Shown: positions 1 to 64,000 of the stretch, piece by piece
Layout of the letters: every line of letters starts with the position of its first letter
Numbering within the stretch: position 1 is the first letter of the stretch
Assembly (NCBI RefSeq): GCF_011393335.1
Contig: NZ_CP049865.1
Location: forward strand, 3,056,722-3,120,721
Reading direction: 5' to 3'
Length of the DNA stretch: 64,000 nucleotides
Source of the DNA: Propioniciclava coleopterorum
GTDB lineage: Bacteria; Actinomycetota; Actinomycetes; Propionibacteriales; Propionibacteriaceae
Notes under the pieces: generated by a model
What the model saw: only the letters and a program-made list of their open reading frames with translations
The model's database searches: none
What the model was told of the DNA's origin: nothing
Made by a program: the position numbers and the translations under genes

Positions 1-1
1 C

Positions 2-1156
2 CAGGACCTCTACACCACGCCGACGCTCATCCAGTTCAACGACGGACGCGACGCCAAGCCGGGCCTGATCGTGGCCGGGGCCCTGCTGGCCTCGGGCAGC
101 GGCCGCTTCCCGGTGTACTTCGTGTTCGGGATGGAGCAGGAGCAGCAGACGCTCGCCGTCGTGCAGCAGTCCGCGCTCATCGCCGCCGTGGTCTTCGTGC
201 CGCTCATCACCGGGATCATGTACATCATCTCGCTGCAGGCGCTACGGCCGATCCGGGCGGCGCGCGAGGCGTCCGAGCGGATCGCGGCGGGCAACCTGGA
301 CGAGCGGATGACGATCAGCGGCACCGACGACCTCGCCGGGCTGGGACGCTCGATGAACCACATGGCCGACGAGCTGGGTCGCAAGATCCAGCAGCTGGAG
401 AACCTGTCGCTGGTGCAGCGCCAGTTCGTCTCCGACGTCAGCCACGAGCTGCGCACCCCGCTCACCACGGTGCGGATGGCCGCCGACGTCCTGCACGACA
501 CCCGCGACCACTTCGACCCGATGACCGCCCGGGCCACCGAACTGCTGCACCGCGAGCTGGACCGGTTCGAGTCGCTGCTCACCGAACTGCTCGAGATCAG
601 CCGCTTCGACGCCGGCGCCGCCGACCTGCAGGTCGACGAGATCGACATGGTCGAACTCGTCACCACCGAGGTCCGCGCCCAGGACCCGCTGGCGGACTCC
701 TACGGCACGAAGGTGGTGCTGGAGGCCCCGCACGACGCGCGGCTGCGCGCCGACCCCCGCCGGGTCCGGCGCATCATCAGCAACCTGGTCTCCAACGCCA
801 TCGAGCACGGCGAGGGCCGCGAGGTGCTGGTCCGCGTCGGCGCCTCCGAGGACGCCGTCGCGGTGACGGTGCGCGACCACGGCGTGGGCTTCAGCGCCGC
901 GCAGGCGCACCAGGTCTTCCAGCGGTTCTGGCGGGCCGACCCCTCCCGGCAGCGCACCGTCGGCGGCTCCGGGCTGGGACTGTCGATCGCGCTGGAGGAC
1001 GCCCAACTGCACGGCGGCTGGCTCAACGCGTGGGGGCGTCCGGGCAACGGGGCCCAGTTCCGGCTCACGCTGCCGATCGCCCCGGGCGAGCCGCTGTCCA
1101 CCTCACCGCTGCCGGCGGTGCCCGACGACGTGGGGGCGACATGGCGAAGGTCCTGA
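2..1156 (+). CDS. mtrB: Two-component sensor histidine kinase MtrB (5' partial)
   Basis: This is the C-terminal 384 residues of a membrane histidine kinase; its start lies before the window. The frame is open from base 2. It shows the end of the extracytoplasmic region, one membrane helix (about 181-240), a HAMP linker (ALRPIRAAREASERIAAGN), a dimerisation/phosphoacceptor box with the sequence VSDVSHELRTPL (His near base 451), and an ATPase domain with N-box (NLVSNAIEHG), G1 (DHGVGF) and G2 (GSGLGLSIA) boxes. In actinobacteria MtrB partners the regulator MtrA and links cell-wall synthesis and division to gene expression. The lipoprotein gene lpqB follows with a 16-bp overlap, as in the conserved mtrA-mtrB-lpqB operon, and this neighbourhood is what separates MtrB from other kinases. 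Confidence is high. Confidence 0.93.
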   Translation, partial: QDLYTTPTLIQFNDGRDAKPGLIVAGALLASGSGRFPVYFVFGMEQEQQTLAVVQQSALIAAVVFVPLITGIMYIISLQALRPIRAAREASERIAAGNLDERMTISGTDDLAGLGRSMNHMADELGRKIQQLENLSLVQRQFVSDVSHELRTPLTTVRMAADVLHDTRDHFDPMTARATELLHRELDRFESLLTELLEISRFDAGAADLQVDEIDMVELVTTEVRAQDPLADSYGTKVVLEAPHDARLRADPRRVRRIISNLVSNAIEHGEGREVLVRVGASEDAVAVTVRDHGVGFSAAQAHQVFQRFWRADPSRQRTVGGSGLGLSIALEDAQLHGGWLNAWGRPGNGAQFRLTLPIAPGEPLSTSPLPAVPDDVGATWRRS

Positions 1157-2841
1157 CGGCGCTGCTGGTGGCCGCGTGCCTGCTGCTGACCGGGTGCAGC
1201 GGCGTCCCCACGTCGGGCCCGGTCGAGCGGGTCTCGGCCGACCCGGGGCACATCAACTCCGGCGTGGAGATCGCGCCGGCGCCCCCGGCGGGCGACGCGA
1301 CCCCCATCGAGGTCGTCGAGGGCTTCCTGCACGCCCAGGCGTCCTGGCAGCCCAACTACCGGGTGGCGCGGGCCTACCTGACCCCGGAGGCGGCCCGCAC
1401 CTGGCAGCCCGAGGTGGGCGTCCGGATCTACGCCGAGGGCAACCCGGTGATGGCGACCGACACCGCCGCCATGCTCCGGGCCCCCGTGGTGGGGACGCTC
1501 GACACGAGCGGGTCCTACCGGCAGTCGGCGGGCGTCCTCGACCACGACTTCGGCCTGGTGAAGGACGCTGAGGGGCACTGGCGGATCAACACCCCGCCGG
1601 AAGGTCTCACGATCTCGGAGTACCTGTTCACCAGCGCGTTCTCCCGCGTGACACCCTACTTCTTCGAGCCGGGTGGGCAGTGGCTGGTTCCCGACCCCCG
1701 GTACTTCCCGCGGGGGACGCAGGCGTACGAGGGAGCCGTGCGCGCCGTCCTGGAGGGGCCGACCGCCTGGCTCGCGCCCGCGGTGCGCCCGACCGGCGTG
1801 GACGCCTCCCTGGCCCGCGTCTCGGTCTCCTCCGACGGGCTCGTCAGCATCGTGCTCCGCGGCCCGGGCGACGGCCCGAGCGCGGACGCGCGCGCGGCGC
1901 TGCTCACCCAGTTCGCCCGGACGTTCCGGCAGTTCGACAGCCTCGCCGCCGTCGAGGTGAGCTGGGAGGGCGTCACCGAGCCGTGGACGCTGTCGCCGTA
2001 CGGGCGCACCATCCCCGTGACGGCCTTCCCGGACGCGGATCCGGTGCCCCGCCAGGGCAGTCGCCAGTTGTTCGCCGTGACCGAGGGCCGGATCGTGCGG
2101 GCGATGGAGGGCGGACAGGGCGGTACCAGCCTGGTCGTGGCCCCCGGCATCAGCGGGGTCGTCACCGGGGCGGTCCGCTCCGACGCGGTGGCGGCCGCGG
2201 CGATCACCGCCGACCGTTCCTCGCTGCTGTTGGCGCCGCTGGCGGAGAACTCCGTGCGGCAGTCGCTGGCCGGCGCGGGCCTCGAGCGGCCCAACTTCGA
2301 CCGGCAGGGCCTGCTGTGGGTCAACGACGGCGCTGGGGTGCTCTGGGTGACCCAGCCCGACGGCACCTGGGTCCAACTCGACACCTCCGCGGTGGGCGAG
2401 GGGACGATCGAGACGTTCCGGCTCGCCCCGGACGGCGTCCGGATCGCGATCGTCGTGGCGCGCCCCTCGGGGTCGCGGGCGCTGGGCATCGCGCGCGTGG
2501 ACCGCGCCGAGGGCGTCCACGTCCGGGAGTGGCGCGAGGTCAGCGTCACGACGACGCCGGTGTCCCAGGCCTCGGTCGTGGACGTGGGGTGGCGCACCCC
2601 GGATTCGCTGCTGGCGCTGGTGGGGGAGAGCCGCACCACCCAGGTGCTCGCCGTCGCCCAGGACGGGTCGAGCATCGCCTCGATCGGCCCCACCGCGCTG
2701 GCCGACCCGGTCGAGCTCGCGGTCGCGCCCGGCGTGCCCCCGATGGTGCGCACGGCCGCCGGCGACGTGTGGCGCTACAACAGCGACTTCCGCTGGTCGC
2801 TGCTCGGATCCGGCACCACGAGCGTGTTCTACCCCGGCTGA
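1141..2841 (+). CDS. lpqB: Lipoprotein LpqB, GerMN domain
   Basis: A 566-residue secreted lipoprotein, the accessory partner of the MtrAB system. ATG at 1141 is chosen because it gives a clean lipoprotein signal (MAKVLTALLVAACLLLTGCS), with Cys19 as the lipidation site in the lipobox LTGC. The open frame extends upstream to 1030, but that part lies inside mtrB. The middle of the protein carries the GerMN-like region and the C-terminal half is a beta-propeller-like LpqB domain. In mycobacteria LpqB interacts with the extracellular part of MtrB and modulates MtrA phosphorylation. Translation is probably coupled to mtrB, since the start lies 16 bp inside the mtrB end. Confidence 0.92.
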   Translation: MAKVLTALLVAACLLLTGCSGVPTSGPVERVSADPGHINSGVEIAPAPPAGDATPIEVVEGFLHAQASWQPNYRVARAYLTPEAARTWQPEVGVRIYAEGNPVMATDTAAMLRAPVVGTLDTSGSYRQSAGVLDHDFGLVKDAEGHWRINTPPEGLTISEYLFTSAFSRVTPYFFEPGGQWLVPDPRYFPRGTQAYEGAVRAVLEGPTAWLAPAVRPTGVDASLARVSVSSDGLVSIVLRGPGDGPSADARAALLTQFARTFRQFDSLAAVEVSWEGVTEPWTLSPYGRTIPVTAFPDADPVPRQGSRQLFAVTEGRIVRAMEGGQGGTSLVVAPGISGVVTGAVRSDAVAAAAITADRSSLLLAPLAENSVRQSLAGAGLERPNFDRQGLLWVNDGAGVLWVTQPDGTWVQLDTSAVGEGTIETFRLAPDGVRIAIVVARPSGSRALGIARVDRAEGVHVREWREVSVTTTPVSQASVVDVGWRTPDSLLALVGESRTTQVLAVAQDGSSIASIGPTALADPVELAVAPGVPPMVRTAAGDVWRYNSDFRWSLLGSGTTSVFYPG

Positions 2842-2920
2842 CGTCCCCGGTTTCCCCGGTCTCCGGCCCGGGGCCCGCGATGCGGCTCGGCCGCACGCGG
2901 CTCAGGCCTTCGCCACGCCG

Positions 2921-2970
2921 CTCGGCCTCTCGCGGCTCGGCCTCTCGCGGCTCGGCCTCTCGCGGCTCGG
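2921..2970 (+). repeat. 15-bp tandem repeat downstream of lpqB
   Basis: Three perfect head-to-tail copies of CTCGGCCTCTCGCGG (2921-2935, 2936-2950, 2951-2965) are followed by the first bases of a fourth. They sit in the 163-bp lpqB-comF gap. Degenerate forms (GGCTCGGCCGCACG) precede the perfect copies. No function is evident; it is a short slippage-type array. Confidence 0.85.
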
Positions 2971-2992
2971 CGGCCGCGTGACGCGGGCCGCC

Positions 2993-2998
2993 TAACGT
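2993..2998 (+). promoter_or_regulatory. Putative -10 element of leaderless comF
   Basis: The hexamer TAACGT ends 6 nt before the comF GTG start at 3005, and no Shine-Dalgarno sequence precedes that start. The same spacing recurs before many genes in this window. Confidence 0.5.
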
Positions 2999-3004
2999 GC
3001 GGTC

Positions 3005-3720
3005 GTGGCGGGGTCGACGGACGCGCCGCGCGGCGGCGCGCGGAACCTCGCGGACGCCGCCGCCTCGTTGCTGCTCGGCAGCGCGTGCCCCGGCTGCGGC
3101 AACCCCGCGGCCCGGCTGTGCCCGGACTGCGAGGGGAGGCTTGCGGCCGCCGTCCCGGGGCCGGCGCCGGTGCGCGCCGGGTTCACCGTCCTGGCCTGCG
3201 CCGGCTACGCGGCGCCCTGGCGCGGCTGCCTGCTGGCCTACAAGGAGCGCTCGGCCTGGTGGCTGGCCCGCCCGCTCGGGGGCACCCTCGCCGTCGGCGT
3301 CGCGGCGCTGTGCGGGTCCACCGCGCGCGCCGGGCTGACGCTCGTGCCCGTGCCGTCGCTGCCCGCGACGGTGCGACGCCGGGGCTGGGACACCACGCTC
3401 GGGCTCGCCCGGGCCGCCGCCCGGGACCTCGCCGACGCCGGCGCCCCGGTCCGCGCCCTGCCGGCCCTGCGCCACGTCAGGCTGGTGCAGGATCAGGCCG
3501 GGCTGGGGCTGGCCGAGCGGGCCGCCAACCTGAGCGGGGCCTTCGGGGCCCGCCCGGCGGCGGGTGCCGGGGCCGCCGTGGTGGTGGACGACCTGGTCAC
3601 CACGGGAGCTTCGCTGTCCGAGGCCGTCCGCGCCCTTCGGGCGGCGGGCTGGCGGGTCGCCGGGGCGGTCACCGTCGCCGCCACGCCGCGCCGGACGGAC
3701 CGCGCGGGCCGGGGTCGTGA
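3005..3720 (+). CDS. comF: ComF family phosphoribosyltransferase-like protein (3' end uncertain)
   Basis: The N-terminal zinc-ribbon cysteines (CPGCGN and LCPDC) and the PRPP-binding loop (VVVDDLVTTGAS, near 3582-3617) identify a ComF/GntX-type protein. These are linked to competence or DNA uptake in firmicutes and are of unclear role in actinobacteria. The GTG at 3005 fits a leaderless start. As written, the frame has no stop after the PRT domain and stays open to 4171, antisense through all of glnK. Family members are about 230-240 residues long. A stop (TGA 3718-3720) becomes in-frame if one base is missing just before it, for example in the G4 run at 3711-3714, giving 238 residues. I therefore give 3720 as the likely end. 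The alternative is a real 388-residue read-through product. Confidence 0.75.
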
Positions 3721-3732
3721 CGACCCCGGCCC
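3706..3732. terminator. Bidirectional hairpin between comF and glnK
   Basis: A perfect 12-bp inverted repeat (GGGCCGGGGTCG, 3-nt loop TGA, CGACCCCGGCCC) lies between the convergent comF and glnK genes. There is no T-run. The position between convergent 3' ends supports a shared terminator or mRNA-stabilising hairpin. The probable comF stop is the loop itself. Confidence 0.65.
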
Positions 3733-3745
3733 CGCGAGGGGTGGG

Positions 3746-4084
3746 CTAGATGGCGGCCACGCCGAGTTCGCCGGTCCGGACGCGGACCACGGTGTCGACC
3801 GGGGTGACCCAGACCTTGCCGTCCCCGACCTGCCCCGTGCGGGCGGCGCCGGCGATGATCGAGAGCAGGGCCTCGGCCTCCTCGTCCTCGCAGAGGATCT
3901 CGAGCTTGACCTTCAGGATGAAGTCCACGGTGATCGCCTCGCCGCGGTAGACCTCCCGGTGGCCGCGCTGCCGGGCGTAGCCGGAGACCTCCGAGACCGT
4001 CATCCCCTTGACGCCGTAGCGGATCAGAGCGAGTTGGACGTCGTCGAGGGCGTCGGGCTGGATGATGGCTGTGACGAGCTTCAC
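3746..4084 (-). CDS. glnK: PII nitrogen regulatory protein GlnK (T-loop Tyr51 replaced)
   Basis: A 112-residue PII protein that senses 2-oxoglutarate and ATP/ADP and gates the ammonium channel encoded just upstream. The GTG start overlaps the amtB stop by 4 bp (GTGA), the classic amtB-glnK coupling. The PII signatures are present: the T-loop segment GHREVYRGEAITVDF, the B-loop (TGQVGDGKVWV) and the C-terminal RVRTGELG. In most PII proteins T-loop residue 51 is the Tyr that is uridylylated or adenylylated. Counting from the start, residue 51 here is Ile, while Tyr46 is kept. Regulation may therefore rest on ligand binding only. In actinobacteria the third gene of such operons is often glnD; none is seen here. 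Confidence 0.93.
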   Translation of the reverse strand: MKLVTAIIQPDALDDVQLALIRYGVKGMTVSEVSGYARQRGHREVYRGEAITVDFILKVKLEILCEDEEAEALLSIIAGAARTGQVGDGKVWVTPVDTVVRVRTGELGVAAI

Positions 4085-5433
4085 TTCGTCGCCTCCTCGG
4101 TGAGTTCGGATGCGGGCAGGTCGGCCGGGTCGATCAGCAGGCTGCGCCGGACGCCGCCCAGGGCCGAGTAGTACACCGGCGAGAGGTCGTAGCCGACCTC
4201 GGAGTGCTCGGCGATGTCGATGCCGCCCAACTCGGCCGCCGTGCTGACCCGGAAGCCGACGGTCCGGGAGATCGCCAGGCCGATGACGGCCGTCAGGAGG
4301 AAGGAGTAGACCAGCACGATCAGCGCGCCGGCGACCTGGCGTCCGAGCTGGTCGAAGCCGCCGCCGTAGAACAGGCCCGCGACGCCGGCGGGGGAGGCCG
4401 GGTCGGCCAGCAGGCCGATCAGCAGCGTCCCGACCAGGCCGCCGACGAGGTGGACGCCCACGACGTCGAGGGAGTCGTCGTAGCCGAAGGCGTTCTTCAG
4501 GCCGACGGCGAACGCGCAGGCGACGCCGGCCAGCAGGCCGATGGCCAGGGCGCCCAGGGGGCTGACCGAGCCGGCGGCCGGGGTGATGCCCACCAGGCCC
4601 GCCACGATGCCGGACGCCGCTCCCAGCGTCGTCGGGTGGCCGTCGCGGATCTTCTCCACGGCGAGCCAGCCGAGCAGGGCGGCGGCCGTCGCGGCCAGGG
4701 TGTTGACCCAGGCCAGCGCCGCCGTGCCGTTCGCGCCCAGCGCCGAGCCGGCGTTGAAGCCGAACCAGCCGAACCACAGCAGCGCCGCGCCCAGCATGAC
4801 CAGCGTCATGTTGTGGGGCCGCATCGGCTTGCGGCCGAACTCGAGCCGCTTGCCGACGACCAGGGCCAGCGCGAGCGCGGCCGCGCCGGCGTTGATGTGG
4901 ATGGCCGTTCCGCCGGCGAAGTCGATCGCCTTGATCGAGTTGGCGATGAAGCCGCCGTGCTCGGCCGTGGCCCCGTCGAAGGCGAAGACCCAGTGGGCGG
5001 CGGGGAAGTAGACCAGCGTCGCCCACAGCACGGTGAACAGCACCCAGCCCGTGAACGACGCCCGGTCGGCGATCGCGCCGGAGACCAGGGCCACCGCGAT
5101 GATGGCGAAGCACGCTTGGAAGGCCACGAACGCGAGGGCGGGGATGGTGCCCACCACGGCGTCCGGGCTCATCAGGGAGGCCAGGCCGGCGAACTGCGCC
5201 GGGTTGCCGAGCACGCCGCCCAGGCTGTCGCCGAAGGCCATCGAGTAGCCGTAGAGCACCCACAGGACACCCACGGTCCCCATGGTGACGAAGCTCATCA
5301 TGAGCATGTTCAGCACGCCCTTGGCGCGCACCATGCCCCCGTAGAAGAAGGCGAGACCGGGGGTCATCAGCAGCACGAGGGCCGCGCTGATCAGGACCCA
5401 GGCGGTGTCGCCGGCACTGATGTCGTATGTCAT
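4081..5433 (-). CDS. amtB: Ammonium transporter Amt
   Basis: A 450-residue polytopic membrane protein of the Amt/Rh family that conducts ammonium. The FFYGGMVRAK motif follows the first helix. The pore twin histidines appear in GGTAIHINAG and in DVVGVHLVGG. About eleven hydrophobic segments are visible. The cytoplasmic C-terminal tail of roughly 50 residues, after AISRTVGFRVS, contains the usual GID(I)AEHSE(V)GY signature that contacts GlnK. ATG at 5433 has a weak GAGG upstream. The gene is transcribed away from hpf, and the spacer between them holds two palindromes that may be control sites. Confidence 0.96.
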   Translation of the reverse strand: MTYDISAGDTAWVLISAALVLLMTPGLAFFYGGMVRAKGVLNMLMMSFVTMGTVGVLWVLYGYSMAFGDSLGGVLGNPAQFAGLASLMSPDAVVGTIPALAFVAFQACFAIIAVALVSGAIADRASFTGWVLFTVLWATLVYFPAAHWVFAFDGATAEHGGFIANSIKAIDFAGGTAIHINAGAAALALALVVGKRLEFGRKPMRPHNMTLVMLGAALLWFGWFGFNAGSALGANGTAALAWVNTLAATAAALLGWLAVEKIRDGHPTTLGAASGIVAGLVGITPAAGSVSPLGALAIGLLAGVACAFAVGLKNAFGYDDSLDVVGVHLVGGLVGTLLIGLLADPASPAGVAGLFYGGGFDQLGRQVAGALIVLVYSFLLTAVIGLAISRTVGFRVSTAAELGGIDIAEHSEVGYDLSPVYYSALGGVRRSLLIDPADLPASELTEEATK

Positions 5434-5477
5434 GGCCCACAGCCTCGCCCCGGGGTGTTGCGTGCCGATGTGTGCCG

Positions 5478-5508
5478 CGTTCCGGAACGGTTACCGTGCG
5501 TTACGAAC
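5478..5508. promoter_or_regulatory. Palindromic sites upstream of amtB
   Basis: A perfect 12-bp palindrome CGTTCCGGAACG (5478-5489) is followed by ACGGTTACCGT (5487-5497) and a direct repeat of GTTAC at 5490 and 5500. The region lies 45-75 bp before the amtB start and before the divergent hpf unit. GlnR boxes of actinobacteria use GTnAC/GAAAC half-sites with an 11-nt period; the 10-nt spacing here is not a clean match. It is a plausible nitrogen-regulator operator, not a proven one. Confidence 0.4.
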
Positions 5509-5580
5509 GTGTGAGCGCGTGCTGAGGCGGGCTCGTGAGACGTCTCGGGCCGAGGGCGTGAATGTGGCGGTTCCACGCGC

Positions 5581-5586
5581 TAGGGT
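5581..5586 (+). promoter_or_regulatory. Putative -10 element of the hpf leader transcript
   Basis: TAGGGT ends 6 nt before an ATG at 5593 that opens a 22-codon ORF ahead of hpf. The spacing matches the leaderless pattern seen elsewhere in the window. Confidence 0.5.
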
Positions 5587-5592
5587 CTGCGC

Positions 5593-5661
5593 ATGGCACC
5601 TGAGCCGCGAACCGGGATCCTTCCCGATCCAGGCCCGGGTGCCTTCCTGTACCCGAACTAG
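5593..5661 (+). CDS. 22-residue leader ORF upstream of hpf
   Basis: The ATG sits where a leaderless transcript would begin. The ORF encodes a Pro-rich 22-residue peptide (starts MAPEPRTGILP, ends GAFLYPN). Its TAG stop at 5659-5661 overlaps the strong hpf Shine-Dalgarno AGGAGG (5660-5665). That geometry is typical of translational coupling: ribosomes finishing the small ORF are delivered to the hpf start 10 nt downstream. No homologue is recognised, so this is a regulatory-uORF inference from layout alone. Confidence 0.5.
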   Translation: MAPEPRTGILPDPGPGAFLYPN

Positions 5662-5670
5662 GAGGTTGAC

Positions 5671-6276
5671 ATGGACGTCATCGTCACCGGCCGTCGGTGC
5701 ACCATCTCGGATGATTTCCGGGAGAAGGCCACGGAGCGCATCCAGGGGATCGAGCGCTTCCGGGACCGTGTGCAACGGGTGGAGGTTCAGGTCTCGGCCT
5801 CACCGCACAAGCAGCCGGACCAGGCGGTCCGCGCCGAGATCACGCTGATCGGCAAGGGGCCGGTGATCCGGTCCGAGGCCTCCTCCGATGACAAGTACGT
5901 GGCGTTCGAGCACGCCCTGGACAAGATGAAGTCCCAGCTCCGCAAGGCGGCCGACCGCCGCAAGGTCCACCGCGGCCTGCGCGTCGCCGAGACGCTGGAC
6001 GCCGCCTCCCCGGCCGTCAACGGGGCCGGCGAGGACGAGGGCACCGAGGTGCGGCGCATCGCCGGGCTGGAGGTCACCGGGGACGGCCCGCTGGTCGTCC
6101 GGGAGAAGGTCTTCACGACCTCGCCGCTGACGCTGGCCCAGGCGCTGGACGAGATGGAACTGGTCGGCCACGACTTCTTCCTCTACGTCGACGCGGACTC
6201 GGGCCGGCCGAGCGTCGTCTACCGGCGCCGGGCCTACGACTACGGCGTCATCCACCTGGACGTCGCCGAGAAGTGA
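5671..6276 (+). CDS. hpf: Ribosome hibernation-promoting factor, long form
   Basis: A 201-residue long-form HPF that dimerises 70S ribosomes into inactive 100S particles in stationary phase or stress. The N-terminal half is the S30AE/YfiA domain (MDVIVTGRRCTISDDFREKA; basic helix with LRKAADRRKVHRG). The C-terminal half is the dimerisation domain (VVREKVFTTSPLTLAQALDE to PSVVYRRRAYDYGVIHLDV). A strong AGGAGG lies 5 nt before the ATG. The gene precedes secA as in mycobacteria. The upstream leader ORF may tune its translation. Confidence 0.96.
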   Translation: MDVIVTGRRCTISDDFREKATERIQGIERFRDRVQRVEVQVSASPHKQPDQAVRAEITLIGKGPVIRSEASSDDKYVAFEHALDKMKSQLRKAADRRKVHRGLRVAETLDAASPAVNGAGEDEGTEVRRIAGLEVTGDGPLVVREKVFTTSPLTLAQALDEMELVGHDFFLYVDADSGRPSVVYRRRAYDYGVIHLDVAEK

Positions 6277-6310
6277 GCGCTGACCACGGCCGGGCATCGG
6301 GGAGCCGCTG

Positions 6311-7510
6311 ATGCCCGGCCGGCTCACGCTCGGAGCCGCCCGCCGGATCGCGCTCGCCGCGCAGGGGGTCGGCCGGCCGCGCCCGGCCGCGGTCACCATG
6401 CGGCACGTGCAGGCCGAGATCGACCGGGTCGCGCAGTTCCAGATCGACTCGGTCAACGTGGCGGTGCGCGCCCACTACATGCCGCTGTTCACCCGGCTCG
6501 GCCCCTACGACGTCGACCTGCTGCGGCGCGCCACCGACCGGGCGCCCCGGCGGCTGTTTGAGTACTGGGGGCACGCGGCGAGCCTGATCGACACCCGGCT
6601 CCACCCGGCGCTGCGCTGGCGCATGGACCGGCACCGCGAGCGGGGCGACGAGCGGGTGGCCGCGATCCTGGCCGACAAGCCCGACCTGCACGGCCGCATC
6701 CTGGCCCAGCTCGCCGACCACGGGGCGCTGGCGGCCCGCGCGGTGGACAACGAGGAGGTCCGCGAGCGCGAGCACTGGGGGTGGAACTGGTCGGAGGCCA
6801 AGCACGTCCTGGAGCACCTGTTCAACACGGGCGAGCTCAGCGTGGCCGGGCGGAACACCGCGTTCGAGCGCCGCTACGACCTGGCGCACCGGGTGCTGCC
6901 CGCCGCGGTCATGGACGAGCCGGCCCTGACGCACGCGGAGGGGTACGACGTGCTGGTGGGGCGGGCGGCCCGCGCCCTCGGCGTCGCCGACCTGGATGCG
7001 CTCAGCGCCTACTTCTACCTCTCCAAGGAGGGGACGCTGGCCGCCATCGCCCGGCTGCAGGCGGCGGGGCTCCTCGAACCCGTCACGGTGGCGGGGCTGG
7101 ACGCGCCGCACTGGCTGTGGCACGAGGCGCGCCGCCCGAGGACCTGGCACGCCTGCGCCCTGGTCAGCCCGTTCGACTCGCTGACCTTCGAGCGCGGACG
7201 CCTCGAGCGGCTGTTCGGCACCCGCTACCGCATCGAGATCTACGTGCCGGCCGCCAAGCGCGAGTTCGGCTACTACGTCTACCTGTTCTTCCTCGGCGAC
7301 GCGCCCGCGGCCCGCGTCGACCTGAAGGCCGACCGCGCCCGCGGCGTCCTACTGGTCCGGTCGGCCTGGCTCGAGCCGCACGCGGCGGCCGAGCCGACGG
7401 CCCTGGCGCTGGCGTCCGAGCTGCGCGCCATGGCGGGCTGGCTGGGCCTGGCGGACGTGGTCGTGGAGCCCGTCGGCACCCTGGCGGCCACGCTCGCCGC
7501 CTCGGTGTGA
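6311..7510 (+). CDS. Winged-helix DNA glycosylase-like protein, YcaQ/AlkZ (HTH_42) family
   Basis: A 399-residue protein of the HTH_42 superfamily (formerly DUF1006). It includes Streptomyces AlkZ and E. coli YcaQ (AlkX), which excise bulky N-alkylated bases and unhook interstrand crosslinks. The region QFQIDSVNV carries a Gln-Phe-Gln at residues 42-44, matching the catalytic QxQ motif of the AlkZ branch. Further family hallmarks are [19 protein letters not shown], the second winged helix near [12 protein letters not shown], and the end portion [21 protein letters not shown]. It starts 34 nt after hpf and may be co-transcribed with it. Another DNA-repair gene beside Ku, LigD polymerase, AdnAB and RecBCD fits the theme of the window. 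Confidence 0.85.
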
Positions 7511-7531
7511 CCGGCGGGCCGGGTCAACCTC

Positions 7532-7565
7532 TACGATGGAAGGTGGACGCCGAGCCTCGGCGTCC
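7532..7565 (+). promoter_or_regulatory. secA promoter -10 and 5'-end hairpin
   Basis: TACGAT (7532-7537) resembles a -10 element. A perfect inverted repeat begins 7 nt later: GGACGCCGAG (7545-7554), one base, CTCGGCGTCC (7556-7565). If transcription starts near 7544, the secA mRNA would begin with this stem, which could protect the 5' end or affect initiation. Confidence 0.45.
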
Positions 7566-7570
7566 GCGAC

Positions 7571-7593
7571 ATGACGACGGAAAGCGCGGAAAC

Positions 7594-7615
<22 letters not shown>
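7571..7615 (+). CDS. 14-residue ORF overlapping the secA start
   Basis: An ATG right after the 5' hairpin opens a 14-codon ORF ([14 protein letters not shown]). It ends 22 nt inside secA in another frame, so its translation passes over the secA GTG at 7594. SecA synthesis is regulated by an upstream secretion monitor in enterobacteria. This peptide has no resemblance to SecM, and any regulatory role here is inference from position. Confidence 0.3.
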
Positions 7616-10275
<2,660 letters not shown>

Positions 10276-10332
10276 CGCCCTTCGCGCGCCCGGCGTCCGA
10301 CGTCGGGTCGCGCGGGGGCCCCGCGTCCGGCC

Positions 10333-10791
10333 TCAGCGGCGCGGCCGGCTGTCGCCGGGCAGCGCGGCCTCGACGGCGACGGCGACCCAGGCGCCCCGGC
10401 GGCGCTCCAGTCGGACCGCCACGGCGCAGCATCCCCGCGGCGTCCACAGCAGGGCGTTGGCCTCCACGGCTCCCGGCCGGCACTCCTGCAGCCGGGGGCG
10501 CCCCGCGCGCAGCGGCCCCTCGGGCCTGCCCCGGATCAGATCCGCGACGAGCGCGGCGGCGCGCGGCGCCAGCAGGGGACGCACTTGGGCGAGCGGGCGG
10601 CGTCCGTCCAGCACCTCGGCCAGCACCCGGTAGAAGGCCGCCGCTGCGCGCTCGGACGCCGGGTCGCGGCCGGGCGGCCCGTCGGGGCCGAGGATGGCCG
10701 CCGGCAGCGGCAGCGCCGGGTGCCACGGTGGCCGGTCGGGGGCGGTGAGCCGGACGAGCGGCGGGCGGGTGCGGGTCGGCGACGCGGTCAT
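10333..10791 (-). CDS. Rv3235-like conserved actinobacterial protein
   Basis: A 152-residue protein of unknown function. A Pro/Arg-rich N-terminus (about 45 residues) precedes a compact alpha/beta domain (ASERAAAAFYRVLAEVLDGR to GAWVAVAVEAALPGD). The pattern resembles the Rv3235 family found near secA in actinobacteria. ATG at 10791 is chosen because CAGACT stands exactly 6 nt upstream on the minus strand; longer readings run antisense through the next gene. It converges on secA with a 57-bp gap and is divergent from the next gene. Confidence 0.65.
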   Translation of the reverse strand: MTASPTRTRPPLVRLTAPDRPPWHPALPLPAAILGPDGPPGRDPASERAAAAFYRVLAEVLDGRRPLAQVRPLLAPRAAALVADLIRGRPEGPLRAGRPRLQECRPGAVEANALLWTPRGCCAVAVRLERRRGAWVAVAVEAALPGDSRPRR

Positions 10792-10797
10792 GGGTCG

Positions 10798-10867
10798 AGT
10801 CTGGGCGGACGCCCCCGGCGCCCGCCAGCGATGCGGCGCCACCCTGTGGACGAACGCGTGCGATGCT
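10798..10867. promoter_or_regulatory. Divergent leaderless promoter pair
   Basis: On the minus strand CAGACT (10798-10803) is 6 nt from the Rv3235-like ATG. On the plus strand GATGCT (10862-10867) is 6 nt from the next ATG at 10874. Neither start has a Shine-Dalgarno sequence. Confidence 0.4.
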
Positions 10868-10873
10868 GGACCC

Positions 10874-11338
10874 ATGCTTGTGTTCGTGCCCGTCCATCCC
10901 TCGGCCCTGGCCGAGTGGGCCACCACCGGCGTCCACGACGTGGAGGGGTTCGCCGCGACACCCTCGTTCCTCGACGCCTTCGACCTGGTCACCGGCGAGT
11001 CCGAGGACGCCGACCTCACGCTGCTCGAGGTCGCCGGGATCGAGGGTCTGCTCGCGAACGGCGTCCGCCTGGTGGCGGTGGGGGAGATCGACGCCGAGGG
11101 CGTGGAACCCGCCGACTTCGGCGCGGTCTCGGCGCCGCAGGTGCCCTGGTCGCGCGTCGAGAGCCTGTTCGCCGACGACGAGGTGGGCGCGGGGCGGGCG
11201 TCGCGCCTGCGGGCGGTGCTGGACGGGGCGCTGCTGCCCGAGGCGTGGGACGCCGAGGAGACCACCGACCTGCTCCGCACGACCGAACTGCTGTGGCACG
11301 GGCCCACCGAGTGGGAGGGCCTGGCCGCCCGGGCCTGA
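10874..11338 (+). CDS. Conserved hypothetical protein (DUF6912-like)
   Basis: A small acidic protein of 154 residues beginning MLVFVPVHPSALAEWATTG. No catalytic motif is seen. The position next to secA and Ku and the sequence pattern match an uncharacterised actinobacterial family that I believe is DUF6912. It is predicted cytosolic, with no signal peptide or membrane helix. The ATG at 10874 is taken over an upstream reading because an uncharacterised -10-like hexamer lies 6 nt before it. Confidence 0.65.
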   Translation: MLVFVPVHPSALAEWATTGVHDVEGFAATPSFLDAFDLVTGESEDADLTLLEVAGIEGLLANGVRLVAVGEIDAEGVEPADFGAVSAPQVPWSRVESLFADDEVGAGRASRLRAVLDGALLPEAWDAEETTDLLRTTELLWHGPTEWEGLAARA

Positions 11339-11407
11339 TGCGCTAACACCGTTACCCGACACGCCCGGGTGCCGGGCGCGGGGGTGTGCGCGCTTGCCCG
11401 TCCCTGC

Positions 11408-11413
11408 CAGACT
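11408..11413 (+). promoter_or_regulatory. Putative -10 of leaderless ku
   Basis: CAGACT is followed by 6 nt and then the Ku ATG at 11420. The same hexamer and spacing occur before the PHP gene (19313) and the Rv3235-like gene. Confidence 0.5.
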
Positions 11414-11419
11414 GGGGCC

Positions 11420-12223
11420 ATGCCTAGGAGTACGTGGAAGGGCGCCGTCTCGTTCGGCCTGGTCACCATCCCGGTCAAGCTGTATTCGGCCACCGAAGAG
11501 AAGGACGTCTCGTTCCGACAGGTCCACCCCGCCGACGGCGGCCGGATCAAGTACAAGCGCGTCTGCGAGGTGTGCGGCGAGGAGATCCCCTACGGCGAGA
11601 TCGCCAAGGGTTACGAGACCGCGGACGGCCGCATGGTGATCCTCGAGGCCTCCGACTTCAACGACCTGCCGCTGCCCACCGCCAAGCAGGTCGAGATCGT
11701 GCAGTTCGTCGACGTCGACGAGATCGACCCGGCGGCCTACAACAAGGCCTACTTCCTGGAAGCGGACGGCCCGGGCGCCAAGCCCTACGTGCTGCTCCGG
11801 GAGGCCCTCAAGCGCTCGGGCAAGTCGGCGCTGGTGAAGGTGGCGCTGCGGTCCCGGGAGTCGCTGGCGCTGATCCGCGCCGAGGACGACCTGCTGATGC
11901 TGCAGACGCTGCTGTGGCCCGACGAACTGCGCGACGGGGCTTTCGCCGCCCCGCCCGACGACGTGACGGCGACGCCGGCCGAGGTCGACATGGCGAGCAT
12001 GTTCATCGACCAGTTGAGCGCCCCCTACGACCCCACCCAGTTCACCGACTCCTACCGCGAGGCGCTTGAGGCCGTCGTGGCGGCCAAGCTCGGCGAGGCG
12101 CCGGCGCCGGAGGCGGCCCCCGAGGAGGAGGGCACCGGCGACGTGGTCGACCTGGTGGCGGCACTGAAGGCGTCCGTCGAGGCGGCCAAGAAGCGTCGCG
12201 AGGCGGCCGCCAAGGCCGGCTGA
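11420..12223 (+). CDS. ku: Non-homologous end-joining protein Ku
   Basis: A 267-residue bacterial Ku that forms a ring homodimer on DNA double-strand ends and recruits LigD. It begins with the canonical MPRSTWKGAVSFGLVTIPVK, which fixes the start at 11420 although the frame is open 51 nt earlier. The core beta-barrel includes YKRVCEVCGEEIPYGEIAKGYE. The short Lys/Arg/Ala-rich C-terminal tail (EAAKKRREAAAKAG) is typical and modulates DNA binding. No ATP-dependent ligase gene is in the window, but a separate LigD-type polymerase lies at 25.9-26.8 kb. Confidence 0.97.
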   Translation: MPRSTWKGAVSFGLVTIPVKLYSATEEKDVSFRQVHPADGGRIKYKRVCEVCGEEIPYGEIAKGYETADGRMVILEASDFNDLPLPTAKQVEIVQFVDVDEIDPAAYNKAYFLEADGPGAKPYVLLREALKRSGKSALVKVALRSRESLALIRAEDDLLMLQTLLWPDELRDGAFAAPPDDVTATPAEVDMASMFIDQLSAPYDPTQFTDSYREALEAVVAAKLGEAPAPEAAPEEEGTGDVVDLVAALKASVEAAKKRREAAAKAG

Positions 12224-12300
12224 CGGCGTCCGGGACGCGCCTGGACGAGAGGATCTTTCGTGGCGGGACCGACGGGGTCGAACTCGTCGTGTCCGCCGCC

Positions 12301-12306
12301 TAAGCT
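12301..12306 (+). promoter_or_regulatory. Putative -10 of leaderless P5C dehydrogenase gene
   Basis: TAAGCT followed by 6 nt (GCCTTC) and the ATG at 12313. No ribosome-binding site is present. Confidence 0.5.
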
Positions 12307-12312
12307 GCCTTC

Positions 12313-13941
12313 ATGGATGCCGTGACGCATGTTCCCTCGCCCGTCAACGAGCCCGTGCTGGGCTATGCGCCCGGCTCGCACGAACGCGCGGAACTCGAGG
12401 CCATGCTCGCGGGCATGGCCGAGCAGGATCCGGTCGAGCTGACGGCCTGGATCGGCGGCGAGCGGCGTCCCGGTGGGGGCGAGGCCATCGAGGTCACCAT
12501 GCCGTCGGATCACTCCGTGGTGCTGGGCGTGCTGCACGCCGCCACCGAGCAGGACGCCCGGGACGCCATCGACGCCGCGCTGGCCGCGCAGCCGGGCTGG
12601 GCCGCGATGAGCTTCGACGACCGGGCCGCCATCATGCTCAAGGCCGCCGACCTGATCGCCGGGCCGCGCCGCGCCACCATGAACGCCGCCACGATGCTGG
12701 GCCAGGGCAAGACGGCCCAGCAGGCGGAGATCGACTCCGCCTGCGAGCTCGCGGACTTCCTGCGGTTCAACGTCGCGTTCGCCCGCGAGATCCTGGCCGA
12801 CCAGCCGATCAGCTCGGCGGGGGTCTGGAACCGGATGGAGTACCGCCCGCTGGAGGGCTTCGTCTACGCGATCACCCCGTTCAACTTCACCGCGATCGCG
12901 GGCAACCTGCCCACGTCGGCGGCCCTCATGGGCAACACCGTGGTGTGGAAGCCCGCCGTCACCCAGACGCTCGCCTCGCACCACTTCGTGGAGATCCTGC
13001 GCGAGGCCGGGCTGCCCGACGGCGTCATCAACATGCTGCCGGGGCACGGCGCCGTCGTCTCCGACGTGGTCCTGGCCGACCCGCACCTGGCCGGCATCCA
13101 CTTCACCGGCTCCACCCGCGTCTTCCAGTCGCTGTGGCGGGAGGTCGGCACCAACATCGACCGCTATCACAGCTACCCGCGCCTGGTGGGGGAGACCGGC
13201 GGCAAGGACTTCGTGCTCGCGCACCCGTCGGCCGACCCGGCCGCCCTGGTGACCGCGCTGGTCCGCGGCGCCTTCGAGTACTCCGGGCAGAAGTGCTCGG
13301 CGGCCTCCCGCGCGTTCATCCCCGCGTCGGTGTGGGAGGTCATCGCCGACGACCTGGCCGCGCAGACCGACGCGCTGGCGGTCGGCGACGTCCGCGACCT
13401 GAGCAACTTCACCTCGGCGGTGATCGACAAGCGGGCGTTCGACAAGCTCGCCGCCGTCATCGACACCTGCCACGCCGACCCGACGCTGGAGGTGATCGCC
13501 GGCGGCACCTACGACGACTCGGTGGGCTGGTTCATCCGGCCGACGGTCGTGGTCGGCACCGACCCGACCCACGAGGTGTTCTCCACGGAGTACTTCGGCC
13601 CGATCCTGTCGGTGCACGTCTACCCCGACGACGACTTCGAGGGCGCGATGGACCTGGTCGACGCGGGCTCGCCCTACGCCCTGACCGGGGCGATCTTCGC
13701 CTCCGACCGGGACGCCGTGGCGCGCGCCGCGGAGCGGCTGCGGTTCACCGCGGGCAACTTCTACATCAACGACAAGCCCACGGGCGCGGTCGTGGGGCAG
13801 CAGCCCTTCGGCGGCGCGCGGGCGTCCGGCACCAACGACAAGGCGGGGTCCCGCTGGAACATGATCCGCTGGGCCAGCCCGCGGGCCATCAAGGAGACCC
13901 TCGTCCCGCCGACGTCGACCGACTACCCGCACATGGGCTGA
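12313..13941 (+). CDS. pruA: L-glutamate gamma-semialdehyde (1-pyrroline-5-carboxylate) dehydrogenase
   Basis: A 542-residue aldehyde dehydrogenase that oxidises glutamate semialdehyde to glutamate with NAD, the second step of proline catabolism. The catalytic Cys is residue 328 (GQKCSAASR) and the general-base Glu is residue 294 (GETGGK). Cofactor-site residues lie around AITPFNFTAIAGNLP and FTGSTRVFQ. The C-terminal QQPFGGARASGTNDKAG is diagnostic of single-domain P5CDH. No proline dehydrogenase gene lies beside it. The next large gene is NAD-glutamate dehydrogenase, which would take the product on to 2-oxoglutarate. Confidence 0.95.
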   Translation: MDAVTHVPSPVNEPVLGYAPGSHERAELEAMLAGMAEQDPVELTAWIGGERRPGGGEAIEVTMPSDHSVVLGVLHAATEQDARDAIDAALAAQPGWAAMSFDDRAAIMLKAADLIAGPRRATMNAATMLGQGKTAQQAEIDSACELADFLRFNVAFAREILADQPISSAGVWNRMEYRPLEGFVYAITPFNFTAIAGNLPTSAALMGNTVVWKPAVTQTLASHHFVEILREAGLPDGVINMLPGHGAVVSDVVLADPHLAGIHFTGSTRVFQSLWREVGTNIDRYHSYPRLVGETGGKDFVLAHPSADPAALVTALVRGAFEYSGQKCSAASRAFIPASVWEVIADDLAAQTDALAVGDVRDLSNFTSAVIDKRAFDKLAAVIDTCHADPTLEVIAGGTYDDSVGWFIRPTVVVGTDPTHEVFSTEYFGPILSVHVYPDDDFEGAMDLVDAGSPYALTGAIFASDRDAVARAAERLRFTAGNFYINDKPTGAVVGQQPFGGARASGTNDKAGSRWNMIRWASPRAIKETLVPPTSTDYPHMG

Positions 13942-13944
13942 GGC

Positions 13945-14421
13945 TCAGCCCTCGCGCCGCAGCCAGGCGCGCCCGACGCGTCCCTGGGCCTCGAAGGCCT
14001 CCAGGATCGTCGGCGCCGCCTGGGCCTCGATGCGGGAGCCGAGCAGCGGCACCTTGACCGTGAGGTCGCCGTCGTAGGTGATCTCGCTGCCGGACGCCGT
14101 CGGCGCGAGCAGGGCGCTGCCCACCAGCGTGACCGGCGCGCCGGGCACCGTGATGGTCACCGTGCCGCTGCGCCGGCCGTCTTGCTGCGGCTCGGCCCAG
14201 GTCGTCTCCTGCACGATCCGCAGGGTCGGGCCGATGAAGGCCCGGATCTCGGACGGGGACGGAACCGAGGCCTCCACCGCGGTGCGGGCGGAGGTGGCCG
14301 CCACCCGGGCGTCCACCGAGCCGAGCTCGGCCGCGGCGTGCGCGAGGAAGTCCTCGTCGGTCACCATCGCGTGGACGCGGGCGGGGTCGGCGGGGAACTC
14401 CTGGCGGCTGATGAGATGCAT
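13945..14421 (-). CDS. DUF2505 family protein (START-like fold)
   Basis: A 158-residue protein with the DUF2505 pattern (MHLISRQEFPADPARVHAMV; ITYDGDLTVKVPLLGSRIE). This actinobacterial family has a polyketide-cyclase/START-like fold and unknown function, probably binding a small hydrophobic ligand. The start at 14421 is preceded on the minus strand by TAGATC 7 nt upstream; an upstream extension to 14556 looks like shadow sequence. It converges on pruA with 3 bp between stops and is divergent from gdh. Confidence 0.75.
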   Translation of the reverse strand: MHLISRQEFPADPARVHAMVTDEDFLAHAAAELGSVDARVAATSARTAVEASVPSPSEIRAFIGPTLRIVQETTWAEPQQDGRRSGTVTITVPGAPVTLVGSALLAPTASGSEITYDGDLTVKVPLLGSRIEAQAAPTILEAFEAQGRVGRAWLRREG

Positions 14422-14535
14422 GGGTTCTGATCTACCGTGGATCGCCCCGCCCCACAAGCCCGACGGGGCGTCGCGCGCGGGCCGCCCGGGGCGGACGCAG
14501 GGCAGCGTCCGTGACGGGCCCGCCCCGTTGCGGGT

Positions 14536-14541
14536 TACGAT
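14536..14541 (+). promoter_or_regulatory. Putative -10 of the glutamate dehydrogenase gene
   Basis: TACGAT lies 38 nt before the chosen ATG and matches the secA -10. It sits in the 158-bp divergent spacer between the DUF2505 gene and gdh. The leader contains AAAGGGG about 10 nt before 14580 as a possible ribosome-binding site. Confidence 0.4.
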
Positions 14542-14579
14542 GGCGGCAAAGATCACACACGCAAAGGGGCGGATCTTTC

Positions 14580-17500
14580 ATGGGGCCTGACGCGATGACT
14601 TCGCAGATCCCGGCCGAAACGGCCGCAATCTTCCCGGGGACGGCGCGGCGCGGCGCTTCGCCGCGGCGTATCTGGGGGTCGACGAACCCTCCGACGGGCC
14701 GCAGGACGACGCGCGGCGGCTGGCCGGGCACGTGCGGCTGGGGCGCCGGCGGGCCCCCGGCACCGACCTGATCGACGTGATCGCCCCCGACGGCGAGGGG
14801 ACCGAGCGCGGCGCCGTCACGGTGCAGGTCGTCACCGACGACCGCCCGTTCCTGGTCGACACCGCCACGACGCGCCTGGTGGAGGAGGGCTGGACGGTGC
14901 GCCACGTCTGGCACCCGATCCTGCAGGTGGCGCGCGACGCCGACGGCGCGCTGCTCGGCATCGAGGACGACGGCGCCGCCGAGTCCTGGCTCAGCGTCGA
15001 GGCCTACCCGCCGCTCGGCACCTCCGCGGCGGACCGGCTGCCCGCGCTGCTGGACGCCTTGCGGGCCGGGCTGGCCGCGTCCCGCGTCGTGGAGGACGAC
15101 TCGGACGCCCTGCGCACCGCCGCGCTCCGGGTCGCCGCCCACCTGCACGCCGACGGGGTCCCCGCGGACGTCCAGGGCCGGCCCGACGAGGTCGCCGAAC
15201 TGCTCACCTGGCTCACCGAGGGGCACTTCGAGTTCTTCGGCTACCGGCACTACCGCGCCGACGGCGACACGTTCGTCCCTGACCAGGGCTCCGGGCTGGG
15301 CCTGCTGCGGGACGCCGATGGCGAGGAGTTCCACGCGCGTCTCCCCGGCGTCGACGACCACGCACTGCTCGTCGTGACCCGCGACGACCGGCGGTCCCCG
15401 CTGCACCGCTCGGGCTTCCTGGACTACGTCGGCATCCGCGAGTTCGACGCGTCGGGGGCCATCACCGGCGAGCACCGCTTCCTCGGGCTGCGGACCCCCA
15501 GCGCGCTCACCGAGCCGCTGGCGGGCATCCCCGTGCTGGGCCACAAGGCGCAGCGGATCCGCGACCTGCTGGCCTACGACCCCGAGGGGCACTCGGGCCA
15601 GGTCATCGAGCAGACCCTGACCACCTTCCCGCGGGAGCTGCTGTTCGAGGGCGACACGGCGTCGCTGGCCCAGGACGTGGGGCAGATCGCCGGCGTCCAG
15701 GAGCGGCGCACGACCCGACTGTTCCTGCGCCGCGGCCCCTACACGCGGTTCTGGACCGCCCTGGTCTACCTGCCGCGCGACCGCTACCGCACCGCGGTGC
15801 GCGAGCGGATCGAGGCGCTCCTGCTCGACCGGCTGCACGGCAGCTCGCTGGAGTTCCAGGCGGCGGTGACCGAGTCGCCCATGGCGCGGCTCATGTTCGT
15901 GGTCAAGGTCGCACCGGACGCCCGGGGTGCCGAGGTCGACCCGGCCGCCGTCCAGGAGGAGGTCATCGCGGCGACGCGGGTCTGGGAGGACGACTTCAAC
16001 GACGCCGCCGCCCAGCTGCCCGCCCAGGCGCGCGGGGTGACGTTCGGGGACGCCTACAGCGAGGCGCACACCGCGCGGCAGGCCGTGCTGGACCTCCTGC
16101 TGGCCAACCAGCTCGAGGGCCCCGACGACCTGCGCTTCGCGATCTACCGGCCCGACACCGACGACGACGTGGCCGACCTCCGCTTCAAGGTGATCACCCG
16201 GGAGCGGATGTCGCTGTCGCAGGTGATGCCCCACCTCGACGCCCTGGGCATCAGCGTCATCGACGAGCGGCCGTTCCACTGGGACCTGCGCGGCGAATCG
16301 GTCTCGCTGTTCGACTTCGGGTTCATGCTGCCCGCGGGGCAGACCATGGAGGACTGGACGCTGGAAGCGCGGGGCCGGTTCGCCGACGCGTTCGCCGCGT
16401 CCTACCAGGGCCGCGCGCACGCCGGGAAGCTCAACCGACTCGTCATGACCGCCGGGCTGACCTGGGTCGAGGTCACGTGGCTGCGGGCCATGTCGCGCTA
16501 CCTGCGGCAGGCGGGGATCCCGTTCAGCCAGCCCTACGTCGCGGCCGCGCTCAACGCGAACCCCCGGATCGCCGCCGCGCTGGTGGACGCCTTCCGCATC
16601 CGGTTCGACCCGGAGCGCCCCGGCGATCCGGCGTCCCGCGAGGCGGCCTTCGAGGAGCGGATCGCCGGCATCGAGCACGACCTGGACGCCGTCGAGAGCC
16701 TGGACCAGGACCGGATCCTGCGGATGTTCGTCGCCGTCCTGCGCGCCACCGACCGCACCAACGCGTTCGCGAACGACCAGGAGGCCCTGGCGCTCAAGAT
16801 CGCGCCGACCGAGCTGACCCTGCTGCCCGAACCCCGGCCCGCGCACGAGATCTTCGTGTACAGCCCGCGCGTCGAGGGCGTCCACCTGCGGTTCGGCGAC
16901 GTCGCGCGCGGCGGCCTGCGCTGGTCGGACCGCCCCGAGGACTTCCGCACCGAGGTGCTCGGGCTGGTCAAGGCCCAGATGGTCAAGAACACCGTGATCG
17001 TCCCGGTCGGCGCCAAGGGCGGGTTCGTCCCCCAGCGGCTGCCCGACCCGCGCGTCGACCGCGGCGGCTGGCTCGCCGAGGGGCAGGCGAGCTACCGCGT
17101 CTTCATCACCACGCTGCTCAGCGTCACCGACAACCTGGTCGACGGGGAGGTGGTCCCGGCCGACGGCGTGGTCCGGCACGACGGCGACGACACCTACCTC
17201 GTCGTGGCCGCCGACAAGGGCACGGCCTCCTTCTCCGACCTGGCCAACGGCATCGCGCTGGACCGCGGCTTCTGGCTGGGCGACGCGTTCGCCTCGGGTG
17301 GCTCGGTCGGCTACGACCACAAGGGCATGGGCATCACCGCCCGCGGCGCGTGGGAGTCGGTCAAGCGGCACTTCTACGAGCTGGGCATCGACTGCCAGGC
17401 CGAGGAGTTCACCTGCGTGGGGATCGGCGACATGGCCGGGGACGTCTTCGGCAACGGGATGCTGCTGTCGGACCACACCCGCCTGGTGGCGGCGTTCAAC

Positions 17501-19296
17501 CACCAGCACATCTTCCTCGACCCGAACCCGGACGCCGCGGCGTCCTGGGCCGAGCGCAAGCGGCTGTTCGACCTGCCGCGCAGCACGTGGGCCGACTACG
17601 ACCCGGCGCTGATCTCGGCCGGCGGCGGGGTGTTCGAGCGGTCCGCGAAGTCGGTCCCGGTCAGCCCCGAGGCCGCCGCCGCGCTCGGCCTCGACCCGGC
17701 GGTGACGGCGCTCACGCCGGTCGAGCTGATCCGCGCCGTGCTGGCCGCGCCGGTCGACCTGCTGTGGAACGGCGGCATCGGCACCTATGTCAAGGCGGCC
17801 GGCGAGACGAACGCCGACGTCGGCGACAAGGCCAACGACGCCCTGCGCATCGACGGCGGCCAGGTGCGCGCCCGGGTCGCGGGGAGGGCGGCAACCTCGG
17901 CTGGACCCAGCTCGGACGCATCGAGTACGCCGAGGCCGGGGGCCGGATCAACACCGACTTCATCGACAACTCCGCCGGGGTGGACACCTCCGACCACGAG
18001 GTCAACATCAAGATCCTGCTGCAGCCCGCCGTGGCGGAGGGACGCCTCGGGGCGTCCGAGCGCGTCGAACTGCTGGAGTCGATGACCGACGAGGTCGCGC
18101 GCCTGGTGCTGGCCCACAACATCGACCAGAACCTCGCCCTGTCGGTCGAGGCTGCGCAGAAGCCGTCCATGGCGGCCGCCTACGAGACCTGGATGCAGCA
18201 CCTGGAGTCAGCCGCCGGCCTGGACCGCGACCTGGAGGGGCTGCCGAGCCGCGAGGAGATGGTCGAGCGGATCCACGACGGCACGCCGCTGACCCGCCCC
18301 GAACTGGCCTCGCTGCTGGCGTGGACGAAGATCCACCTCGAACGGCTCGTCGTCGCCTCGCCGCTGCCCGACGACCCGTACCTCGCCAACCGGCTCACCG
18401 ACTACTTCCCCTCCCAGCTGCGCGAGACATACGCCCACGACATGGCGCGGCACCCGCTGCGCCGGGAGATCGTCGCGACGGTGACCGTCAACCGGTTCGT
18501 GAACTCGCAGGGCATCAGCGCGTTCAGCCGCTTGTCGGGGGAGACCGCCTCCGACATCACCGAGGTGGTGAAGGCGCAGCTCGCGGCCCGCACCATCTTC
18601 TCGGTGGCGACCTTCGAGCGGCAGTTGCCGCGGCTCGGCCTGCCCGCGCCCGCGGAGCTGAAGGTGCGGGTGGCGCTGCAGCAGATGATCGAGCGCGGGA
18701 CGCGCTGGCTGCTCCACAACCGGCGCGGCGACCTGGACATCCGCGCGGAGGAGGCGGCCTTCACCGGCGGCGTCCGGGAGGTGCTCGACACCTTCACCGA
18801 GCACGCGACGCCGCGGCAGCGCGCCGTCATGGCCGAGCAGGTGGCCGAGCTGGAGGCGTCCGGCGTGCCGGCCGAGATCGCGGAGGCGACCTCGCGCGCC
18901 CTGTGGGCGCACCAGTCGCTCCCGATCGTCGACCTGTCGCGGACGTTGGAGCGCCCCCTGGAGCTCGTGTCGTCGGTGTACTTCGCCATCTCGGGCGAGC
19001 TGGGGCTGGACGTGGTCTTCGACCGGGTCAACGAGCTCGACCGGTCCACGCGCTGGGACACCATGGCGCGGGCGGCGCTGCGCGACGACCTGCAGACGCT
19101 GCAGACCGAGCTGACGCGGGCGGCCCTGCAGGCCGCGCCCGAGGCGTCCGACGCGGCGACGGTGGTGACGGCGTGGCGCGACGCGGTCGGCGGGGTGGAC
19201 CGCGAGGCGGCGCAGTTGGCGGAGATCACCGACGGCGAGGCCACGCTGGCCCGGATGTCGGTGGCGCTGCGCACGATCCGCACCCTGCTCGTCTGA
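14580..19296 (+). CDS. gdh: NAD-specific glutamate dehydrogenase, large GDH2/L180 type (two apparent frameshifts)
   Basis: A giant NAD-dependent glutamate dehydrogenase that converts glutamate to 2-oxoglutarate and ammonium. The coding signal runs in three successive frames. The N-terminus (MTSQIPAETAAIFPG) breaks at the G4 run 14636-14639. The long central part ends at KANDALRIDGGQVRARV, and the frame breaks again at G4 17881-17884 inside the expected GEGGNLGWTQLGR. Adding one G at each point gives one ORF of 1572 residues, the normal family size. Family motifs include KAQMVKNTVIVPVGAKGGFV and the Rossmann-region GDMAGDVFGNGMLLSDH. ATG 14580 is used; 14595 is the alternative. Both losses are in G runs and look like sequence errors rather than decay, since both flanks are well conserved. 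Confidence 0.9.
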
Positions 19297-19312
19297 CGGC
19301 GCGCCGGTGGGC

Positions 19313-19318
19313 CAGACT
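19313..19318 (+). promoter_or_regulatory. Putative -10 of leaderless PHP gene
   Basis: CAGACT with a 6-nt gap before ATG 19325, in the 28-bp gap after gdh. Confidence 0.45.
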
Positions 19319-19324
19319 GCTGCC

Positions 19325-20155
19325 ATGCGGATCGACCTCCACACCCACAGCGCCGTCTCCGACGGCACCGACGCGCCCGCGGTGCTGATCGCGAACGCGG
19401 CTCAGGCACGGCTGGGCGCGGTGGCCCTCACCGACCACGACACCTTCGACGGGCTGGCCGAGGCGGTGGACGCCGGCGTCCGGCTCGGCGTCGAGGTGCT
19501 GGGCGGCCTGGAGTTCTCGACCCGGCTGGCGGGACGCTCGGTCCACCTGCTGGGCTACGGCCCCGACCCGGACGATGCGGCCCTGAACGCCGAACTGGCG
19601 CGGGTCCGCGACGGCCGCGACGGCCGGGTGCCCGCGATGGTCGCGCGCCTGGCCGAACTGGGGTTCCCGCTCGAGATCGACGAGGTGCTCGCCCAGGCGG
19701 GCGGCGCCTCGGTGGGGCGTCCCCACGTGGCGGACGCGCTGATCGCGCGGGGCTACGTCCGCGATCGGGACGAGGCCTTCACGCACTGGCTGTACGACGG
19801 CGGACCGGCCTACGTGGACCGCTACGCCACGCCGCTGGTGGAGGCGATCGCGCTGGTCAAGGAAGCGGGCGGGGTCGCCGTCGTCGCGCACCCGTGGAGC
19901 CGGGGCGCCGCGGCGGTCCTCACGCCCGATGTGCTGGCGGAGCTCGCGGCGGCCGGGCTGGACGGCATCGAGGTCGACCACCCCGACCACGGGCCTGACG
20001 AGCGGGCGCGGCTCGCCGAACTGGCGCGGCGGCTGGGCCTGCTCGCCACCGGCAGCAGCGACCATCACGGCACCGGCAAGACGCGCAACCCCCTGGGCGC
20101 CTGCACGACCGACCCCGACGTGTACGCCGAGATCAGGCGGCGGGTCCGCGGCTGA
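19325..20155 (+). CDS. PHP-domain phosphoesterase (RNase AM / YciV-like)
   Basis: A 276-residue metal-dependent phosphoesterase of the PHP family. Metal ligands are visible in the four motifs: RIDLHTHSAVSDGTD (residues 2-16), LTDHDTFDG, the His of VAVVAHPW, and TGSSDHHGTG near the end. The size and the motif set match the YciV/TrpH group, which removes 5' nucleotides or acts on 3',5'-nucleoside bisphosphates. It is not a DNA polymerase PHP fragment. The gene converges with the Excalibur gene, with stops 3 nt apart. Confidence 0.88.
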   Translation: MRIDLHTHSAVSDGTDAPAVLIANAAQARLGAVALTDHDTFDGLAEAVDAGVRLGVEVLGGLEFSTRLAGRSVHLLGYGPDPDDAALNAELARVRDGRDGRVPAMVARLAELGFPLEIDEVLAQAGGASVGRPHVADALIARGYVRDRDEAFTHWLYDGGPAYVDRYATPLVEAIALVKEAGGVAVVAHPWSRGAAAVLTPDVLAELAAAGLDGIEVDHPDHGPDERARLAELARRLGLLATGSSDHHGTGKTRNPLGACTTDPDVYAEIRRRVRG

Positions 20156-20158
20156 GCC

Positions 20159-20758
20159 TCACTCGCAGGCGACGCCGTCGTTGTCGCGATCCAGGTGCGG
20201 GGCGTACCCCGGCTGGCCCTTCCGCAGCGGCGCCTCGCCCGCCGCGCGGACGGCGTCGCAGTTCTTGTAGTACGAGGCGCCGCCCGCCGCCTTGGTCGTC
20301 TTCGGCGCCGTCGTCGCCCGGGGCGCGGTCGTCCGGGCGGCCGGCTGCGTGCTGGCCGCCGCCGCCCGAGTGCTGGTGGCCGGCAGCGGGGCGAACTGCG
20401 CGATGGTGGGCTGCGCGGTCGTGGGCTCGGGCGTGGCCTCCAGGGCGGACGCCGCGGGGTCGGGGGTCGGCTCGGGCTCGGGCGTCGGCTCCGGCGTGGG
20501 CTCCGGCGTGGGCGTGACGGTCACGGTTTCGGTCACCGTGACGGTGACGGTGGGGGCCGGGGCCGCCGCGGGCACCGCCGTGGGCTCGGGGGTCGGCAGC
20601 ATCAGGCCGCCGGTGACGAACGCGACGAGTGAGCCGCCGAGGACGGCCGCGCCCGCCTTGCGGCTGCGGATGCCGGCCCAGCGGATCCGGCCCGTGGCGA
20701 CGCCGAGGAGGCCGACGACGAACGCCGCCAGCGACAGCAGGATGATGAAGACGCCCAT
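20159..20758 (-). CDS. Membrane protein with Excalibur calcium-binding domain
   Basis: From ATG 20758 the protein has 199 residues. Two N-terminal hydrophobic segments (FIILLSLAAFVVGLLGVA and a second ending at TGGLML) are followed by a low-complexity Thr/Pro/Glu/Ala linker with PTPEP repeats. A C-terminal Excalibur domain (YYKNCDAVRAAGE to DNDGVACE) carries a DxDxDGxxCE calcium loop. The C-terminus is probably outside the cell. A longer start at 20830 adds a basic N-terminus and has TAGCGT 5 nt upstream, so a leaderless start there is possible. Excalibur domains occur in secreted nucleases and surface proteins; the ligand here is unknown. Confidence 0.8.
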   Translation of the reverse strand: MGVFIILLSLAAFVVGLLGVATGRIRWAGIRSRKAGAAVLGGSLVAFVTGGLMLPTPEPTAVPAAAPAPTVTVTVTETVTVTPTPEPTPEPTPEPEPTPDPAASALEATPEPTTAQPTIAQFAPLPATSTRAAAASTQPAARTTAPRATTAPKTTKAAGGASYYKNCDAVRAAGEAPLRKGQPGYAPHLDRDNDGVACE

Positions 20759-20939
20759 GGCGGACACTTTCCCGAGGTGGTGGGGCCGCCAGGCGAGGCG
20801 GCGCGCGACCGCACGGACGCGGATCGCCATCGGGCACGCTAGACGTCCGCGCGGGCCCGCGCGGCCGGGAGCGCGCGCTGTCGCTCCCGCGGGGGACACG
20901 CGGGAGCGAGTCCCTCCGGCGCCGCCCCGCCACACCAAT

Positions 20940-21065
20940 CGCGTCGTGGTCGAGGGGCGCCGCGCATCGCATTATGGCCGAGGGGCGTCGCGCACCGGTC
21001 ATCACGCACCCGGCATCGCGCACGCGCCACCGCGCACCGGCCGCCACGCGTCCGCACCGGGCAGG
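20940..21065 (+). repeat. Degenerate short repeats upstream of the trpS leader
   Basis: This gap (20831-21108) holds imprecise repeats. The block GAGGGGCGCCGCGCATCGC recurs as GAGGGGCGTCGCGCACCGG, and the word CGCGCACCGG/GCACCGGGC recurs several times. No coding potential is seen. The block ends just before the trpS promoter. Confidence 0.5.
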
Positions 21066-21095
21066 CCACGCGGCCGAGAGGGCCCGCGACGGGGG

Positions 21096-21101
21096 TAGGA
21101 T
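21096..21101 (+). promoter_or_regulatory. Putative -10 of the trpS leader transcript
   Basis: TAGGAT ends 7 nt before the ATG of the leader peptide at 21109, so the leader peptide itself would be translated from a leaderless or near-leaderless transcript. Confidence 0.55.
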
Positions 21102-21108
21102 GCTGGGC

Positions 21109-21138
21109 ATGAAGCGAGCGGGGTGGTGGCGGCCGTAA
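21109..21138 (+). CDS. trpS leader peptide with tandem Trp codons
   Basis: The ORF encodes MKRAGWWRP and stops at TAA 21136-21138. Two adjacent TGG codons (21124-21129) in a nine-residue peptide, directly before a four-segment RNA structure and the tryptophanyl-tRNA synthetase gene, are the hallmark of ribosome-mediated attenuation. The Trp codons end one base before segment 1 of the structure and the stop codon overlaps it. The peptide is too short for family matching; the call rests on this geometry. Confidence 0.8.
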   Translation: MKRAGWWRP

Positions 21139-21190
21139 CGACGGCCCTGCATTCCATCCCGAAACGGCCGTCCCGCGGGCGGCCGTTCTG
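21131..21190 (+). promoter_or_regulatory. Tryptophan attenuator upstream of trpS
   Basis: Four complementary segments can be read directly. Segment 1 GGCCGT (21131-21136) pairs with segment 2 ACGGCC (21141-21146). Segment 2, extended to 21140-21146, can instead pair with 21166-21172. Segment 3 AACGGCCG (21163-21170) pairs with segment 4 CGGCCGTT (21180-21187), giving an 8-bp stem extendable inward by a T-G wobble and two GC pairs, followed by CTGCTTGTTC. A ribosome stalled at the Trp codons would cover segment 1 and favour the 2:3 antiterminator. A ribosome at the stop would cover 1 and 2 and favour the 3:4 terminator. The T-run is weak, so control could also be translational. Confidence 0.78.
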
Positions 21191-21221
21191 CTTGTTCGCG
21201 GGACTTCACACGAGGAGAACC

Positions 21222-22349
21222 ATGTCCGAGGACATCGCCCCCACCGCCGTCGACGAGGCCGGTGACGCGCTCGCCACGTCCACGTCGGAGGCGAGCCTGC
21301 ACCGCTCGGAGGAGCGCAGCCGGGCCATCGAGGAGCAGATCGCGAAGGACGCCTCCGGCTTCCGGATGCTGACCGGCGACCGACCGACCGGCCACCTGCA
21401 CATCGGCCACTACTTCGGGTCGCTGATGAACCGCGTCCGCCTGCAGGACGCCGGCGTCGACACCTACGTGCTGATCGCCGACTACCAGGTGATCGCCGAC
21501 CGCGACGGCACGGGGCCGATCGCCGAACGCGTCACGTCGCTGCTCACCGACTACCTCTCGATCGGCATCGACCCGGGCAAGACCACGATCTTCACCCACT
21601 CCGCGATCCCCGCGCTGAACCAGCTCATGCTGCCGTTCCTGTCGCTGGTCAGCGATTCCGAGCTGTACCGCAACCCCACGGTGAAGGCCGAGCACGAGGC
21701 CACCGGCGGGCGCCCGATGTCCGGGCTGCTGCTGACCTACCCGGTGCACCAGGCCGCCGACATCCTGTTCTGCAAGGCCAACCTCGTGCCGGTCGGCAAG
21801 GACCAGCTGCCGCACCTGGAGCAGACGCGCGTCATCGCCCGCCGCTTCGACGAGCGCTACGGCCGCGTCGACCCGGCCGCGCCGGTGTTCCCGCAGGCCG
21901 AGGCGCTGCTGAGCTCCGGCTCCCTGATCCTGGGGCTGGACGGCACCAAGATGAGCAAGTCCAAGGGCAACACCATCGAACTGCGGATGACCGCCGACGA
22001 GACGGCCAAGCTGCTCAAGCGCGCCGTGACCGACTCGGACCGCCACATCACCTACGACCCGGTCGGCCGCCCCGAGGTCAGCAACCTGCTGACCATCGCC
22101 GGGTTGGCGTCCGGGCGCGATCCCCGCGCCATCGCCGAGGAGATCGGCGACGGCGGCGGCGGCGGCCTGAAGAAGTACCTCACCGAGGTGCTCAACGAGA
22201 TGCTGGCCCCGATCCGCGCCCGCCGCCTCGAACTGGAGAAGGACCCCGGGTACCTCGACGACGTGCTCGCCGCGGGCAACGCCCGCGCCAACCAGGTCGC
22301 CGACGCGACCCTGGCCGAGGTGCGCGCCGCGATGGGGATGTCCTACTGA
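21222..22349 (+). CDS. trpS: Tryptophanyl-tRNA synthetase
   Basis: The 375-residue class I synthetase that charges tRNA-Trp. The HIGH motif is TGHLHIGHYFGS and the KMSKS motif is GTKMSKSKGN. Ligand-site segments include LIADYQVI and TYPVHQAADIL. An N-terminal extension of about 45 residues (MSEDIAPTAVDEAGD...) precedes the catalytic core, longer than in the E. coli type. ATG 21222 has GAGGAG 4-5 nt upstream. Expression is probably set by the Trp-codon attenuator immediately upstream. The next gene overlaps its stop by 1 nt, so the two are co-transcribed. Confidence 0.97.
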   Translation: MSEDIAPTAVDEAGDALATSTSEASLHRSEERSRAIEEQIAKDASGFRMLTGDRPTGHLHIGHYFGSLMNRVRLQDAGVDTYVLIADYQVIADRDGTGPIAERVTSLLTDYLSIGIDPGKTTIFTHSAIPALNQLMLPFLSLVSDSELYRNPTVKAEHEATGGRPMSGLLLTYPVHQAADILFCKANLVPVGKDQLPHLEQTRVIARRFDERYGRVDPAAPVFPQAEALLSSGSLILGLDGTKMSKSKGNTIELRMTADETAKLLKRAVTDSDRHITYDPVGRPEVSNLLTIAGLASGRDPRAIAEEIGDGGGGGLKKYLTEVLNEMLAPIRARRLELEKDPGYLDDVLAAGNARANQVADATLAEVRAAMGMSY

Positions 22350-23242
22350 TGCCGCAGGACGGAGGCTCCGGCTGGCTGGTGTCGCGCCGCACCGGAGGGC
22401 GCGCGGTGTGGTCCGGGCTCGGCGTCGTGGTGTTCGGCGCGGTCACGGTCGCCACGCTGATCGGCTTCGTGCGCGCGCCGCACGTCGACTCCGGCGTCCT
22501 GGTGCTGATCGCGCTGCCGTTCCTCGTGATGGCGGTCGTGCTCGCGCTGGAGGCGCTGGGCCAGGGACTGGTGCGCGTCGACGGCTCCGGCTACCGGACG
22601 CTGCTGGGCACCCGCCGCGCCTGGGGCGACGTGCTGGCCCTGGGTGTCGGGGAGGTCGACGGCCGCACGATGCCGGTGGTCGCCCTCGCGGACGCCGCGG
22701 GTGCGTTCCCGCTCACGCAGGAGAGCTTCCCGGGGTTCGCCGAGGAGGAGGCACCGCGCCTGGTCGCGGCGTTCGCCGCCCACTGCGGGCGCGGAGCCGG
22801 GTTCGGCGGCGTCACCGTGCCGCAGGGCTGGTGGGACGACGCCGAGGCCGAGGCGTCCCGGGTCGAGGCCGTCGTGACCGCGGGGTGCGGCCGCGCGCCG
22901 CAGGGGCGGGACCGGGTGGCGTTCGGCTACCCGGGCGTCCCCAGCGCGGTCCGGCTCGACTACGGGACGAACGCGGCCGGGGACCGCGTCGAGGTGCTGT
23001 GTCGGCGCAGTTCCGACCTCGCGCTCACGCGCGCCGGACGCCGCTGGCTCCGGCAGAACCGCAAGCGCTCGGCCGACCCGGCCACGCAGGTGTGCCTGCT
23101 GTTCGGGGACTACACGGTGGAGGAGATGCCCAGCCGCGGCGCCGGCTTCGACCGGATCGGCGTCGTGTCCGCCGCGGGCGGGCGGCTGCCGTTCAACGCC
23201 GAGGAGCCCGACCGGTTCGCGGGGCAGGGGACGCCGGGGTGA
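22349..23242 (+). CDS. Membrane protein of unknown function downstream of trpS
   Basis: A 297-residue protein with two membrane helices in the first 70 residues (GLGVVVFGAVTVATLIGFV and VLVLIALPFLVMAVVLALE). A PH-like domain follows (LVRVDGSGYRTLLGTRRAWGDVLALGV), then a soluble C-terminal region without known motifs. Helix pair plus PH-like region is common in actinobacterial envelope proteins, but I do not recognise the family. The ATG overlaps the trpS stop (TGATG) and the next gene starts in its last codon (GTGA), giving a trpS-membrane protein-DinB transcription unit. Confidence 0.75.
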   Translation: MPQDGGSGWLVSRRTGGRAVWSGLGVVVFGAVTVATLIGFVRAPHVDSGVLVLIALPFLVMAVVLALEALGQGLVRVDGSGYRTLLGTRRAWGDVLALGVGEVDGRTMPVVALADAAGAFPLTQESFPGFAEEEAPRLVAAFAAHCGRGAGFGGVTVPQGWWDDAEAEASRVEAVVTAGCGRAPQGRDRVAFGYPGVPSAVRLDYGTNAAGDRVEVLCRRSSDLALTRAGRRWLRQNRKRSADPATQVCLLFGDYTVEEMPSRGAGFDRIGVVSAAGGRLPFNAEEPDRFAGQGTPG

Positions 23243-23775
23243 ACCCGGCGGACGCACGCACCGATCCGCCCGCCGTCGCGGGGGAGTACGAGACCCTGAC
23301 CGGCTTCCTGGACTTCCTGCGCGACACGATCGCGTGGAAGACGTCCGGCCTGGACGCCGAGGGGCTCGGCACGCCGCTGCCGCCCTCCACCATGACGCTG
23401 GGCGGAATGCTCAAGCACCTCGCGTTCGTGGAGGACTTCTGGGTGGGCATGACGATCACCGGGGACCAGCCGGCCGAGCCGTTCGCGTCCGCGCCCTGGG
23501 ACGACGACCCCGACTGGGACTGGAGCAGCGCGCCCTGGGACACCCCGGAGGAACTCCGCGCGCTGTGGGAGACCACGGTCGCCCGCTCCCGGGGGCTGCT
23601 CGCCGAGGCGGTCGCGCGCAACGACGGCGACCTGCTCACGCCGGTGCGGCGCTGGAACTCCGAGGAGACCCTGTCGCTGCGGTGGATCCTCACCCACCTG
23701 ATCGAGGAGTACGCCCGCCACGCCGGGCACGCCGATCTGCTGCGCGAGAACGTGGACGGCTCCCGCGGCGAGTAG
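23239..23775 (+). CDS. DinB-like / DUF664 family protein
   Basis: A 178-residue four-helix-bundle protein of the DinB/DUF664 superfamily, which includes mycothiol- and bacillithiol-dependent transferases and hydrolases. The metal-ligand histidines expected for the fold are visible in GGMLKHLAFVEDFW and HLIEEYARHAGHADLLRE. The GTG start overlaps the previous stop by 4 bp. The likely cofactor in an actinobacterium is mycothiol; the substrate cannot be told from the sequence. Confidence 0.85.
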   Translation: MNPADARTDPPAVAGEYETLTGFLDFLRDTIAWKTSGLDAEGLGTPLPPSTMTLGGMLKHLAFVEDFWVGMTITGDQPAEPFASAPWDDDPDWDWSSAPWDTPEELRALWETTVARSRGLLAEAVARNDGDLLTPVRRWNSEETLSLRWILTHLIEEYARHAGHADLLRENVDGSRGE

Positions 23776-23799
23776 CCCTCCGCCGCGCCGGGACGAAGG

Positions 23800-23830
23800 A
23801 GCGCCGCGCCCCCGAGGGGGACGCGGCGCT
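23800..23830. terminator. Strong hairpin between convergent dinB-like and helicase genes
   Basis: AGCGCCGCG + CCCCC, loop GA, GGGGG + bulged A + CGCGGCGCT forms a 14-bp stem with a single bulge at 23821. It lies between two convergent genes, so it probably serves both directions. There is no long T-run on either side. Confidence 0.65.
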
Positions 23831-23857
23831 TCGTGTCGTTGAGGTGCCGTGGAGTGC

Positions 23858-25387
23858 TCAGGCCTCGACGGGCGCGGGGCCGGCGCGGCCTGCTGCTCGC
23901 CGGCGGGCTTGCCCCGGCCGCGTCCGCCGCGGCGACGCCGGCGGCGCTGCCCTCGGACTTCTCGCCGTCGTGGTCCCCGGAGGCCGCGGCCGCGTGGTCG
24001 GCGGGTGCCTGCTCGGGCTTGCCCTGGGCGGCGTCCCCGGCGACGACCTCGCCGTTGTGGAGCCGGCGGCGGGTGCGTTCGCGCTTGGGGCGCTCCTCGC
24101 GGGGCTTGCGCTCGCGCGCCTTGGGCTCGGGCGGCGCTCCTCGCGGAGGCGTCCCCGGGTGCCCTCGGGGATGTTCAGGTCGGCGAACAGATGCGCGCTG
24201 GTGGAGTAGGTCTCGACCGGGTCGGTGAAGTCCAGGTTGAGCGCCTTGTTGATGACCTTCCAGCGGGTGACGTCGGCCCAGTCGACCAGGGTCACCGCGA
24301 CGCCGGTGTTGCCGGCGCGGCCGGTGCGACCGATCCGGTGCACGTAGGTCTTCTCGTCGTCGGGGCACTCGTAGTTGATGACGTGGGTGATGTCGGCCAC
24401 GTCGATGCCGCGGGCGGCGACGTCGGTGGCGACCAGCACCTTGACCCGGTCCTCGCGGAACTTGGTCAGCGCCTTCTCGCGCATCACCTGCGACAGGTCG
24501 CCGTGGATCGAGGTGGCGGAGAACCCGCGCTCCTCCAGGTCGTCGGCCAGCCGCTGCGCGGCGCGCTTGGTGCGGGTGAAGATCATCACCTTGCCGGCGT
24601 GGTCGGCCTGCAGGATCCTGGCGACGATCTCGGGCTTGTCGAGGTCGTGGGCCTGGTACACGTACTGCGTGGTGGCCGGGACGGTCGTCTGGGCGTCGTG
24701 CGCCTCGGCGCGGATGTTCACCGGCTGGCTGAGGTGGCTGCGGGCCAGCGACATGATCGCGCTGGGCATCGTCGCGGAGAACAGCAGCGTCTGCCGCGAC
24801 GCCGGGGTCTTGGCGACCAGGCGCTCCACGTCGGGCAGGAAGCCCAGGTCGAGCATCTCGTCGGCCTCGTCGAGGACCAGCACCTTGACGTGGCTCAGGT
24901 CCAGCGAGCGGCGGTTGGCCAGGTCCAGGAGGCGTCCGGGGGTGCCCACGACGACGTCGACGCCGGCGGCCAGCGCGTCCAGCTGCGGCTCGTAGCCGAC
25001 GCCGCCGTACACGGTGAGGATGCGGGCCTTGCGGACCGCCGAGGCGTCCTCGAGGTCGCCGGTGATCTGCAGGGCCAGCTCGCGGGTCGGCGTCATGATG
25101 AACGCCTGCGGCTTGCCGGGGTGCGCCAGGTCGGCGTAGCCGGGGTCGGACTCGACGGTGATCCGCTCCAGCAGCGCGATGCCGAAGGCCAACGTCTTGC
25201 CGGTGCCGGTGCGCGCCTGGCCGATCATGTCGGTGCCGGACATGGCGATCGGCAGGGACATGGCCTGGATCGGGAAGGGATGGGTGATGCCCTTGCCGGC
25301 CAGCGCCTCGACGATCTCGGGACGGACGCCGAGATCGGCGAAGGTGGGCGGCTCAGGGGTCTGCGTGGGCAGAGGCGATTCGCTCAA
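23858..25387 (-). CDS. DEAD-box RNA helicase, RhlE/CsdA-like (frameshifted C-terminal tail)
   Basis: An ATP-dependent RNA helicase. The core is intact: Q motif (FADLGVRPEIVEAL to HPFPIQ), Walker A (ARTGTGKT), PTRELA, TPGRL, DEAD (VLDEADEMLD), SAT, and the C-terminal HRIGRTGRAG. The start is TTG at 25387. After IPEGTRG the frame shifts: coding sense continues in the next frame (KARERKPREERPKRERTRRR) after a C4 run at 24153-24156, then changes again near 23930-23950. A last shift at G4 23876-23879 restores the stop at 23858. With three bases restored the protein is 510 residues and ends in an Arg/Gly/Pro tail (RRRRGGRGRGKPAGEQQ) that would bind RNA. Next to DUF3107 it matches the mycobacterial Rv3211 locus. 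Confidence 0.9.
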   Translation of the reverse strand: MSESPLPTQTPEPPTFADLGVRPEIVEALAGKGITHPFPIQAMSLPIAMSGTDMIGQARTGTGKTLAFGIALLERITVESDPGYADLAHPGKPQAFIMTPTRELALQITGDLEDASAVRKARILTVYGGVGYEPQLDALAAGVDVVVGTPGRLLDLANRRSLDLSHVKVLVLDEADEMLDLGFLPDVERLVAKTPASRQTLLFSATMPSAIMSLARSHLSQPVNIRAEAHDAQTTVPATTQYVYQAHDLDKPEIVARILQADHAGKVMIFTRTKRAAQRLADDLEERGFSATSIHGDLSQVMREKALTKFREDRVKVLVATDVAARGIDVADITHVINYECPDDEKTYVHRIGRTGRAGNTGVAVTLVDWADVTRWKVINKALNLDFTDPVETYSTSAHLFADLNIPEGTRGRLREERRPSPRRASASPARSAPSANAPAAGSTTARSSPGTPPRASPSRHPPTTRPRPPGTTTARSPRAAPPASPRRTRPGQARRRAAGRAGPAPVEA

Positions 25388-25506
25388 GACGTGCCTTACT
25401 GTTCACCGGCGCGGAGCCGGGGACGGGACCCGTCACGTGCGCGACGCGCGTGGGTGCGCACAGCGACGAGGACGCACGAAGGCGTGCGTACCCGTGCAGT
25501 CTACCC

Positions 25507-25737
25507 CTAGTTGTTGACGGCGCCGAACCCGACGGCGCGGGTGTGCTCGCTGCCCAGCTCCACGTAGGCGATCTGCGCGGCGGGGATGATGACCTTGCGG
25601 CCCTTCTCGTCGGTCAGGGTCAGCAGGCCCTGCTCCTTCAGCGCCTCGGCGAGGGCCGCCTCGATGGCGCTCCCGGACTCGTTGGTCTCGACGATCACTT
25701 CGCGCGGCACGTCCCGCACGCCCACCTTGATCTCCAT
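25507..25737 (-). CDS. DUF3107 family protein (TB9.4-like)
   Basis: A 76-residue protein starting MEIKVGVRDVPREVIVETN. It is the short actinobacterial DUF3107 family (Rv3208A/TB9.4 in mycobacteria), found beside the rhlE helicase. Function is unknown. The ATG at 25737 has GGGGAG 3-4 nt upstream, and TAGTGT on the minus strand (25770-25775) can serve as -10. The GC-rich gap of 119 bp to the helicase start contains several GTGCG/CGCAC words but no gene. Confidence 0.85.
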   Translation of the reverse strand: MEIKVGVRDVPREVIVETNESGSAIEAALAEALKEQGLLTLTDEKGRKVIIPAAQIAYVELGSEHTRAVGFGAVNN

Positions 25738-25769
25738 GCTCTCCCCTTCGACGCGTTCGTTCGGGCGAA

Positions 25770-25775
25770 ACACTA
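25770..25775 (-). promoter_or_regulatory. Putative -10 of the DUF3107 gene
   Basis: TAGTGT on the minus strand lies 32 nt before the ATG. Here, unlike most neighbours, a Shine-Dalgarno sequence is also present. Confidence 0.4.
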
Positions 25776-25877
25776 CCCGCGGCGACCGAGGGACCGGAGG
25801 CCGCTTCGCGATGGGCGAACGAATCCGCGCCGGCGCCGCGGTCGGGCCGCCAGGGGCACGGCGGTCCGGCCGGACGC

Positions 25878-26798
25878 TCAGCCGGCGGCGTCGGGGAGGG
25901 TGCCGCGTCGGCCGTCCAGCAGCGGGGCGAACAGGTCGCCGAGCTCGGCCACGCGCGCGAGCACCTGCGGGGCGGTGAAGCTCAGCGGGGCGCCCTCGGC
26001 GGCGGCCTCCACCTCGTCCCACGTGACGGGGGTCGCGACCGTGGGCTCGTCGCGGGCGCGCAGCGAGTAGGCGGTGACGGTGGTGCGTCCGGGGAGGTTC
26101 TGGTTGATGTCGATGAGGATCCTGCCCGCGCGCGCCTCCTTGGCGATGGCCGTCACGAACAGGTCGGGGTGCCGTGCGACGAGCGCGTCGGCGAGCCCGT
26201 GCACCCACTCCAGGACGCGGCCTGCGGGGGTCGGCACGAGGGGCGCGTACAGCTGCAGCCCCTTGCTGCCCGAGGTCTTGACGTGGGCCACCAGGCCCGC
26301 GTCGCCCAGTTCGCCGGCGATCAGCAGCGCCGCGGTCGCGATGAGCGGCATGGTGACGCCGGCGCCGGGATCGAGGTCGATGACCAGCTGATCGACCGGA
26401 AGCTCGGGCGACAGCGTGGTCGGCGTCCCCGGATCGTCGGTGTGCCACTGCGGGGTGTGGAGTTCCAGGGCGGCGAGGTTGGCCAGGTACACCAGCGCGG
26501 GCACGCCGTCGACGATCGGATAGAGGACGGGCCCTTCCGAGCCGTCCACCGTGTGACGCACCAGCCAGGGCGGGGCGCCCGCGGGCACGTTCTTCTCGAA
26601 GAACGAGGGTGCCTTCGTCCCGTTGGGGAACCGGATCCGGGTCACGGTGCGCCCGGCCAGGTGCGGCAGCATCACCGGCGCGATGCCGTGGTAGTACTCG
26701 ATCACCTCGCCCTTGGTGAAGCCGGACGGGTAGAGCACCTTGTCGAGGTTGGACAGCTTGAGCGTCCGCCCGTCCACCTCGGTCACGACATCGGCCAT
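25878..26798 (-). CDS. Stand-alone LigD-type polymerase/primase domain
   Basis: A 306-residue archaeo-eukaryotic primase-like polymerase related to the PolDom of LigD. In end joining it fills gaps and prefers ribonucleotides. It begins MADVVTEVDGRTLKLSNLDKVLYP, the usual start of separate PolDom proteins. The metal-binding DxD lies in LVIDLDPG, the nucleotide-binding His/Ser region in HVKTSGSKGLQLYAP, and the third acidic residue in RILIDINQN. No ligase or 3'-phosphoesterase module is attached. TACCGT lies 6 nt before the ATG (26805-26810, minus strand), suggesting a leaderless mRNA. The Ku gene is 14 kb away in the same window. Confidence 0.9.
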   Translation of the reverse strand: MADVVTEVDGRTLKLSNLDKVLYPSGFTKGEVIEYYHGIAPVMLPHLAGRTVTRIRFPNGTKAPSFFEKNVPAGAPPWLVRHTVDGSEGPVLYPIVDGVPALVYLANLAALELHTPQWHTDDPGTPTTLSPELPVDQLVIDLDPGAGVTMPLIATAALLIAGELGDAGLVAHVKTSGSKGLQLYAPLVPTPAGRVLEWVHGLADALVARHPDLFVTAIAKEARAGRILIDINQNLPGRTTVTAYSLRARDEPTVATPVTWDEVEAAAEGAPLSFTAPQVLARVAELGDLFAPLLDGRRGTLPDAAG

Positions 26799-26804
26799 GC
26801 CCCC

Positions 26805-26810
26805 ACGGTA
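26805..26810 (-). promoter_or_regulatory. Putative -10 of the leaderless PolDom gene
   Basis: TACCGT on the minus strand, then GGGGGC and ATG. The remaining spacer to 27005 shows no gene; it contains the repeated word TGGCAT/CCAGAT and is locally more AT-rich near 26975-27010. Confidence 0.45.
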
Positions 26811-27005
26811 GCGGCGGGCCGGCTCGGCGAGGAGAGGGATGCGGCTGCAGGCGACGCTCGGCGTGTGAGGGCGTGAGGGTGGCGCTGGCCAGGGACGGGT
26901 ACGGGCGGTTGTGTGCGTCCTTGCCGGGGTGGGTCAGCGCCCGAGGTACTCATGTGGCAGAGAACGGATGACGCCAGATGCTTGCCAGATATATGTCGAA
27001 CTCGC

Positions 27006-27011
27006 CATACT
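27006..27011 (+). promoter_or_regulatory. Putative -10 of the HTH/nucleotidyltransferase operon
   Basis: CATACT ends 6 nt before ATG 27018. The 40 bp upstream (GCCAGATATATGTCGAAC) are AT-rich for this genome, and GCCAGAT occurs twice there, so an autoregulator could bind. Confidence 0.4.
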
Positions 27012-27017
27012 TGTGGC

Positions 27018-27677
27018 ATGCCCATGTCGGTGTCTGAGGCGGCGGAGCGGCTCGGATTGAGCAGCAGTCGCGTCAAGCAGATGCTCGTCGCAGGTGACCT
27101 GCCCGGCGAGCGGGTCGGACATGTGTGGGTGCTGAACGAGCGCGATGTGCGCGATGCGATCGCGCGGTGGCGGCCACGCGGTCGGCCTCTGTCGCAGCAG
27201 ATGGCCGCAGGTCTGGTCGACCTGCTCGCCCAGCAGTTCGGCAGCACGGAGGGTCGGGCCTGGCTGGCGCTCGACAACCGCAACCGGTCCAGGTTGCGCT
27301 CCCACCTGCGGGCGTTGCGAGGCGCTGACCATCCCGCCGCGCTGCTGCGGGCGCTGGCCCCCAACGTGAGCGAGCGCCGAACGTTCCACTACACCGATCC
27401 GCTGCAGCCCCTTCTCGACGATGGTCGTCTGCTTGCCGGAGGGAACCTCAACCAAGCCGTCGGGATGCCCGGCGGCGATGCGTACGACTTCCACATCGCC
27501 GCGGCGGACGTGGCCGCGGTCATCGCGCACCACCTGCTGGTCGAAGATCCGCGCGGCAACCTGACTCTTCACGTGCAGGCGGCACCGCGGGCAGACCTGG
27601 CCGCATCGCTTCTCGACCTGGCGTTGCGGGGCGGCTCGCGCGCCGATGCGGTCGTCGCGGAACGGATCCAGGCATGA
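27018..27677 (+). CDS. Helix-turn-helix protein, putative antitoxin/regulator
   Basis: A 219-residue protein. The first 55 residues form an excisionase/MerR-like helix-turn-helix (SVSEAAERLGLSSSRVKQML then a wing with VGHVWVLNERDVRDAI). The rest is an alpha-helical domain with no recognised family. Its stop overlaps the start of a nucleotidyltransferase-like gene by 4 bp (ATGA). A DNA-binding first gene coupled to an AbiEii-type second gene is the layout of AbiE-like toxin-antitoxin systems, so antitoxin or repressor is the working guess. Codon use is less GC-extreme than in the neighbours, which hints at acquisition. Confidence 0.6.
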   Translation: MPMSVSEAAERLGLSSSRVKQMLVAGDLPGERVGHVWVLNERDVRDAIARWRPRGRPLSQQMAAGLVDLLAQQFGSTEGRAWLALDNRNRSRLRSHLRALRGADHPAALLRALAPNVSERRTFHYTDPLQPLLDDGRLLAGGNLNQAVGMPGGDAYDFHIAAADVAAVIAHHLLVEDPRGNLTLHVQAAPRADLAASLLDLALRGGSRADAVVAERIQA

Positions 27678-28378
27678 TCGTCGTCGTCCCCTCCACCACC
27701 CCGGACGTGCAGGCGGAGGCCTGGCAGGCGGTCGGGGAGTTGTACCGCCGTCTTCCGGGCGGATGGGTGGTGGTCGGCGGCCAGATGGTTCAGTTCCACT
27801 GCTGGCGCGCCGGGGTTGCACCGCCTCGGGCAACCCTGGACATCGATCTGGGGCTCGCGACGCGGCCAGAGCCGAGCATCTTCCCGCGACTCACCGGTGA
27901 GTTGGAGGCGATGGGGTTCCGCCCGGTCCTGCATGACAGCGAGATCGAGTACCGGTGGGTCAGGCCGTCGCAGGCGGCCCCCGCCCTTCCTGTCCAGTTC
28001 GATGTTCTGCTTCCCTCGAACCTGGGGCAGCACGCGCCACGGAGCGTGAACGGCCGTCGTGGACTGGAGTCGCGCGGGATCGAATGGGTGACGCGCACCA
28101 GGCAGACCCACGAAGTGTGCGTCGGCGGCAGCACGTTCACGGTGCCAGTGCCGCATCTCCTGGGCGCGATGGTGGCCAAGTCGTCAGCCCTGCTGAACAC
28201 TGCGGACAGGTACAAGGGCCGGCATCTGGAAGATCTGGCGTTGCTGTGCGACCTGGCCACGGTTGCCGACCTGCGACGCCCGCTCACCGCCAAGGAGCGC
28301 GACCGGCTCGGGCGGGCTCTCGCCCGGTGCGAACAGACGACGGCGGTCCGGCGCGCCCTGCTGGCGGTCCGAGACTGA
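27674..28378 (+). CDS. AbiEii/nucleotidyltransferase-like protein, putative toxin
   Basis: A 234-residue protein with a Pol-beta-type nucleotidyltransferase signature: WVVVGGQMVQFH (GG of the active-site loop) followed by ATLDIDLGLA (the DxD pair). FDVLLPSN could supply the third acidic position. The helical C-terminal part (MVAKSSALLNTADRYKGRHLEDLALL) is typical of AbiEii/AbiGii-like proteins, where a Lys/Asp motif follows. Such enzymes nucleotidylate tRNA or proteins as toxins, or act as MNT-type antitoxins. Which role applies here cannot be read from sequence. It is translationally coupled to the HTH gene. Confidence 0.6.
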   Translation: MIVVVPSTTPDVQAEAWQAVGELYRRLPGGWVVVGGQMVQFHCWRAGVAPPRATLDIDLGLATRPEPSIFPRLTGELEAMGFRPVLHDSEIEYRWVRPSQAAPALPVQFDVLLPSNLGQHAPRSVNGRRGLESRGIEWVTRTRQTHEVCVGGSTFTVPVPHLLGAMVAKSSALLNTADRYKGRHLEDLALLCDLATVADLRRPLTAKERDRLGRALARCEQTTAVRRALLAVRD

Positions 28379-28426
28379 CCGCGACCGCGCGGTGGGGGTG
28401 CTCCTGGGGCCGGGCTGCGTGGGACC

Positions 28427-28445
28427 GGCACCGGATACCGGTGCC
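28427..28445. terminator. Hairpin between the HTH/NTase pair and adnA
   Basis: A perfect 8-bp stem GGCACCGG-ATA-CCGGTGCC lies in the 152-bp gap before adnA. There is no T-run. It is a possible terminator or an operator. Confidence 0.4.
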
Positions 28446-28530
28446 TGCGCGCGGACGGCCTGGCTCGTGTCTGCGTTGCGATCGACCCCCGGCTCAGCAC
28501 ACCGCAGAAATGTCGGAGCGAGGTGATGGG

Positions 28531-31500
28531 ATGATCGACGTGATGAACGTCGTGGCCGCTGCGGAAGGACCGCTGCTGGTGCTCGGGGGGCCGGGCACCG
28601 GCAAGACCAGCCTCCTCGTGGACGCCGCGGCGCAGCGGCTGCGCGAGGGGCGTCCGCCCGCGCTGATCTTCGCCGCGTCCCGGCAGGCCGCCTCCGAACT
28701 GCGCGACCGGATCGTGCGCGCCTGCGGGCAGACGATGTTCGCCCCCGCGTCCTGACCATCCACGCCTTCTGCCTGGAGGTGGTGCACGCGTTCGGGCACG
28801 ACGACGACGCCCTGCCCCAGCTGCTGACCGCCCCGAGCAGGAGTTCCGCATCCGCGAGCTGCTGGCCGGCTGGGTCGGGGAGTGGCCGGACGAGCTGGGC
28901 GAGGCGGTCGGCACCCGGGCGTTCGCCTCGCAGGTGCGTGCGGTGCTGGCGCGCGCCCGCCAGCTGGGCCTCGACCCGGCCGACGTGGCGGCCCACGGCC
29001 GCGAGGCCGGCGAGCGCGGCTGGGCGGACCTGGGGGCCTTCATGGCCGAGTACCTGGACGTCCTGGACGCCGAGGCGCGCCTGGACTACGCCGAGCTCGT
29101 GCACCGGGCGCGGCTGCTCCTGGAGCACCCCGGCGTGCGCGACGCCCTGCTGGCGGACGTGGGCGCCGTCTACGTCGACGAGTGGTGCGAGCTGGATCCG
29201 GCGCAGATCGCGCTGCTGCGCTCCCTGGTGCCCGACGGCTTCCCCGTCGTGGCGCTCGCCGACCCCGACACGGCGATCTTCTCGTTCCGCGGCGCCCACC
29301 CGCGCGCCGCCGCCGAGTTCGTGCGGCTGTTCGGCGGGTCCGACCGCGTCGGGATCGAGGTGCTCACCACCGCCCACGGGCAGTCGCCCGCCCTCGTCGA
29401 AGCCCTGGGCGCCGTCCGCCGCCGGCTCGGCGCGCCCGCGCTGGACGGCGCCGACACCGCCCGCGCGTACCGGGCCCCCCGGCCCGGCGGCAGCGGCACG
29501 GTCGGGGTGTGGACGCTGCCCGACGAGGCCACCCAGGCGCGCGTGATCGCGGGCGAGCTCCGCGCCGCCCACCTGGAGCGGGACGTGCCCTGGGGCGACA
29601 TGGCGGTGCTCGTGCGCTCGGGCCGCCGGCAGATCCCCGCGCTCGCCCGCGTGCTGGCCGACGCCGGCATCCCGGTCGAGGTCGCAGGCGACGAGATCGG
29701 GCTGGCCGCGGAGCTGGCGGTCCGCCCGCTGCTGCTCGCTCTCGAGGTCGCCGGGGCGGGCGGCGTCCCGGACGCCGATGAGGCGCACCGGCTGCTGCTG
29801 TCGGGCTGGGGCGGCTTCGACGCCGTCTCGGTCCGCAGGCTGGGGCGACGGCTGCGCGCCGCCGACCCCGCGGCCGCGACGATGCCTGCGGAGACCCTCA
29901 TCGCCCAGGCGCTCGCCGGCACCCGGGCCGTCCCCGAGGGTGAGGAGGCGCTGGCGCTGCGGCGCGACCTGCTGGCGGGGGCGACGGCCGTCGTCGCGCG
30001 GGGCGGACGCCCCGACGAGGCGCTGTGGCTGCTGTGGGACGGCACCGACTGGCCGGCCGCGCTGCGCTCCGAGGCGCTCCGCGGCCAGGATTCTGCCCCG
30101 CGGGCGCACCGGGACCTCGACGCCGTCACCGCCCTGTTCCGGCTCGCGCACGAGTCGCTGGCGCCGCCCGGCGCCGAGGGCGTCCGCTGGTTCCTGGCGG
30201 AGGTGGCGCAGCAGCAGATCCCGGCCGACAGCCAGCGCGAGGCCGCGGTGGCGGGGCGCGGCGTCCGGGTGCTGACCGCGCATCGGGCGAAGGGGCACCA
30301 CTGGCCGTTCGTCGTCGTGGCCGGGGTGCAGGAGGGGATCTGGCCCGACATCACCCGGCACGGCTCGGTGTTCGACCCGCTGCGGCTCTCGACGGCCGGG
30401 CTGGGCGACGGCGTCCAGACCCGCGAGCTGGTCGCCTCCGAGCGGCGGCTGTTCCTGCTGGCCTGCTCGCGCGCGACCGACCGGCTGCTGGTGACCGCCG
30501 TCGAGGGCGTCGAGGGCGAGGAGGACCGGCCCTCCCGGTTCCTCGCCGAGTTGGGGCGCGCGGTGCGCCGGGTCGAGGCGCCGGAGCCGCGCCTCACCAC
30601 GCTGCGCGCGCTCGTCGCCGAGCTGCGCCGCGTGCTGCAGGACGCGTCCGCGTCGCCCACGCTGCGCTCCGCGGCGGCGCAGCGACTCGCCCGGCTCGCC
30701 GACGCCGGCGAGGTGGACGGCCTGCGCCCGGCACCCGACGCCGATCCGCACCGCTGGTGGGGGATGCGCCCGCCCACGAGCTGGGCTGCGCCGGCCCGGG
30801 GCACGCTGCAGCTCAGCCCCTCCCAGCTGCAGTCGATCCTGCAGTGCCCGCGGCAGTACTTCCTGCAGCGCGAGGCCCGCGCCGACCCGCCGCGCCGCAG
30901 CGCGACCATCCTGGGCTCCGTGATCCACGCGGTCGCCGAGCGGGCCGCGACCGGCGAGCTGAGCCCGGACTCCGCCGCCGACCTGCTCGACGAGGTGTGG
31001 GCCGACATCCCGTTCCCCGCGGCGTGGCTGTCGGCGTCCGAGCGCGTCGAGGCGGACGCCGCCGTCGCGCGCTTCCTGGCCTGGCAGGCGGGGCACGAGC
31101 ACGCGGACGTCGTGGGGGTCGAGGTGCCCTTCGCGGTCGAGGTGCAGGTGGACGGGCACCCGGTCACCCTGCGCGGCGCGGTGGACCGGCTCGAACGCAC
31201 GCCGCAGGGGCACCTGCGCGTCATCGACTTCAAGACCGGGCGGCACGCCCCGACCACGGCCGAGGCCGCCGCCATGCCGCAGATCGGCGTCTACCAGCTG
31301 GCGATCGAGGCCGGTGCGTTCGCCGACGCCGCGCCGGGGGCGTCCTCGGCGGGCGGCAGCCTGGTCTACCTGCGGATGGACAGCACCGAGGGCTACCCCA
31401 AGGAGCTGCGCCAGCCCTCGCTCACGGAGGCACCGCACCTGAGCGACGACCCCGAGGAGCTCGCGCACCCGACCTGGGTGCATCACCGGGTCGCGCAGGC

Positions 31501-31606
31501 CCGGCGCATCCTGGCCGAGGGCAGCTTCGAGGCCCGCCCGGGCGACCACTGCACGTACTGCCCGGTGCGCTCCAGTTGCCCGGCCCGCAGCGGACAGGTG
31601 GTCTGA
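28531..31606 (+). CDS. adnA: AdnA-like helicase-nuclease subunit (two apparent frameshifts)
   Basis: The first subunit of an AdnAB-type double-strand-break resection enzyme. An N-terminal UvrD-like motor (VLGGPGTGKTSLL as Walker A; DEWCELDPAQ as Walker B) is fused to a C-terminal RecB-family nuclease. That nuclease has iron-sulfur cysteines (QCPRQYFL and CTYCPVRSSCP) and the catalytic core VIDFKTGRHAP. The frame breaks at C5 28742-28746 (before VLTIHAFCLE) and at C4 28831-28834 (before EQEFRIRELLAG). One base restored at each point gives 1025 residues, the normal size. Both lie in C runs, so a sequencing cause is likely. adnB starts 1 nt after the stop. Confidence 0.85.
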
Positions 31607-31607
31607 C

Positions 31608-34600
31608 ATGACGTTCACGCGACCCGAGCAGGTCAGCGACGCCCTGGGCATCCCGTTCTCCGACCAGCAACTCGCCGCCATCACGGCGCCGCTGGAGCCG
31701 GGCGTCATCATCGCCGGCGCGGGATCGGGCAAGACCACGGTGATGGCGGCCCGCGTCGTCTGGCTCGTCGGCACCGGCCAGGTGCGGCCCGAGCACGTGC
31801 TGGGCCTCACCTTCACCCGCAAGGCGGCCGCCGAGCTGAGCGGCCGGGTCCGCGCGGCGCTGGCCCGCGCGGGAGTGGTGGACGCCGACGGCTACGACGA
31901 CGCCGGCGAACAGCTGATCATGACCTACGACGCGTTCGCCGCGCGCCTGGTGGCCGACCACGGCCTGCGGATCGGCGTGGAGGGCGACGCGCGCATGCTC
32001 ACCGGCGCGTCCCGGTTCCGGGTCGCCTCCCGGGTGGTGTCGGCCGCCACCGGCCCGTGGCAGCAACTGGCGCGGCTCCGGCCCGACTCGGTCACCGAGC
32101 GCGTGCTGGCCCTGGACGGCGAGCTGTCCTCGCACCTGGTCGAGCCCGATCGACTCTACGACCACTCGCTGGAGGTGATCGGTGACGTCGAGCGGTCGCC
32201 GCGCAGCCGCACCAAGGACCTGTACGTCTCGATGAAGAAGGCGGGCTCGTTCGCCGCGGAGCGCACCGAGCTGGCCGGCCTGGTCGAGGAGTACCAGCGG
32301 CTCAAGCGGCGGCTGGGCGCGGTCGAGTTCGCCGACCAGATGGGCGTGGCGGCCGAGCTGGCCCGCCGGGTGCCGCAGGTGTCGGCGACGCTGCGCGACC
32401 AGTTCCGCGTCGTGCTGCTGGACGAGTACCAGGACACCTCCAGCGCGCAGGCCGAACTGCTGCGCGCGCTGTTCTCCGGACGGGATGCGTCCGACGGCAG
32501 GGGCCACCCGGTGACCGCCGTCGGCGACCCGTGCCAGGCCATCTACGGCTGGCGGGGCGCCGCGGCCGCCAACATCATCACCTTCGCCGAGCACTTCCCC
32601 CGCGCGGACGGCAGCCCGGCGCCCGGGTACGCCCTGACCGTGAACCGGCGTTCGGGCCAGCGCATCCTGGACGCGGCCAACGCGCTGTCCACGCCGCTGC
32701 GGGCCGACGAGGAACTGCAGTGGGACGGCATCGACACCGACCTGGTGGCCCCGAGGGGACGCCGCCGGGCGACATCACGGTGGCCAGCTTCGACAGCTGG
32801 CCGGACGAGATGGGCTGGGTGGCCGACCACATCGCCTCCGCCCACGACTCCGGACGGGCCGCGACGTGGTCGGACATCGCGGTGCTCGCCCGGCGCAACG
32901 CGCACATCCGGCCGCTGTACGCCGAGTTGCTCGCGCGCGGCGTCCCGGTCGAGATCGTGGGCCTGGACGGCCTGCTGGCGGTGCCCGAGGTGGCCGACGT
33001 GGTCGCCGTGCTCCGCGTGCTGGGCGACGCCACGGCCAACCCCGACCTGGTCCGCATCCTGACCGGCCCGCGCTGGAACATCGGCCCCACCGACCTGGCG
33101 ATCCTGGGACGCCGGGCCCGCGAACTCGCCGGCGGCGGCGCGCTGGAGGACGAGCTGAGCCCGCGCGAGGAGATCGCCCGCATCATCGACACCACCCAGG
33201 CCGCCCAGTCGCCCAGCCTGGCCGAGGCGCTGATCGACCCGGGGGAGGGGCCCTACACCGACGCCGGGCGCGCCCGGCTCGGCCAGTGCGCCCGCGAGCT
33301 CACCGCGCTGCGGGGGCACGTCGGGGCGCCGGTCACCGACCTCGTCCGGCGCATCATCACCACGATCGGGCTCGAGGTCGAGCTGGCGCTGCGCGGGCCG
33401 CAGGGCACCCGTCAGCTCGACGCGTTCGTCGCGCAGGTCGCCGGCTACGCCGACATCGACGGCGACGGCTCCCTGCCCGGGCTGCTCGCCTGGCTCGCGG
33501 CCGAGGAGGACCACGGCGTCGGGCTGGAGCAGGCCGTGCCCACGGCGTCCGACTCCGTGAAGCTGCTGACCATCCACCGCGCGAAGGGCCTGGAGTGGGA
33601 GGTGGTCTACCTGCCCGCGCTGGCGGACAAGGTGTTCCCGTCGGACCGGGTCCAGGGCAACTGGCTGACCCGTTCCGACGTGCTCCCGGCGGACCTGCGC
33701 GGCGACGCCGACAACGTGCCGCAGTTGGCCGAGATGAGCGACGCCGCGTCCAAGGCCTACGCGGCCGCCCTGAAGGACGAGGCGCGGCGGGCCGACGACC
33801 GGCTCGCCTACGTCGCGGTCACCCGGGCGCGGCAGCACCTGGTCGCGACCACGCACGCGTGGAGCGACCTGCTCCGGCCGCGCGCCCACTCCCCGTACTT
33901 GACCGTGTTGGAGGGCCACGCCGACGGGGTGACCCACGCGGCCGTGTCGCCCGAGAACCCCCTGCTCACCGGGTCGGGCGGCGTCGCCTGGCCGCGGCCG
34001 TTCGACGAGGCGCAGGCGGCCCTGCGGCGCGACGCCGCCGACCTGGTGCAGCAGGCGCGCGCCGGCCGGAACGACCACCCCGAGACGCTGCTGCTCGACG
34101 AGGCGGCCGTCGTCGCGTCCTGGGACGCGGCGGCCGACCGGCTCCTGGCCGAGGCGCGGCTGCGGCGCGGCGGGGCGGACGCCGTGGCGCCGCCGTACTG
34201 GTCCGCGACCAGCCTGATCGCGCTCCAGGCCGACGCCGACGCGTTCCGCGCCGACCTGCTGCGGCCGATGCCGGCCGCCCCGCGGCGCTCGGCGCTGATC
34301 GGGGAGCAGTTCCACGCCTGGCTGGAGCGCCGCGCCCGCGAGGAGCCCGCCCTCCTGGAGGAGCCGGCCCTCGCGCGCCCCGATCCCCGGCTGCAGCGAC
34401 TGATCGACGCCTTCGAGACCGGGCGTTACGCCGACCTGCGGCCGACCGCGACCGAGGTGGCCTTCTCGCTGTTCCTGGGCGGTCAGGTGGTCCGCGGCCG
34501 CATCGACGCCGTGTTCGCCACCGACGACGGGTTCCAGGTGGTCGACTGGAAGACCGGCAGGGCGCAGGACCCCGACCCGCTGCAGTTGGCCCTGTACCGG

Positions 34601-34750
34601 CTGGCGTGGTCCGAGCTCAGCGGCGCCCCCCTCGAGCGGGTCGACGCGGTGTTCTACGACGTGCTGGGGCGGGCGGTGATCCGGCCGGGGTCGCTTCCGG
34701 GGCGTCCGGAACTGGAACGCCTTGTAGGCACGCTGGGGGCGCCCCGCTAG
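31608..34750 (+). CDS. adnB: AdnB-like helicase-nuclease subunit (one apparent frameshift)
   Basis: The second AdnAB subunit and probable main motor. Walker A is IIAGAGSGKTTVMAAR, Walker B is VLLDEYQDTSSAQ, and motif III lies near GDPCQAIYGWRGA. Motif V/VI appear as LTIHRAKGLEWEVVYLP and YVAVTRARQHL. The C-terminal RecB-type nuclease has IGEQFHAWLERRA and VVDWKTGRAQDPDPLQLALY, without iron-sulfur cysteines, as in mycobacterial AdnB. The frame shifts at G4 32755-32758, between DTDLVAPRG and TPPGDITVASFDSW. Restoring one G gives 1047 residues. The TAG stop doubles as part of the -10 of nudC. Confidence 0.87.
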
Positions 34751-34753
34751 TTT
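34748..34753 (+). promoter_or_regulatory. Putative -10 of nudC
   Basis: TAGTTT overlaps the adnB stop codon and ends 7 nt before the nudC ATG at 34761. Confidence 0.4.
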
Positions 34754-34760
34754 GGGCGTT

Positions 34761-35636
34761 ATGGAACCGTGGGTGCCGCAGAGCGCGCTGGATCGACTCC
34801 TGGCCGAACGCGTCGACCCCGCGTGGGTGGCGGCGCAGTGGGTGGCGCCGGGCGCCCGCGTCATCGGGGTGGACGACCGCTCGAACGTCTCCTCCTCGCC
34901 CGAGGGCGACGCGCTGCGCTGGATCACCCCGGGTGGTGACTTCGACCCCGAGCACCACTTCCTGATCGGGGCGGTCGACGGCGAGCCCTGGTTCGCGGTC
35001 GCCGCGACTCCGCAGGGCCCCGCGGCCTCGCTGCGGACGCTCGGCGGCGTCCTGCCCGAGACCGAGGTCGACATCGCCATGTCCGCGGTCGCGCTGGTGA
35101 ACTGGCACCGGGAGGGCGGTTTCTGCTCCGGGTGCGGCGCCGCCACCGACGTCCGCGAGGGCGGGCACACCCGCGTGTGCACCGGGTGCGCGTCGCAGTG
35201 GTTCCCGCGGATGGACCCGGCAGTCATCGTCGCCGTGCTGGACGAGGAGGGCCGCCTGCTGCTCGGCCACCGGGCGGGCTGGGAGGACGACCGGGTGTCG
35301 ATCCTCGCGGGGTTCGTGGAGGCCGGGGAGTCGCTGGAGCAGGCCGTCCACCGCGAGATCCTGGAGGAGTCCGCCGTCGCTCTGACCTCGCTGCGGTACG
35401 TCGGCAGCCAGCCGTGGCCGTTCCCGCGCTCCCTGATGCTCGGCTTCGTCGCCCACGCCCGCGGGCAGCAGGTGGTGCCCGACGGCGAGGAGATCGAGTG
35501 GGCGCGGTTCTACTCCCGCGAGGAGGTCGACCAGCAGGAGGCGTCCGGGGAGCTCACGCTGCCGATGCGGTCCTCGATCGCGTCGCGGATCATCACCGCC
35601 TGGCGCGAGGGCGCCTTCGACGGCCCCGCTGACTGA
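34761..35636 (+). CDS. nudC: NADH pyrophosphatase / NAD-RNA decapping NUDIX hydrolase NudC
   Basis: A 291-residue protein that cleaves NAD(H) and removes NAD caps from RNA. It has an N-terminal domain, a four-Cys zinc ribbon (CSGCGAA and CTGCAS), the Nudix box starting GFVEAGESLEQAVHREI, and the NudC-specific QPWPFPRSLM that separates NADH pyrophosphatases from other Nudix enzymes. In mycobacteria nudC also lies between adnAB and uvrD2. It converges on recD with stops 6 nt apart. Confidence 0.93.
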   Translation: MEPWVPQSALDRLLAERVDPAWVAAQWVAPGARVIGVDDRSNVSSSPEGDALRWITPGGDFDPEHHFLIGAVDGEPWFAVAATPQGPAASLRTLGGVLPETEVDIAMSAVALVNWHREGGFCSGCGAATDVREGGHTRVCTGCASQWFPRMDPAVIVAVLDEEGRLLLGHRAGWEDDRVSILAGFVEAGESLEQAVHREILEESAVALTSLRYVGSQPWPFPRSLMLGFVAHARGQQVVPDGEEIEWARFYSREEVDQQEASGELTLPMRSSIASRIITAWREGAFDGPAD

Positions 35637-35642
35637 CCGGGC

Positions 35643-37301
35643 TCACCCCAGCCGCGCCGCCAGACCGCTCATCCGGCGCGCGGGGTGCGCGATGGCCTCG
35701 CGGACGGCCTGTTCCTCCCCGACCAGCAGCACCGACTCCCGCGCCCGCGAGACCGCCGTGTAGAGCAGTTCGCGGGTCAACAGCGGCGAGCCGGCGGGCG
35801 GCAGCACGACGCTGACGTGCCGGAACTGGCTGCCCTGGGCCTTGTGCACCGTCATCGCGTGGACGCTGGTGAGGCCGTCCAGCACGTAGGGGGAGTAGTC
35901 GCGCGGCGTGCCGCCGACGAGGAACCAGGCGTGCGCCCGGCCCGCGCGCGGCACCACCACGCCCGTGTCGCCGTTGTAGAGCCCGATCTCGGGCCGGTTC
36001 ACGGTCATCATCACCGGCCGCCCGGGGTAGGCCTCGCCGTCGGCCACGAAGCCGGGCACGCCGGCGGACAGCCACGCGACGGCGTGGCGCGACCACTGGG
36101 CGACTCCGTAGGGGCCCGTGCGGTGCCCGCACAGCAGCCGGTGCGTCTCCAGCGCGGCGAGGGCGGCGGCGGGGTCGCCCGCCCCGACCGCCTCGAAGGT
36201 CGCTCTGCCGGCGGCCAGGACGCGCTCGCGGATCAGCGCCTGGCCCTGGGCCTCCGGCGCCAACGCGACCGCGTCGTCCGGGCCGCGCAGCGCGGCGAGC
36301 GCCGCGTCGGCGTCGCCGTGCCGGATGGCGGTCGCCAGCGTGGCGATCGCCCCCTCGAAGCGGTAGTTGTGGGTGAGCCGCGCAACGACCCCGGCGCTGG
36401 CCGGTGCCGTCGTGATGTCGGCGAGGACGCTGCCCGCGTCGACCGAGGAGAGCTGGTCGGGGTCGCCGACGAGCACCAGCCGCGCCGACGGTTTGAGCGC
36501 CTCCAGCAGCCGCGCCATCAGGGTCATCGAAACCATCGACATCTCGTCGATGATCACGACGTCGTGCGGCAGCGGCCGGGACGCGTCGTGGGCGAACCGG
36601 TTCCGCGAGCCGGCCTTCCAGCCCAGCAGCGAGTGCAGTGTGACGGCGCGGGCGTCGGGGTCGCCGAGCGACTCGGTCATGCGCGCTGCTGCCTTGCCCG
36701 TCGGAGCCGCGAGGGCGACGAGCCCGTCGGGCTGCTCGGCGCGGAGCCGGGCCATGATGCGCCGGATGGTCCACGTCTTGCCGGTGCCCGGGCCGCCCGC
36801 GATCACGGTGACCGGGCTGCCGAGCGCCAGGTCGACGGCCGCGTCCTGCCCCTGCGGCAGCCCGACGGCCGGGGCGGTCCCCAGGCGGGCCAGCAGTTCC
36901 TTGCGCACGACCTCCTGGTCGGCGTAGTGCCGCTCCAGGTACAGCGCGCCGTCCAGCAGGCGCACCGGACGGGAGGGCGGCCCGTCGGTGCCCACGGTGA
37001 CCGCCGGGCTCGCGCGCAGGGCGGCGTCCCAGGCGGCCGCGTCGGGCCACCACTCGTCGGGGATCGCCGCGGCGTCCTCGACCTGACCGAGCTCGCGGAT
37101 CCGGTCCAGCTGCAGGCAGATCGACCCCGCCCGCAGGGCGCGGACGGTGAGCGCCAGGGCGAGCAGTACCCGCTCGTCGGACTCCCCGAACAGGTGGCCC
37201 CACTGCTGGGCGGGATGCACGTCCGACCAGCTCAGGGCGCCCGCGGCGTTGAAGTCGGCCAGCAGCCCGGTCGCGCTCACGGCGACCCGCGTGCCGTTCA
37301 T
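35643..37301 (-). CDS. recD: Exodeoxyribonuclease V alpha subunit RecD
   Basis: The 552-residue fast 5'-3' helicase subunit of RecBCD. Walker A is IAGGPGTGKTWTIRR, Walker B is VVIIDEMSMVS, and the SF1B motif lies in LVGDPDQLSSVDAGSVL. The C-terminal UvrD_C_2 domain has VHAMTVHKAQGSQF and YTAVSRARESVLL. The ATG at 37301 overlaps the recB stop by 4 bp (ATGA), so recD is the last gene of a coupled recC-recB-recD operon. The open frame continues upstream through recB but that part is shadow. Confidence 0.96.
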   Translation of the reverse strand: MNGTRVAVSATGLLADFNAAGALSWSDVHPAQQWGHLFGESDERVLLALALTVRALRAGSICLQLDRIRELGQVEDAAAIPDEWWPDAAAWDAALRASPAVTVGTDGPPSRPVRLLDGALYLERHYADQEVVRKELLARLGTAPAVGLPQGQDAAVDLALGSPVTVIAGGPGTGKTWTIRRIMARLRAEQPDGLVALAAPTGKAAARMTESLGDPDARAVTLHSLLGWKAGSRNRFAHDASRPLPHDVVIIDEMSMVSMTLMARLLEALKPSARLVLVGDPDQLSSVDAGSVLADITTAPASAGVVARLTHNYRFEGAIATLATAIRHGDADAALAALRGPDDAVALAPEAQGQALIRERVLAAGRATFEAVGAGDPAAALAALETHRLLCGHRTGPYGVAQWSRHAVAWLSAGVPGFVADGEAYPGRPVMMTVNRPEIGLYNGDTGVVVPRAGRAHAWFLVGGTPRDYSPYVLDGLTSVHAMTVHKAQGSQFRHVSVVLPPAGSPLLTRELLYTAVSRARESVLLVGEEQAVREAIAHPARRMSGLAARLG

Positions 37302-40300
37302 CGGCGTTCCCCCCTCAGCAGCGCGGACGTGGCGAGCACGAGCTCGGTCGACGGCGACCAGCTGAACACGCCCAGGGGGTGCCCCTCGGGCGCCGGCGTG
37401 TCCGGGCCCGCCATCCCGCGGACGAACAGGTACCCGACCCCGCCCAGGTGTCGACCCGGCTCGTACAGCGACCAGCGCCGCGCCAGGAAGCGGTGCAGGG
37501 CGACGCTGTAGAGCAGGGCCTGCAGCGGGTAGTGGCTGCCCATCATCGCCTCGGCCATCGCCTCGCGCGTGTAGTGGCCGACCGTCACGGGCTCGCCCGG
37601 GGCCGAGAGCCGGTTGGTCTTGTAGTCCACCACGACGAAGCGGGCGTCGGCGCCCTCCCCGTCGCGGAGCACCGCGTCGATCGACCCGGTCAGGAACCCG
37701 TGAAGCCGCTGCTCGGCCAGCAGCGGCTGGGCCAGCCGTTCGGGGTACGCGGCGAGCGGGTCGGAGGACGGCAGGTGCTCCGCGAGGAGCGCCGCAAGGT
37801 CGGCCACGGTGGCGCGGGGGTTGTCCAGGGCGAACTCGAAGTCCATCTCGGCGAGCCGGTCCCGGGGCGAGAAGTCCCGCAGCGTGCGCCCGGGCAGCAA
37901 CGGACCCAGCGGCGTGGTGAAGCTCGGCGCCAGCGCCGCCGCGAGCGCCGCGGGCTCGACCTCGGGCAGCGGCCAGCGCCGCAGCGCCGCACCCGCCTCG
38001 CGCTCCAGCGCGTCGCGCCACTGCTCGCCCGTGGCGTCCACCGCCTCGTAGACGGCGTGCACCAGCGTGCCGAAGGCGGCGCCCGCGGGCAGGTCGGTCA
38101 TGGGGGAGGGCTGTGCGAACGCCGGATCGGCGGCGACGTCGGCGGCCGGCGCCGGCTCGTCGTCGAGCAGCCCGGCCTCGGGGAGGACCGGCAGGTCGTG
38201 CGCCGCCGCGGTGAGTCCCGAGTAGGAGGTGCGGCGCCAATCGTGGTCGATGACGCGGTTCCAGGGGCGGACGTCCAGCGACGGCGCGGGCGGCCGGGGA
38301 CGGCGGGTCCCGGCCCCGGCGTCGGCCCGCACGGCCGCGATCCCGGCGCCGGGCAGCCAGCCCAGCGTCAGCGGCGAGCGGTCCTCGGGGCCCTGCAGCG
38401 GGTACTCCGCGGCCGGACGCTGCGGGGACGCCGCGTCGTGGGGGGCGTGCAACAGCCGGTGCAGCGGCGAGGCGACGACGCGGGTCTGCGGCGCCCACCA
38501 CGTCAGGACGCGCGACTGCGCGCGGGTCGCGCCGACGTAGAAGGCCCGCAGCGACTCGTCGCCGTCCTCGTCGAGGTGGCGGCGCCACCGGTCCGGGCGA
38601 GCGGGACCCCCGCGGCCGCCGATGTCGAGGAGTCGCTTCTCGCCGAGCGGCAGGACCAGGGGCGCGCCGCGGTCCCGCTCGACCGGGCGCTCGTCGCCGG
38701 CCTCCGGCAGCAGCACGATCGGCCACTGCAGGCCCTTGGCGCGGTGGATCGTCATCACCGTGACGGCGTCGGCGTCCGTCGCGCGGCGGCGGGTCGCCTC
38801 GCCGCCCAGCGAGGGGGCCGACCGCTGCGCGCGCAGCCAGCCGGCCAGGTCGCGGGCCCGCCGGGTCGCGGAGGCCACCTGCTGGCGGTGGAGCAGTTCC
38901 ACCAGTTGCCGGTGATCGGTGGCGGCCTGCTCGCCGTCGGGACGGGCCAGTAGCCGCGCGGTCAGGCCGGTGTCGGCGTCGATCGCGGCGAACAACGCCG
39001 GGACGCCGAAGCGATCCAGGACGCGCGCCCACGTGTGCAGCAGCACGGCCCACGCGGAGTGCTGCTCGTCGCCGACCAGCGCGAGGTCGGGCACGGTCGC
39101 CCCGACGAAGTCGGTGAGATAGGCGAGCTGCAGGAACGGCCGGCGCGGCTCGTCGATGGCCTGCAGCAGCGCGACCCAGTCGGTCTGGGCGGGGGAGTCG
39201 AACACGCTGCGGGAGCCGGTGAACGTCGCCGGGATGCCCGCCGTGGCCAGGGCGGCCGCCAGGTCGCGGCCGCGGTAGTTGGAGCGCACGAGCACGGCGA
39301 TGTCGGTCGGGGCCGGCGGGGCGTCGGTCGCGCGGACGCGCAACGGCCCGTCGCGGCGCAGCAGGTCGGCGACGACGCCGACGAGGTCGGCCTCGATCGC
39401 GCGTGACGCCTCGTGCGGCGCCATCTCCTCCTTGGCCGTGGGCACCACCCGCACCTGGACGCCGGCGTCCCAGCCGCTGCCGGGCTCGCCCACGAGCCGG
39501 GACGCGGCGTGGGCGTGCACTCGCGGGGCGGTGATCCCCGCGCCAAGTTCGACGCCGCGGAACAGCGCCAGCACGGCGTCGACGACCTCGGGGTCGGAGC
39601 GGAAGTTCGTCCGCAGCGTCGTGGCGGCGTCGGCGGCGGCGGTCGCAAGCTGGTAGGTGTGCACGTCGCCGCCCCGGAAGCCGTAGATGGCCTGCTTGGG
39701 GTCGCCGATCAGCACCAGGGTCGCGCTGCCGTGGAACGCCCGGCGCAGGATCGACCACTGCACCGGGTCGGTGTCCTGGAACTCGTCGACCAGCACCACG
39801 GGGAACCGCTCGGCCAGCCGCCGGCGGGCCGCGTCGCCCGTCTCGGGGTCGGCCAGGGCGGCGTCCAGGCGGCGGAGCTGGTCGTCGAAGGAGAAGATGC
39901 GACGCTCCTCCTTGCGGCGCGCCACCTCGTGGCGGACCGAGCGGGCGAACTCGACGCGGTCCCCGACCACGCCCGGCGAGCCGTGGCCCACCAGCTCGGC
40001 CTCCTCGGCGACGGCGCGGCGCGCGACGAGCTGCGCCGCCGGGTCCTCGTCGCGGCGCCCGGAGAACCGGAACGAGGCGCCGTGCGGCTCGCGGGCGAAC
40101 ATCCGGACGTAGACGTCCTCGGCGGCCTCGTCGGCCAGCGGCGTCAGCTCCTCGACCAGCGTCGACAGCGGCGTCTGCGGGGCCAACACCCCCAGCCCGG
40201 TGAGCATGTTGTGGCAGAACTCGTGGGTCGTCATGATCGTCGCGCGGTCGAATCCGGCGAAGGCCGCCGCCAGCCGCTCGGCGCGCGCCTCGACCTCGTC

Positions 40301-40603
40301 GGGGGTGCCCTCGGCGAGCAGGGCCGTGACCGCGTCGGTCGAGGCGTTCGGCACCGCGCCCGCGCGCACGGCGGCGAGGGCGTCGGCGGTCTCCTTGAGG
40401 CGCTCGCGAACGCGCAGCCGCAGCTCGGCCGTCGCCGCGCGCGAGAACGTCACCAGCAGCAGGTCGTCCACCTCGGCGTGGCCGTCGGCGAGGTAGCGCG
40501 CCGCCAGCGCGGCGATCGCGTAGGTCTTGCCGGTGCCGGCGGACGCCTCCAGCACCGTGGTCCCCGTGGGCAGCGCCCCGGTCAATGAGAAATCCGTGTT
40601 CAT
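37298..40603 (-). CDS. recB: Exodeoxyribonuclease V beta subunit RecB
   Basis: The 1101-residue 3'-5' helicase and only nuclease subunit of RecBCD. Walker A is VLEASAGTGKTYAIAALA, Walker B is VVLVDEFQDTDPVQW, and the late motifs are MTIHRAKGLQWPIVLLP and RAFYVGATRAQSRV. The C-terminal nuclease domain carries RFVVVDYKTNRLS and YPLQALLYSVALHRFL, the D-DYK and QxxxY catalytic set. The ATG at 40603 lies in the recC stop (4-bp overlap). No frameshift is evident across 3.3 kb. Confidence 0.96.
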   Translation of the reverse strand: MNTDFSLTGALPTGTTVLEASAGTGKTYAIAALAARYLADGHAEVDDLLLVTFSRAATAELRLRVRERLKETADALAAVRAGAVPNASTDAVTALLAEGTPDEVEARAERLAAAFAGFDRATIMTTHEFCHNMLTGLGVLAPQTPLSTLVEELTPLADEAAEDVYVRMFAREPHGASFRFSGRRDEDPAAQLVARRAVAEEAELVGHGSPGVVGDRVEFARSVRHEVARRKEERRIFSFDDQLRRLDAALADPETGDAARRRLAERFPVVLVDEFQDTDPVQWSILRRAFHGSATLVLIGDPKQAIYGFRGGDVHTYQLATAAADAATTLRTNFRSDPEVVDAVLALFRGVELGAGITAPRVHAHAASRLVGEPGSGWDAGVQVRVVPTAKEEMAPHEASRAIEADLVGVVADLLRRDGPLRVRATDAPPAPTDIAVLVRSNYRGRDLAAALATAGIPATFTGSRSVFDSPAQTDWVALLQAIDEPRRPFLQLAYLTDFVGATVPDLALVGDEQHSAWAVLLHTWARVLDRFGVPALFAAIDADTGLTARLLARPDGEQAATDHRQLVELLHRQQVASATRRARDLAGWLRAQRSAPSLGGEATRRRATDADAVTVMTIHRAKGLQWPIVLLPEAGDERPVERDRGAPLVLPLGEKRLLDIGGRGGPARPDRWRRHLDEDGDESLRAFYVGATRAQSRVLTWWAPQTRVVASPLHRLLHAPHDAASPQRPAAEYPLQGPEDRSPLTLGWLPGAGIAAVRADAGAGTRRPRPPAPSLDVRPWNRVIDHDWRRTSYSGLTAAAHDLPVLPEAGLLDDEPAPAADVAADPAFAQPSPMTDLPAGAAFGTLVHAVYEAVDATGEQWRDALEREAGAALRRWPLPEVEPAALAAALAPSFTTPLGPLLPGRTLRDFSPRDRLAEMDFEFALDNPRATVADLAALLAEHLPSSDPLAAYPERLAQPLLAEQRLHGFLTGSIDAVLRDGEGADARFVVVDYKTNRLSAPGEPVTVGHYTREAMAEAMMGSHYPLQALLYSVALHRFLARRWSLYEPGRHLGGVGYLFVRGMAGPDTPAPEGHPLGVFSWSPSTELVLATSALLRGERR

Positions 40604-43600
40604 CCCTGCGCCTTCACGATCGGCCCCCACACCCGAACGGCGAGCGCCCCCAGCAGCGTCGGCTCCCCAGGGACCGCCCACGGGTGGCCCTTCGAGGGTT
40701 CGCCGCGCCACGGGGCCTCGTGGGCGCGGTACCAGGTGCGCCACACCTGGTCCTTGTCGTAGCCCCACAGCTTCTCCAGCTGCGGGGTCTGGCTCAACGG
40801 GTCGCCGTGACCCGCGCGCACCCGTGCCCAGAACTCGGAGACCCGCGGCGGCAGCGGCAGCACCCGCTGCGTGCCGTCGTGGGCCAGGGCGACGAGGTCG
40901 GAGAGGAAGCCGCGCGCCAGCTCGGGGGGCGGGCCGCTCAGGCGCGTGACGCCGCCCGGACCGGCGAGCAGCGCGTCGGTGCGGCGGCCGGTCTGCGCGG
41001 TCACCGCGAGTTGGCGGACCCAGGCCAGGCCCAGGTGGCGGGCGTCGACGCGGCCGTACTGCGCCTGGGCGACCACCCCGCCGCGGGTCACGACGCGTCC
41101 GCTGAGACGGACGCCGTCGACGTCGAGGTCGACCGAGGTGGTGTGCGGGTCCTCGGGGGCGGCCTCGCTGAAGCGGCGGTGGATGCTCGTCGCCTTGGTC
41201 TGGATCTCCAGCAGCGCCCCGCGGCCGAGGTGGTGCGGCGGGACGTCGCCGCTGAGCCAGCGCGCCATCAGCACCTGCTCGGCGTCCTGTCCGGCCAGCA
41301 GGCCCTCCAGCATCGTGTCGCCGACCTGCCAGCTCTCCATGTAGCCCAGTTCGAGCGGGATCGACTCGGACGCGGACTCGTCCGACAGCAGGGACAGCCC
41401 GGCCCGCTCGCGCAGCAGGAACTTGCCGGGGTGCTTCAGCAGCGACCCCAGCTGGTCCAGCCCCAGGTCGGTCAGCGGCGCCTCGCGGGGCAGCAGCCCG
41501 ATCGCGTAGCGGTCCGGGGCGGGGCGGGGCTCCCTGACCAGGGCGGACGCGGCCGCGTGGGCGGCGCGGTCGAAGCTGCGGGGCGCCGCGGCGTCGAAGT
41601 TGACGGGCGCGAACGGCTGCAGCGACTCCGGCTGCACGCGGCCCTGCCCGACGGCCTCGATCAGCTCGACGACCCCGGCCGGCGGGGGGTGCCCCTCGGG
41701 GGTCAACGACGACTGGCCCTGGTAGATGACGACGAGCCGCTCCGTGGCCGCGAGCACGGCGTCCAGCACGGCCTGGCGGTCGTCGGCGCCCGGGTCCGGG
41801 TCGAGCGGGCCGCGGTCGCGGGCGATGAGGTCGTCCCCGTCGCCCAGGCCGCGGCGCGGGAAGGTGCGCTCGTCCAGGCCGACGAGGCACACGAGCCGGT
41901 GCGGCACGCGCGGGAGATCCTCCAGCCCCGCGACGACCAGGGTGCCGTTGCCGAAGGCGGGGCGCTCGCGGCGGCGTCCCCAGGCGTCCTGCAGGAGGGC
42001 GACCACGTCGGTGGAGCGCAGCGGCACCGACGTGCCCGCGCCGCGTTCCTCGATGTCGGCCAGCACCGACCAGACTTGGGCCAGCTGCCAGCCCTCCTCG
42101 AAGGGCACCTCGACCAGGAGCTCCAGCGCCTCGCGCAGGCCGGCCAGCCAGTCGGTCAGCGTGGCCTCGCCGGCGAAGCGACGCGTGAGGCGTGACAGCC
42201 GGCTCACCAGCTCGGCGAGCGCCCCGATCCGATCGGTGTCGGTGGAGGACACGTCGTCCACGGTGGCCACGGTCCCGACGCTGGCGTGGGTGTCGTCGCT
42301 GAAGGCCTCGCCGAGCGTCAGTCGCTGGACGCCGAGCTGCCAGGTGTTCTGCTGGACGTCGACCCCGAACCACGCGCGCTGCTCGCCGTTGATGCCCCAG
42401 CGCACGCCCGCGGCGGTGACCAGGTCCTCCAGGCGATCCAGGTCGTCGGGGCTGAACCCGAAGCGGCGAGCGACGAAGGGGTGCGCGGCCCAGCCGAGCA
42501 ACTGGGACGCCGTCGCGCGGCTGGTGCGCAGGGCGAGCAGGTCGAGCAGGAGCGCGTGCACCTGGTTGACCCCCGCCTGCCGCGGCACCGCCACCCGGAG
42601 CTCGGCGGCCGGGTGTCGGCGTGCGGTGCCCCGGGCGTCGAGCGCGCCGTCGAACAGGGCGGCGATGTGCGGGGCGAGCGCCTCGGGGTCGGGGGTCAGC
42701 ACCACCACGTCGCGCGGCTCGAGGGTGGGATCGTCCGCGAACGCCGTCGTGAGGAGCTCGCGCAGCACCTCGGCCTGCCGGCCGAGCGCGTGGCTGCTGT
42801 GCAGGGAAACGGTGTCGTCGGCCGGCAGCGGGTGGGGGAGCGGCGCGCCGGCGGCCACCGCCGCCTGCAGCGCCCCCAGCGCCGTGTCCGGACGCGCCGG
42901 GGCGGGCACCGCCACCTCGGCGTCGGCCACGGCCCGCCAGGGCGCGGCCCAGTGCGCGGCGCGGCGCCCGAGCGCCAGCGCGAGCTCGTTGGCGCTCGTC
43001 TCCGGCCCGACGACCGGGAGCCACACGTCGACCGGCAGCGCGTCGGCCAGAGCGCGGACGAGGCCCAGCCGCACCGGGGTGAGCCGGCGCGGGGCGAACA
43101 CGTGCGCGGCGGGCCACGGCGGGGTGAGGGTTCCGTCGCTCAGGGATGCGGCCAGCGCCGCGCGGCGCTCGACGGGATCGGCGGCCGGGATCCGCGCGTG
43201 CAGCGCGTGCCACAGCCACGGCTGCCAGCCGTCCGGCCCGAGACCGGCCGCCGCGGCTGCGGGGTCGTCGCGCCAGGCGGTGAGCATCGTCGGCCGATGT
43301 TCGGCGTAGCGGCGGAGCAGGCGGGCGATCCGCAGGGCGTTGGCGTAGCGCTGGTCGTTGGCGTCCAGGTGCCGGCGCAGCGGGTCGAGCCCGGGCGCGG
43401 CGTCGGCGCAGGCGTCGAGGATGACCCAGACGAGGCGGGCGGCCTCCCAGGCGTCCTCGCGCGCCGGGGCGCCGCCCAGCAGTGACTCCAGCGCACCGAA
43501 GGGATGGACCTCGTACCCGGCCATGATCCCCTCGCCGTCGCGGGGGGCGGTGGCGACCCGCTGCGACAGCCAGCGCTGGACGCCGGGGCCGGCGGTCAGC

Positions 43601-43704
43601 AGCAGCGGTCGGGCGAACGGGTCCTGCGCGTCGGCCTCCACCGAGGCGAACGCGTGCGCCAGGGCGGCCTGATCGGCCGAGGTGTGGAGTCGCAGCTGGT
43701 TCAT
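40600..43704 (-). CDS. recC: Exodeoxyribonuclease V gamma subunit RecC
   Basis: The 1034-residue RecC subunit, an inactivated helicase-nuclease that splits the duplex and, in E. coli, reads the Chi sequence. It starts MNQLRLHTSADQAALAHAF and shows the usual RecC segments (PLLLTAGPGVQRWLSQRVA; IMAGYEVHPFGALESLL; VLVW/VVLTPDPEALAPHIAALF; LVGLDERTFPRRGLGDGDDLI). It is the first gene of the operon. TACAGT lies 8 nt before the ATG on the minus strand. It is divergent from uvrD2 across 93 bp. Confidence 0.95.
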   Translation of the reverse strand: MNQLRLHTSADQAALAHAFASVEADAQDPFARPLLLTAGPGVQRWLSQRVATAPRDGEGIMAGYEVHPFGALESLLGGAPAREDAWEAARLVWVILDACADAAPGLDPLRRHLDANDQRYANALRIARLLRRYAEHRPTMLTAWRDDPAAAAAGLGPDGWQPWLWHALHARIPAADPVERRAALAASLSDGTLTPPWPAAHVFAPRRLTPVRLGLVRALADALPVDVWLPVVGPETSANELALALGRRAAHWAAPWRAVADAEVAVPAPARPDTALGALQAAVAAGAPLPHPLPADDTVSLHSSHALGRQAEVLRELLTTAFADDPTLEPRDVVVLTPDPEALAPHIAALFDGALDARGTARRHPAAELRVAVPRQAGVNQVHALLLDLLALRTSRATASQLLGWAAHPFVARRFGFSPDDLDRLEDLVTAAGVRWGINGEQRAWFGVDVQQNTWQLGVQRLTLGEAFSDDTHASVGTVATVDDVSSTDTDRIGALAELVSRLSRLTRRFAGEATLTDWLAGLREALELLVEVPFEEGWQLAQVWSVLADIEERGAGTSVPLRSTDVVALLQDAWGRRRERPAFGNGTLVVAGLEDLPRVPHRLVCLVGLDERTFPRRGLGDGDDLIARDRGPLDPDPGADDRQAVLDAVLAATERLVVIYQGQSSLTPEGHPPPAGVVELIEAVGQGRVQPESLQPFAPVNFDAAAPRSFDRAAHAAASALVREPRPAPDRYAIGLLPREAPLTDLGLDQLGSLLKHPGKFLLRERAGLSLLSDESASESIPLELGYMESWQVGDTMLEGLLAGQDAEQVLMARWLSGDVPPHHLGRGALLEIQTKATSIHRRFSEAAPEDPHTTSVDLDVDGVRLSGRVVTRGGVVAQAQYGRVDARHLGLAWVRQLAVTAQTGRRTDALLAGPGGVTRLSGPPPELARGFLSDLVALAHDGTQRVLPLPPRVSEFWARVRAGHGDPLSQTPQLEKLWGYDKDQVWRTWYRAHEAPWRGEPSKGHPWAVPGEPTLLGALAVRVWGPIVKAQG

Positions 43705-43712
43705 CGCCGACC

Positions 43713-43789
43713 ACTGTAGGGGGCCCCGCCGACAGTTCCCGGCGGTTCCGGGAAGGCGTGATCGAGGTGTCGGTGACCGCGCCTACAGT
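43713..43789. promoter_or_regulatory. Divergent recC / uvrD2 promoters
   Basis: The same hexamer TACAGT occurs on the minus strand (43713-43718) 8 nt before the recC ATG and on the plus strand (43784-43789) 8 nt before the uvrD2 GTG. Both mRNAs would be leaderless or nearly so. No SOS (LexA) box of the GAAC-N4-GTTC kind is seen in the 93-bp spacer. Confidence 0.5.
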
Positions 43790-43797
43790 GGGGCCTT

Positions 43798-45867
43798 GTG
43801 ACCATCGACCCCGACGCCATCCTCGACGGCCTCGACCCCGAACAGCGCGCCGTCGCCACGGCGCTGAGCGGCCCGGTCGTCGTCGTCGCGGGCGCCGGCA
43901 CCGGCAAGACGCGGGCGATGACGCACCGGCTCGCCTACGGCGCGGCCGTGGGCGCGTTCGACCCCCGCCAGGTCCTGGCGCTGACCTTCACCACGCGGGC
44001 GGCGGGCGAACTGCGCGAGCGGCTGCGGGGCCTGGGCGTCCCCGCGGTGCAGGCCCGCACCTTCCACTCCGCGGCCCTGCGGCAGGCCCAGTACTTCTGG
44101 CCGCGCGCCTACGGCAACGAACTGCCCCCCGTCGCCGACCACCGCCTGGGGCTGGTGGCGGACGCGCTGCGGCGTGAGGGGCTGCCGACCGAGACCGCGC
44201 TGCTGCGCGACATGGCGGGGGAGATCAGCTGGGCGAAGGTCAGCAACGTGTCGCCCGCCGACTACCCGGCGATCGCGGACCGGCGCCACCGCGAGGTGGC
44301 CGGGCGCACCGCCGACGAGGTGGGCCGGGTGATGGCCCACTACGAGGCGGTCAAGGCCGCCCGCGGCGTCATCGACTTCGAGGACATCCTGCTGTGCGCC
44401 GCGGGGCTGCTGGCCGAGCACCCCGACGTGGCGGGCGAGGTCCGGCGGCAGTACCGCCACTTCGTCGTCGACGAGTACCAGGACGTGAGCCCGCTGCAGC
44501 AGGCGCTGCTGGACCTGTGGCGCGGGGACTCCGACGACGTGTGCGTGGTGGGGGATCCCGCCCAGACCATCCACTCCTTCGCCGGTGCGCAGGCGGGGTT
44601 CCTGACCGGCTTCACGCGCCGACACCCCGCGGCAGTGCGGATCGAACTCGTGCGCGACTACCGCTCCACGCCGGAGGTGGTCGCGCTCGCGAACGCCGTG
44701 ATGGCGGGCCGCCCCGAGGCCGTCGAGCTGCGGGCCCAGCGACCCTCCGGCCCGGCGCCGACGGTCGTCGGCGCGGACAGCGAGCCCGCCGAGGCCGCCG
44801 CGGTGGCCGAATGGCTCACGGGGCTGCACGCGGCCGGCACGCCGTGGGACGAGATGGCGGTCCTGTACCGCATCCACGCCCAGTCGCCCGCCTACGAGGC
44901 GGCCCTCGCGGACGCCGGCGTCCCGTTCACGACCCGGGGCAGCGAGGGATTCTTCGAGCGGGCCGAGGTCCGGGCGGCGCTGCGGGCGCTGGCGGGCGCG
45001 GCGAAGGCCGCGACGCCGGGGCCGGCCGCCGCGCTGCGCGGGGCCGTCAGCGGCCTGGGCTGGACGCACGAGCCCCCCGCGGGGCAGGGCAGCGTCAGGG
45101 AACGCTGGGAGTCATGGGCCGCGCTGGTCGGCCTCGCCGACGACTTCGAGCGCGACCACCCGGACGCCGACGCCGCCGCCCTGCTGGCCGAACTCGAGCG
45201 CCGCGCCGCGGCGCAGCACGCGCCGGTCGGCCAGGGCGTGGTTCTGTCGTCGCTGCACGCGGCGAAGGGGCTCGAATGGGACGCGGTGGCGGTGGTGGGC
45301 GTCCACGAGGGTGGGCTGCCGTTCACTCTGGCGTCGACCCCCGAAGAGGTCGAGGAGGAGCGCCGGCTGTTCTACGTCGGCGTCACCCGGGCGCGCGAAC
45401 ACCTGCGGGTCTCGTGGTCCACCAGCCGCAACGGCGGCGGGCCGCGGCGCGGCGCGAGCCGCTTCCTCGATGGGTTGGCGACCTCCCAGGCGCCGCGCCG
45501 GCCGCTGCCCCCGCGCGCCGCGCGTCCGGGGCGGAGCTCGGCGCTCAGCGCCGTGTGCCGGGTCTGCGGCCGGGGGCTCACCTCGGGTGCCGAGCGCAAA
45601 CTGATGCGCCACCTGGGCTGCGAGGCCGAACTCGACGAGGCGCTGTGGGAGGCCCTGCGCGCCTGGCGCGGCGAGGTCGCGGCCCGCTCGGGCCTGCCCG
45701 CCTTCGTGGTCCTGACCGACGCCACGCTGCTGGCCGTGGCCGAGCGCCGGCCCGGCAGCCGGGCCGAGCTGGCGGCCATCGCCGGGATCGGCGCCCGGAA
45801 GCTGGCCAGCTACGGCGATGACGTCCTGGCCGTGCTGGCGTCCCATCCCGCCCCCGACGCCCCCTGA
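43798..45867 (+). CDS. uvrD2: ATP-dependent DNA helicase UvrD2 with HRDC domain
   Basis: A 689-residue SF1 helicase. Walker A is VVVVAGAGTGKTRAMTH, Walker B is FVVDEYQDVSPLQQ, and motif VI is LFYVGVTRAREHL. After the motor comes a zinc-knuckle region (CRVCGRGLTSGAERKLMRHLGC) and a C-terminal HRDC domain (LRAWRGEVAARSGLPAFVVL to IGARKLASYGDDVL), the UvrD2 arrangement of actinobacteria. In mycobacterial UvrD2 the knuckle has four cysteines, needed to join motor and HRDC. Here three cysteines are visible and the third position is His. GTG 43798 is preceded only by a -10-like hexamer. Confidence 0.94.
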   Translation: MTIDPDAILDGLDPEQRAVATALSGPVVVVAGAGTGKTRAMTHRLAYGAAVGAFDPRQVLALTFTTRAAGELRERLRGLGVPAVQARTFHSAALRQAQYFWPRAYGNELPPVADHRLGLVADALRREGLPTETALLRDMAGEISWAKVSNVSPADYPAIADRRHREVAGRTADEVGRVMAHYEAVKAARGVIDFEDILLCAAGLLAEHPDVAGEVRRQYRHFVVDEYQDVSPLQQALLDLWRGDSDDVCVVGDPAQTIHSFAGAQAGFLTGFTRRHPAAVRIELVRDYRSTPEVVALANAVMAGRPEAVELRAQRPSGPAPTVVGADSEPAEAAAVAEWLTGLHAAGTPWDEMAVLYRIHAQSPAYEAALADAGVPFTTRGSEGFFERAEVRAALRALAGAAKAATPGPAAALRGAVSGLGWTHEPPAGQGSVRERWESWAALVGLADDFERDHPDADAAALLAELERRAAAQHAPVGQGVVLSSLHAAKGLEWDAVAVVGVHEGGLPFTLASTPEEVEEERRLFYVGVTRAREHLRVSWSTSRNGGGPRRGASRFLDGLATSQAPRRPLPPRAARPGRSSALSAVCRVCGRGLTSGAERKLMRHLGCEAELDEALWEALRAWRGEVAARSGLPAFVVLTDATLLAVAERRPGSRAELAAIAGIGARKLASYGDDVLAVLASHPAPDAP

Positions 45868-45888
45868 CACCCGACGCCCCTGGCCTGG

Positions 45889-47290
45889 GGCGGCTCGTGG
45901 CCGCGGGCGATTCGTCGCGAGCCGGTGACTCGTCGCAAGCGGAGCCGGCTCCTCGCAAGCTGGGCCAGGGGGTTCGTCACAAGCAGAGGCCGCTCCTCGG
46001 GGCCGGTGCGACTCGATGCAAAGGCGGGCGACTCGACGCAGAGCCTGGCGATTCGCTGCAGAGCGCTGCGACTCGACGCACGTGGAGCGGCTGGTCGAAC
46101 TCGGGGGAGGCGCGAAGCAAACTGGGCGACTCCATGCAGACGCGGCGTCGCGGCGTGGGGCCGCTCACCCGATGCCCAGACGCCCCCGTTTGGGTCAGTT
46201 GCCCCCGTTCCTACGTGGGCAACTGACTCAAGCGCGGGCGACTCGTCACAAGCAGGGGCGGCTGGTCGTAAGCGGGGGCGAGTCGTCGCAAGCGGGGGCG
46301 GTTGGTCGTAAGCGGGGGCGACTTGTCGCACGTGGGGGCGGCAGGTCGAAAGAGGGGGCGGCTCGACGCGCACCGGGCGGATCCTTGCGGACGCGGGCGT
46401 CGCGGCGGCGGTACCGCTCACCCCGATGCCCAGACGCCCTCCGTTGCGTCAAACGCCCCCGTTCCTGCGCGGGCAACTGACACAAAGCGTGGGGGATTCG
46501 TTGCTAGCGGGGCGGCCGGTCGTGAACGGAGGCGGCTGGTCGTGAGCGGGGGCGGTCGGTCGTGCGCGGGGCGGCTCGACGCGCACCGGGCGACTCCTTG
46601 CAGACCGCAAGCGCGGGCGGCTCGTCACAAGCGGGGGCGGATCCTCGCAAACGGGGGCGGCTGGTCTTGTGCGGGGGCGATTCGTCGTAAGAGGGGGCGG
46701 CTGGTCGTAAGCGCGGGCGGCTCGTCGGAAGCGGGGGCGGCTCGACGCAAGCGGGGGCGGCTCGTCGTAAGAGGGGGCGGCTGGTCGTAAGCGGGGCGGC
46801 TGGTCGTGAGCGGGGGCGATTCGTCGCAAGAGGGGGCGGCCGGTCGTAAGCGCGGGCAGCTCGTCGCAAGCGGGGGCGGCTCGTCGTAAGAGGGGGCGGC
46901 TGGTCGTGAGCGGGGGTGGCCGTCGTACGCGGGGTGGCCGGGAGTACGCGGGGCGGCTCGACGCAACGGGGCGACTCTCTGCAGAAGCGGGCGTCGCGGC
47001 GTCGGAGCCGCTCGCGGTGCCGAGACGCCCCCGTTTGCGTCAGACGCCCCCGTTCCTACGTGGGCAACTGACTCAAGCGCGGGCGGCTCGTCACAAGCGG
47101 GGGCAGCTCCTCGCAAACGGGGGCGATTCGTCGCAAACGGGGGCGGCTGGTCGTAAGCGCGGGCGGCTCGTCGCAAGCGGGGGCATCTCGTCGCAAGCGG
47201 GGGCGGCTGGTCGTGTGCGGGGGCGATTCGTCGTAAGCGGGGGCGACTGGTCGTAAGCGGGGGCGGGCCGTCGCAGAGGTGGGCGGCGCC
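45889..47290 (+). repeat. Long array of about 20-bp G-rich tandem repeats
   Basis: About 1.4 kb made of degenerate direct repeats, roughly sixty units, all in one orientation. In the regular parts (for example 47105-47280) the unit is exactly 20 nt with consensus RCGGGGGCGRYTSGTCGYAA. Variants use GACTCGACGCAA, GGCTGGTCGTAA or GATTCGTCGCAA. A second-order block of about 100 bp containing CAGACGCCCCCGTT and GGGCAACTGACnCAA recurs three times (about 46126-46230, 46385-46490, 46976-47075). Because 20 is not a multiple of 3, every frame stays open in places and yields Arg/Pro/Ala-rich spurious peptides. No gene is supported here. Confidence 0.9.
46194..46227. other. Perfect inverted repeat inside the array
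   Basis: GTCAGTTGCCC (46194-46204), a 12-nt loop, GGGCAACTGAC (46217-46227): 11 bp, perfect. It belongs to the first copy of the second-order block. In the other two copies the right arm is kept and the left arm has diverged. Confidence 0.7.
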
Positions 47291-47597
47291 GCGACCTGGG
47301 TGCACGCTTGGCTTGGGCGGAGCGGGCAGAGGGCTCCGCACGGAGAAGCGCTGGAATGGGAAGCGCGCCCGCTCGGACAAGTCCTGGGAATGCCACGTCG
47401 CCCAGAGTGGGCGGCGACCCGCACCCCGCGGGAAGCGGCTCACGCGCAGGCAGGGCCTCAGGCGGGATGCGGCTCAGGCGCGGGCAGCGGTCGGGTGTGA
47501 AGGGGGTCAGGTGCGGGCGGGGAACGGCTCAGGTGCGGGCAGTCAGGCGAGAACCGGTCGGGGGCGGCTCAGGCGCTCCCTGCCTTCATGCCGAACC
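47291..47597 (+). other. Non-coding tail of the repeat region
   Basis: No convincing gene. The last 130 bp contain a different degenerate word, CGGCTCAGGYGCGGGCAG, three times, which looks like a further decayed repeat. The ThiF-like gene ends at 47598 on the opposite strand. Confidence 0.5.
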
Positions 47598-48395
47598 TCA
47601 CGCCGCCAGTTCCTCGGCCGGGTGCGACAGACAGTCGGGGCGCACCGGCCAGCGCCGCGCCCCCAGGACGCCGTCGGCGCAGGAGAGTTCGAGGGTGCCG
47701 CCGACGGTGTCCGGGAGCGTCCCGGACGACCAGGCCGTGGCCTGCGCCAGCGCCGTTCCGGCCGCCCAGGCGGCCCAGGCGCGGGCGGGCGAGTGGCGCG
47801 TGCGGCACAGCTGGATGAGCACGTGGGGCCAGCCCGGGTCCAGGTCGCGCCGCACGAGGTCGGTGCACGCGACGCACGCGGCCCCGGGGATCACGAAGGG
47901 GCCGACCACGGCGCGCTCGGGCTCGGCGCGCACCACCAGGTGCGGGCGCCCCGCCCGCGCGAGTTCCCGGGCCGCGACCCGGTCGACCTCGACGGCGCCC
48001 GGGCACAGCACGACGAGGCGGCCGGGGTGCGCCTCCGGCGACCAGGCCGACGCGGGGATGGCCGCGACACCGGCGGCGGACGCCACGGCGTCCGCCAGCA
48101 GCCCGTCGCCGACGATCACGGGCGGCGCCGGGCCCGCGCGGCCGTCCGGGACGAGCAGTCCGGCTGTCGCGAGCGAGGCCACCGCCCGCCGAAGCCACGC
48201 CAGTGGCACGGCGCCGCGGGCCCGCTCCAGGTCGGCCAGCGTCGCCCCAGCCCGCAGCGAGCGGATGAGCGGGGCCGCGCCGTCGGGGGCGTCGGGCAGC
48301 AGCACCTGGTCGGTGACGTCGAGCCCGACCTGCACGGTCGCGTCGGGCCGACGGACGACGCTCAGATCGGCACGCAGCCGGTAGCGGATGGCCAT
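47598..48395 (-). CDS. ThiF/cyclodehydratase-like (TOMM-type) protein
   Basis: A 265-residue protein resembling the N-terminal winged-helix plus degenerate E1/ThiF-like region of azole/TOMM biosynthesis partner proteins. A leader-binding-like part (LRAGATLADLERARGAVPLAWLRRAVASLATAGLL) is followed by a Rossmann-like part (PPVIVGDGLLADAVASAAGV, then RPHLVVRAEPERAVVGPFVIPGAACVACTDL). The CVAC pair could bind zinc. The usual GxGxxG and the adenylating Arg/Asp residues are not obvious, so it may be non-catalytic. A related single gene sits near uvrD2 in other actinobacteria (Rv3196-like). Start 48395 is chosen where the family-like sequence begins (MAIRYRLRADLSVV); no precursor peptide gene was found. 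Confidence 0.6.
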   Translation of the reverse strand: MAIRYRLRADLSVVRRPDATVQVGLDVTDQVLLPDAPDGAAPLIRSLRAGATLADLERARGAVPLAWLRRAVASLATAGLLVPDGRAGPAPPVIVGDGLLADAVASAAGVAAIPASAWSPEAHPGRLVVLCPGAVEVDRVAARELARAGRPHLVVRAEPERAVVGPFVIPGAACVACTDLVRRDLDPGWPHVLIQLCRTRHSPARAWAAWAAGTALAQATAWSSGTLPDTVGGTLELSCADGVLGARRWPVRPDCLSHPAEELAA

Positions 48396-48523
48396 GGGGC
48401 CAGCGTGCCGGGGAGCATCAGCCCCCGACAGGCCTCGGCCGCGGCGGGCGACACGAGGACAACACCGCCGCACCCCGGCCGTGCGGCGGGGGAGGGGGCT
48501 GCCGCCGAGCCGGCGGTTCCACC

Positions 48524-48621
48524 CAGGAGCGGGTGGTCCACCAGGAGCGGGTGGTCCACTCAGGAGCGGGCGGTCCCACCACAGGAGCGGGTGGTCCCAC
48601 TCAGGAGCGCGCGGCTCCACC
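48524..48621 (+). repeat. Five-copy CAGGAGCGGGTGGTCC repeat
   Basis: Copies of CAGGAGCGGGTGGTCCCAC start at 48524, 48542, 48561, 48582 and 48602 (spacing 18-21 bp), the last one degenerate. They lie in the 428-bp gap between the ThiF-like and DUF5679 genes, shortly before the ThiF-like start on its strand. The rest of the gap shows nothing recognisable apart from the terminator at 48778. Confidence 0.8.
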
Positions 48622-48777
48622 CATGGCCGGCGGCAGCGTGCTTGGTCTGCCGTGGATGCGATGCGGATGACCAACCTGCGCGGACGCCACAACAGCCGCC
48701 GCAGTCCCCCGTGACACGGAGCAGGCCGCGCGCGTCCTCTGCCGTGAGGTGCCGCGCCTGCGCCCGGACACGCAGCA

Positions 48778-48804
48778 GGGGCACCGAGTTCGACTCGGTG
48801 CCCC
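48778..48804 (-). terminator. Terminator hairpin after the DUF5679 gene
   Basis: A perfect 12-bp stem GGGGCACCGAGT-TCG-ACTCGGTGCCCC lies 19 bp past the DUF5679 stop. There is no T-run; the strength of the stem supports termination. Confidence 0.7.
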
Positions 48805-48823
48805 TGGGGATGCGCTGCGGCGC

Positions 48824-48985
48824 TCAGGCCTTCGGCAGGAAGCGGGTCAGGTTGGTGCCGCACACGGGGCACTTGGCCTTCGCGATACGCGTGCCCTTCT
48901 CGTTCACGGTCACGTTGCCTTCGGCTTCGCGGTGGTCCTTGCACTTCACGCAGTAGAACTTGCCGCTGTAGGTGTCGTTCGCCAC
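48824..48985 (-). CDS. Small zinc-ribbon protein, DUF5679 family
   Basis: A 53-residue protein translated from GTG 48985 with AGGAGG 6 nt upstream. It has two CxxC pairs (FYCVKCKDHREAE and AKCPVCGTNLTRFLPKA), forming one zinc ribbon. Actinobacterial DUF5679 proteins of this length occur between uvrD2 and the YgjP-like gene. The function is unknown; such ribbons often bind RNA or ribosomal components. A perfect hairpin terminator follows the gene. Confidence 0.85.
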   Translation of the reverse strand: MANDTYSGKFYCVKCKDHREAEGNVTVNEKGTRIAKAKCPVCGTNLTRFLPKA

Positions 48986-49044
48986 AGGTTTCCTCCTGGC
49001 TGAATGGGTACCCCGGCGGCGGCCGCCGGAGCGCTGACCGATTC

Positions 49045-49050
49045 AGCATA
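49045..49050 (-). promoter_or_regulatory. Putative -10 of the DUF5679 gene
   Basis: TATGCT on the minus strand lies about 60 nt before the GTG, giving a leader of about 50 nt with a good ribosome-binding site. The divergent spacer (48986-49239) contains no other gene. Confidence 0.4.
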
Positions 49051-49226
49051 GGGCACCGCGGCGCTACGCCGAATAAGCGCGCGAGAAGGCCCCCGGGTGT
49101 GTCGCACGCCACGCCTTCCCCTGCGGGCGTCCCTCACATCCGGGGGCCGTGATCACAACGTAGCGTGCCCGACCCGCCGGGTCAAAACCCCGGTCCAGGA
49201 TCGCTGGACGCCGCCGACGCGAGCCC

Positions 49227-49232
49227 TAGGCT
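49227..49232 (+). promoter_or_regulatory. Putative -10 of leaderless YgjP-like gene
   Basis: TAGGCT with a 7-nt gap before ATG 49240. Confidence 0.45.
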
Positions 49233-49239
49233 GTCGCCC

Positions 49240-49764
49240 ATGCCAGCCGAGGACTACGAGGTGCGCCCGTCCCGACGCCGGACCCGGACGATGACCGCGT
49301 TCCGCGAGGAGGGGCGGCTCGTCGTGGTGGTGCCCGAGCACATGACGGCCCGGCAGCGCCGCGACCTGATCCCCGGCCTGGTCGAGCGCTACCTCAGCAA
49401 GGAGGCCCGGCAGCGGCCGCCGCGGGCGGACCAGGAGATCACCCAGCGGGCGGTCGAGCTGTACCAGGCCTACATCGCGGGGCACACCGACCAGCCGGAG
49501 CCGACCATCGGGGCGCGCTGGGTGTCCAACATGGCCTCCCGCTGGGCGTCCTGCACGCCGACGTCGGGGGAGATCCGGGTCAGCGACCGGCTGCAGGCGA
49601 TGCCGTCGTGGGTGCTCGACTACGTGCTGCTGCACGAGGTGGCGCACCTGGTCGAGCGCGAGCACAACGACCGGTTCTGGCAGCTCGTGCACGCCCACGC
49701 GGAGTCCCAGCGGGCGCGCGGCTTCCTCGAGGGCGTCGACTACGTCCGACGCCACCAGCCCTGA
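49240..49764 (+). CDS. YgjP-like (DUF45) metallopeptidase domain protein
   Basis: A 174-residue protein of the YgjP/SprT-like zinc peptidase group. The metal site is LLHEVAHLVEREHNDRFW, with HExxH and a further His seven residues after the second ligand. GARWVSNMASRWASCTPTSGEIRVS is the typical conserved segment before it. Predicted cytosolic. The substrate is unknown; the same gene neighbours uvrD2 in mycobacteria. Confidence 0.87.
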   Translation: MPAEDYEVRPSRRRTRTMTAFREEGRLVVVVPEHMTARQRRDLIPGLVERYLSKEARQRPPRADQEITQRAVELYQAYIAGHTDQPEPTIGARWVSNMASRWASCTPTSGEIRVSDRLQAMPSWVLDYVLLHEVAHLVEREHNDRFWQLVHAHAESQRARGFLEGVDYVRRHQP

Positions 49765-49766
49765 CG

Positions 49767-49786
49767 GCCCTCCTCGCGACGAGGGC
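49767..49786. terminator. Hairpin between convergent YgjP-like and DUF2342 genes
   Basis: GCCCTC-N8-GAGGGC lies in the 27-bp gap between two convergent stops. The stem is short (6 bp). Confidence 0.45.
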
Positions 49787-49791
49787 GGGGC

Positions 49792-51129
49792 TCAGCCCTC
49801 GGCGGAGCCGCCTCCCTTGCCGCGCTCCTCGTCGAGGAGCTGGGCGAGCATGGCGTCCAGATCGTCGGGCGGCGCCGCGACGTGGCCGCTCTCGGCGAAG
49901 CCCAGCGGGTCGTCCAGGTCGGCGCCGGTCGGCACCATGTCGGGGTGCGACCACACCTCGTCGCGGCCGGCCACGCCCCGCTGGGTGCGCACCGCGGCCC
50001 ACAGGTTCGCGGCGTCGCGGATGCGACGCGGCCGCAGTTCGAGGTTGAGCAGAGTCTTGAGCGCCGCGTCCGAGGTGGACGCCGAGGCCCGACGGCGCCG
50101 GACGATCTCCAGCAGGGCGGCGCCCCGCGGGAGGAAGGCGGCGCTCGCCTGCGTCACGACGTCGTCGACCCAGCCCTCCACCAGGGCGACGAGGGTCTCG
50201 AGCCGGCCGAGGATCTCGGCCTGCTCCGGCGTGACGACCGGCTGGAACAGCTTGCCCGCGAGTTGGTTGCCGAACTCCTCGATCCGCTCGGCGGTCAGGC
50301 CGCCCTGCATCTGGGCCTCGATGGCCTCCTCGAAGGCCGCCTGGTCGAGCTTGAGGTCGCGCGCGTAGTGCTCGATGAGGGCCAGCATCTGCGGGCCGAG
50401 CCACGACACCTGCGCGAACAGCCGCTGGCGCGCCGTCTCCCGCAGCGCCAGGTAGAGCCGGACGTCGGCCAGCGGGATGTCGAGGCCGTCGGCGAACGCG
50501 TTCACGTTGGTGGGCAGCAGCGCGACGACGGGTCGCTGGGTGAGCGGGAAGCCGAGGTCGGAGGTGCTGAGCACGTCGGTCGAGAGCCGCCCGATGCCCT
50601 GGCCGACGTGGGCGGCCAGCATGCCCGCGGCGGCGGTGCGCATCATCGGCTCCATCATGGCGGCCATGCTCGCCAGTTCGGGGTCGGGGCGCTCCATCAG
50701 GCCGCCGACGGCGCCCGCGAGCGACGAGGACACCGACCCGGCGAGTTGCTGCCAGGTGGCGATGGTCTGCTCGACCCACTCGGCGCGGCTCCACGCGCTG
50801 GCCGCGGTGTCGATGCGTCCCATCGTCAGGTGGTCGTCGAGCCACAGATCGGCCAGCCCCACCGCGTCCCGGATGGTCGCGGCCTGGGTCGCCGAGGGGG
50901 ACGGGTCGGGGCCGGACGCGGCGGTCACCTTGCGGGCCACATCCTTGACCAGCGTCCAGTTGAGACCGTCGCCGTCGCCGGCGGCGTCCATCTGGGCGCT
51001 GAACTGCTGGAACGCCTGCTGCAGCGGCCCCATCAGCTGATTGAGGTCGAAGGTCCCGTCGGGCCCGGGCTGGATGCCGAACTGCCGAAGGAACTCCTCC
51101 ATCGGGTTCGGATCGTCTCCGGTTGCCAT
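49792..51129 (-). CDS. Zinc-dependent metalloprotease-like protein, DUF2342 family
   Basis: A 445-residue protein of the actinobacterial DUF2342 family, whose members adopt a zincin-like fold. The segment LETLVALVEGWVDDVVTQA corresponds to the family's metal-site helix, where many members have EGW(V)DHV. Here the second residue of interest is Asp-Asp rather than Asp-His, so metal binding is uncertain. It begins MATGDDPNPMEEFLRQFGIQ and has GGGAG about 9 nt before the ATG. No signal peptide. It is divergent from the Lon/PDZ gene. Confidence 0.85.
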   Translation of the reverse strand: MATGDDPNPMEEFLRQFGIQPGPDGTFDLNQLMGPLQQAFQQFSAQMDAAGDGDGLNWTLVKDVARKVTAASGPDPSPSATQAATIRDAVGLADLWLDDHLTMGRIDTAASAWSRAEWVEQTIATWQQLAGSVSSSLAGAVGGLMERPDPELASMAAMMEPMMRTAAAGMLAAHVGQGIGRLSTDVLSTSDLGFPLTQRPVVALLPTNVNAFADGLDIPLADVRLYLALRETARQRLFAQVSWLGPQMLALIEHYARDLKLDQAAFEEAIEAQMQGGLTAERIEEFGNQLAGKLFQPVVTPEQAEILGRLETLVALVEGWVDDVVTQASAAFLPRGAALLEIVRRRRASASTSDAALKTLLNLELRPRRIRDAANLWAAVRTQRGVAGRDEVWSHPDMVPTGADLDDPLGFAESGHVAAPPDDLDAMLAQLLDEERGKGGGSAEG

Positions 51130-51209
51130 GGTCGTAACTCCCTTCGCTGGTGCCTCCATTGTGCGGCATCGTGCAAGCGCGCGCGTCGGGCGGGCCCACC
51201 GCGCCACGG

Positions 51210-51215
51210 TAGGAT
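51210..51215 (+). promoter_or_regulatory. Putative -10 of leaderless Lon/PDZ gene
   Basis: TAGGAT followed by 6 nt and GTG 51222. It is identical to the -10 before the trpS leader. Confidence 0.5.
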
Positions 51216-51221
51216 CGGCGC

Positions 51222-52283
51222 GTGACGAGGCAGACGTGGACGGCAGCCGTGTCCGCGTTGATCTTCGTCATCGCGGCCGCGATCGTCGCCATGACCCCGG
51301 TGCCCTTCGTGACCTACTCCCCGGGCGCCACGCACGACCTGTTCGCCCGGGGCGACCGCGCTCCGATCGAGGTCGCGGGCGCCCCCAGCTTCCCGGCCAC
51401 CGGCAGCCTGCTCGTCGCGACCACGACGGTCACGCGCCCCGACACCCCCGTCTCGCTGCCAGAAGTCCTGTACGCCCACGTCGCGCCCGACCGCGAGGTG
51501 TTCCCGCGGGACGCGGTGTACGCGGCGGGGTCGACCAGCGCCGAGATCCGCAACCGCGAGGTGCAGCAGTTGGCCACGTCTCAGTCGGACGCCGCCGCCG
51601 CGGCCCTGCGCTCGGCCGGCTTCGTGGTGCGGCAGGTGCCGATGGTCCAGTCGGTCGCCCAGACCGGTCCCGCCGTGGACAAGCTGTTCCCCGGCGACTT
51701 CGTCACGGCCGTCGACGGCGTGCCGACGCCCACGGTCGCCGCGGTGCGCGCCGAGATCGAGAAGCGCAGCATCGGTGAATCGGTGACGTTCACCGTGCAG
51801 CGCGACATGCCCGACGGCCGCCGCGAGACCCTGGCCGTCCCGGTCGACACCACCGCGTCCAAGACGCAGGCGAACCTGCCCGTGTGGGGCGGGAACATGG
51901 TGATGGGCTACGCCCACGACCCGCGGATCACCTTCACCCTCGACCCGACCCTGGGCGGACCGACCAACGGCCTCATCCTCGCCCTCGGCGTGTTCGACCG
52001 GGTCACGTCCGACAACGTGGTCGGCGGCCGGATCGTCTCGGGCACCGGCATCATCGACGGCGCAGGCAACGTCTCGCCGGTCGGCGGCGTGCGGGAGAAG
52101 CTCGTGGGGGCCGAACGTGCCCGCGCCGAGGTCTTCTTCGTGCCGTCGGGCAACTGCGGGGACCTGGTCGGGGTCACCTCCAGCGCCCGCATCGTCAGCG
52201 TCTCGACCCTCGATGACGCCATCAGCGCCCTGGACGCGTTGGCCGACCCGGCCACCCAGGCACTCGTGAAGGGATGTTCATGA
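51222..52283 (+). CDS. Membrane-anchored PDZ/Lon-like protease with altered active site
   Basis: A 353-residue YlbL/Rv3194c-type protein: one N-terminal helix (AAVSALIFVIAAAIVAM), an extracytoplasmic PDZ domain (about 130-215) and a Lon-type C-terminal domain. The catalytic dyad of the family is Ser in GGPSAG and Lys in GGxxxK. The Lys is present (Lys293, GGVREKLVG), but the Ser position reads GGPTNG, so residue 248 is Thr and the following Ala is Asn. The protein may be a Thr-type or inactive protease. GTG 51222 is leaderless by spacing. The next gene overlaps its stop by 4 bp (ATGA). Confidence 0.88.
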   Translation: MTRQTWTAAVSALIFVIAAAIVAMTPVPFVTYSPGATHDLFARGDRAPIEVAGAPSFPATGSLLVATTTVTRPDTPVSLPEVLYAHVAPDREVFPRDAVYAAGSTSAEIRNREVQQLATSQSDAAAAALRSAGFVVRQVPMVQSVAQTGPAVDKLFPGDFVTAVDGVPTPTVAAVRAEIEKRSIGESVTFTVQRDMPDGRRETLAVPVDTTASKTQANLPVWGGNMVMGYAHDPRITFTLDPTLGGPTNGLILALGVFDRVTSDNVVGGRIVSGTGIIDGAGNVSPVGGVREKLVGAERARAEVFFVPSGNCGDLVGVTSSARIVSVSTLDDAISALDALADPATQALVKGCS

Positions 52284-52795
52284 CCGACGACGCGCTCGCC
52301 GCGGCCCTGATGGAGATCGAACGCCACGTGGCGCACGGCGGCTGGGACCAACCCGCCCGCCTGTTCGCGCTGGTGCCGACCGCCGAGCTGATCGCCGCCG
52401 AGCCGAGCCTGGCCGCGCAGCTGGAGCGTCCCGACGGCGTGGCGCAGGACGCCCTGAGCTCGATCGAGCAGGAGGGGTTCAACGCGGGCACCGACGTGCT
52501 CGACGCGCTGGCCGGCATCGCCTGGCCGGCGGCGGTGTTCGGCTGCGCCGTCGTGCTGGAGCGGCTGTTCGTGCCCCCGCACGTCGAGGAGCAGATCCCC
52601 GACGACGAGGCGGAGGCCGAGACCTTCGTCGCGCACCACCCCGAGCGGCAGGACGTCCGCGTCGTGGTCGGCGTCACGCGGGCCGGCGGCCAGTTCGGCG
52701 TCGCCCGGCTGAAGACGCGCCCCGAAGAGCTCCTGGCCGCCGAGGACCTGGTCCCCGGGCTGGCTCAGGTGCTGTCACGTACGCTGGCCGAATAA
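52280..52795 (+). CDS. PPA1309 family protein
   Basis: A 171-residue protein of the conserved actinobacterial PPA1309 family, function unknown. It starts MTDDALAAALMEIERHVAHGGWDQP; ATG 52280 overlaps the previous stop and has GAAGGG 6 nt upstream. An alternative ATG at 52274 adds two residues. The acidic central part (EEQIPDDEAEAETFVAHHPERQDVR) and the C-terminal VGVTRAGGQFGVARLKTRPEELL are typical. The tight PDZ-PPA1309-UPF0182 order is conserved, which suggests a membrane-linked role. Confidence 0.85.
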   Translation: MTDDALAAALMEIERHVAHGGWDQPARLFALVPTAELIAAEPSLAAQLERPDGVAQDALSSIEQEGFNAGTDVLDALAGIAWPAAVFGCAVVLERLFVPPHVEEQIPDDEAEAETFVAHHPERQDVRVVVGVTRAGGQFGVARLKTRPEELLAAEDLVPGLAQVLSRTLAE

Positions 52796-52819
52796 CGACT
52801 TCACAAGGAGCCCCTGGAC

Positions 52820-55690
52820 GTGCCCGCCACCGCTGCCCCACGCCGTAGTCCGCTGTTGATGACGGCGGTGATCCTCGCCGTCGCCATCGGGTTGTTCCTG
52901 GTGTTCGCCGCCGTCTGGACCGAGAAACTCTGGTTCGACTTCACGGGCTTCACCGGCGTCTTCACCACCCAACTGGTGACCCACATCGCGCTGTTCGTCG
53001 TGGCGGCCCTGGTGGTGGGTGGCCTCATCGGCGGCAACATGGCGGCCGCGATCCGGCTCCGCCCGAAGACCCGGACGCGCGGGGTGTCGGCGGTGCTCGA
53101 CCGCTACCGCGACCTGCTGGAGTCCAACCGCGTCCCCGCCGTCCTGATCCCCGCGGCGGTGTTCGGCGCCATGGCGGGCATGTCGATGTCGACCCAGGTG
53201 ATGCCGGTGCTCGCCTGGCTGAACCGGCAGCCGTCCGGCGTCGTCGACCCCTACTTCGGCCTCGACACGACCTTCTACATGCTCGACTACCCGGTGATCC
53301 GGCTGGCGCTCTCGCTGCTGATGAGCGGCCTGGTGTTCGGGCTGATCGCCGCCGCCGCGGTCCACTTCGCGGTGGGCAACATCGGTTTCGGCCGCGAGCG
53401 CCGGGCCACGGGCAACGCGCGCGGCGCGCTGGTGCATCTGTCCCTGATGGGTGCGCTCATCCTCGTGGTGTTCGGCCTGCAGAGCCTCGTCGACCGCTAC
53501 GGGCTGCTGCTGGAGCAGGGATCGCTGTTCACCGGCCTGCAGTACACCGACGGCCAGGCGCGCATGACCGCCCAGCTCGTGCTTGCGGTGATTTCGTTCA
53601 TCGTCGCCGCGCTGTTCGTCGCCAACGCGTTCCTCAACAAGACGATCGTGCCCGCGGCCGGCGTCGTGCTCATGCTGGTCACCAGCCTCATCCTCGGGAT
53701 GATCTACCCGATGGTCGTGCAGACGTTCCAGGTCAAGCCCAACGAGCCCGACCGCGAGCACGACTACATCCAGGCGCACCTGGCGGCGACCAAGGATGCC
53801 TACGGGATCGCGGGCACCCAGATCGAGGACTACGCGGCCGTCACGCACGTCGCGCCCGGCCAGCTCAAGGAGGACGCCGCGGCGCTGCCCGGCATCCGCC
53901 TGATGGACCCCCAGGTCGTCGGCCCGGCGTTCGAGCAGCTGCAGCAGGTCCGCGGTTACTACTCCTTCCCCGAGATCCTCGACATCGACCGCTACACCAT
54001 CGACGGTCAGGAGACCGACGTCGTGGTGGCCGCGCGCGAGCTCAGCGAGGAGGGCATCCCCGACCGCAACTGGAACAACCTCCACACCGTCTACACCCAC
54101 GGCCACGGCTTCGTGTCGGCCTACGGCAACCGGCGCCAGGGCAACGGTGAGCCGGTCTGGGTCACCCGCGACATCCCGCCGGTGGGGGAGATCGAGGAGA
54201 GCCAGTCGCGGATCTACTTCGGCGAGAAGTCGAACAACTTCGCGATCGTGGGGCGCGCCGAGGGCCAGGCGCCCATCGAGCTCGACACCCCCGGCGGCGC
54301 GCAGGGCGGCGGCGAGCAGTACAACGAGTACGACGGCGCCGGCGGCGTCCCGATGGGCAACCTGTGGGGCCGGCTGCTGTTCAGCACCCGGTTCGCCGAC
54401 CTGAACATCCTGCTGTCCGACCGCGTCAACAGCGAGTCCAAGATCCTGTACGACCGGACGCCCAAGCAGCGTGTGGAGAAGGTCGCGCCGTGGCTGACCG
54501 TCGACCAGAACCTGTACCCGGCCATCGTGGACGGTCGACTGGTCTGGATCGTGGACGGCTACACCACGTCCAGCACGTACCCCAACAGCCAGCGCGTGCA
54601 GCTGAGCCAGGCGACCTCCGACACCCAGAGCTCGGTGCTCGGCGGCCAGATCGACCAGCCGATCAACTACATCCGCAACTCGGTCAAGGCCGTCGTGGAC
54701 GCCTACGACGGGACGGTCAAGCTGTACGCCTGGGACGAGGCCGACCCGCTGCTGCGCACGTTCTCGGCGGCGTTCCCCGGCACCGTGACGCCCAAGAACG
54801 AGATCAGCCCCGACCTGCTGGAGCACCTGCGCTACCCCGAGGACCTGTTCAAGGTGCAGCGCGAACTCCTGGGTCGCTACCACGTGTCCGACCCCCGCGT
54901 CTGGTACAACGGCACGGACGTCTGGGAGGTGCCGATCGACCCGGTGCAGGGCAACGACCGCACCAAGGAGCCTAGCTACTACCTGTCGATCAAGTGGCCG
55001 GGCGACGACGCGCCGACCTTCAGCCAGACCGCGGTGTTCGTGCCGCGCAGCCGGCAGAACCTGTCGGCCTACCTCGCGGTGAACGCGGACGCGGCGTCCT
55101 CGGACTACGGCAAGCTCCGGATCCTGCGGATGTCGGACACCCAGCAGATCGACGGCCCCGGCCAGACCCAGAACGCCATCACGCAGAACACCGCCGTGGC
55201 CGCGGAACTGCTGCCCTACCAGCAGAACCGGGGGGCGGCGTCCATCAAGTACGGCAACCTCCTGACGCTGCCGATGGGCAACGGCCTGCTCTACGTCGAG
55301 CCGATCTACACCGAGCGCAGCGGCAACGCGGGCGCCTACCCGGCCCTGACGTTCGTCGTGGTCCGCTTCGGCGAGCACGTCGGCATCGGCAACACGCTGC
55401 AGGAGGCGCTGGACAAGGTGTTCGCCGGCGACGCGGGCGCGGACACCGGCGAGCTCCCCGCCGGGCAGGGCGGCTCATCGCCGCCCACGCCGGGCACGCC
55501 GACGCCTCCGGCCCCCGGGCCGGGCGGGCCGGTCGACGAGGCGGCGGCGGTCGCCGCCATGCAGAAGGCGGAGCAGGCCTTCACCGAGGCCGAGGCCGCC
55601 CTGCGCAACGGCGACCTCGCGGCCTACCAGGCCAAGACCAACGAGGCGAAGGCCGCCCTGGCCGACGCCCTCAAGCAGATGGGCCGGTGA
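52820..55690 (+). CDS. UPF0182 (COG1615) large membrane protein
   Basis: A 956-residue protein with about seven hydrophobic segments in the first 300 residues, followed by a large soluble, probably extracytoplasmic domain (VKPNEPDREHDYIQAHLAATKDAYGI onward). A C-terminal Pro/Gly linker leads into a helical Ala/Glu-rich tail. GTG 52820 with AAGGAG upstream. This family is widespread in actinobacteria and cyanobacteria and has no assigned function. It ends a three-gene unit, and a strong hairpin lies 36 bp downstream. Confidence 0.93.
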   Translation: MPATAAPRRSPLLMTAVILAVAIGLFLVFAAVWTEKLWFDFTGFTGVFTTQLVTHIALFVVAALVVGGLIGGNMAAAIRLRPKTRTRGVSAVLDRYRDLLESNRVPAVLIPAAVFGAMAGMSMSTQVMPVLAWLNRQPSGVVDPYFGLDTTFYMLDYPVIRLALSLLMSGLVFGLIAAAAVHFAVGNIGFGRERRATGNARGALVHLSLMGALILVVFGLQSLVDRYGLLLEQGSLFTGLQYTDGQARMTAQLVLAVISFIVAALFVANAFLNKTIVPAAGVVLMLVTSLILGMIYPMVVQTFQVKPNEPDREHDYIQAHLAATKDAYGIAGTQIEDYAAVTHVAPGQLKEDAAALPGIRLMDPQVVGPAFEQLQQVRGYYSFPEILDIDRYTIDGQETDVVVAARELSEEGIPDRNWNNLHTVYTHGHGFVSAYGNRRQGNGEPVWVTRDIPPVGEIEESQSRIYFGEKSNNFAIVGRAEGQAPIELDTPGGAQGGGEQYNEYDGAGGVPMGNLWGRLLFSTRFADLNILLSDRVNSESKILYDRTPKQRVEKVAPWLTVDQNLYPAIVDGRLVWIVDGYTTSSTYPNSQRVQLSQATSDTQSSVLGGQIDQPINYIRNSVKAVVDAYDGTVKLYAWDEADPLLRTFSAAFPGTVTPKNEISPDLLEHLRYPEDLFKVQRELLGRYHVSDPRVWYNGTDVWEVPIDPVQGNDRTKEPSYYLSIKWPGDDAPTFSQTAVFVPRSRQNLSAYLAVNADAASSDYGKLRILRMSDTQQIDGPGQTQNAITQNTAVAAELLPYQQNRGAASIKYGNLLTLPMGNGLLYVEPIYTERSGNAGAYPALTFVVVRFGEHVGIGNTLQEALDKVFAGDAGADTGELPAGQGGSSPPTPGTPTPPAPGPGGPVDEAAAVAAMQKAEQAFTEAEAALRNGDLAAYQAKTNEAKAALADALKQMGR

Positions 55691-55725
55691 TCGGGGGTCG
55701 CGACGACGACTGACCCGGGGACGCG

Positions 55726-55755
55726 AACGGGGGCCGGTGTGAGCCGGCCCCCGTT
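55726..55755. terminator. Terminator hairpin between UPF0182 and M16 genes
   Basis: A perfect 12-bp stem AACGGGGGCCGG, 6-nt loop, CCGGCCCCCGTT, followed by TCG. It sits between convergent genes and likely serves both. Confidence 0.75.
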
Positions 55756-55762
55756 TCGCGCA

Positions 55763-57103
55763 TCACGGGGCGGGACGGACCTCGGCGTCGTAGCCCGCGC
55801 GGCTCACCTGGTCGACGAGCGCGTCGGCGTCCCCGACGAGCACCAGGGTCGCGGCGTCGGGGTCGAGCAACTCCGCGGCGACGGCCGTGGCGCGCTCGGG
55901 CGTCGCCCGGGCGTACCCCGCGACCTGCTCGGCCACGAAGCTCGCCGGTAGCCCGGCGCCCGCCAGCGAGAGCACGCCCCCGGTGACCCCCGCCGCCGTG
56001 GCGAACCGCAGCGGCGTGGTGCCGGTGAGGTAGTCCCGGGCCCGGGCCACCTCGTCGGGGGTGATGGGCGCGGCGTCCAGCGTCAGCAGTTCGCGGGCCA
56101 GCGCGAGGGCGTCCCCGACGACCTCGGTGCGGAAGGCGCCCTGGGCGTAGCTGAGGCCACCGTGCCGCATCGGTCCGTTGACCAGGCTGATCCCGTAGGT
56201 GAAGCCGCGCTCCTCGCGCAGCACCTTGTTCAGCCGGCTCAGGTAGGCCCCGCCGAGGGCGTTGGTGGCGATCTGGAGGTCGGTCCAGCGCGGATCGGAC
56301 CGGTCGATCGTGGCCCACCCCAACCTGAGGTCGGCCTGGACCGCACCCGGGCGGTCGATGATGATCGCGGCGGGTCGCGCCGACCGCGGCCGCGTGTGCT
56401 CGCCCGTCACCTGGGCCGGGTTGGCCCACGAGCCGAAGGCGGCCTCCACGTCGGCCAGCACCGACGGCGCCACGTCGCCGGCCACGACGATCAGGGCGCC
56501 CCGCGGTCCGGCCGTCCGGGCGTGGTGGGCGCGCGCGTCCGCCCCGGTGAGGGCGCGCACCGACGCCGGGTCGCCCGAGCGCGGACGCGACTCCCGCGAG
56601 GCGGGATCGAGCAGCGCGGCGCGCAGCGCGCGGGCGGCGATGCCGGGGCCGGTCGCGAGCTGCTGGTCCAGTCCGGCGGCGAGCTGGGCGGCGTGGCGCG
56701 CCACGGCCGCATCGGTCAGCGCGGGGGAGATCACCGCCTCGGCGAGCAGCGGGAGCGCCCGGGTCAGGTGCGACACGGGCACGTCGAGGAGCACCTGGGT
56801 GGTCGAGAAGTCGACGCCACCGCCCAGGACCGCCCCCTCGTCCTCGATGGCCTCGGCGAAGGAGCCGCCCGGGTGGTCGGCGGTGCCCTCGATGAGGGCG
56901 GCGGAGGTGACGGTCGCCACCCCCTCGCGCCCGGCGGGCTCCGACGACAGCGGCGCGTCGAGCAGGACGCCGACGGAGGCGACGTACTGGCCGGGCAGCG
57001 GGTAGACGGCGACCTCCGCGCCGTTGGCCAGCGCGGCGCGCTCGGCGGCGGGGAAGGTCCAGGCGGGCGCCGGGGCGATGGCGGGACGGGGGAGCGTGGT
57101 CAC
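55763..57103 (-). CDS. M16 peptidase family protein, non-catalytic partner
   Basis: A 446-residue member of the insulinase/M16 family. The zinc motif HxxEH is absent: the aligned segment is GREGVATVTSAALIEGT. The C-terminal substrate-binding signature is kept (LREERGFTYGISL). In many bacteria M16B proteases are heterodimers of one catalytic and one inactive subunit encoded side by side. The GTG start overlaps the stop of the active-type gene by 4 bp, so the pair is translated together. Confidence 0.9.
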   Translation of the reverse strand: MTTLPRPAIAPAPAWTFPAAERAALANGAEVAVYPLPGQYVASVGVLLDAPLSSEPAGREGVATVTSAALIEGTADHPGGSFAEAIEDEGAVLGGGVDFSTTQVLLDVPVSHLTRALPLLAEAVISPALTDAAVARHAAQLAAGLDQQLATGPGIAARALRAALLDPASRESRPRSGDPASVRALTGADARAHHARTAGPRGALIVVAGDVAPSVLADVEAAFGSWANPAQVTGEHTRPRSARPAAIIIDRPGAVQADLRLGWATIDRSDPRWTDLQIATNALGGAYLSRLNKVLREERGFTYGISLVNGPMRHGGLSYAQGAFRTEVVGDALALARELLTLDAAPITPDEVARARDYLTGTTPLRFATAAGVTGGVLSLAGAGLPASFVAEQVAGYARATPERATAVAAELLDPDAATLVLVGDADALVDQVSRAGYDAEVRPAP

Positions 57104-58406
57104 GGCGCGGTGGTTCCCTTCGGGTCGGGGCGGTACTCCAGCGCGGCCCGGTCCTCGGGCCGCAGCCAGGTCGCGGCGGCGTTCTGCACGGCGTCGGCGT
57201 CCACCGCGGCCATCTCGAGGACGCGGCGGTTCAGGCGTCCGGGGTCGTCGTCGAGCATCGCGTGCGCGCTGATCAGGTCGGCGCGGGACTCCAGGCGGGC
57301 GGCCTCCGAGAGCCACTCCCGCTCGAACTGGACCTTGGCGCGGTGGAGTTCCTGCGGGGTGGGCCCGTCCTGGGCCAGCCGGGCGATGTCGGTGAGGACC
57401 GCATCCTCGAGCTGCTCAAGCTCGACCCCGGCGTGCGCCCGCGCGAACACGTGGCCCAGCGAGTTGCCGGTGGCCAGCGGGAGCGCCCCAGCTCCGGCGG
57501 CCGAGGCGAGGTCGGACTCGCGCACCAGCCGTCGGTAGAGCCGCGAAGTCTCGCTGCCGCCGAGGATCGACAGCGCCAACTCGACCGCGTCGGCGTCCGG
57601 GTGGTGCCGCGCCGGCGTGCGCCACTGCAGGTAGAGCTGGGCCGCCGGGACGGCGCCCGTCGCCCGGTCCCGGGGGACGCCGGTGGTCGGCGGCAGCGGA
57701 TCCGCGACGCGGCGGGCCGGGTGCACCTGCGCGGCGAGGCCGCCGAAGTAGCGTTCGGCGAGCGCGAGGCCGTGGTCGGGGGCGACGTCGCCGCTGAGGG
57801 TCAGGACGGCGTTCGCGGGGAGTACCACCGGGTGAAGAACGCGTGGGTGTCGGCGAGCGTCGCGGCGTCCAGGTCGTCCATCGACCCGATGACGGTGTGT
57901 CCGTACGGGTGATCGGCCGGGAACGCCAGCCCGAGCAGCCGCTCGATGGTGTCGCCGTAGGGCGCGTTGTCGTAGCGCTGCCGCTTCTCCTCCTTGACGA
58001 CCTCACGCTGGGTGTCGAGGTTCGCCTGGGTGAGCGCGGGCAGCAGGTGGCCCATCCGGTCGGCCTCGAGCCACAGGGCGAGTTCCAGCGCGCCGGTCGG
58101 GACGGCCTCGAAGTAGTTGGTGCGGTCGAACCACGTGGTGGCGTTCCCCGTGGCGCCGGCCGCCTGCAGCCGGTCGAAGTGCTCGCCGGAGGCGACGTTC
58201 TCCGAGCCCTGGAACATGACGTGCTCGAACAGGTGCGCCAGCCCGGTGCTGCCCGGCTCCTCGTCGCGCGACCCGACGCCGTACCAGAGGTTCACGGCGA
58301 CGACGGGGGCGTGGTGCTCGGGGTTGACGATCACGCGCAGCCCGTTGGGCAGGGTGTGTTCGTGGAGGGCGTAGGTCAGCTCGGCGGGCGGTGTCACGCG
58401 GCCCAT
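57100..58406 (-). CDS. M16 zinc peptidase, catalytic subunit (one apparent frameshift)
   Basis: A processing-protease-like M16 enzyme. The inverted zinc motif is in GLAHLFEHVMFQGSEN (HxxEH), with the downstream Glu region TNYFEAVPTGALELALWLEA. The frame breaks after HAFFTRWYSP, at forward-strand G4 57817-57820. Coding sense continues as NAVLTLSGDVAPDHGLALAERYF. With one base restored the product has 435 residues. ATG 58406 (MGRVTPPAELTY) is preferred; GTG 58397 is possible. It forms a coupled pair with the inactive subunit. Confidence 0.88.
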
Positions 58407-58439
58407 CCAAGCACACCGGGCCAACGCCGACGGGGCGGT

Positions 58440-59558
58440 TCAGCGGCGCCGGCCGCCGAGGCTCGGGGGTGCGGCCGCCACCATGATCGCGGCGACCAGG
58501 ACGCCCCCGGCCGCGATCGCCGTGGCCGGGGCGTCGAGCACCCGGGTGACCAGCGACGGCTCGGCCGCGGGGGACGGCGTCCCGGGCGCGGGGGCGGGGG
58601 AGCCGCGGTCGATCCCGAGGGCGGGGCCGCGGTCGGGTGCGCGCTCGTCGGGTCGGGGACCGGCGCCGGGGTGGGTGACGCGGCGGACTACCGCTGGGCG
58701 GCGCCGGCGAAGCTTCGGCGGTGGGTGACGCGGCGTCCGGGCCGGCGGGTGCGGCTGCCGGGGTGAGGGGCGCGGCAGCCGGGGTGGCGGGTGCGACCTC
58801 AGACGAGGCGGTCGGGGTGGCCGCGGGTGCCGACGGGACCACGCTCGGGGCGTCGGGCTCCTGGCTGGGGCGCGTCGTCGGGCTTGTGGGGCGCGCGGTC
58901 GTCGGGTCGGGCGTGGGGGTCGCGCCGGGGCTGGGAACTTCCACGAAGGTCAGGACGCGGTCGCGCGGCGTGCCGTCGTTGTCGCTCCAGGCGTTGGTCC
59001 ACACGGCACGGACGGCGGCGGGCCGTGTGGGGGTCGCCCCAGAGTCGAGCGGGGTCACCGACGCGTCGACGCGCACCTGGTTGTAGCGACCCGGCGGCAG
59101 GTGGACCGTGCGCCGCAGCAGGTCCGACGTTCCGACGACGGTGCGCTCGGCGGCCGACAGGTGATCGGAGGCGGTGACGCACTGCAGCGACGTCCCGGGG
59201 CTGGTGGAGCACACCTCGAAGTCCACCAGGTAGCGGCCCGGCGCCGGCGCTCCGCCGGGCGACCGGATGGCGATGAGGGGCCAGGGCGCCCCGACGGCCT
59301 GCGTGCCGCCCGCCCGGATGCCGGGCCCGGGTGCGGCTGTGGGGCGGCCCGGCTGATGCGGCCGCGCGGCGGGGCCGTGGTCCCGCCCCGCGGTGGGGCG
59401 GGTGAGGGCCGAGCGGGGGCGGGGGGCGACGGCAGCGCGGCCGCGAAGGGCGCGAACAGGACGCCGAGCAGAGCGCTGAGCGCGAGTCCGGCGGCAGCCC
59501 GGCCCGTTCGCGCGGACGCGGTCCGGCGGCAGCGGACGGACGCCGACCTGCGCTGCAT
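58440..59558 (-). CDS. Secreted cell-surface protein with Pro/Thr/Ala-rich stalk (apparent frameshifts)
   Basis: An unrecognised exported protein. It starts at ATG 59558 behind AGGAGG and has a signal peptide (RAAAGLALSALLGVLFAPFAAALP). After a shift somewhere in 59340-59440 comes a folded domain (RYLVDFEVCSTSPGTSLQC to RDRVLTFVEVPSPG) with two Cys. A Thr/Pro/Ala/Ser linker follows, with two further shifts (near 58680-58692 and at G5 58596-58600). The end has a membrane helix (ATAIAAGGVLVAAIMVAAA) and a basic tail (SLGGRRR). Three restored bases give 373 residues. The signal-domain-stalk-anchor layout suggests a surface protein held in the membrane. The folded domain matches nothing I know. 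Confidence 0.65.
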
Positions 59559-59646
59559 CCTCGACCCTCCTGACCCCCGATCCGATCGTGCCCACCCTAC
59601 GTGATAACGATGTTCAGAGGGAGGTCGGTGCTTGCCGGGGCGCACG

Positions 59647-59679
59647 AAAAAACCGGGAGCCGATGTTCGGCTCCCGGTT
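59647..59679 (-). terminator. Rho-independent terminator of tRNA-fMet
   Basis: On the minus strand a perfect 13-bp stem (AACCGGGAGCCGA, loop ACA, TCGGCTCCCGGTT) runs into a six-T tract. It follows the tRNA 3' end by 4 nt. It is the only canonical stem plus T-run terminator seen in the window. Confidence 0.93.
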
Positions 59680-59683
59680 CCGG

Positions 59684-59759
59684 TGGTAGCGGGACAGGAT
59701 TTGAACCTGCGACCTCTAGGTTATGAGCCTAGCGAGCTACCGAGCTGCTCCACCCCGCG
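59684..59759 (-). tRNA. Initiator tRNA-fMet (anticodon CAT), one base short
   Basis: The minus-strand sequence begins CGCGGGGTGGAGCAGC, has the anticodon loop CTCATAA, T-loop TTCAAAT and an encoded 3' CCA. The unpaired C1-T72 and the sequence mark it as the initiator. It is 76 nt, one short: the 3' acceptor strand reads CCTGTCCCGCTACCA where CCTGTCCCC is needed to pair with GGGG at positions 4-7. The loss is in a C run (forward 59691-59693). In the anticodon stem, CTAGG/CCTAG has A29-U41 where initiators usually have G29-C41 (three consecutive GC pairs). Confidence 0.93.
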
Positions 59760-59770
59760 TCGTGGGATCA

Positions 59771-59799
59771 ACTATAGCCCAGCTTCCCGGTGGGCCCAA
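59771..59799 (-). promoter_or_regulatory. Promoter of the tRNA-fMet gene
   Basis: On the minus strand TTGGGC (59794-59799), a 17-bp spacer and TATAGT (59771-59776) stand 12 bp before the tRNA. It is a clear housekeeping-sigma promoter and the best -35/-10 pair in the window. Confidence 0.75.
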
Positions 59800-59822
59800 A
59801 TCGGCGTTCGCTGGGGGTGCAG

Positions 59823-59841
59823 TAAGCTGAGCGACGCTCAG
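59823..59841 (+). promoter_or_regulatory. Putative promoter and inverted repeat before the ABC transporter operon
   Basis: TAAGCT (59823-59828) can be a -10 element. It overlaps a perfect inverted repeat CTGAGC-GAC-GCTCAG (59827-59841). A repressor site or a 5'-end hairpin is possible. GGAGG follows 4-8 nt before the GTG 59864. Confidence 0.4.
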
Positions 59842-59863
59842 GGCGGCGACTTCTGGAGGGCGA

Positions 59864-61438
59864 GTGAGCACGAACACCAAGCGGGACCGTTACGCGCGTC
59901 GGGCGGTCGTGGCGCTCGTGGCGACCATCGCCGTGCTGCTGAGTGCCTGCACCCCCGGCGGGGGCCAGACAGGCTCGCCGGAGCCCCAGGCCTCGGCGCG
60001 CACCCTGGTCATCGGAGCCACCGCCGAGCCGACGTCGCTCGACCCGACCGCGGACGCCGCCGTCGCGGGCTCCCAGGTGATGCTCTACAACGTCTACGAG
60101 ACGCTGGTGAAGGTCGACTCCCAGGGCCAGCTGCGGCCGCTGCTCGCCCAGGCGTGGGACGTCTCGCCCGACCGGCTCACCTACACCTTCCAGCTCAACC
60201 ACGCCGCCAAGTTCTCCGACGGCACCCCGGTGACCGCGGACGCCGTGGCGAAGAACATCGACCGCATCAAGACCCAGCAGGTCGCGGCCAAGCTCAAGAC
60301 CGTGATGAGCATCGTGGCCGGCACCAACGTCGTCGACGAGGACACCCTCGAGGTCAGCCTGTCGCGGCCGAGCGTGAACTGGCTCTACGAGATGGCGTCC
60401 ACGGCCGGCATCGTCATCAACCCGGCGGGCTTCGACGAGGCCACCACCGCCACGGCGGGATCGGGTCCGCTGACGCTCGACCGCTGGACGCCGGGCGACA
60501 GCATCTCCCTGACCAAGGCGCCCTCCTACTGGGGCACGCCGAGCCGGTTCGACGAGGTGACGTTCCGCTACTTCAAGGACCCCAACGCGATGAACGCCTC
60601 CATGCTGTCGGATCAGCTGGACATCATCTCGAACCTGCAGGCGCCCGAGGCGCTCGCGCAGTTCAGCGACCCGAGCCGCTTCACGGTGCTCGAGGGCACC
60701 ACCAACGGTGAGGTCGTCATGGGCGTGAACAACGGCGGCGACCCGACCGACCCCAACGTGCCGGCGGGCACCGGCAACCCGGCGCTGAAGGACGTCCGCG
60801 TCCGGCAGGCGATCACGATGGCGATCGACAAGAAGGCCCTGGTGAACACCACCTGGGGCGGCCACGGCGTCGTGCTGGGCTCCATGACGGTGCCCACCGA
60901 TCCGTACTACGAGGACCTCTCCACGCTGTTCCCCTACGACCCCGACAAGGCCCGCGCGCTGCTCGCCGAGGCCGGGGCCACGAACCTGACGCTGCGGCTC
61001 AAGCCGGCCGCGCTGCCGTACGCGACGAAGGCGGCCCAGTTCATCGCCGCGCAGCTCCAGCAGGTCGGGATCACGGTGCAGGTCGAGGAACTGCAGTTCC
61101 CGGCGCGCTGGCGCGAGACGGTCTACGACCGCGCCGACTACGACCTCACCATCGTGGCGCACGTCGAGGCGCGCGACCTGAGCAGCTTCGCCAACCCGAA
61201 CTACTACTGGCGCTACCACAACCCGCAGTTCGACAGCCTGGTCACCACCGCCGACCAGGGCACGGTCGATGAGTACGTCAGCGGCATGAAGCAGGCCTCC
61301 GAACTGCTGGCCCAGGACGCCGCGGCCGTGTGGCTGTTCGCGCTGCCCAACCTGGTCATCACCAAGCCGGGCATCACCGGGGTGCCCACGGACGCCCAGT
61401 CGCTGTCGTTCGACACCACCACCATCGCGAGGGCCTGA
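59864..61438 (+). CDS. ABC transporter substrate-binding lipoprotein (peptide/nickel family 5)
   Basis: A 524-residue extracytoplasmic solute-binding protein (SBP_bac_5). The N-terminus is a lipoprotein signal (VVALVATIAVLLSACTPGGG, lipobox LSAC). Family motifs include EPTSLDPTADAA, the hallmark FSDGTPVTADAVAKNIDR and DVRVRQAITMAIDKKALV. GTG 59864 has TGGAGGG upstream. It heads an operon with two permeases and an ATPase. The ligand is probably an oligopeptide, but family 5 also binds nickel, glutathione and sugars, so it is not assigned. Confidence 0.93.
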   Translation: MSTNTKRDRYARRAVVALVATIAVLLSACTPGGGQTGSPEPQASARTLVIGATAEPTSLDPTADAAVAGSQVMLYNVYETLVKVDSQGQLRPLLAQAWDVSPDRLTYTFQLNHAAKFSDGTPVTADAVAKNIDRIKTQQVAAKLKTVMSIVAGTNVVDEDTLEVSLSRPSVNWLYEMASTAGIVINPAGFDEATTATAGSGPLTLDRWTPGDSISLTKAPSYWGTPSRFDEVTFRYFKDPNAMNASMLSDQLDIISNLQAPEALAQFSDPSRFTVLEGTTNGEVVMGVNNGGDPTDPNVPAGTGNPALKDVRVRQAITMAIDKKALVNTTWGGHGVVLGSMTVPTDPYYEDLSTLFPYDPDKARALLAEAGATNLTLRLKPAALPYATKAAQFIAAQLQQVGITVQVEELQFPARWRETVYDRADYDLTIVAHVEARDLSSFANPNYYWRYHNPQFDSLVTTADQGTVDEYVSGMKQASELLAQDAAAVWLFALPNLVITKPGITGVPTDAQSLSFDTTTIARA

Positions 61439-61448
61439 GGGCCCGAGC

Positions 61449-62414
61449 GTGGCGCTCCGTCTGTTCCTCCGGCTCCTGCTCCGGCTGGCCATCCTGCTGG
61501 TCAGCCTCGCGGTGGCCTCCTGGGTGATCTTCTGGATCACCCAGGAACTGCCCGGCGACATCGCGCGGGTGATGCTGGGCGACGGCGCCTCTCCGGAGCA
61601 GCTGGCGGCCAAGCGCGCCGAGCTGGGGCTCGACCGCCCGTTCCGCGTGCAGTACGAGGAGTGGGTCGTCGGCGTGCTGACCGGCGACTTCGGGCGGTCG
61701 TGGTACTCCAAACTGCCGGTCGTGTCCCTGATCGCCCCCCGCGCCGCCGTCACGGCCTTCCTGGTGGGCGGGGGCCTGCTCGTGGCCGTGGTCATCGCCC
61801 TGCCGCTCGGTGCGCTGGCCGCCCTGAAGCGGCGGCAGTGGCCGGGGTTCGCGGTCTCGGCCGCCTCGCAGATCGGGATGGCGATCCCCGCGTTCTGGGC
61901 GGGCATCCTGCTCGTGGTGGCGTTCGCCGTCCAACTGCGCTGGCTGCCCGCCAACGGCTACGTGCCGTTCACCCGGGACCCGGCCGCGTGGGCGGCGCAC
62001 CTGGCGCTCCCGGTGATCGCGCTCGGGCTGGTGCAGGCGGCCGTCCTGGTGCGCTACGTGCGGTCGTCGTTCCTGGACGTGCTGGGGGAGGACTACTACC
62101 GCACCGCGCGGTCGATCGGCTGGACGCGCGGGGCGGCGCTGTGGCGCCACGGCGTCCGCAACGCCGCGCTGTCGCTGGTCACGGTCATCGGGCTGCAACT
62201 CGCCTCGCTGATCGTCGGGGCGGTCGTCATCGAGCGCGTGTTCGTCCTGCCCGGCCTGGGGAGCCTGATGCTCGACGCGGTGGCGGGCTTCGACCTGATC
62301 ATCGTGCGCGGCATCGTCATGGTGCTCGTGGCCACCGTCCTGGTGATCAACGGGCTGATCGACATGCTGTACGCGGTGATCGACCCCCGGCTGCGCGAGG
62401 GGGACCGGGCATGA
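61449..62414 (+). CDS. ABC transporter permease, DppB/OppB type
   Basis: A 321-residue inner-membrane permease. The N-terminal segment (LAILLVSLAVASWVIFWI) and the loop with PGDIARVMLGDGASPEQLAA are typical of the DppB half. The EAA-like coupling motif is EDYYRTARSIGWTRGAALWRHGVRNAA. About six helices are visible. It starts 10 nt after the binding-protein gene and overlaps the next permease by 4 bp (ATGA). Confidence 0.95.
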   Translation: MALRLFLRLLLRLAILLVSLAVASWVIFWITQELPGDIARVMLGDGASPEQLAAKRAELGLDRPFRVQYEEWVVGVLTGDFGRSWYSKLPVVSLIAPRAAVTAFLVGGGLLVAVVIALPLGALAALKRRQWPGFAVSAASQIGMAIPAFWAGILLVVAFAVQLRWLPANGYVPFTRDPAAWAAHLALPVIALGLVQAAVLVRYVRSSFLDVLGEDYYRTARSIGWTRGAALWRHGVRNAALSLVTVIGLQLASLIVGAVVIERVFVLPGLGSLMLDAVAGFDLIIVRGIVMVLVATVLVINGLIDMLYAVIDPRLREGDRA

Positions 62415-63223
62415 AGCGCCTCGAACTGCGCGTCGGGCTCGCGCTCGTCGGCCTCGTCGTCGCGATGGCGCTGCTGTCGTACATCTGGACGCCCTTCAGC
62501 CCCACGCTGGTCAACTCGACCACGCCGCTGCAGCCGCCGGGCTGGCCGCACATCCTCGGCAGCGACCACATGGGCATCGACACGTTCAGCCGGATCCTCG
62601 TGGGCGCGCGGTCCGCCCTCTACGTGGGGGTGATCGCCGTCGGCGTCGCCGCGCTCGTCGGGGTGCCGGTGGGCCTGCTCGCGGCCTTCCTGCCCCGCTG
62701 GGCCGCCGAGATCGTGCTCCGGATCACCGACATCGCCTACGCCTTCCCGGCCCTGCTGCTGGCCATCCTGCTCGCCGGCGTCTTCGGGGCGTCCACCGAG
62801 ACGGCGATGCTCGCCATCGGCGTCGCCTCGGTCCCCGCGTTCATCCGGGTCGCCCGCGCCGGCGCGGTGAGCGTGCTGGCCTCGGACTACGTGCTGGCGG
62901 CGAAGGCGTCCGGCACCACGGCGGTGCGCACCGCCGTGCGGCACGTGCTGCCCAACATCTCCCCGCTGATCGGCGTCCAGGTCTCGGTGAGCTTCGCGCT
63001 GGCCATCCTCGCCGAGGCTGCGCTGAGCTACCTGGGCCTCGGCACGCCCAGCACGGTGCCCTCGTGGGGGCGGATGCTCGGCGACGCCCAGACCTACCTG
63101 TTCGGACACCCGATCCAGGCCCTGTGGCCCGGGCTGGCGATCGCCGGCACTGTCCTGGGCTTCAACCTCGTCGGGGACGGGCTGCGCGACCTGCTGGACC
63201 CCAAGCTGCGGGAGGTGGCATGA
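62411..63223 (+). CDS. ABC transporter permease, DppC/OppC type
   Basis: A 270-residue permease, the second half of the membrane pore. It has the DppC signature near the N-terminus (PHILGSDHMGIDTFSRILVGARSAL broken by the first loop) and the EAA motif SDYVLAAKASGTTAVRTAVRHVLPN. The end SWGRMLGDAQTYL to NLVGDGLRDLLDPKLRE is characteristic. It overlaps the ATPase gene by 4 bp. Confidence 0.95.
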   Translation: MKRLELRVGLALVGLVVAMALLSYIWTPFSPTLVNSTTPLQPPGWPHILGSDHMGIDTFSRILVGARSALYVGVIAVGVAALVGVPVGLLAAFLPRWAAEIVLRITDIAYAFPALLLAILLAGVFGASTETAMLAIGVASVPAFIRVARAGAVSVLASDYVLAAKASGTTAVRTAVRHVLPNISPLIGVQVSVSFALAILAEAALSYLGLGTPSTVPSWGRMLGDAQTYLFGHPIQALWPGLAIAGTVLGFNLVGDGLRDLLDPKLREVA

Positions 63224-64000
63224 GCCGCCTGAGCGTGCGCGACCTCACGATCGCCTTCGGACGCCGCCCGCCGGTCGTCACCGGGGTGGAGTTCGATCTG
63301 GAGCCGGGCGGTCGCCTGGGCCTGGTCGGTGAGTCCGGCTCGGGCAAGACCGTGACCGCGCTCGCGATCATGGGGCTGCTGCCCGAGAACGCCCGCGTCA
63401 CCGGCTCGATCAGGCTCGGCGACACCGAAATCGTCGGCCTGGGCGATCGCGCCATGGCGAAGCTGCGCGGCGACCGGCTCGGGATGATCTTCCAGGAACC
63501 CATGACGGCGCTCGACCCGACGATGACCGCCGGCCGCCAGGTCGCCGAGGCCTTCCGGCTGCACCGCGACCGGGACGCCGGACGCGCGCGCCAGGCCGTG
63601 TGGGACATGCTCGCCGCCGTCGGCTTCGACGACCCGCAGCGCATCGCCGACAGCTATCCCCACCAGCTCTCGGGTGGCCAGCGGCAGCGCGTCGTGACGG
63701 CGATGGCCCTCATCAACCGCCCCGCCGTCGTGCTGTGCGACGAGCCGACCACGGCCCTGGACGTCACCGTGCAGGAACGCGTCCTGCAGGTCCTCGACGG
63801 GGTGCTGGACGCCGCGGGCGCCTCCTGCCTGTTCATCAGCCACGACCTGGCGGTCGTGTCGCAGCTCTGCTCGGAGGTGGCCGTGATGCTCGAGGGCCGG
63901 ATCGTGGAGCGCGGGCCCGCCGAGCAGGTGTTCGCCCGCCCCACGCACCCCTACACCGCCGGCCTGGTGGGCGCCGGCCGGCTCGACCTCCTCGAGCCCG
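63220..64000 (+). CDS. ABC transporter ATPase, DppD/OppD type (3' partial)
   Basis: The first 260 residues of the nucleotide-binding subunit; it runs off the window. Walker A is GLVGESGSGKTVTALAIMG, the Q-loop is MIFQEPMTALDPT, the signature is YPHQLSGGQRQRV, Walker B is VVLCDEPTTALDV, and the switch His is in LFISHDLAVVSQLC. HPYTAGLVGA near the right edge begins the oligopeptide/dipeptide C-terminal extension. A second ATPase (DppF type) may follow, or be fused, beyond the window. Confidence 0.95.
   Translation, partial: MSRLSVRDLTIAFGRRPPVVTGVEFDLEPGGRLGLVGESGSGKTVTALAIMGLLPENARVTGSIRLGDTEIVGLGDRAMAKLRGDRLGMIFQEPMTALDPTMTAGRQVAEAFRLHRDRDAGRARQAVWDMLAAVGFDDPQRIADSYPHQLSGGQRQRVVTAMALINRPAVVLCDEPTTALDVTVQERVLQVLDGVLDAAGASCLFISHDLAVVSQLCSEVAVMLEGRIVERGPAEQVFARPTHPYTAGLVGAGRLDLLEP

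Follow-up and report, generated by a model that had tools for sequence, protein, structure and literature searches.

A candidate leaderless tryptophan leader-peptide attenuator in front of trpS in Propioniciclava coleopterorum and related bacteria

Analysis of a 64,000-nt stretch of the Propioniciclava coleopterorum genome (contig NZ_CP049865.1; referred to below as the window) indicated that trpS is very probably (at roughly 86%) controlled by a leaderless Trp-type leader-peptide transcription attenuator, as judged from the nucleotide sequence and from comparison with related loci. Trp leader-peptide attenuation had been proposed in a preliminary description of this DNA, and the proposal is supported by the conservation of the Trp codons and by compensatory changes in two of the three alternative helices (2:3 and 3:4). 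In the proposed mechanism, transcription would begin at about the leader ATG, and a ribosome loading at the 5′ end would read the leader peptide MKRAGWWRP. With ample Trp-tRNA, the ribosome at the stop codon would cover segments 1 and 2 of the leader, segment 3 would pair with segment 4, and RNA polymerase would terminate before trpS. With scarce Trp-tRNA (low tryptophan or little synthetase), the ribosome would stall at the tandem Trp codons and cover segment 1 only; segment 2 would then capture segment 3 before segment 4 is made, and trpS would be transcribed. The expected outcome is the production of more synthetase when charged tryptophan tRNA is short.

All parts of the element are located on the plus strand (21096–21222), and the whole leader is approximately 113 nt long. 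A −10-like box, TAGGAT (21096–21101), is separated by 7 nt from the ATG (21109) of the leader ORF (21109–21138; stop codon TAA, 21136–21138), which contains the tandem Trp codons TGGTGG (21124–21129) as the predicted stall site. Segment 1 (GGCCGT, 21131–21136), whose last base is overlapped by the stop codon, can form 6 pairs with ACGGCC (21141–21146) of segment 2 (GACGGCC, 21140–21146). The latter can alternatively form 7 pairs with GGCCGTC (21166–21172) of segment 3, generating the putative antiterminator. Segment 3 (AACGGCCGTCC, 21163–21173) and segment 4 (GGGCGGCCGTT, 21177–21187) constitute the 5′ and 3′ arms of the predicted terminator hairpin, with 11 pairs and the loop CGC. This is followed by the predicted termination zone, CTGCTTGTT (21188–21196), whose short, interrupted U tract is poor, by a probable Shine-Dalgarno sequence of trpS read from the sequence (GAGGAG, 21212–21217), and by trpS itself (21222–22349). 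The encoded 375-aa protein was identified as a tryptophan–tRNA ligase (TIGR00233, 223.1 bits; cut-off 176.75). The parts, coordinates and numbers of pairs given previously for this leader (6 for 1:2, 7 for 2:3 and up to 11 for 3:4) proved correct to the base.

The 3:4 hairpin was returned exactly by a terminator scan (mean of 0.0 in 50 shuffles). The leader as a whole folds better than most of its shuffled versions (z = −2.56; 3 of 200 shuffles equally good). A pattern combining the box, the ATG and TGGTGG, which was derived from the find itself, had one match in the 64 kb at up to 2 mismatches (0.02 expected). At the gathering score, the Rfam scan of the window detected tRNA only and nothing at the leader; a permissive scan of positions 20900–21300 gave THF (19.7 bits; gathering score 36) and isrD (14.3 bits; gathering score 37), both below gathering. 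The two scans rule out an element known to Rfam, such as a T-box or a riboswitch.

Conservation was analyzed at 149 trpS loci of the family Propionibacteriaceae that encode a synthetase (TrpRS) of the window type. Matches occurred in 157 genomes, of which 147 are represented here; 8 with unlisted places and 2 with matches missing the N-terminus were left out. Two loci (L129 and L134) come from the same genomes as L013 and L014. A leader was defined as an ORF of 5–35 codons containing Trp, with its ATG or GTG placed 5–8 nt after a TANNNT box. Such leaders were found at 46 of the 149 loci (45 of the 147 genomes), compared with 1.40 expected from dinucleotide shuffles (20 per locus), and Trp-Trp leaders at 37 loci, compared with 0.00, which rules out a chance ORF. 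The remaining 103 loci have no such leader; these counts include one locus with 16 nt of upstream DNA (L017) and two whose upstream DNA is incomplete (L163 and L209). No Rfam match was found in 20 hand-picked loci without a leader. A set of 49 distinct leaders was compiled from the 46 loci, further relatives and locus L026, each chosen for the presence of Trp and of a TANNNT box. Adjacent Trp codons occur in 41 of them, and the TGG codons are thus conserved; the second TGG is invariant in the 22-row alignment described below.

The gene upstream of trpS lies on the opposite strand, and trpS therefore requires its own promoter. In 20940–21300, a promoter scan detected neither a −35 box nor a sigma-70-like promoter. 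Since TAGGAT is the only plus-strand TANNNT box in 20940–21230, a promoter downstream of the leader was rejected; there is no TA dinucleotide in 21138–21221, and no TANNNT box follows the leader. In all 49 distinct leaders the distance from box to start codon is 6 nt (18 leaders) or 7 nt (31 leaders), the selection having permitted 5–8 nt. The mean distance between box and transcription start in Streptomyces lividans is 6.3 nt, according to an RNA-seq study (PMC8079986), so the start codon is expected at or near the 5′ end. Transcription is accordingly predicted to start at the leader ATG or within about a base of it, as far as can be judged from sequence. If the transcript is leaderless, the leader ORF has no space for a Shine-Dalgarno sequence. 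The earlier view of a near-leaderless transcript is thus supported by the spacing.

Two alignments were prepared from the distinct leaders, A1 with 22 rows and A2 with 37 sequences; leaders of the type termed g13 (see below) are in neither. In A2, 87.0% of the cells of helix 3:4 are paired, and 16 both-side changes are spread across 5 pairs, a count that kinship of the sequences can inflate. Its covariation score was reached by none of 500 shuffles and its number of changed pairs by 2, its number of pair types being reached by 172. In helix 2:3, the paired cells amount to 87.2%, and there are 8 both-side changes, likewise open to inflation by kinship and all located at one pair (A-U to G-C). 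Its covariation score was also reached by 0 of 500 shuffles; its other measures, changed pairs (1) and pair types (6), were reached by 494 and 493, respectively. In A1, the 3:4 helix is 82.2% paired, and 1 of 500 shuffles equalled or exceeded its covariation score. Helix 2:3 is 96.7% paired there and shows no both-side change; it hardly varies in these rows, which makes A1 uninformative for this helix. The RNAalifold consensus of the 22 rows chose 2:3 over 3:4, together with a few long-range pairs. For helix 1:2, which the aligned sequences seem to form in two registers, 79.5% of the cells are paired and covariation is low (66 of 500 shuffles equal on pairing and 44 on covariation). Among the three helices of the preliminary description, covariation therefore bears out 3:4 and, at a single pair, 2:3, and supports 1:2 weakly.

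Many relatives have a stretch like TTTCGCATGYCCG 3′ of the terminator (window 21188–21204), part of which RNAalifold pairs with the region of the Trp codons. In addition, GTCCCGCG (21170–21177, within the hairpin and including its loop) can pair with the downstream sequence CGCGGGAC (21197–21204). This pairing is weakly conserved, with 55.7% of cells paired (matched by 6 of 500 shuffles) and a covariation matched by 23 of 500.

The effect of ribosome position was computed with the leader hidden to 15 nt beyond the first base of the P site. At equilibrium, with the full hairpin present, 3:4 prevailed both in the stalled state and at the stop codon, and only 2 of the 49 leaders switched by more than 0.5. 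As 3:4 is favoured even with a stalled ribosome, any switching would need to be kinetic. For a transcript ending before arm 4, the probability of upstream pairing of segment 3 in the window leader was 0.71 in the stalled state and 0.15 at the stop codon. The means for the 49 leaders were 0.77 and 0.26, and 37 of them differed by more than 0.3. When the stretch separating the Trp codons from segment 3 was shuffled, the mean in the stalled state was 0.57. The window value of 0.71 was reached by 10 of 100 shuffles. In 21 of the 49 leaders at most 5 of 100 shuffles were as high in this state, and 46 of the 49, which are not independent of one another, exceeded the median of their own shuffled control.

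A model (R1), built from the 37-sequence alignment, mostly of Propionibacteriaceae, was used to examine the distribution of the leader. In the genome of P. coleopterorum the window leader was retrieved with an E value of 1e-11. The next match (E 0.005, 30 bits) lies within open reading frames, one of which was read as an unrelated enzyme, and further such leaders in this genome were thus ruled out. Within the order, 98 of 293 genomes had a match at E 0.01; within the class, 48 of 394 had one at 0.001. The 56 best-scoring matches (L241 and L247–L301) were inspected, the five weak matches in the own genome (L242–L246) lying outside this set. A TrpRS gene lies downstream on the same strand in 50 of these, trpB in 1 and trpE in 5; 48 have a TANNNT box 5–8 nt ahead of the leader start, and some of the other 8 have CANNNT. 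Nineteen of the 56 had been used to train the model or nearly duplicate loci that had. The other 37 comprise 31 TrpRS loci, 1 trpB locus and 5 trpE loci, 29 of them with a TANNNT box. The genes trpB (L275; TIGR00263, 552.2 bits, cut-off 392.45) and trpE (L284, L293, L294, L296 and L300; NF010081, 785.8–807.6 bits, cut-off 645) were assigned by these scores. In a tree, the TrpRS genes with a leader fall into the clades of the window type, the L026 type, the L269/L276 type and the L277 type.

Within the genus, 11 of the 13 sampled genomes carry a TrpRS of the window type, and 9 of these 11 have the leader. It is missing from locus L006 (genome G006), where the −10 box is joined almost directly to what looks like arm 4, the 3′ half of the terminator, in a deletion-like arrangement, and from L008 (G007), where no trace of it was found. 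In the two other genomes, G003 (L026) and G004 (L025), the TrpRS falls into another clade and has 37% identity to that of the window; its gene occupies the corresponding position and likewise follows the PHP gene. A leader (MHERLRWWRP) is present before this gene in G003, and G004 has none. The simplest account for G003 is that the leader was kept through replacement of the synthetase gene; less simply, the leader may have arrived together with the new TrpRS gene.

At the g13 loci (L022, L216, L218, L219, L221, L226, L229 and L230), which belong to a related genus that we take to be Cutibacterium, a Trp leader before trpS is followed by a weak hairpin without a U tract. A strong hairpin over the Shine-Dalgarno sequence of trpS was predicted for the stop state at 7 of the 8 loci. 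Stalling raised the computed accessibility of this sequence by at most 0.14, and lowered it at two loci (from 0.80 to 0.43 and from 0.48 to 0.32). According to these folding models, translational control of trpS is possible in this group.

Other explanations for the window element were weighed against transcription attenuation. The poor U tract would suit a switch in which the same leader hides or frees the Shine-Dalgarno sequence of trpS and so controls translation with no termination; the g13 leaders, without a U tract and mostly with a Shine-Dalgarno hairpin in the stop state, point the same way. However, the Shine-Dalgarno accessibility computed for the window is 0.38 for either ribosome position, a hairpin of this kind is not seen there, the terminator scan detects 3:4, and even in g13 the gain upon stalling is small or reversed, so that translational control appears unlikely here. 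That 3:4 is favoured at equilibrium in nearly all cases is what would be expected if the hairpin were a constitutive partial terminator or an RNA stabiliser and the short ORF incidental. The 37 Trp-Trp leaders where none was expected, and the location of all the best 56 R1 matches before Trp genes, make an incidental ORF a decidedly improbable explanation.

It is also formally conceivable that there is no leader and that TrpRS is translated with a longer N-terminus from GTG 21123, up to which the trpS frame is open. This open frame varies among close relatives, to the point that only 377 aa are available at L005, and the N-terminal extension was rejected on these grounds; GAGGAG precedes ATG 21222, and the conserved Trp ORFs of relatives end before trpS. 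We consider such a start extremely improbable. Transcription attenuation thus remains the preferred reading. A broader proposal can be put forward only tentatively, and we regard it as rather doubtful: that the leaders belong to a single family of leaderless Trp-sensing RNAs, widespread in actinobacteria and outside Rfam, a portable module preceding trpE, trpB and TrpRS genes from four or more distant clades, which would stay through synthetase exchange and would have been rewired in one genus from terminator to Shine-Dalgarno control.

Searches of the own genome found a single TrpRS gene, the second PF00579 gene encoding TyrRS. Between the PHP gene and trpS lies an Excalibur-domain gene (20159–20938, minus strand); it was not detected at any of the 43 other loci compared, most of them with 1.5-kb flanks, and is perhaps a local insertion. 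The gene following trpS (22349–23242) encodes a 297-aa protein with no Pfam match, and was found again behind trpS at 8 of the 10 other loci of the genus with the window type of TrpRS. In the approximately 600 nt scanned upstream of the own trpE, which is preceded by a gene read as hisI, one short ORF contains Trp, as a single codon, and there is no Trp-Trp leader; a Trp leader before this gene was thereby ruled out for that stretch.

In S. coelicolor, trpRS1 is reportedly under ribosome-mediated attenuation (Vecchione and Sello, 2010); there too, the control of a TrpRS gene is reported to depend on a Trp leader peptide. Leaderless poly-Cys ORF attenuators of mycobacteria were reportedly presented by Canestrari et al. 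in 2020. Going by the title, they resemble the window element in using a short leaderless ORF as an amino acid sensor for control of a downstream operon, but they differ in sensing Cys instead of Trp and in acting on other genes. The S. coelicolor TrpRS1 is described as an additional, indolmycin-resistant synthetase (PMC9437257), whereas no second TrpRS gene was found in the genome of the window.

The closest counterparts come from Streptomyces. By RNA-seq, TrpL2, a Trp leader without a 5′ untranslated region, was mapped ahead of trpS in S. lividans, and the study describes 7 of its 8 leader peptides as leaderless (PMC8079986). TrpL2 of strain TK24 (MMTRTCTQLWRAA; Table 4 of PMC8079986) resembles the window leader in being leaderless, in its position directly before trpS and in its hairpins without a U-rich stretch, and differs in having one Trp codon versus two. 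R1 retrieves WW versions of a peptide very similar to this tabulated one (MTTRTCTQLWWAA) before TrpRS genes, which belong to a clade other than that of the window. In 2005, Seliverstov et al. predicted attenuators before S. avermitilis trpS2 and before the trp operons of Corynebacterium and Streptomyces; these share with the window a leader with repeated UGG codons and complementary GGCC-type triples common to antiterminator and terminator (PMC1262725). The difference is that trpS is named there for Streptomyces only, though the genomes covered included that of P. acnes (PMC1262725). A search by titles and the beginnings of abstracts, with thin coverage of subscription literature, found no report of a trpS attenuator in Propionibacteriaceae, the nearest being PMC1262725. 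A leader so compact before a synthetase gene, probably read without a Shine-Dalgarno sequence, had initially been called unusual. This judgement is not supported, because a leaderless Trp leader before trpS is known in S. lividans and trpS attenuators were predicted in Streptomyces in 2005; the window element belongs to an already reported type.

With the present results, synthetase genes under Trp attenuation would come to include the only TrpRS gene found in the genome of a member of the Propionibacteriaceae. Natural comparisons are available as well: in one species the leader stands before a different synthetase, and in two others it is missing. These allow tests of the selection that maintains the switch, and of the way in which leaderless initiation may serve a sensor of about 113 nt.
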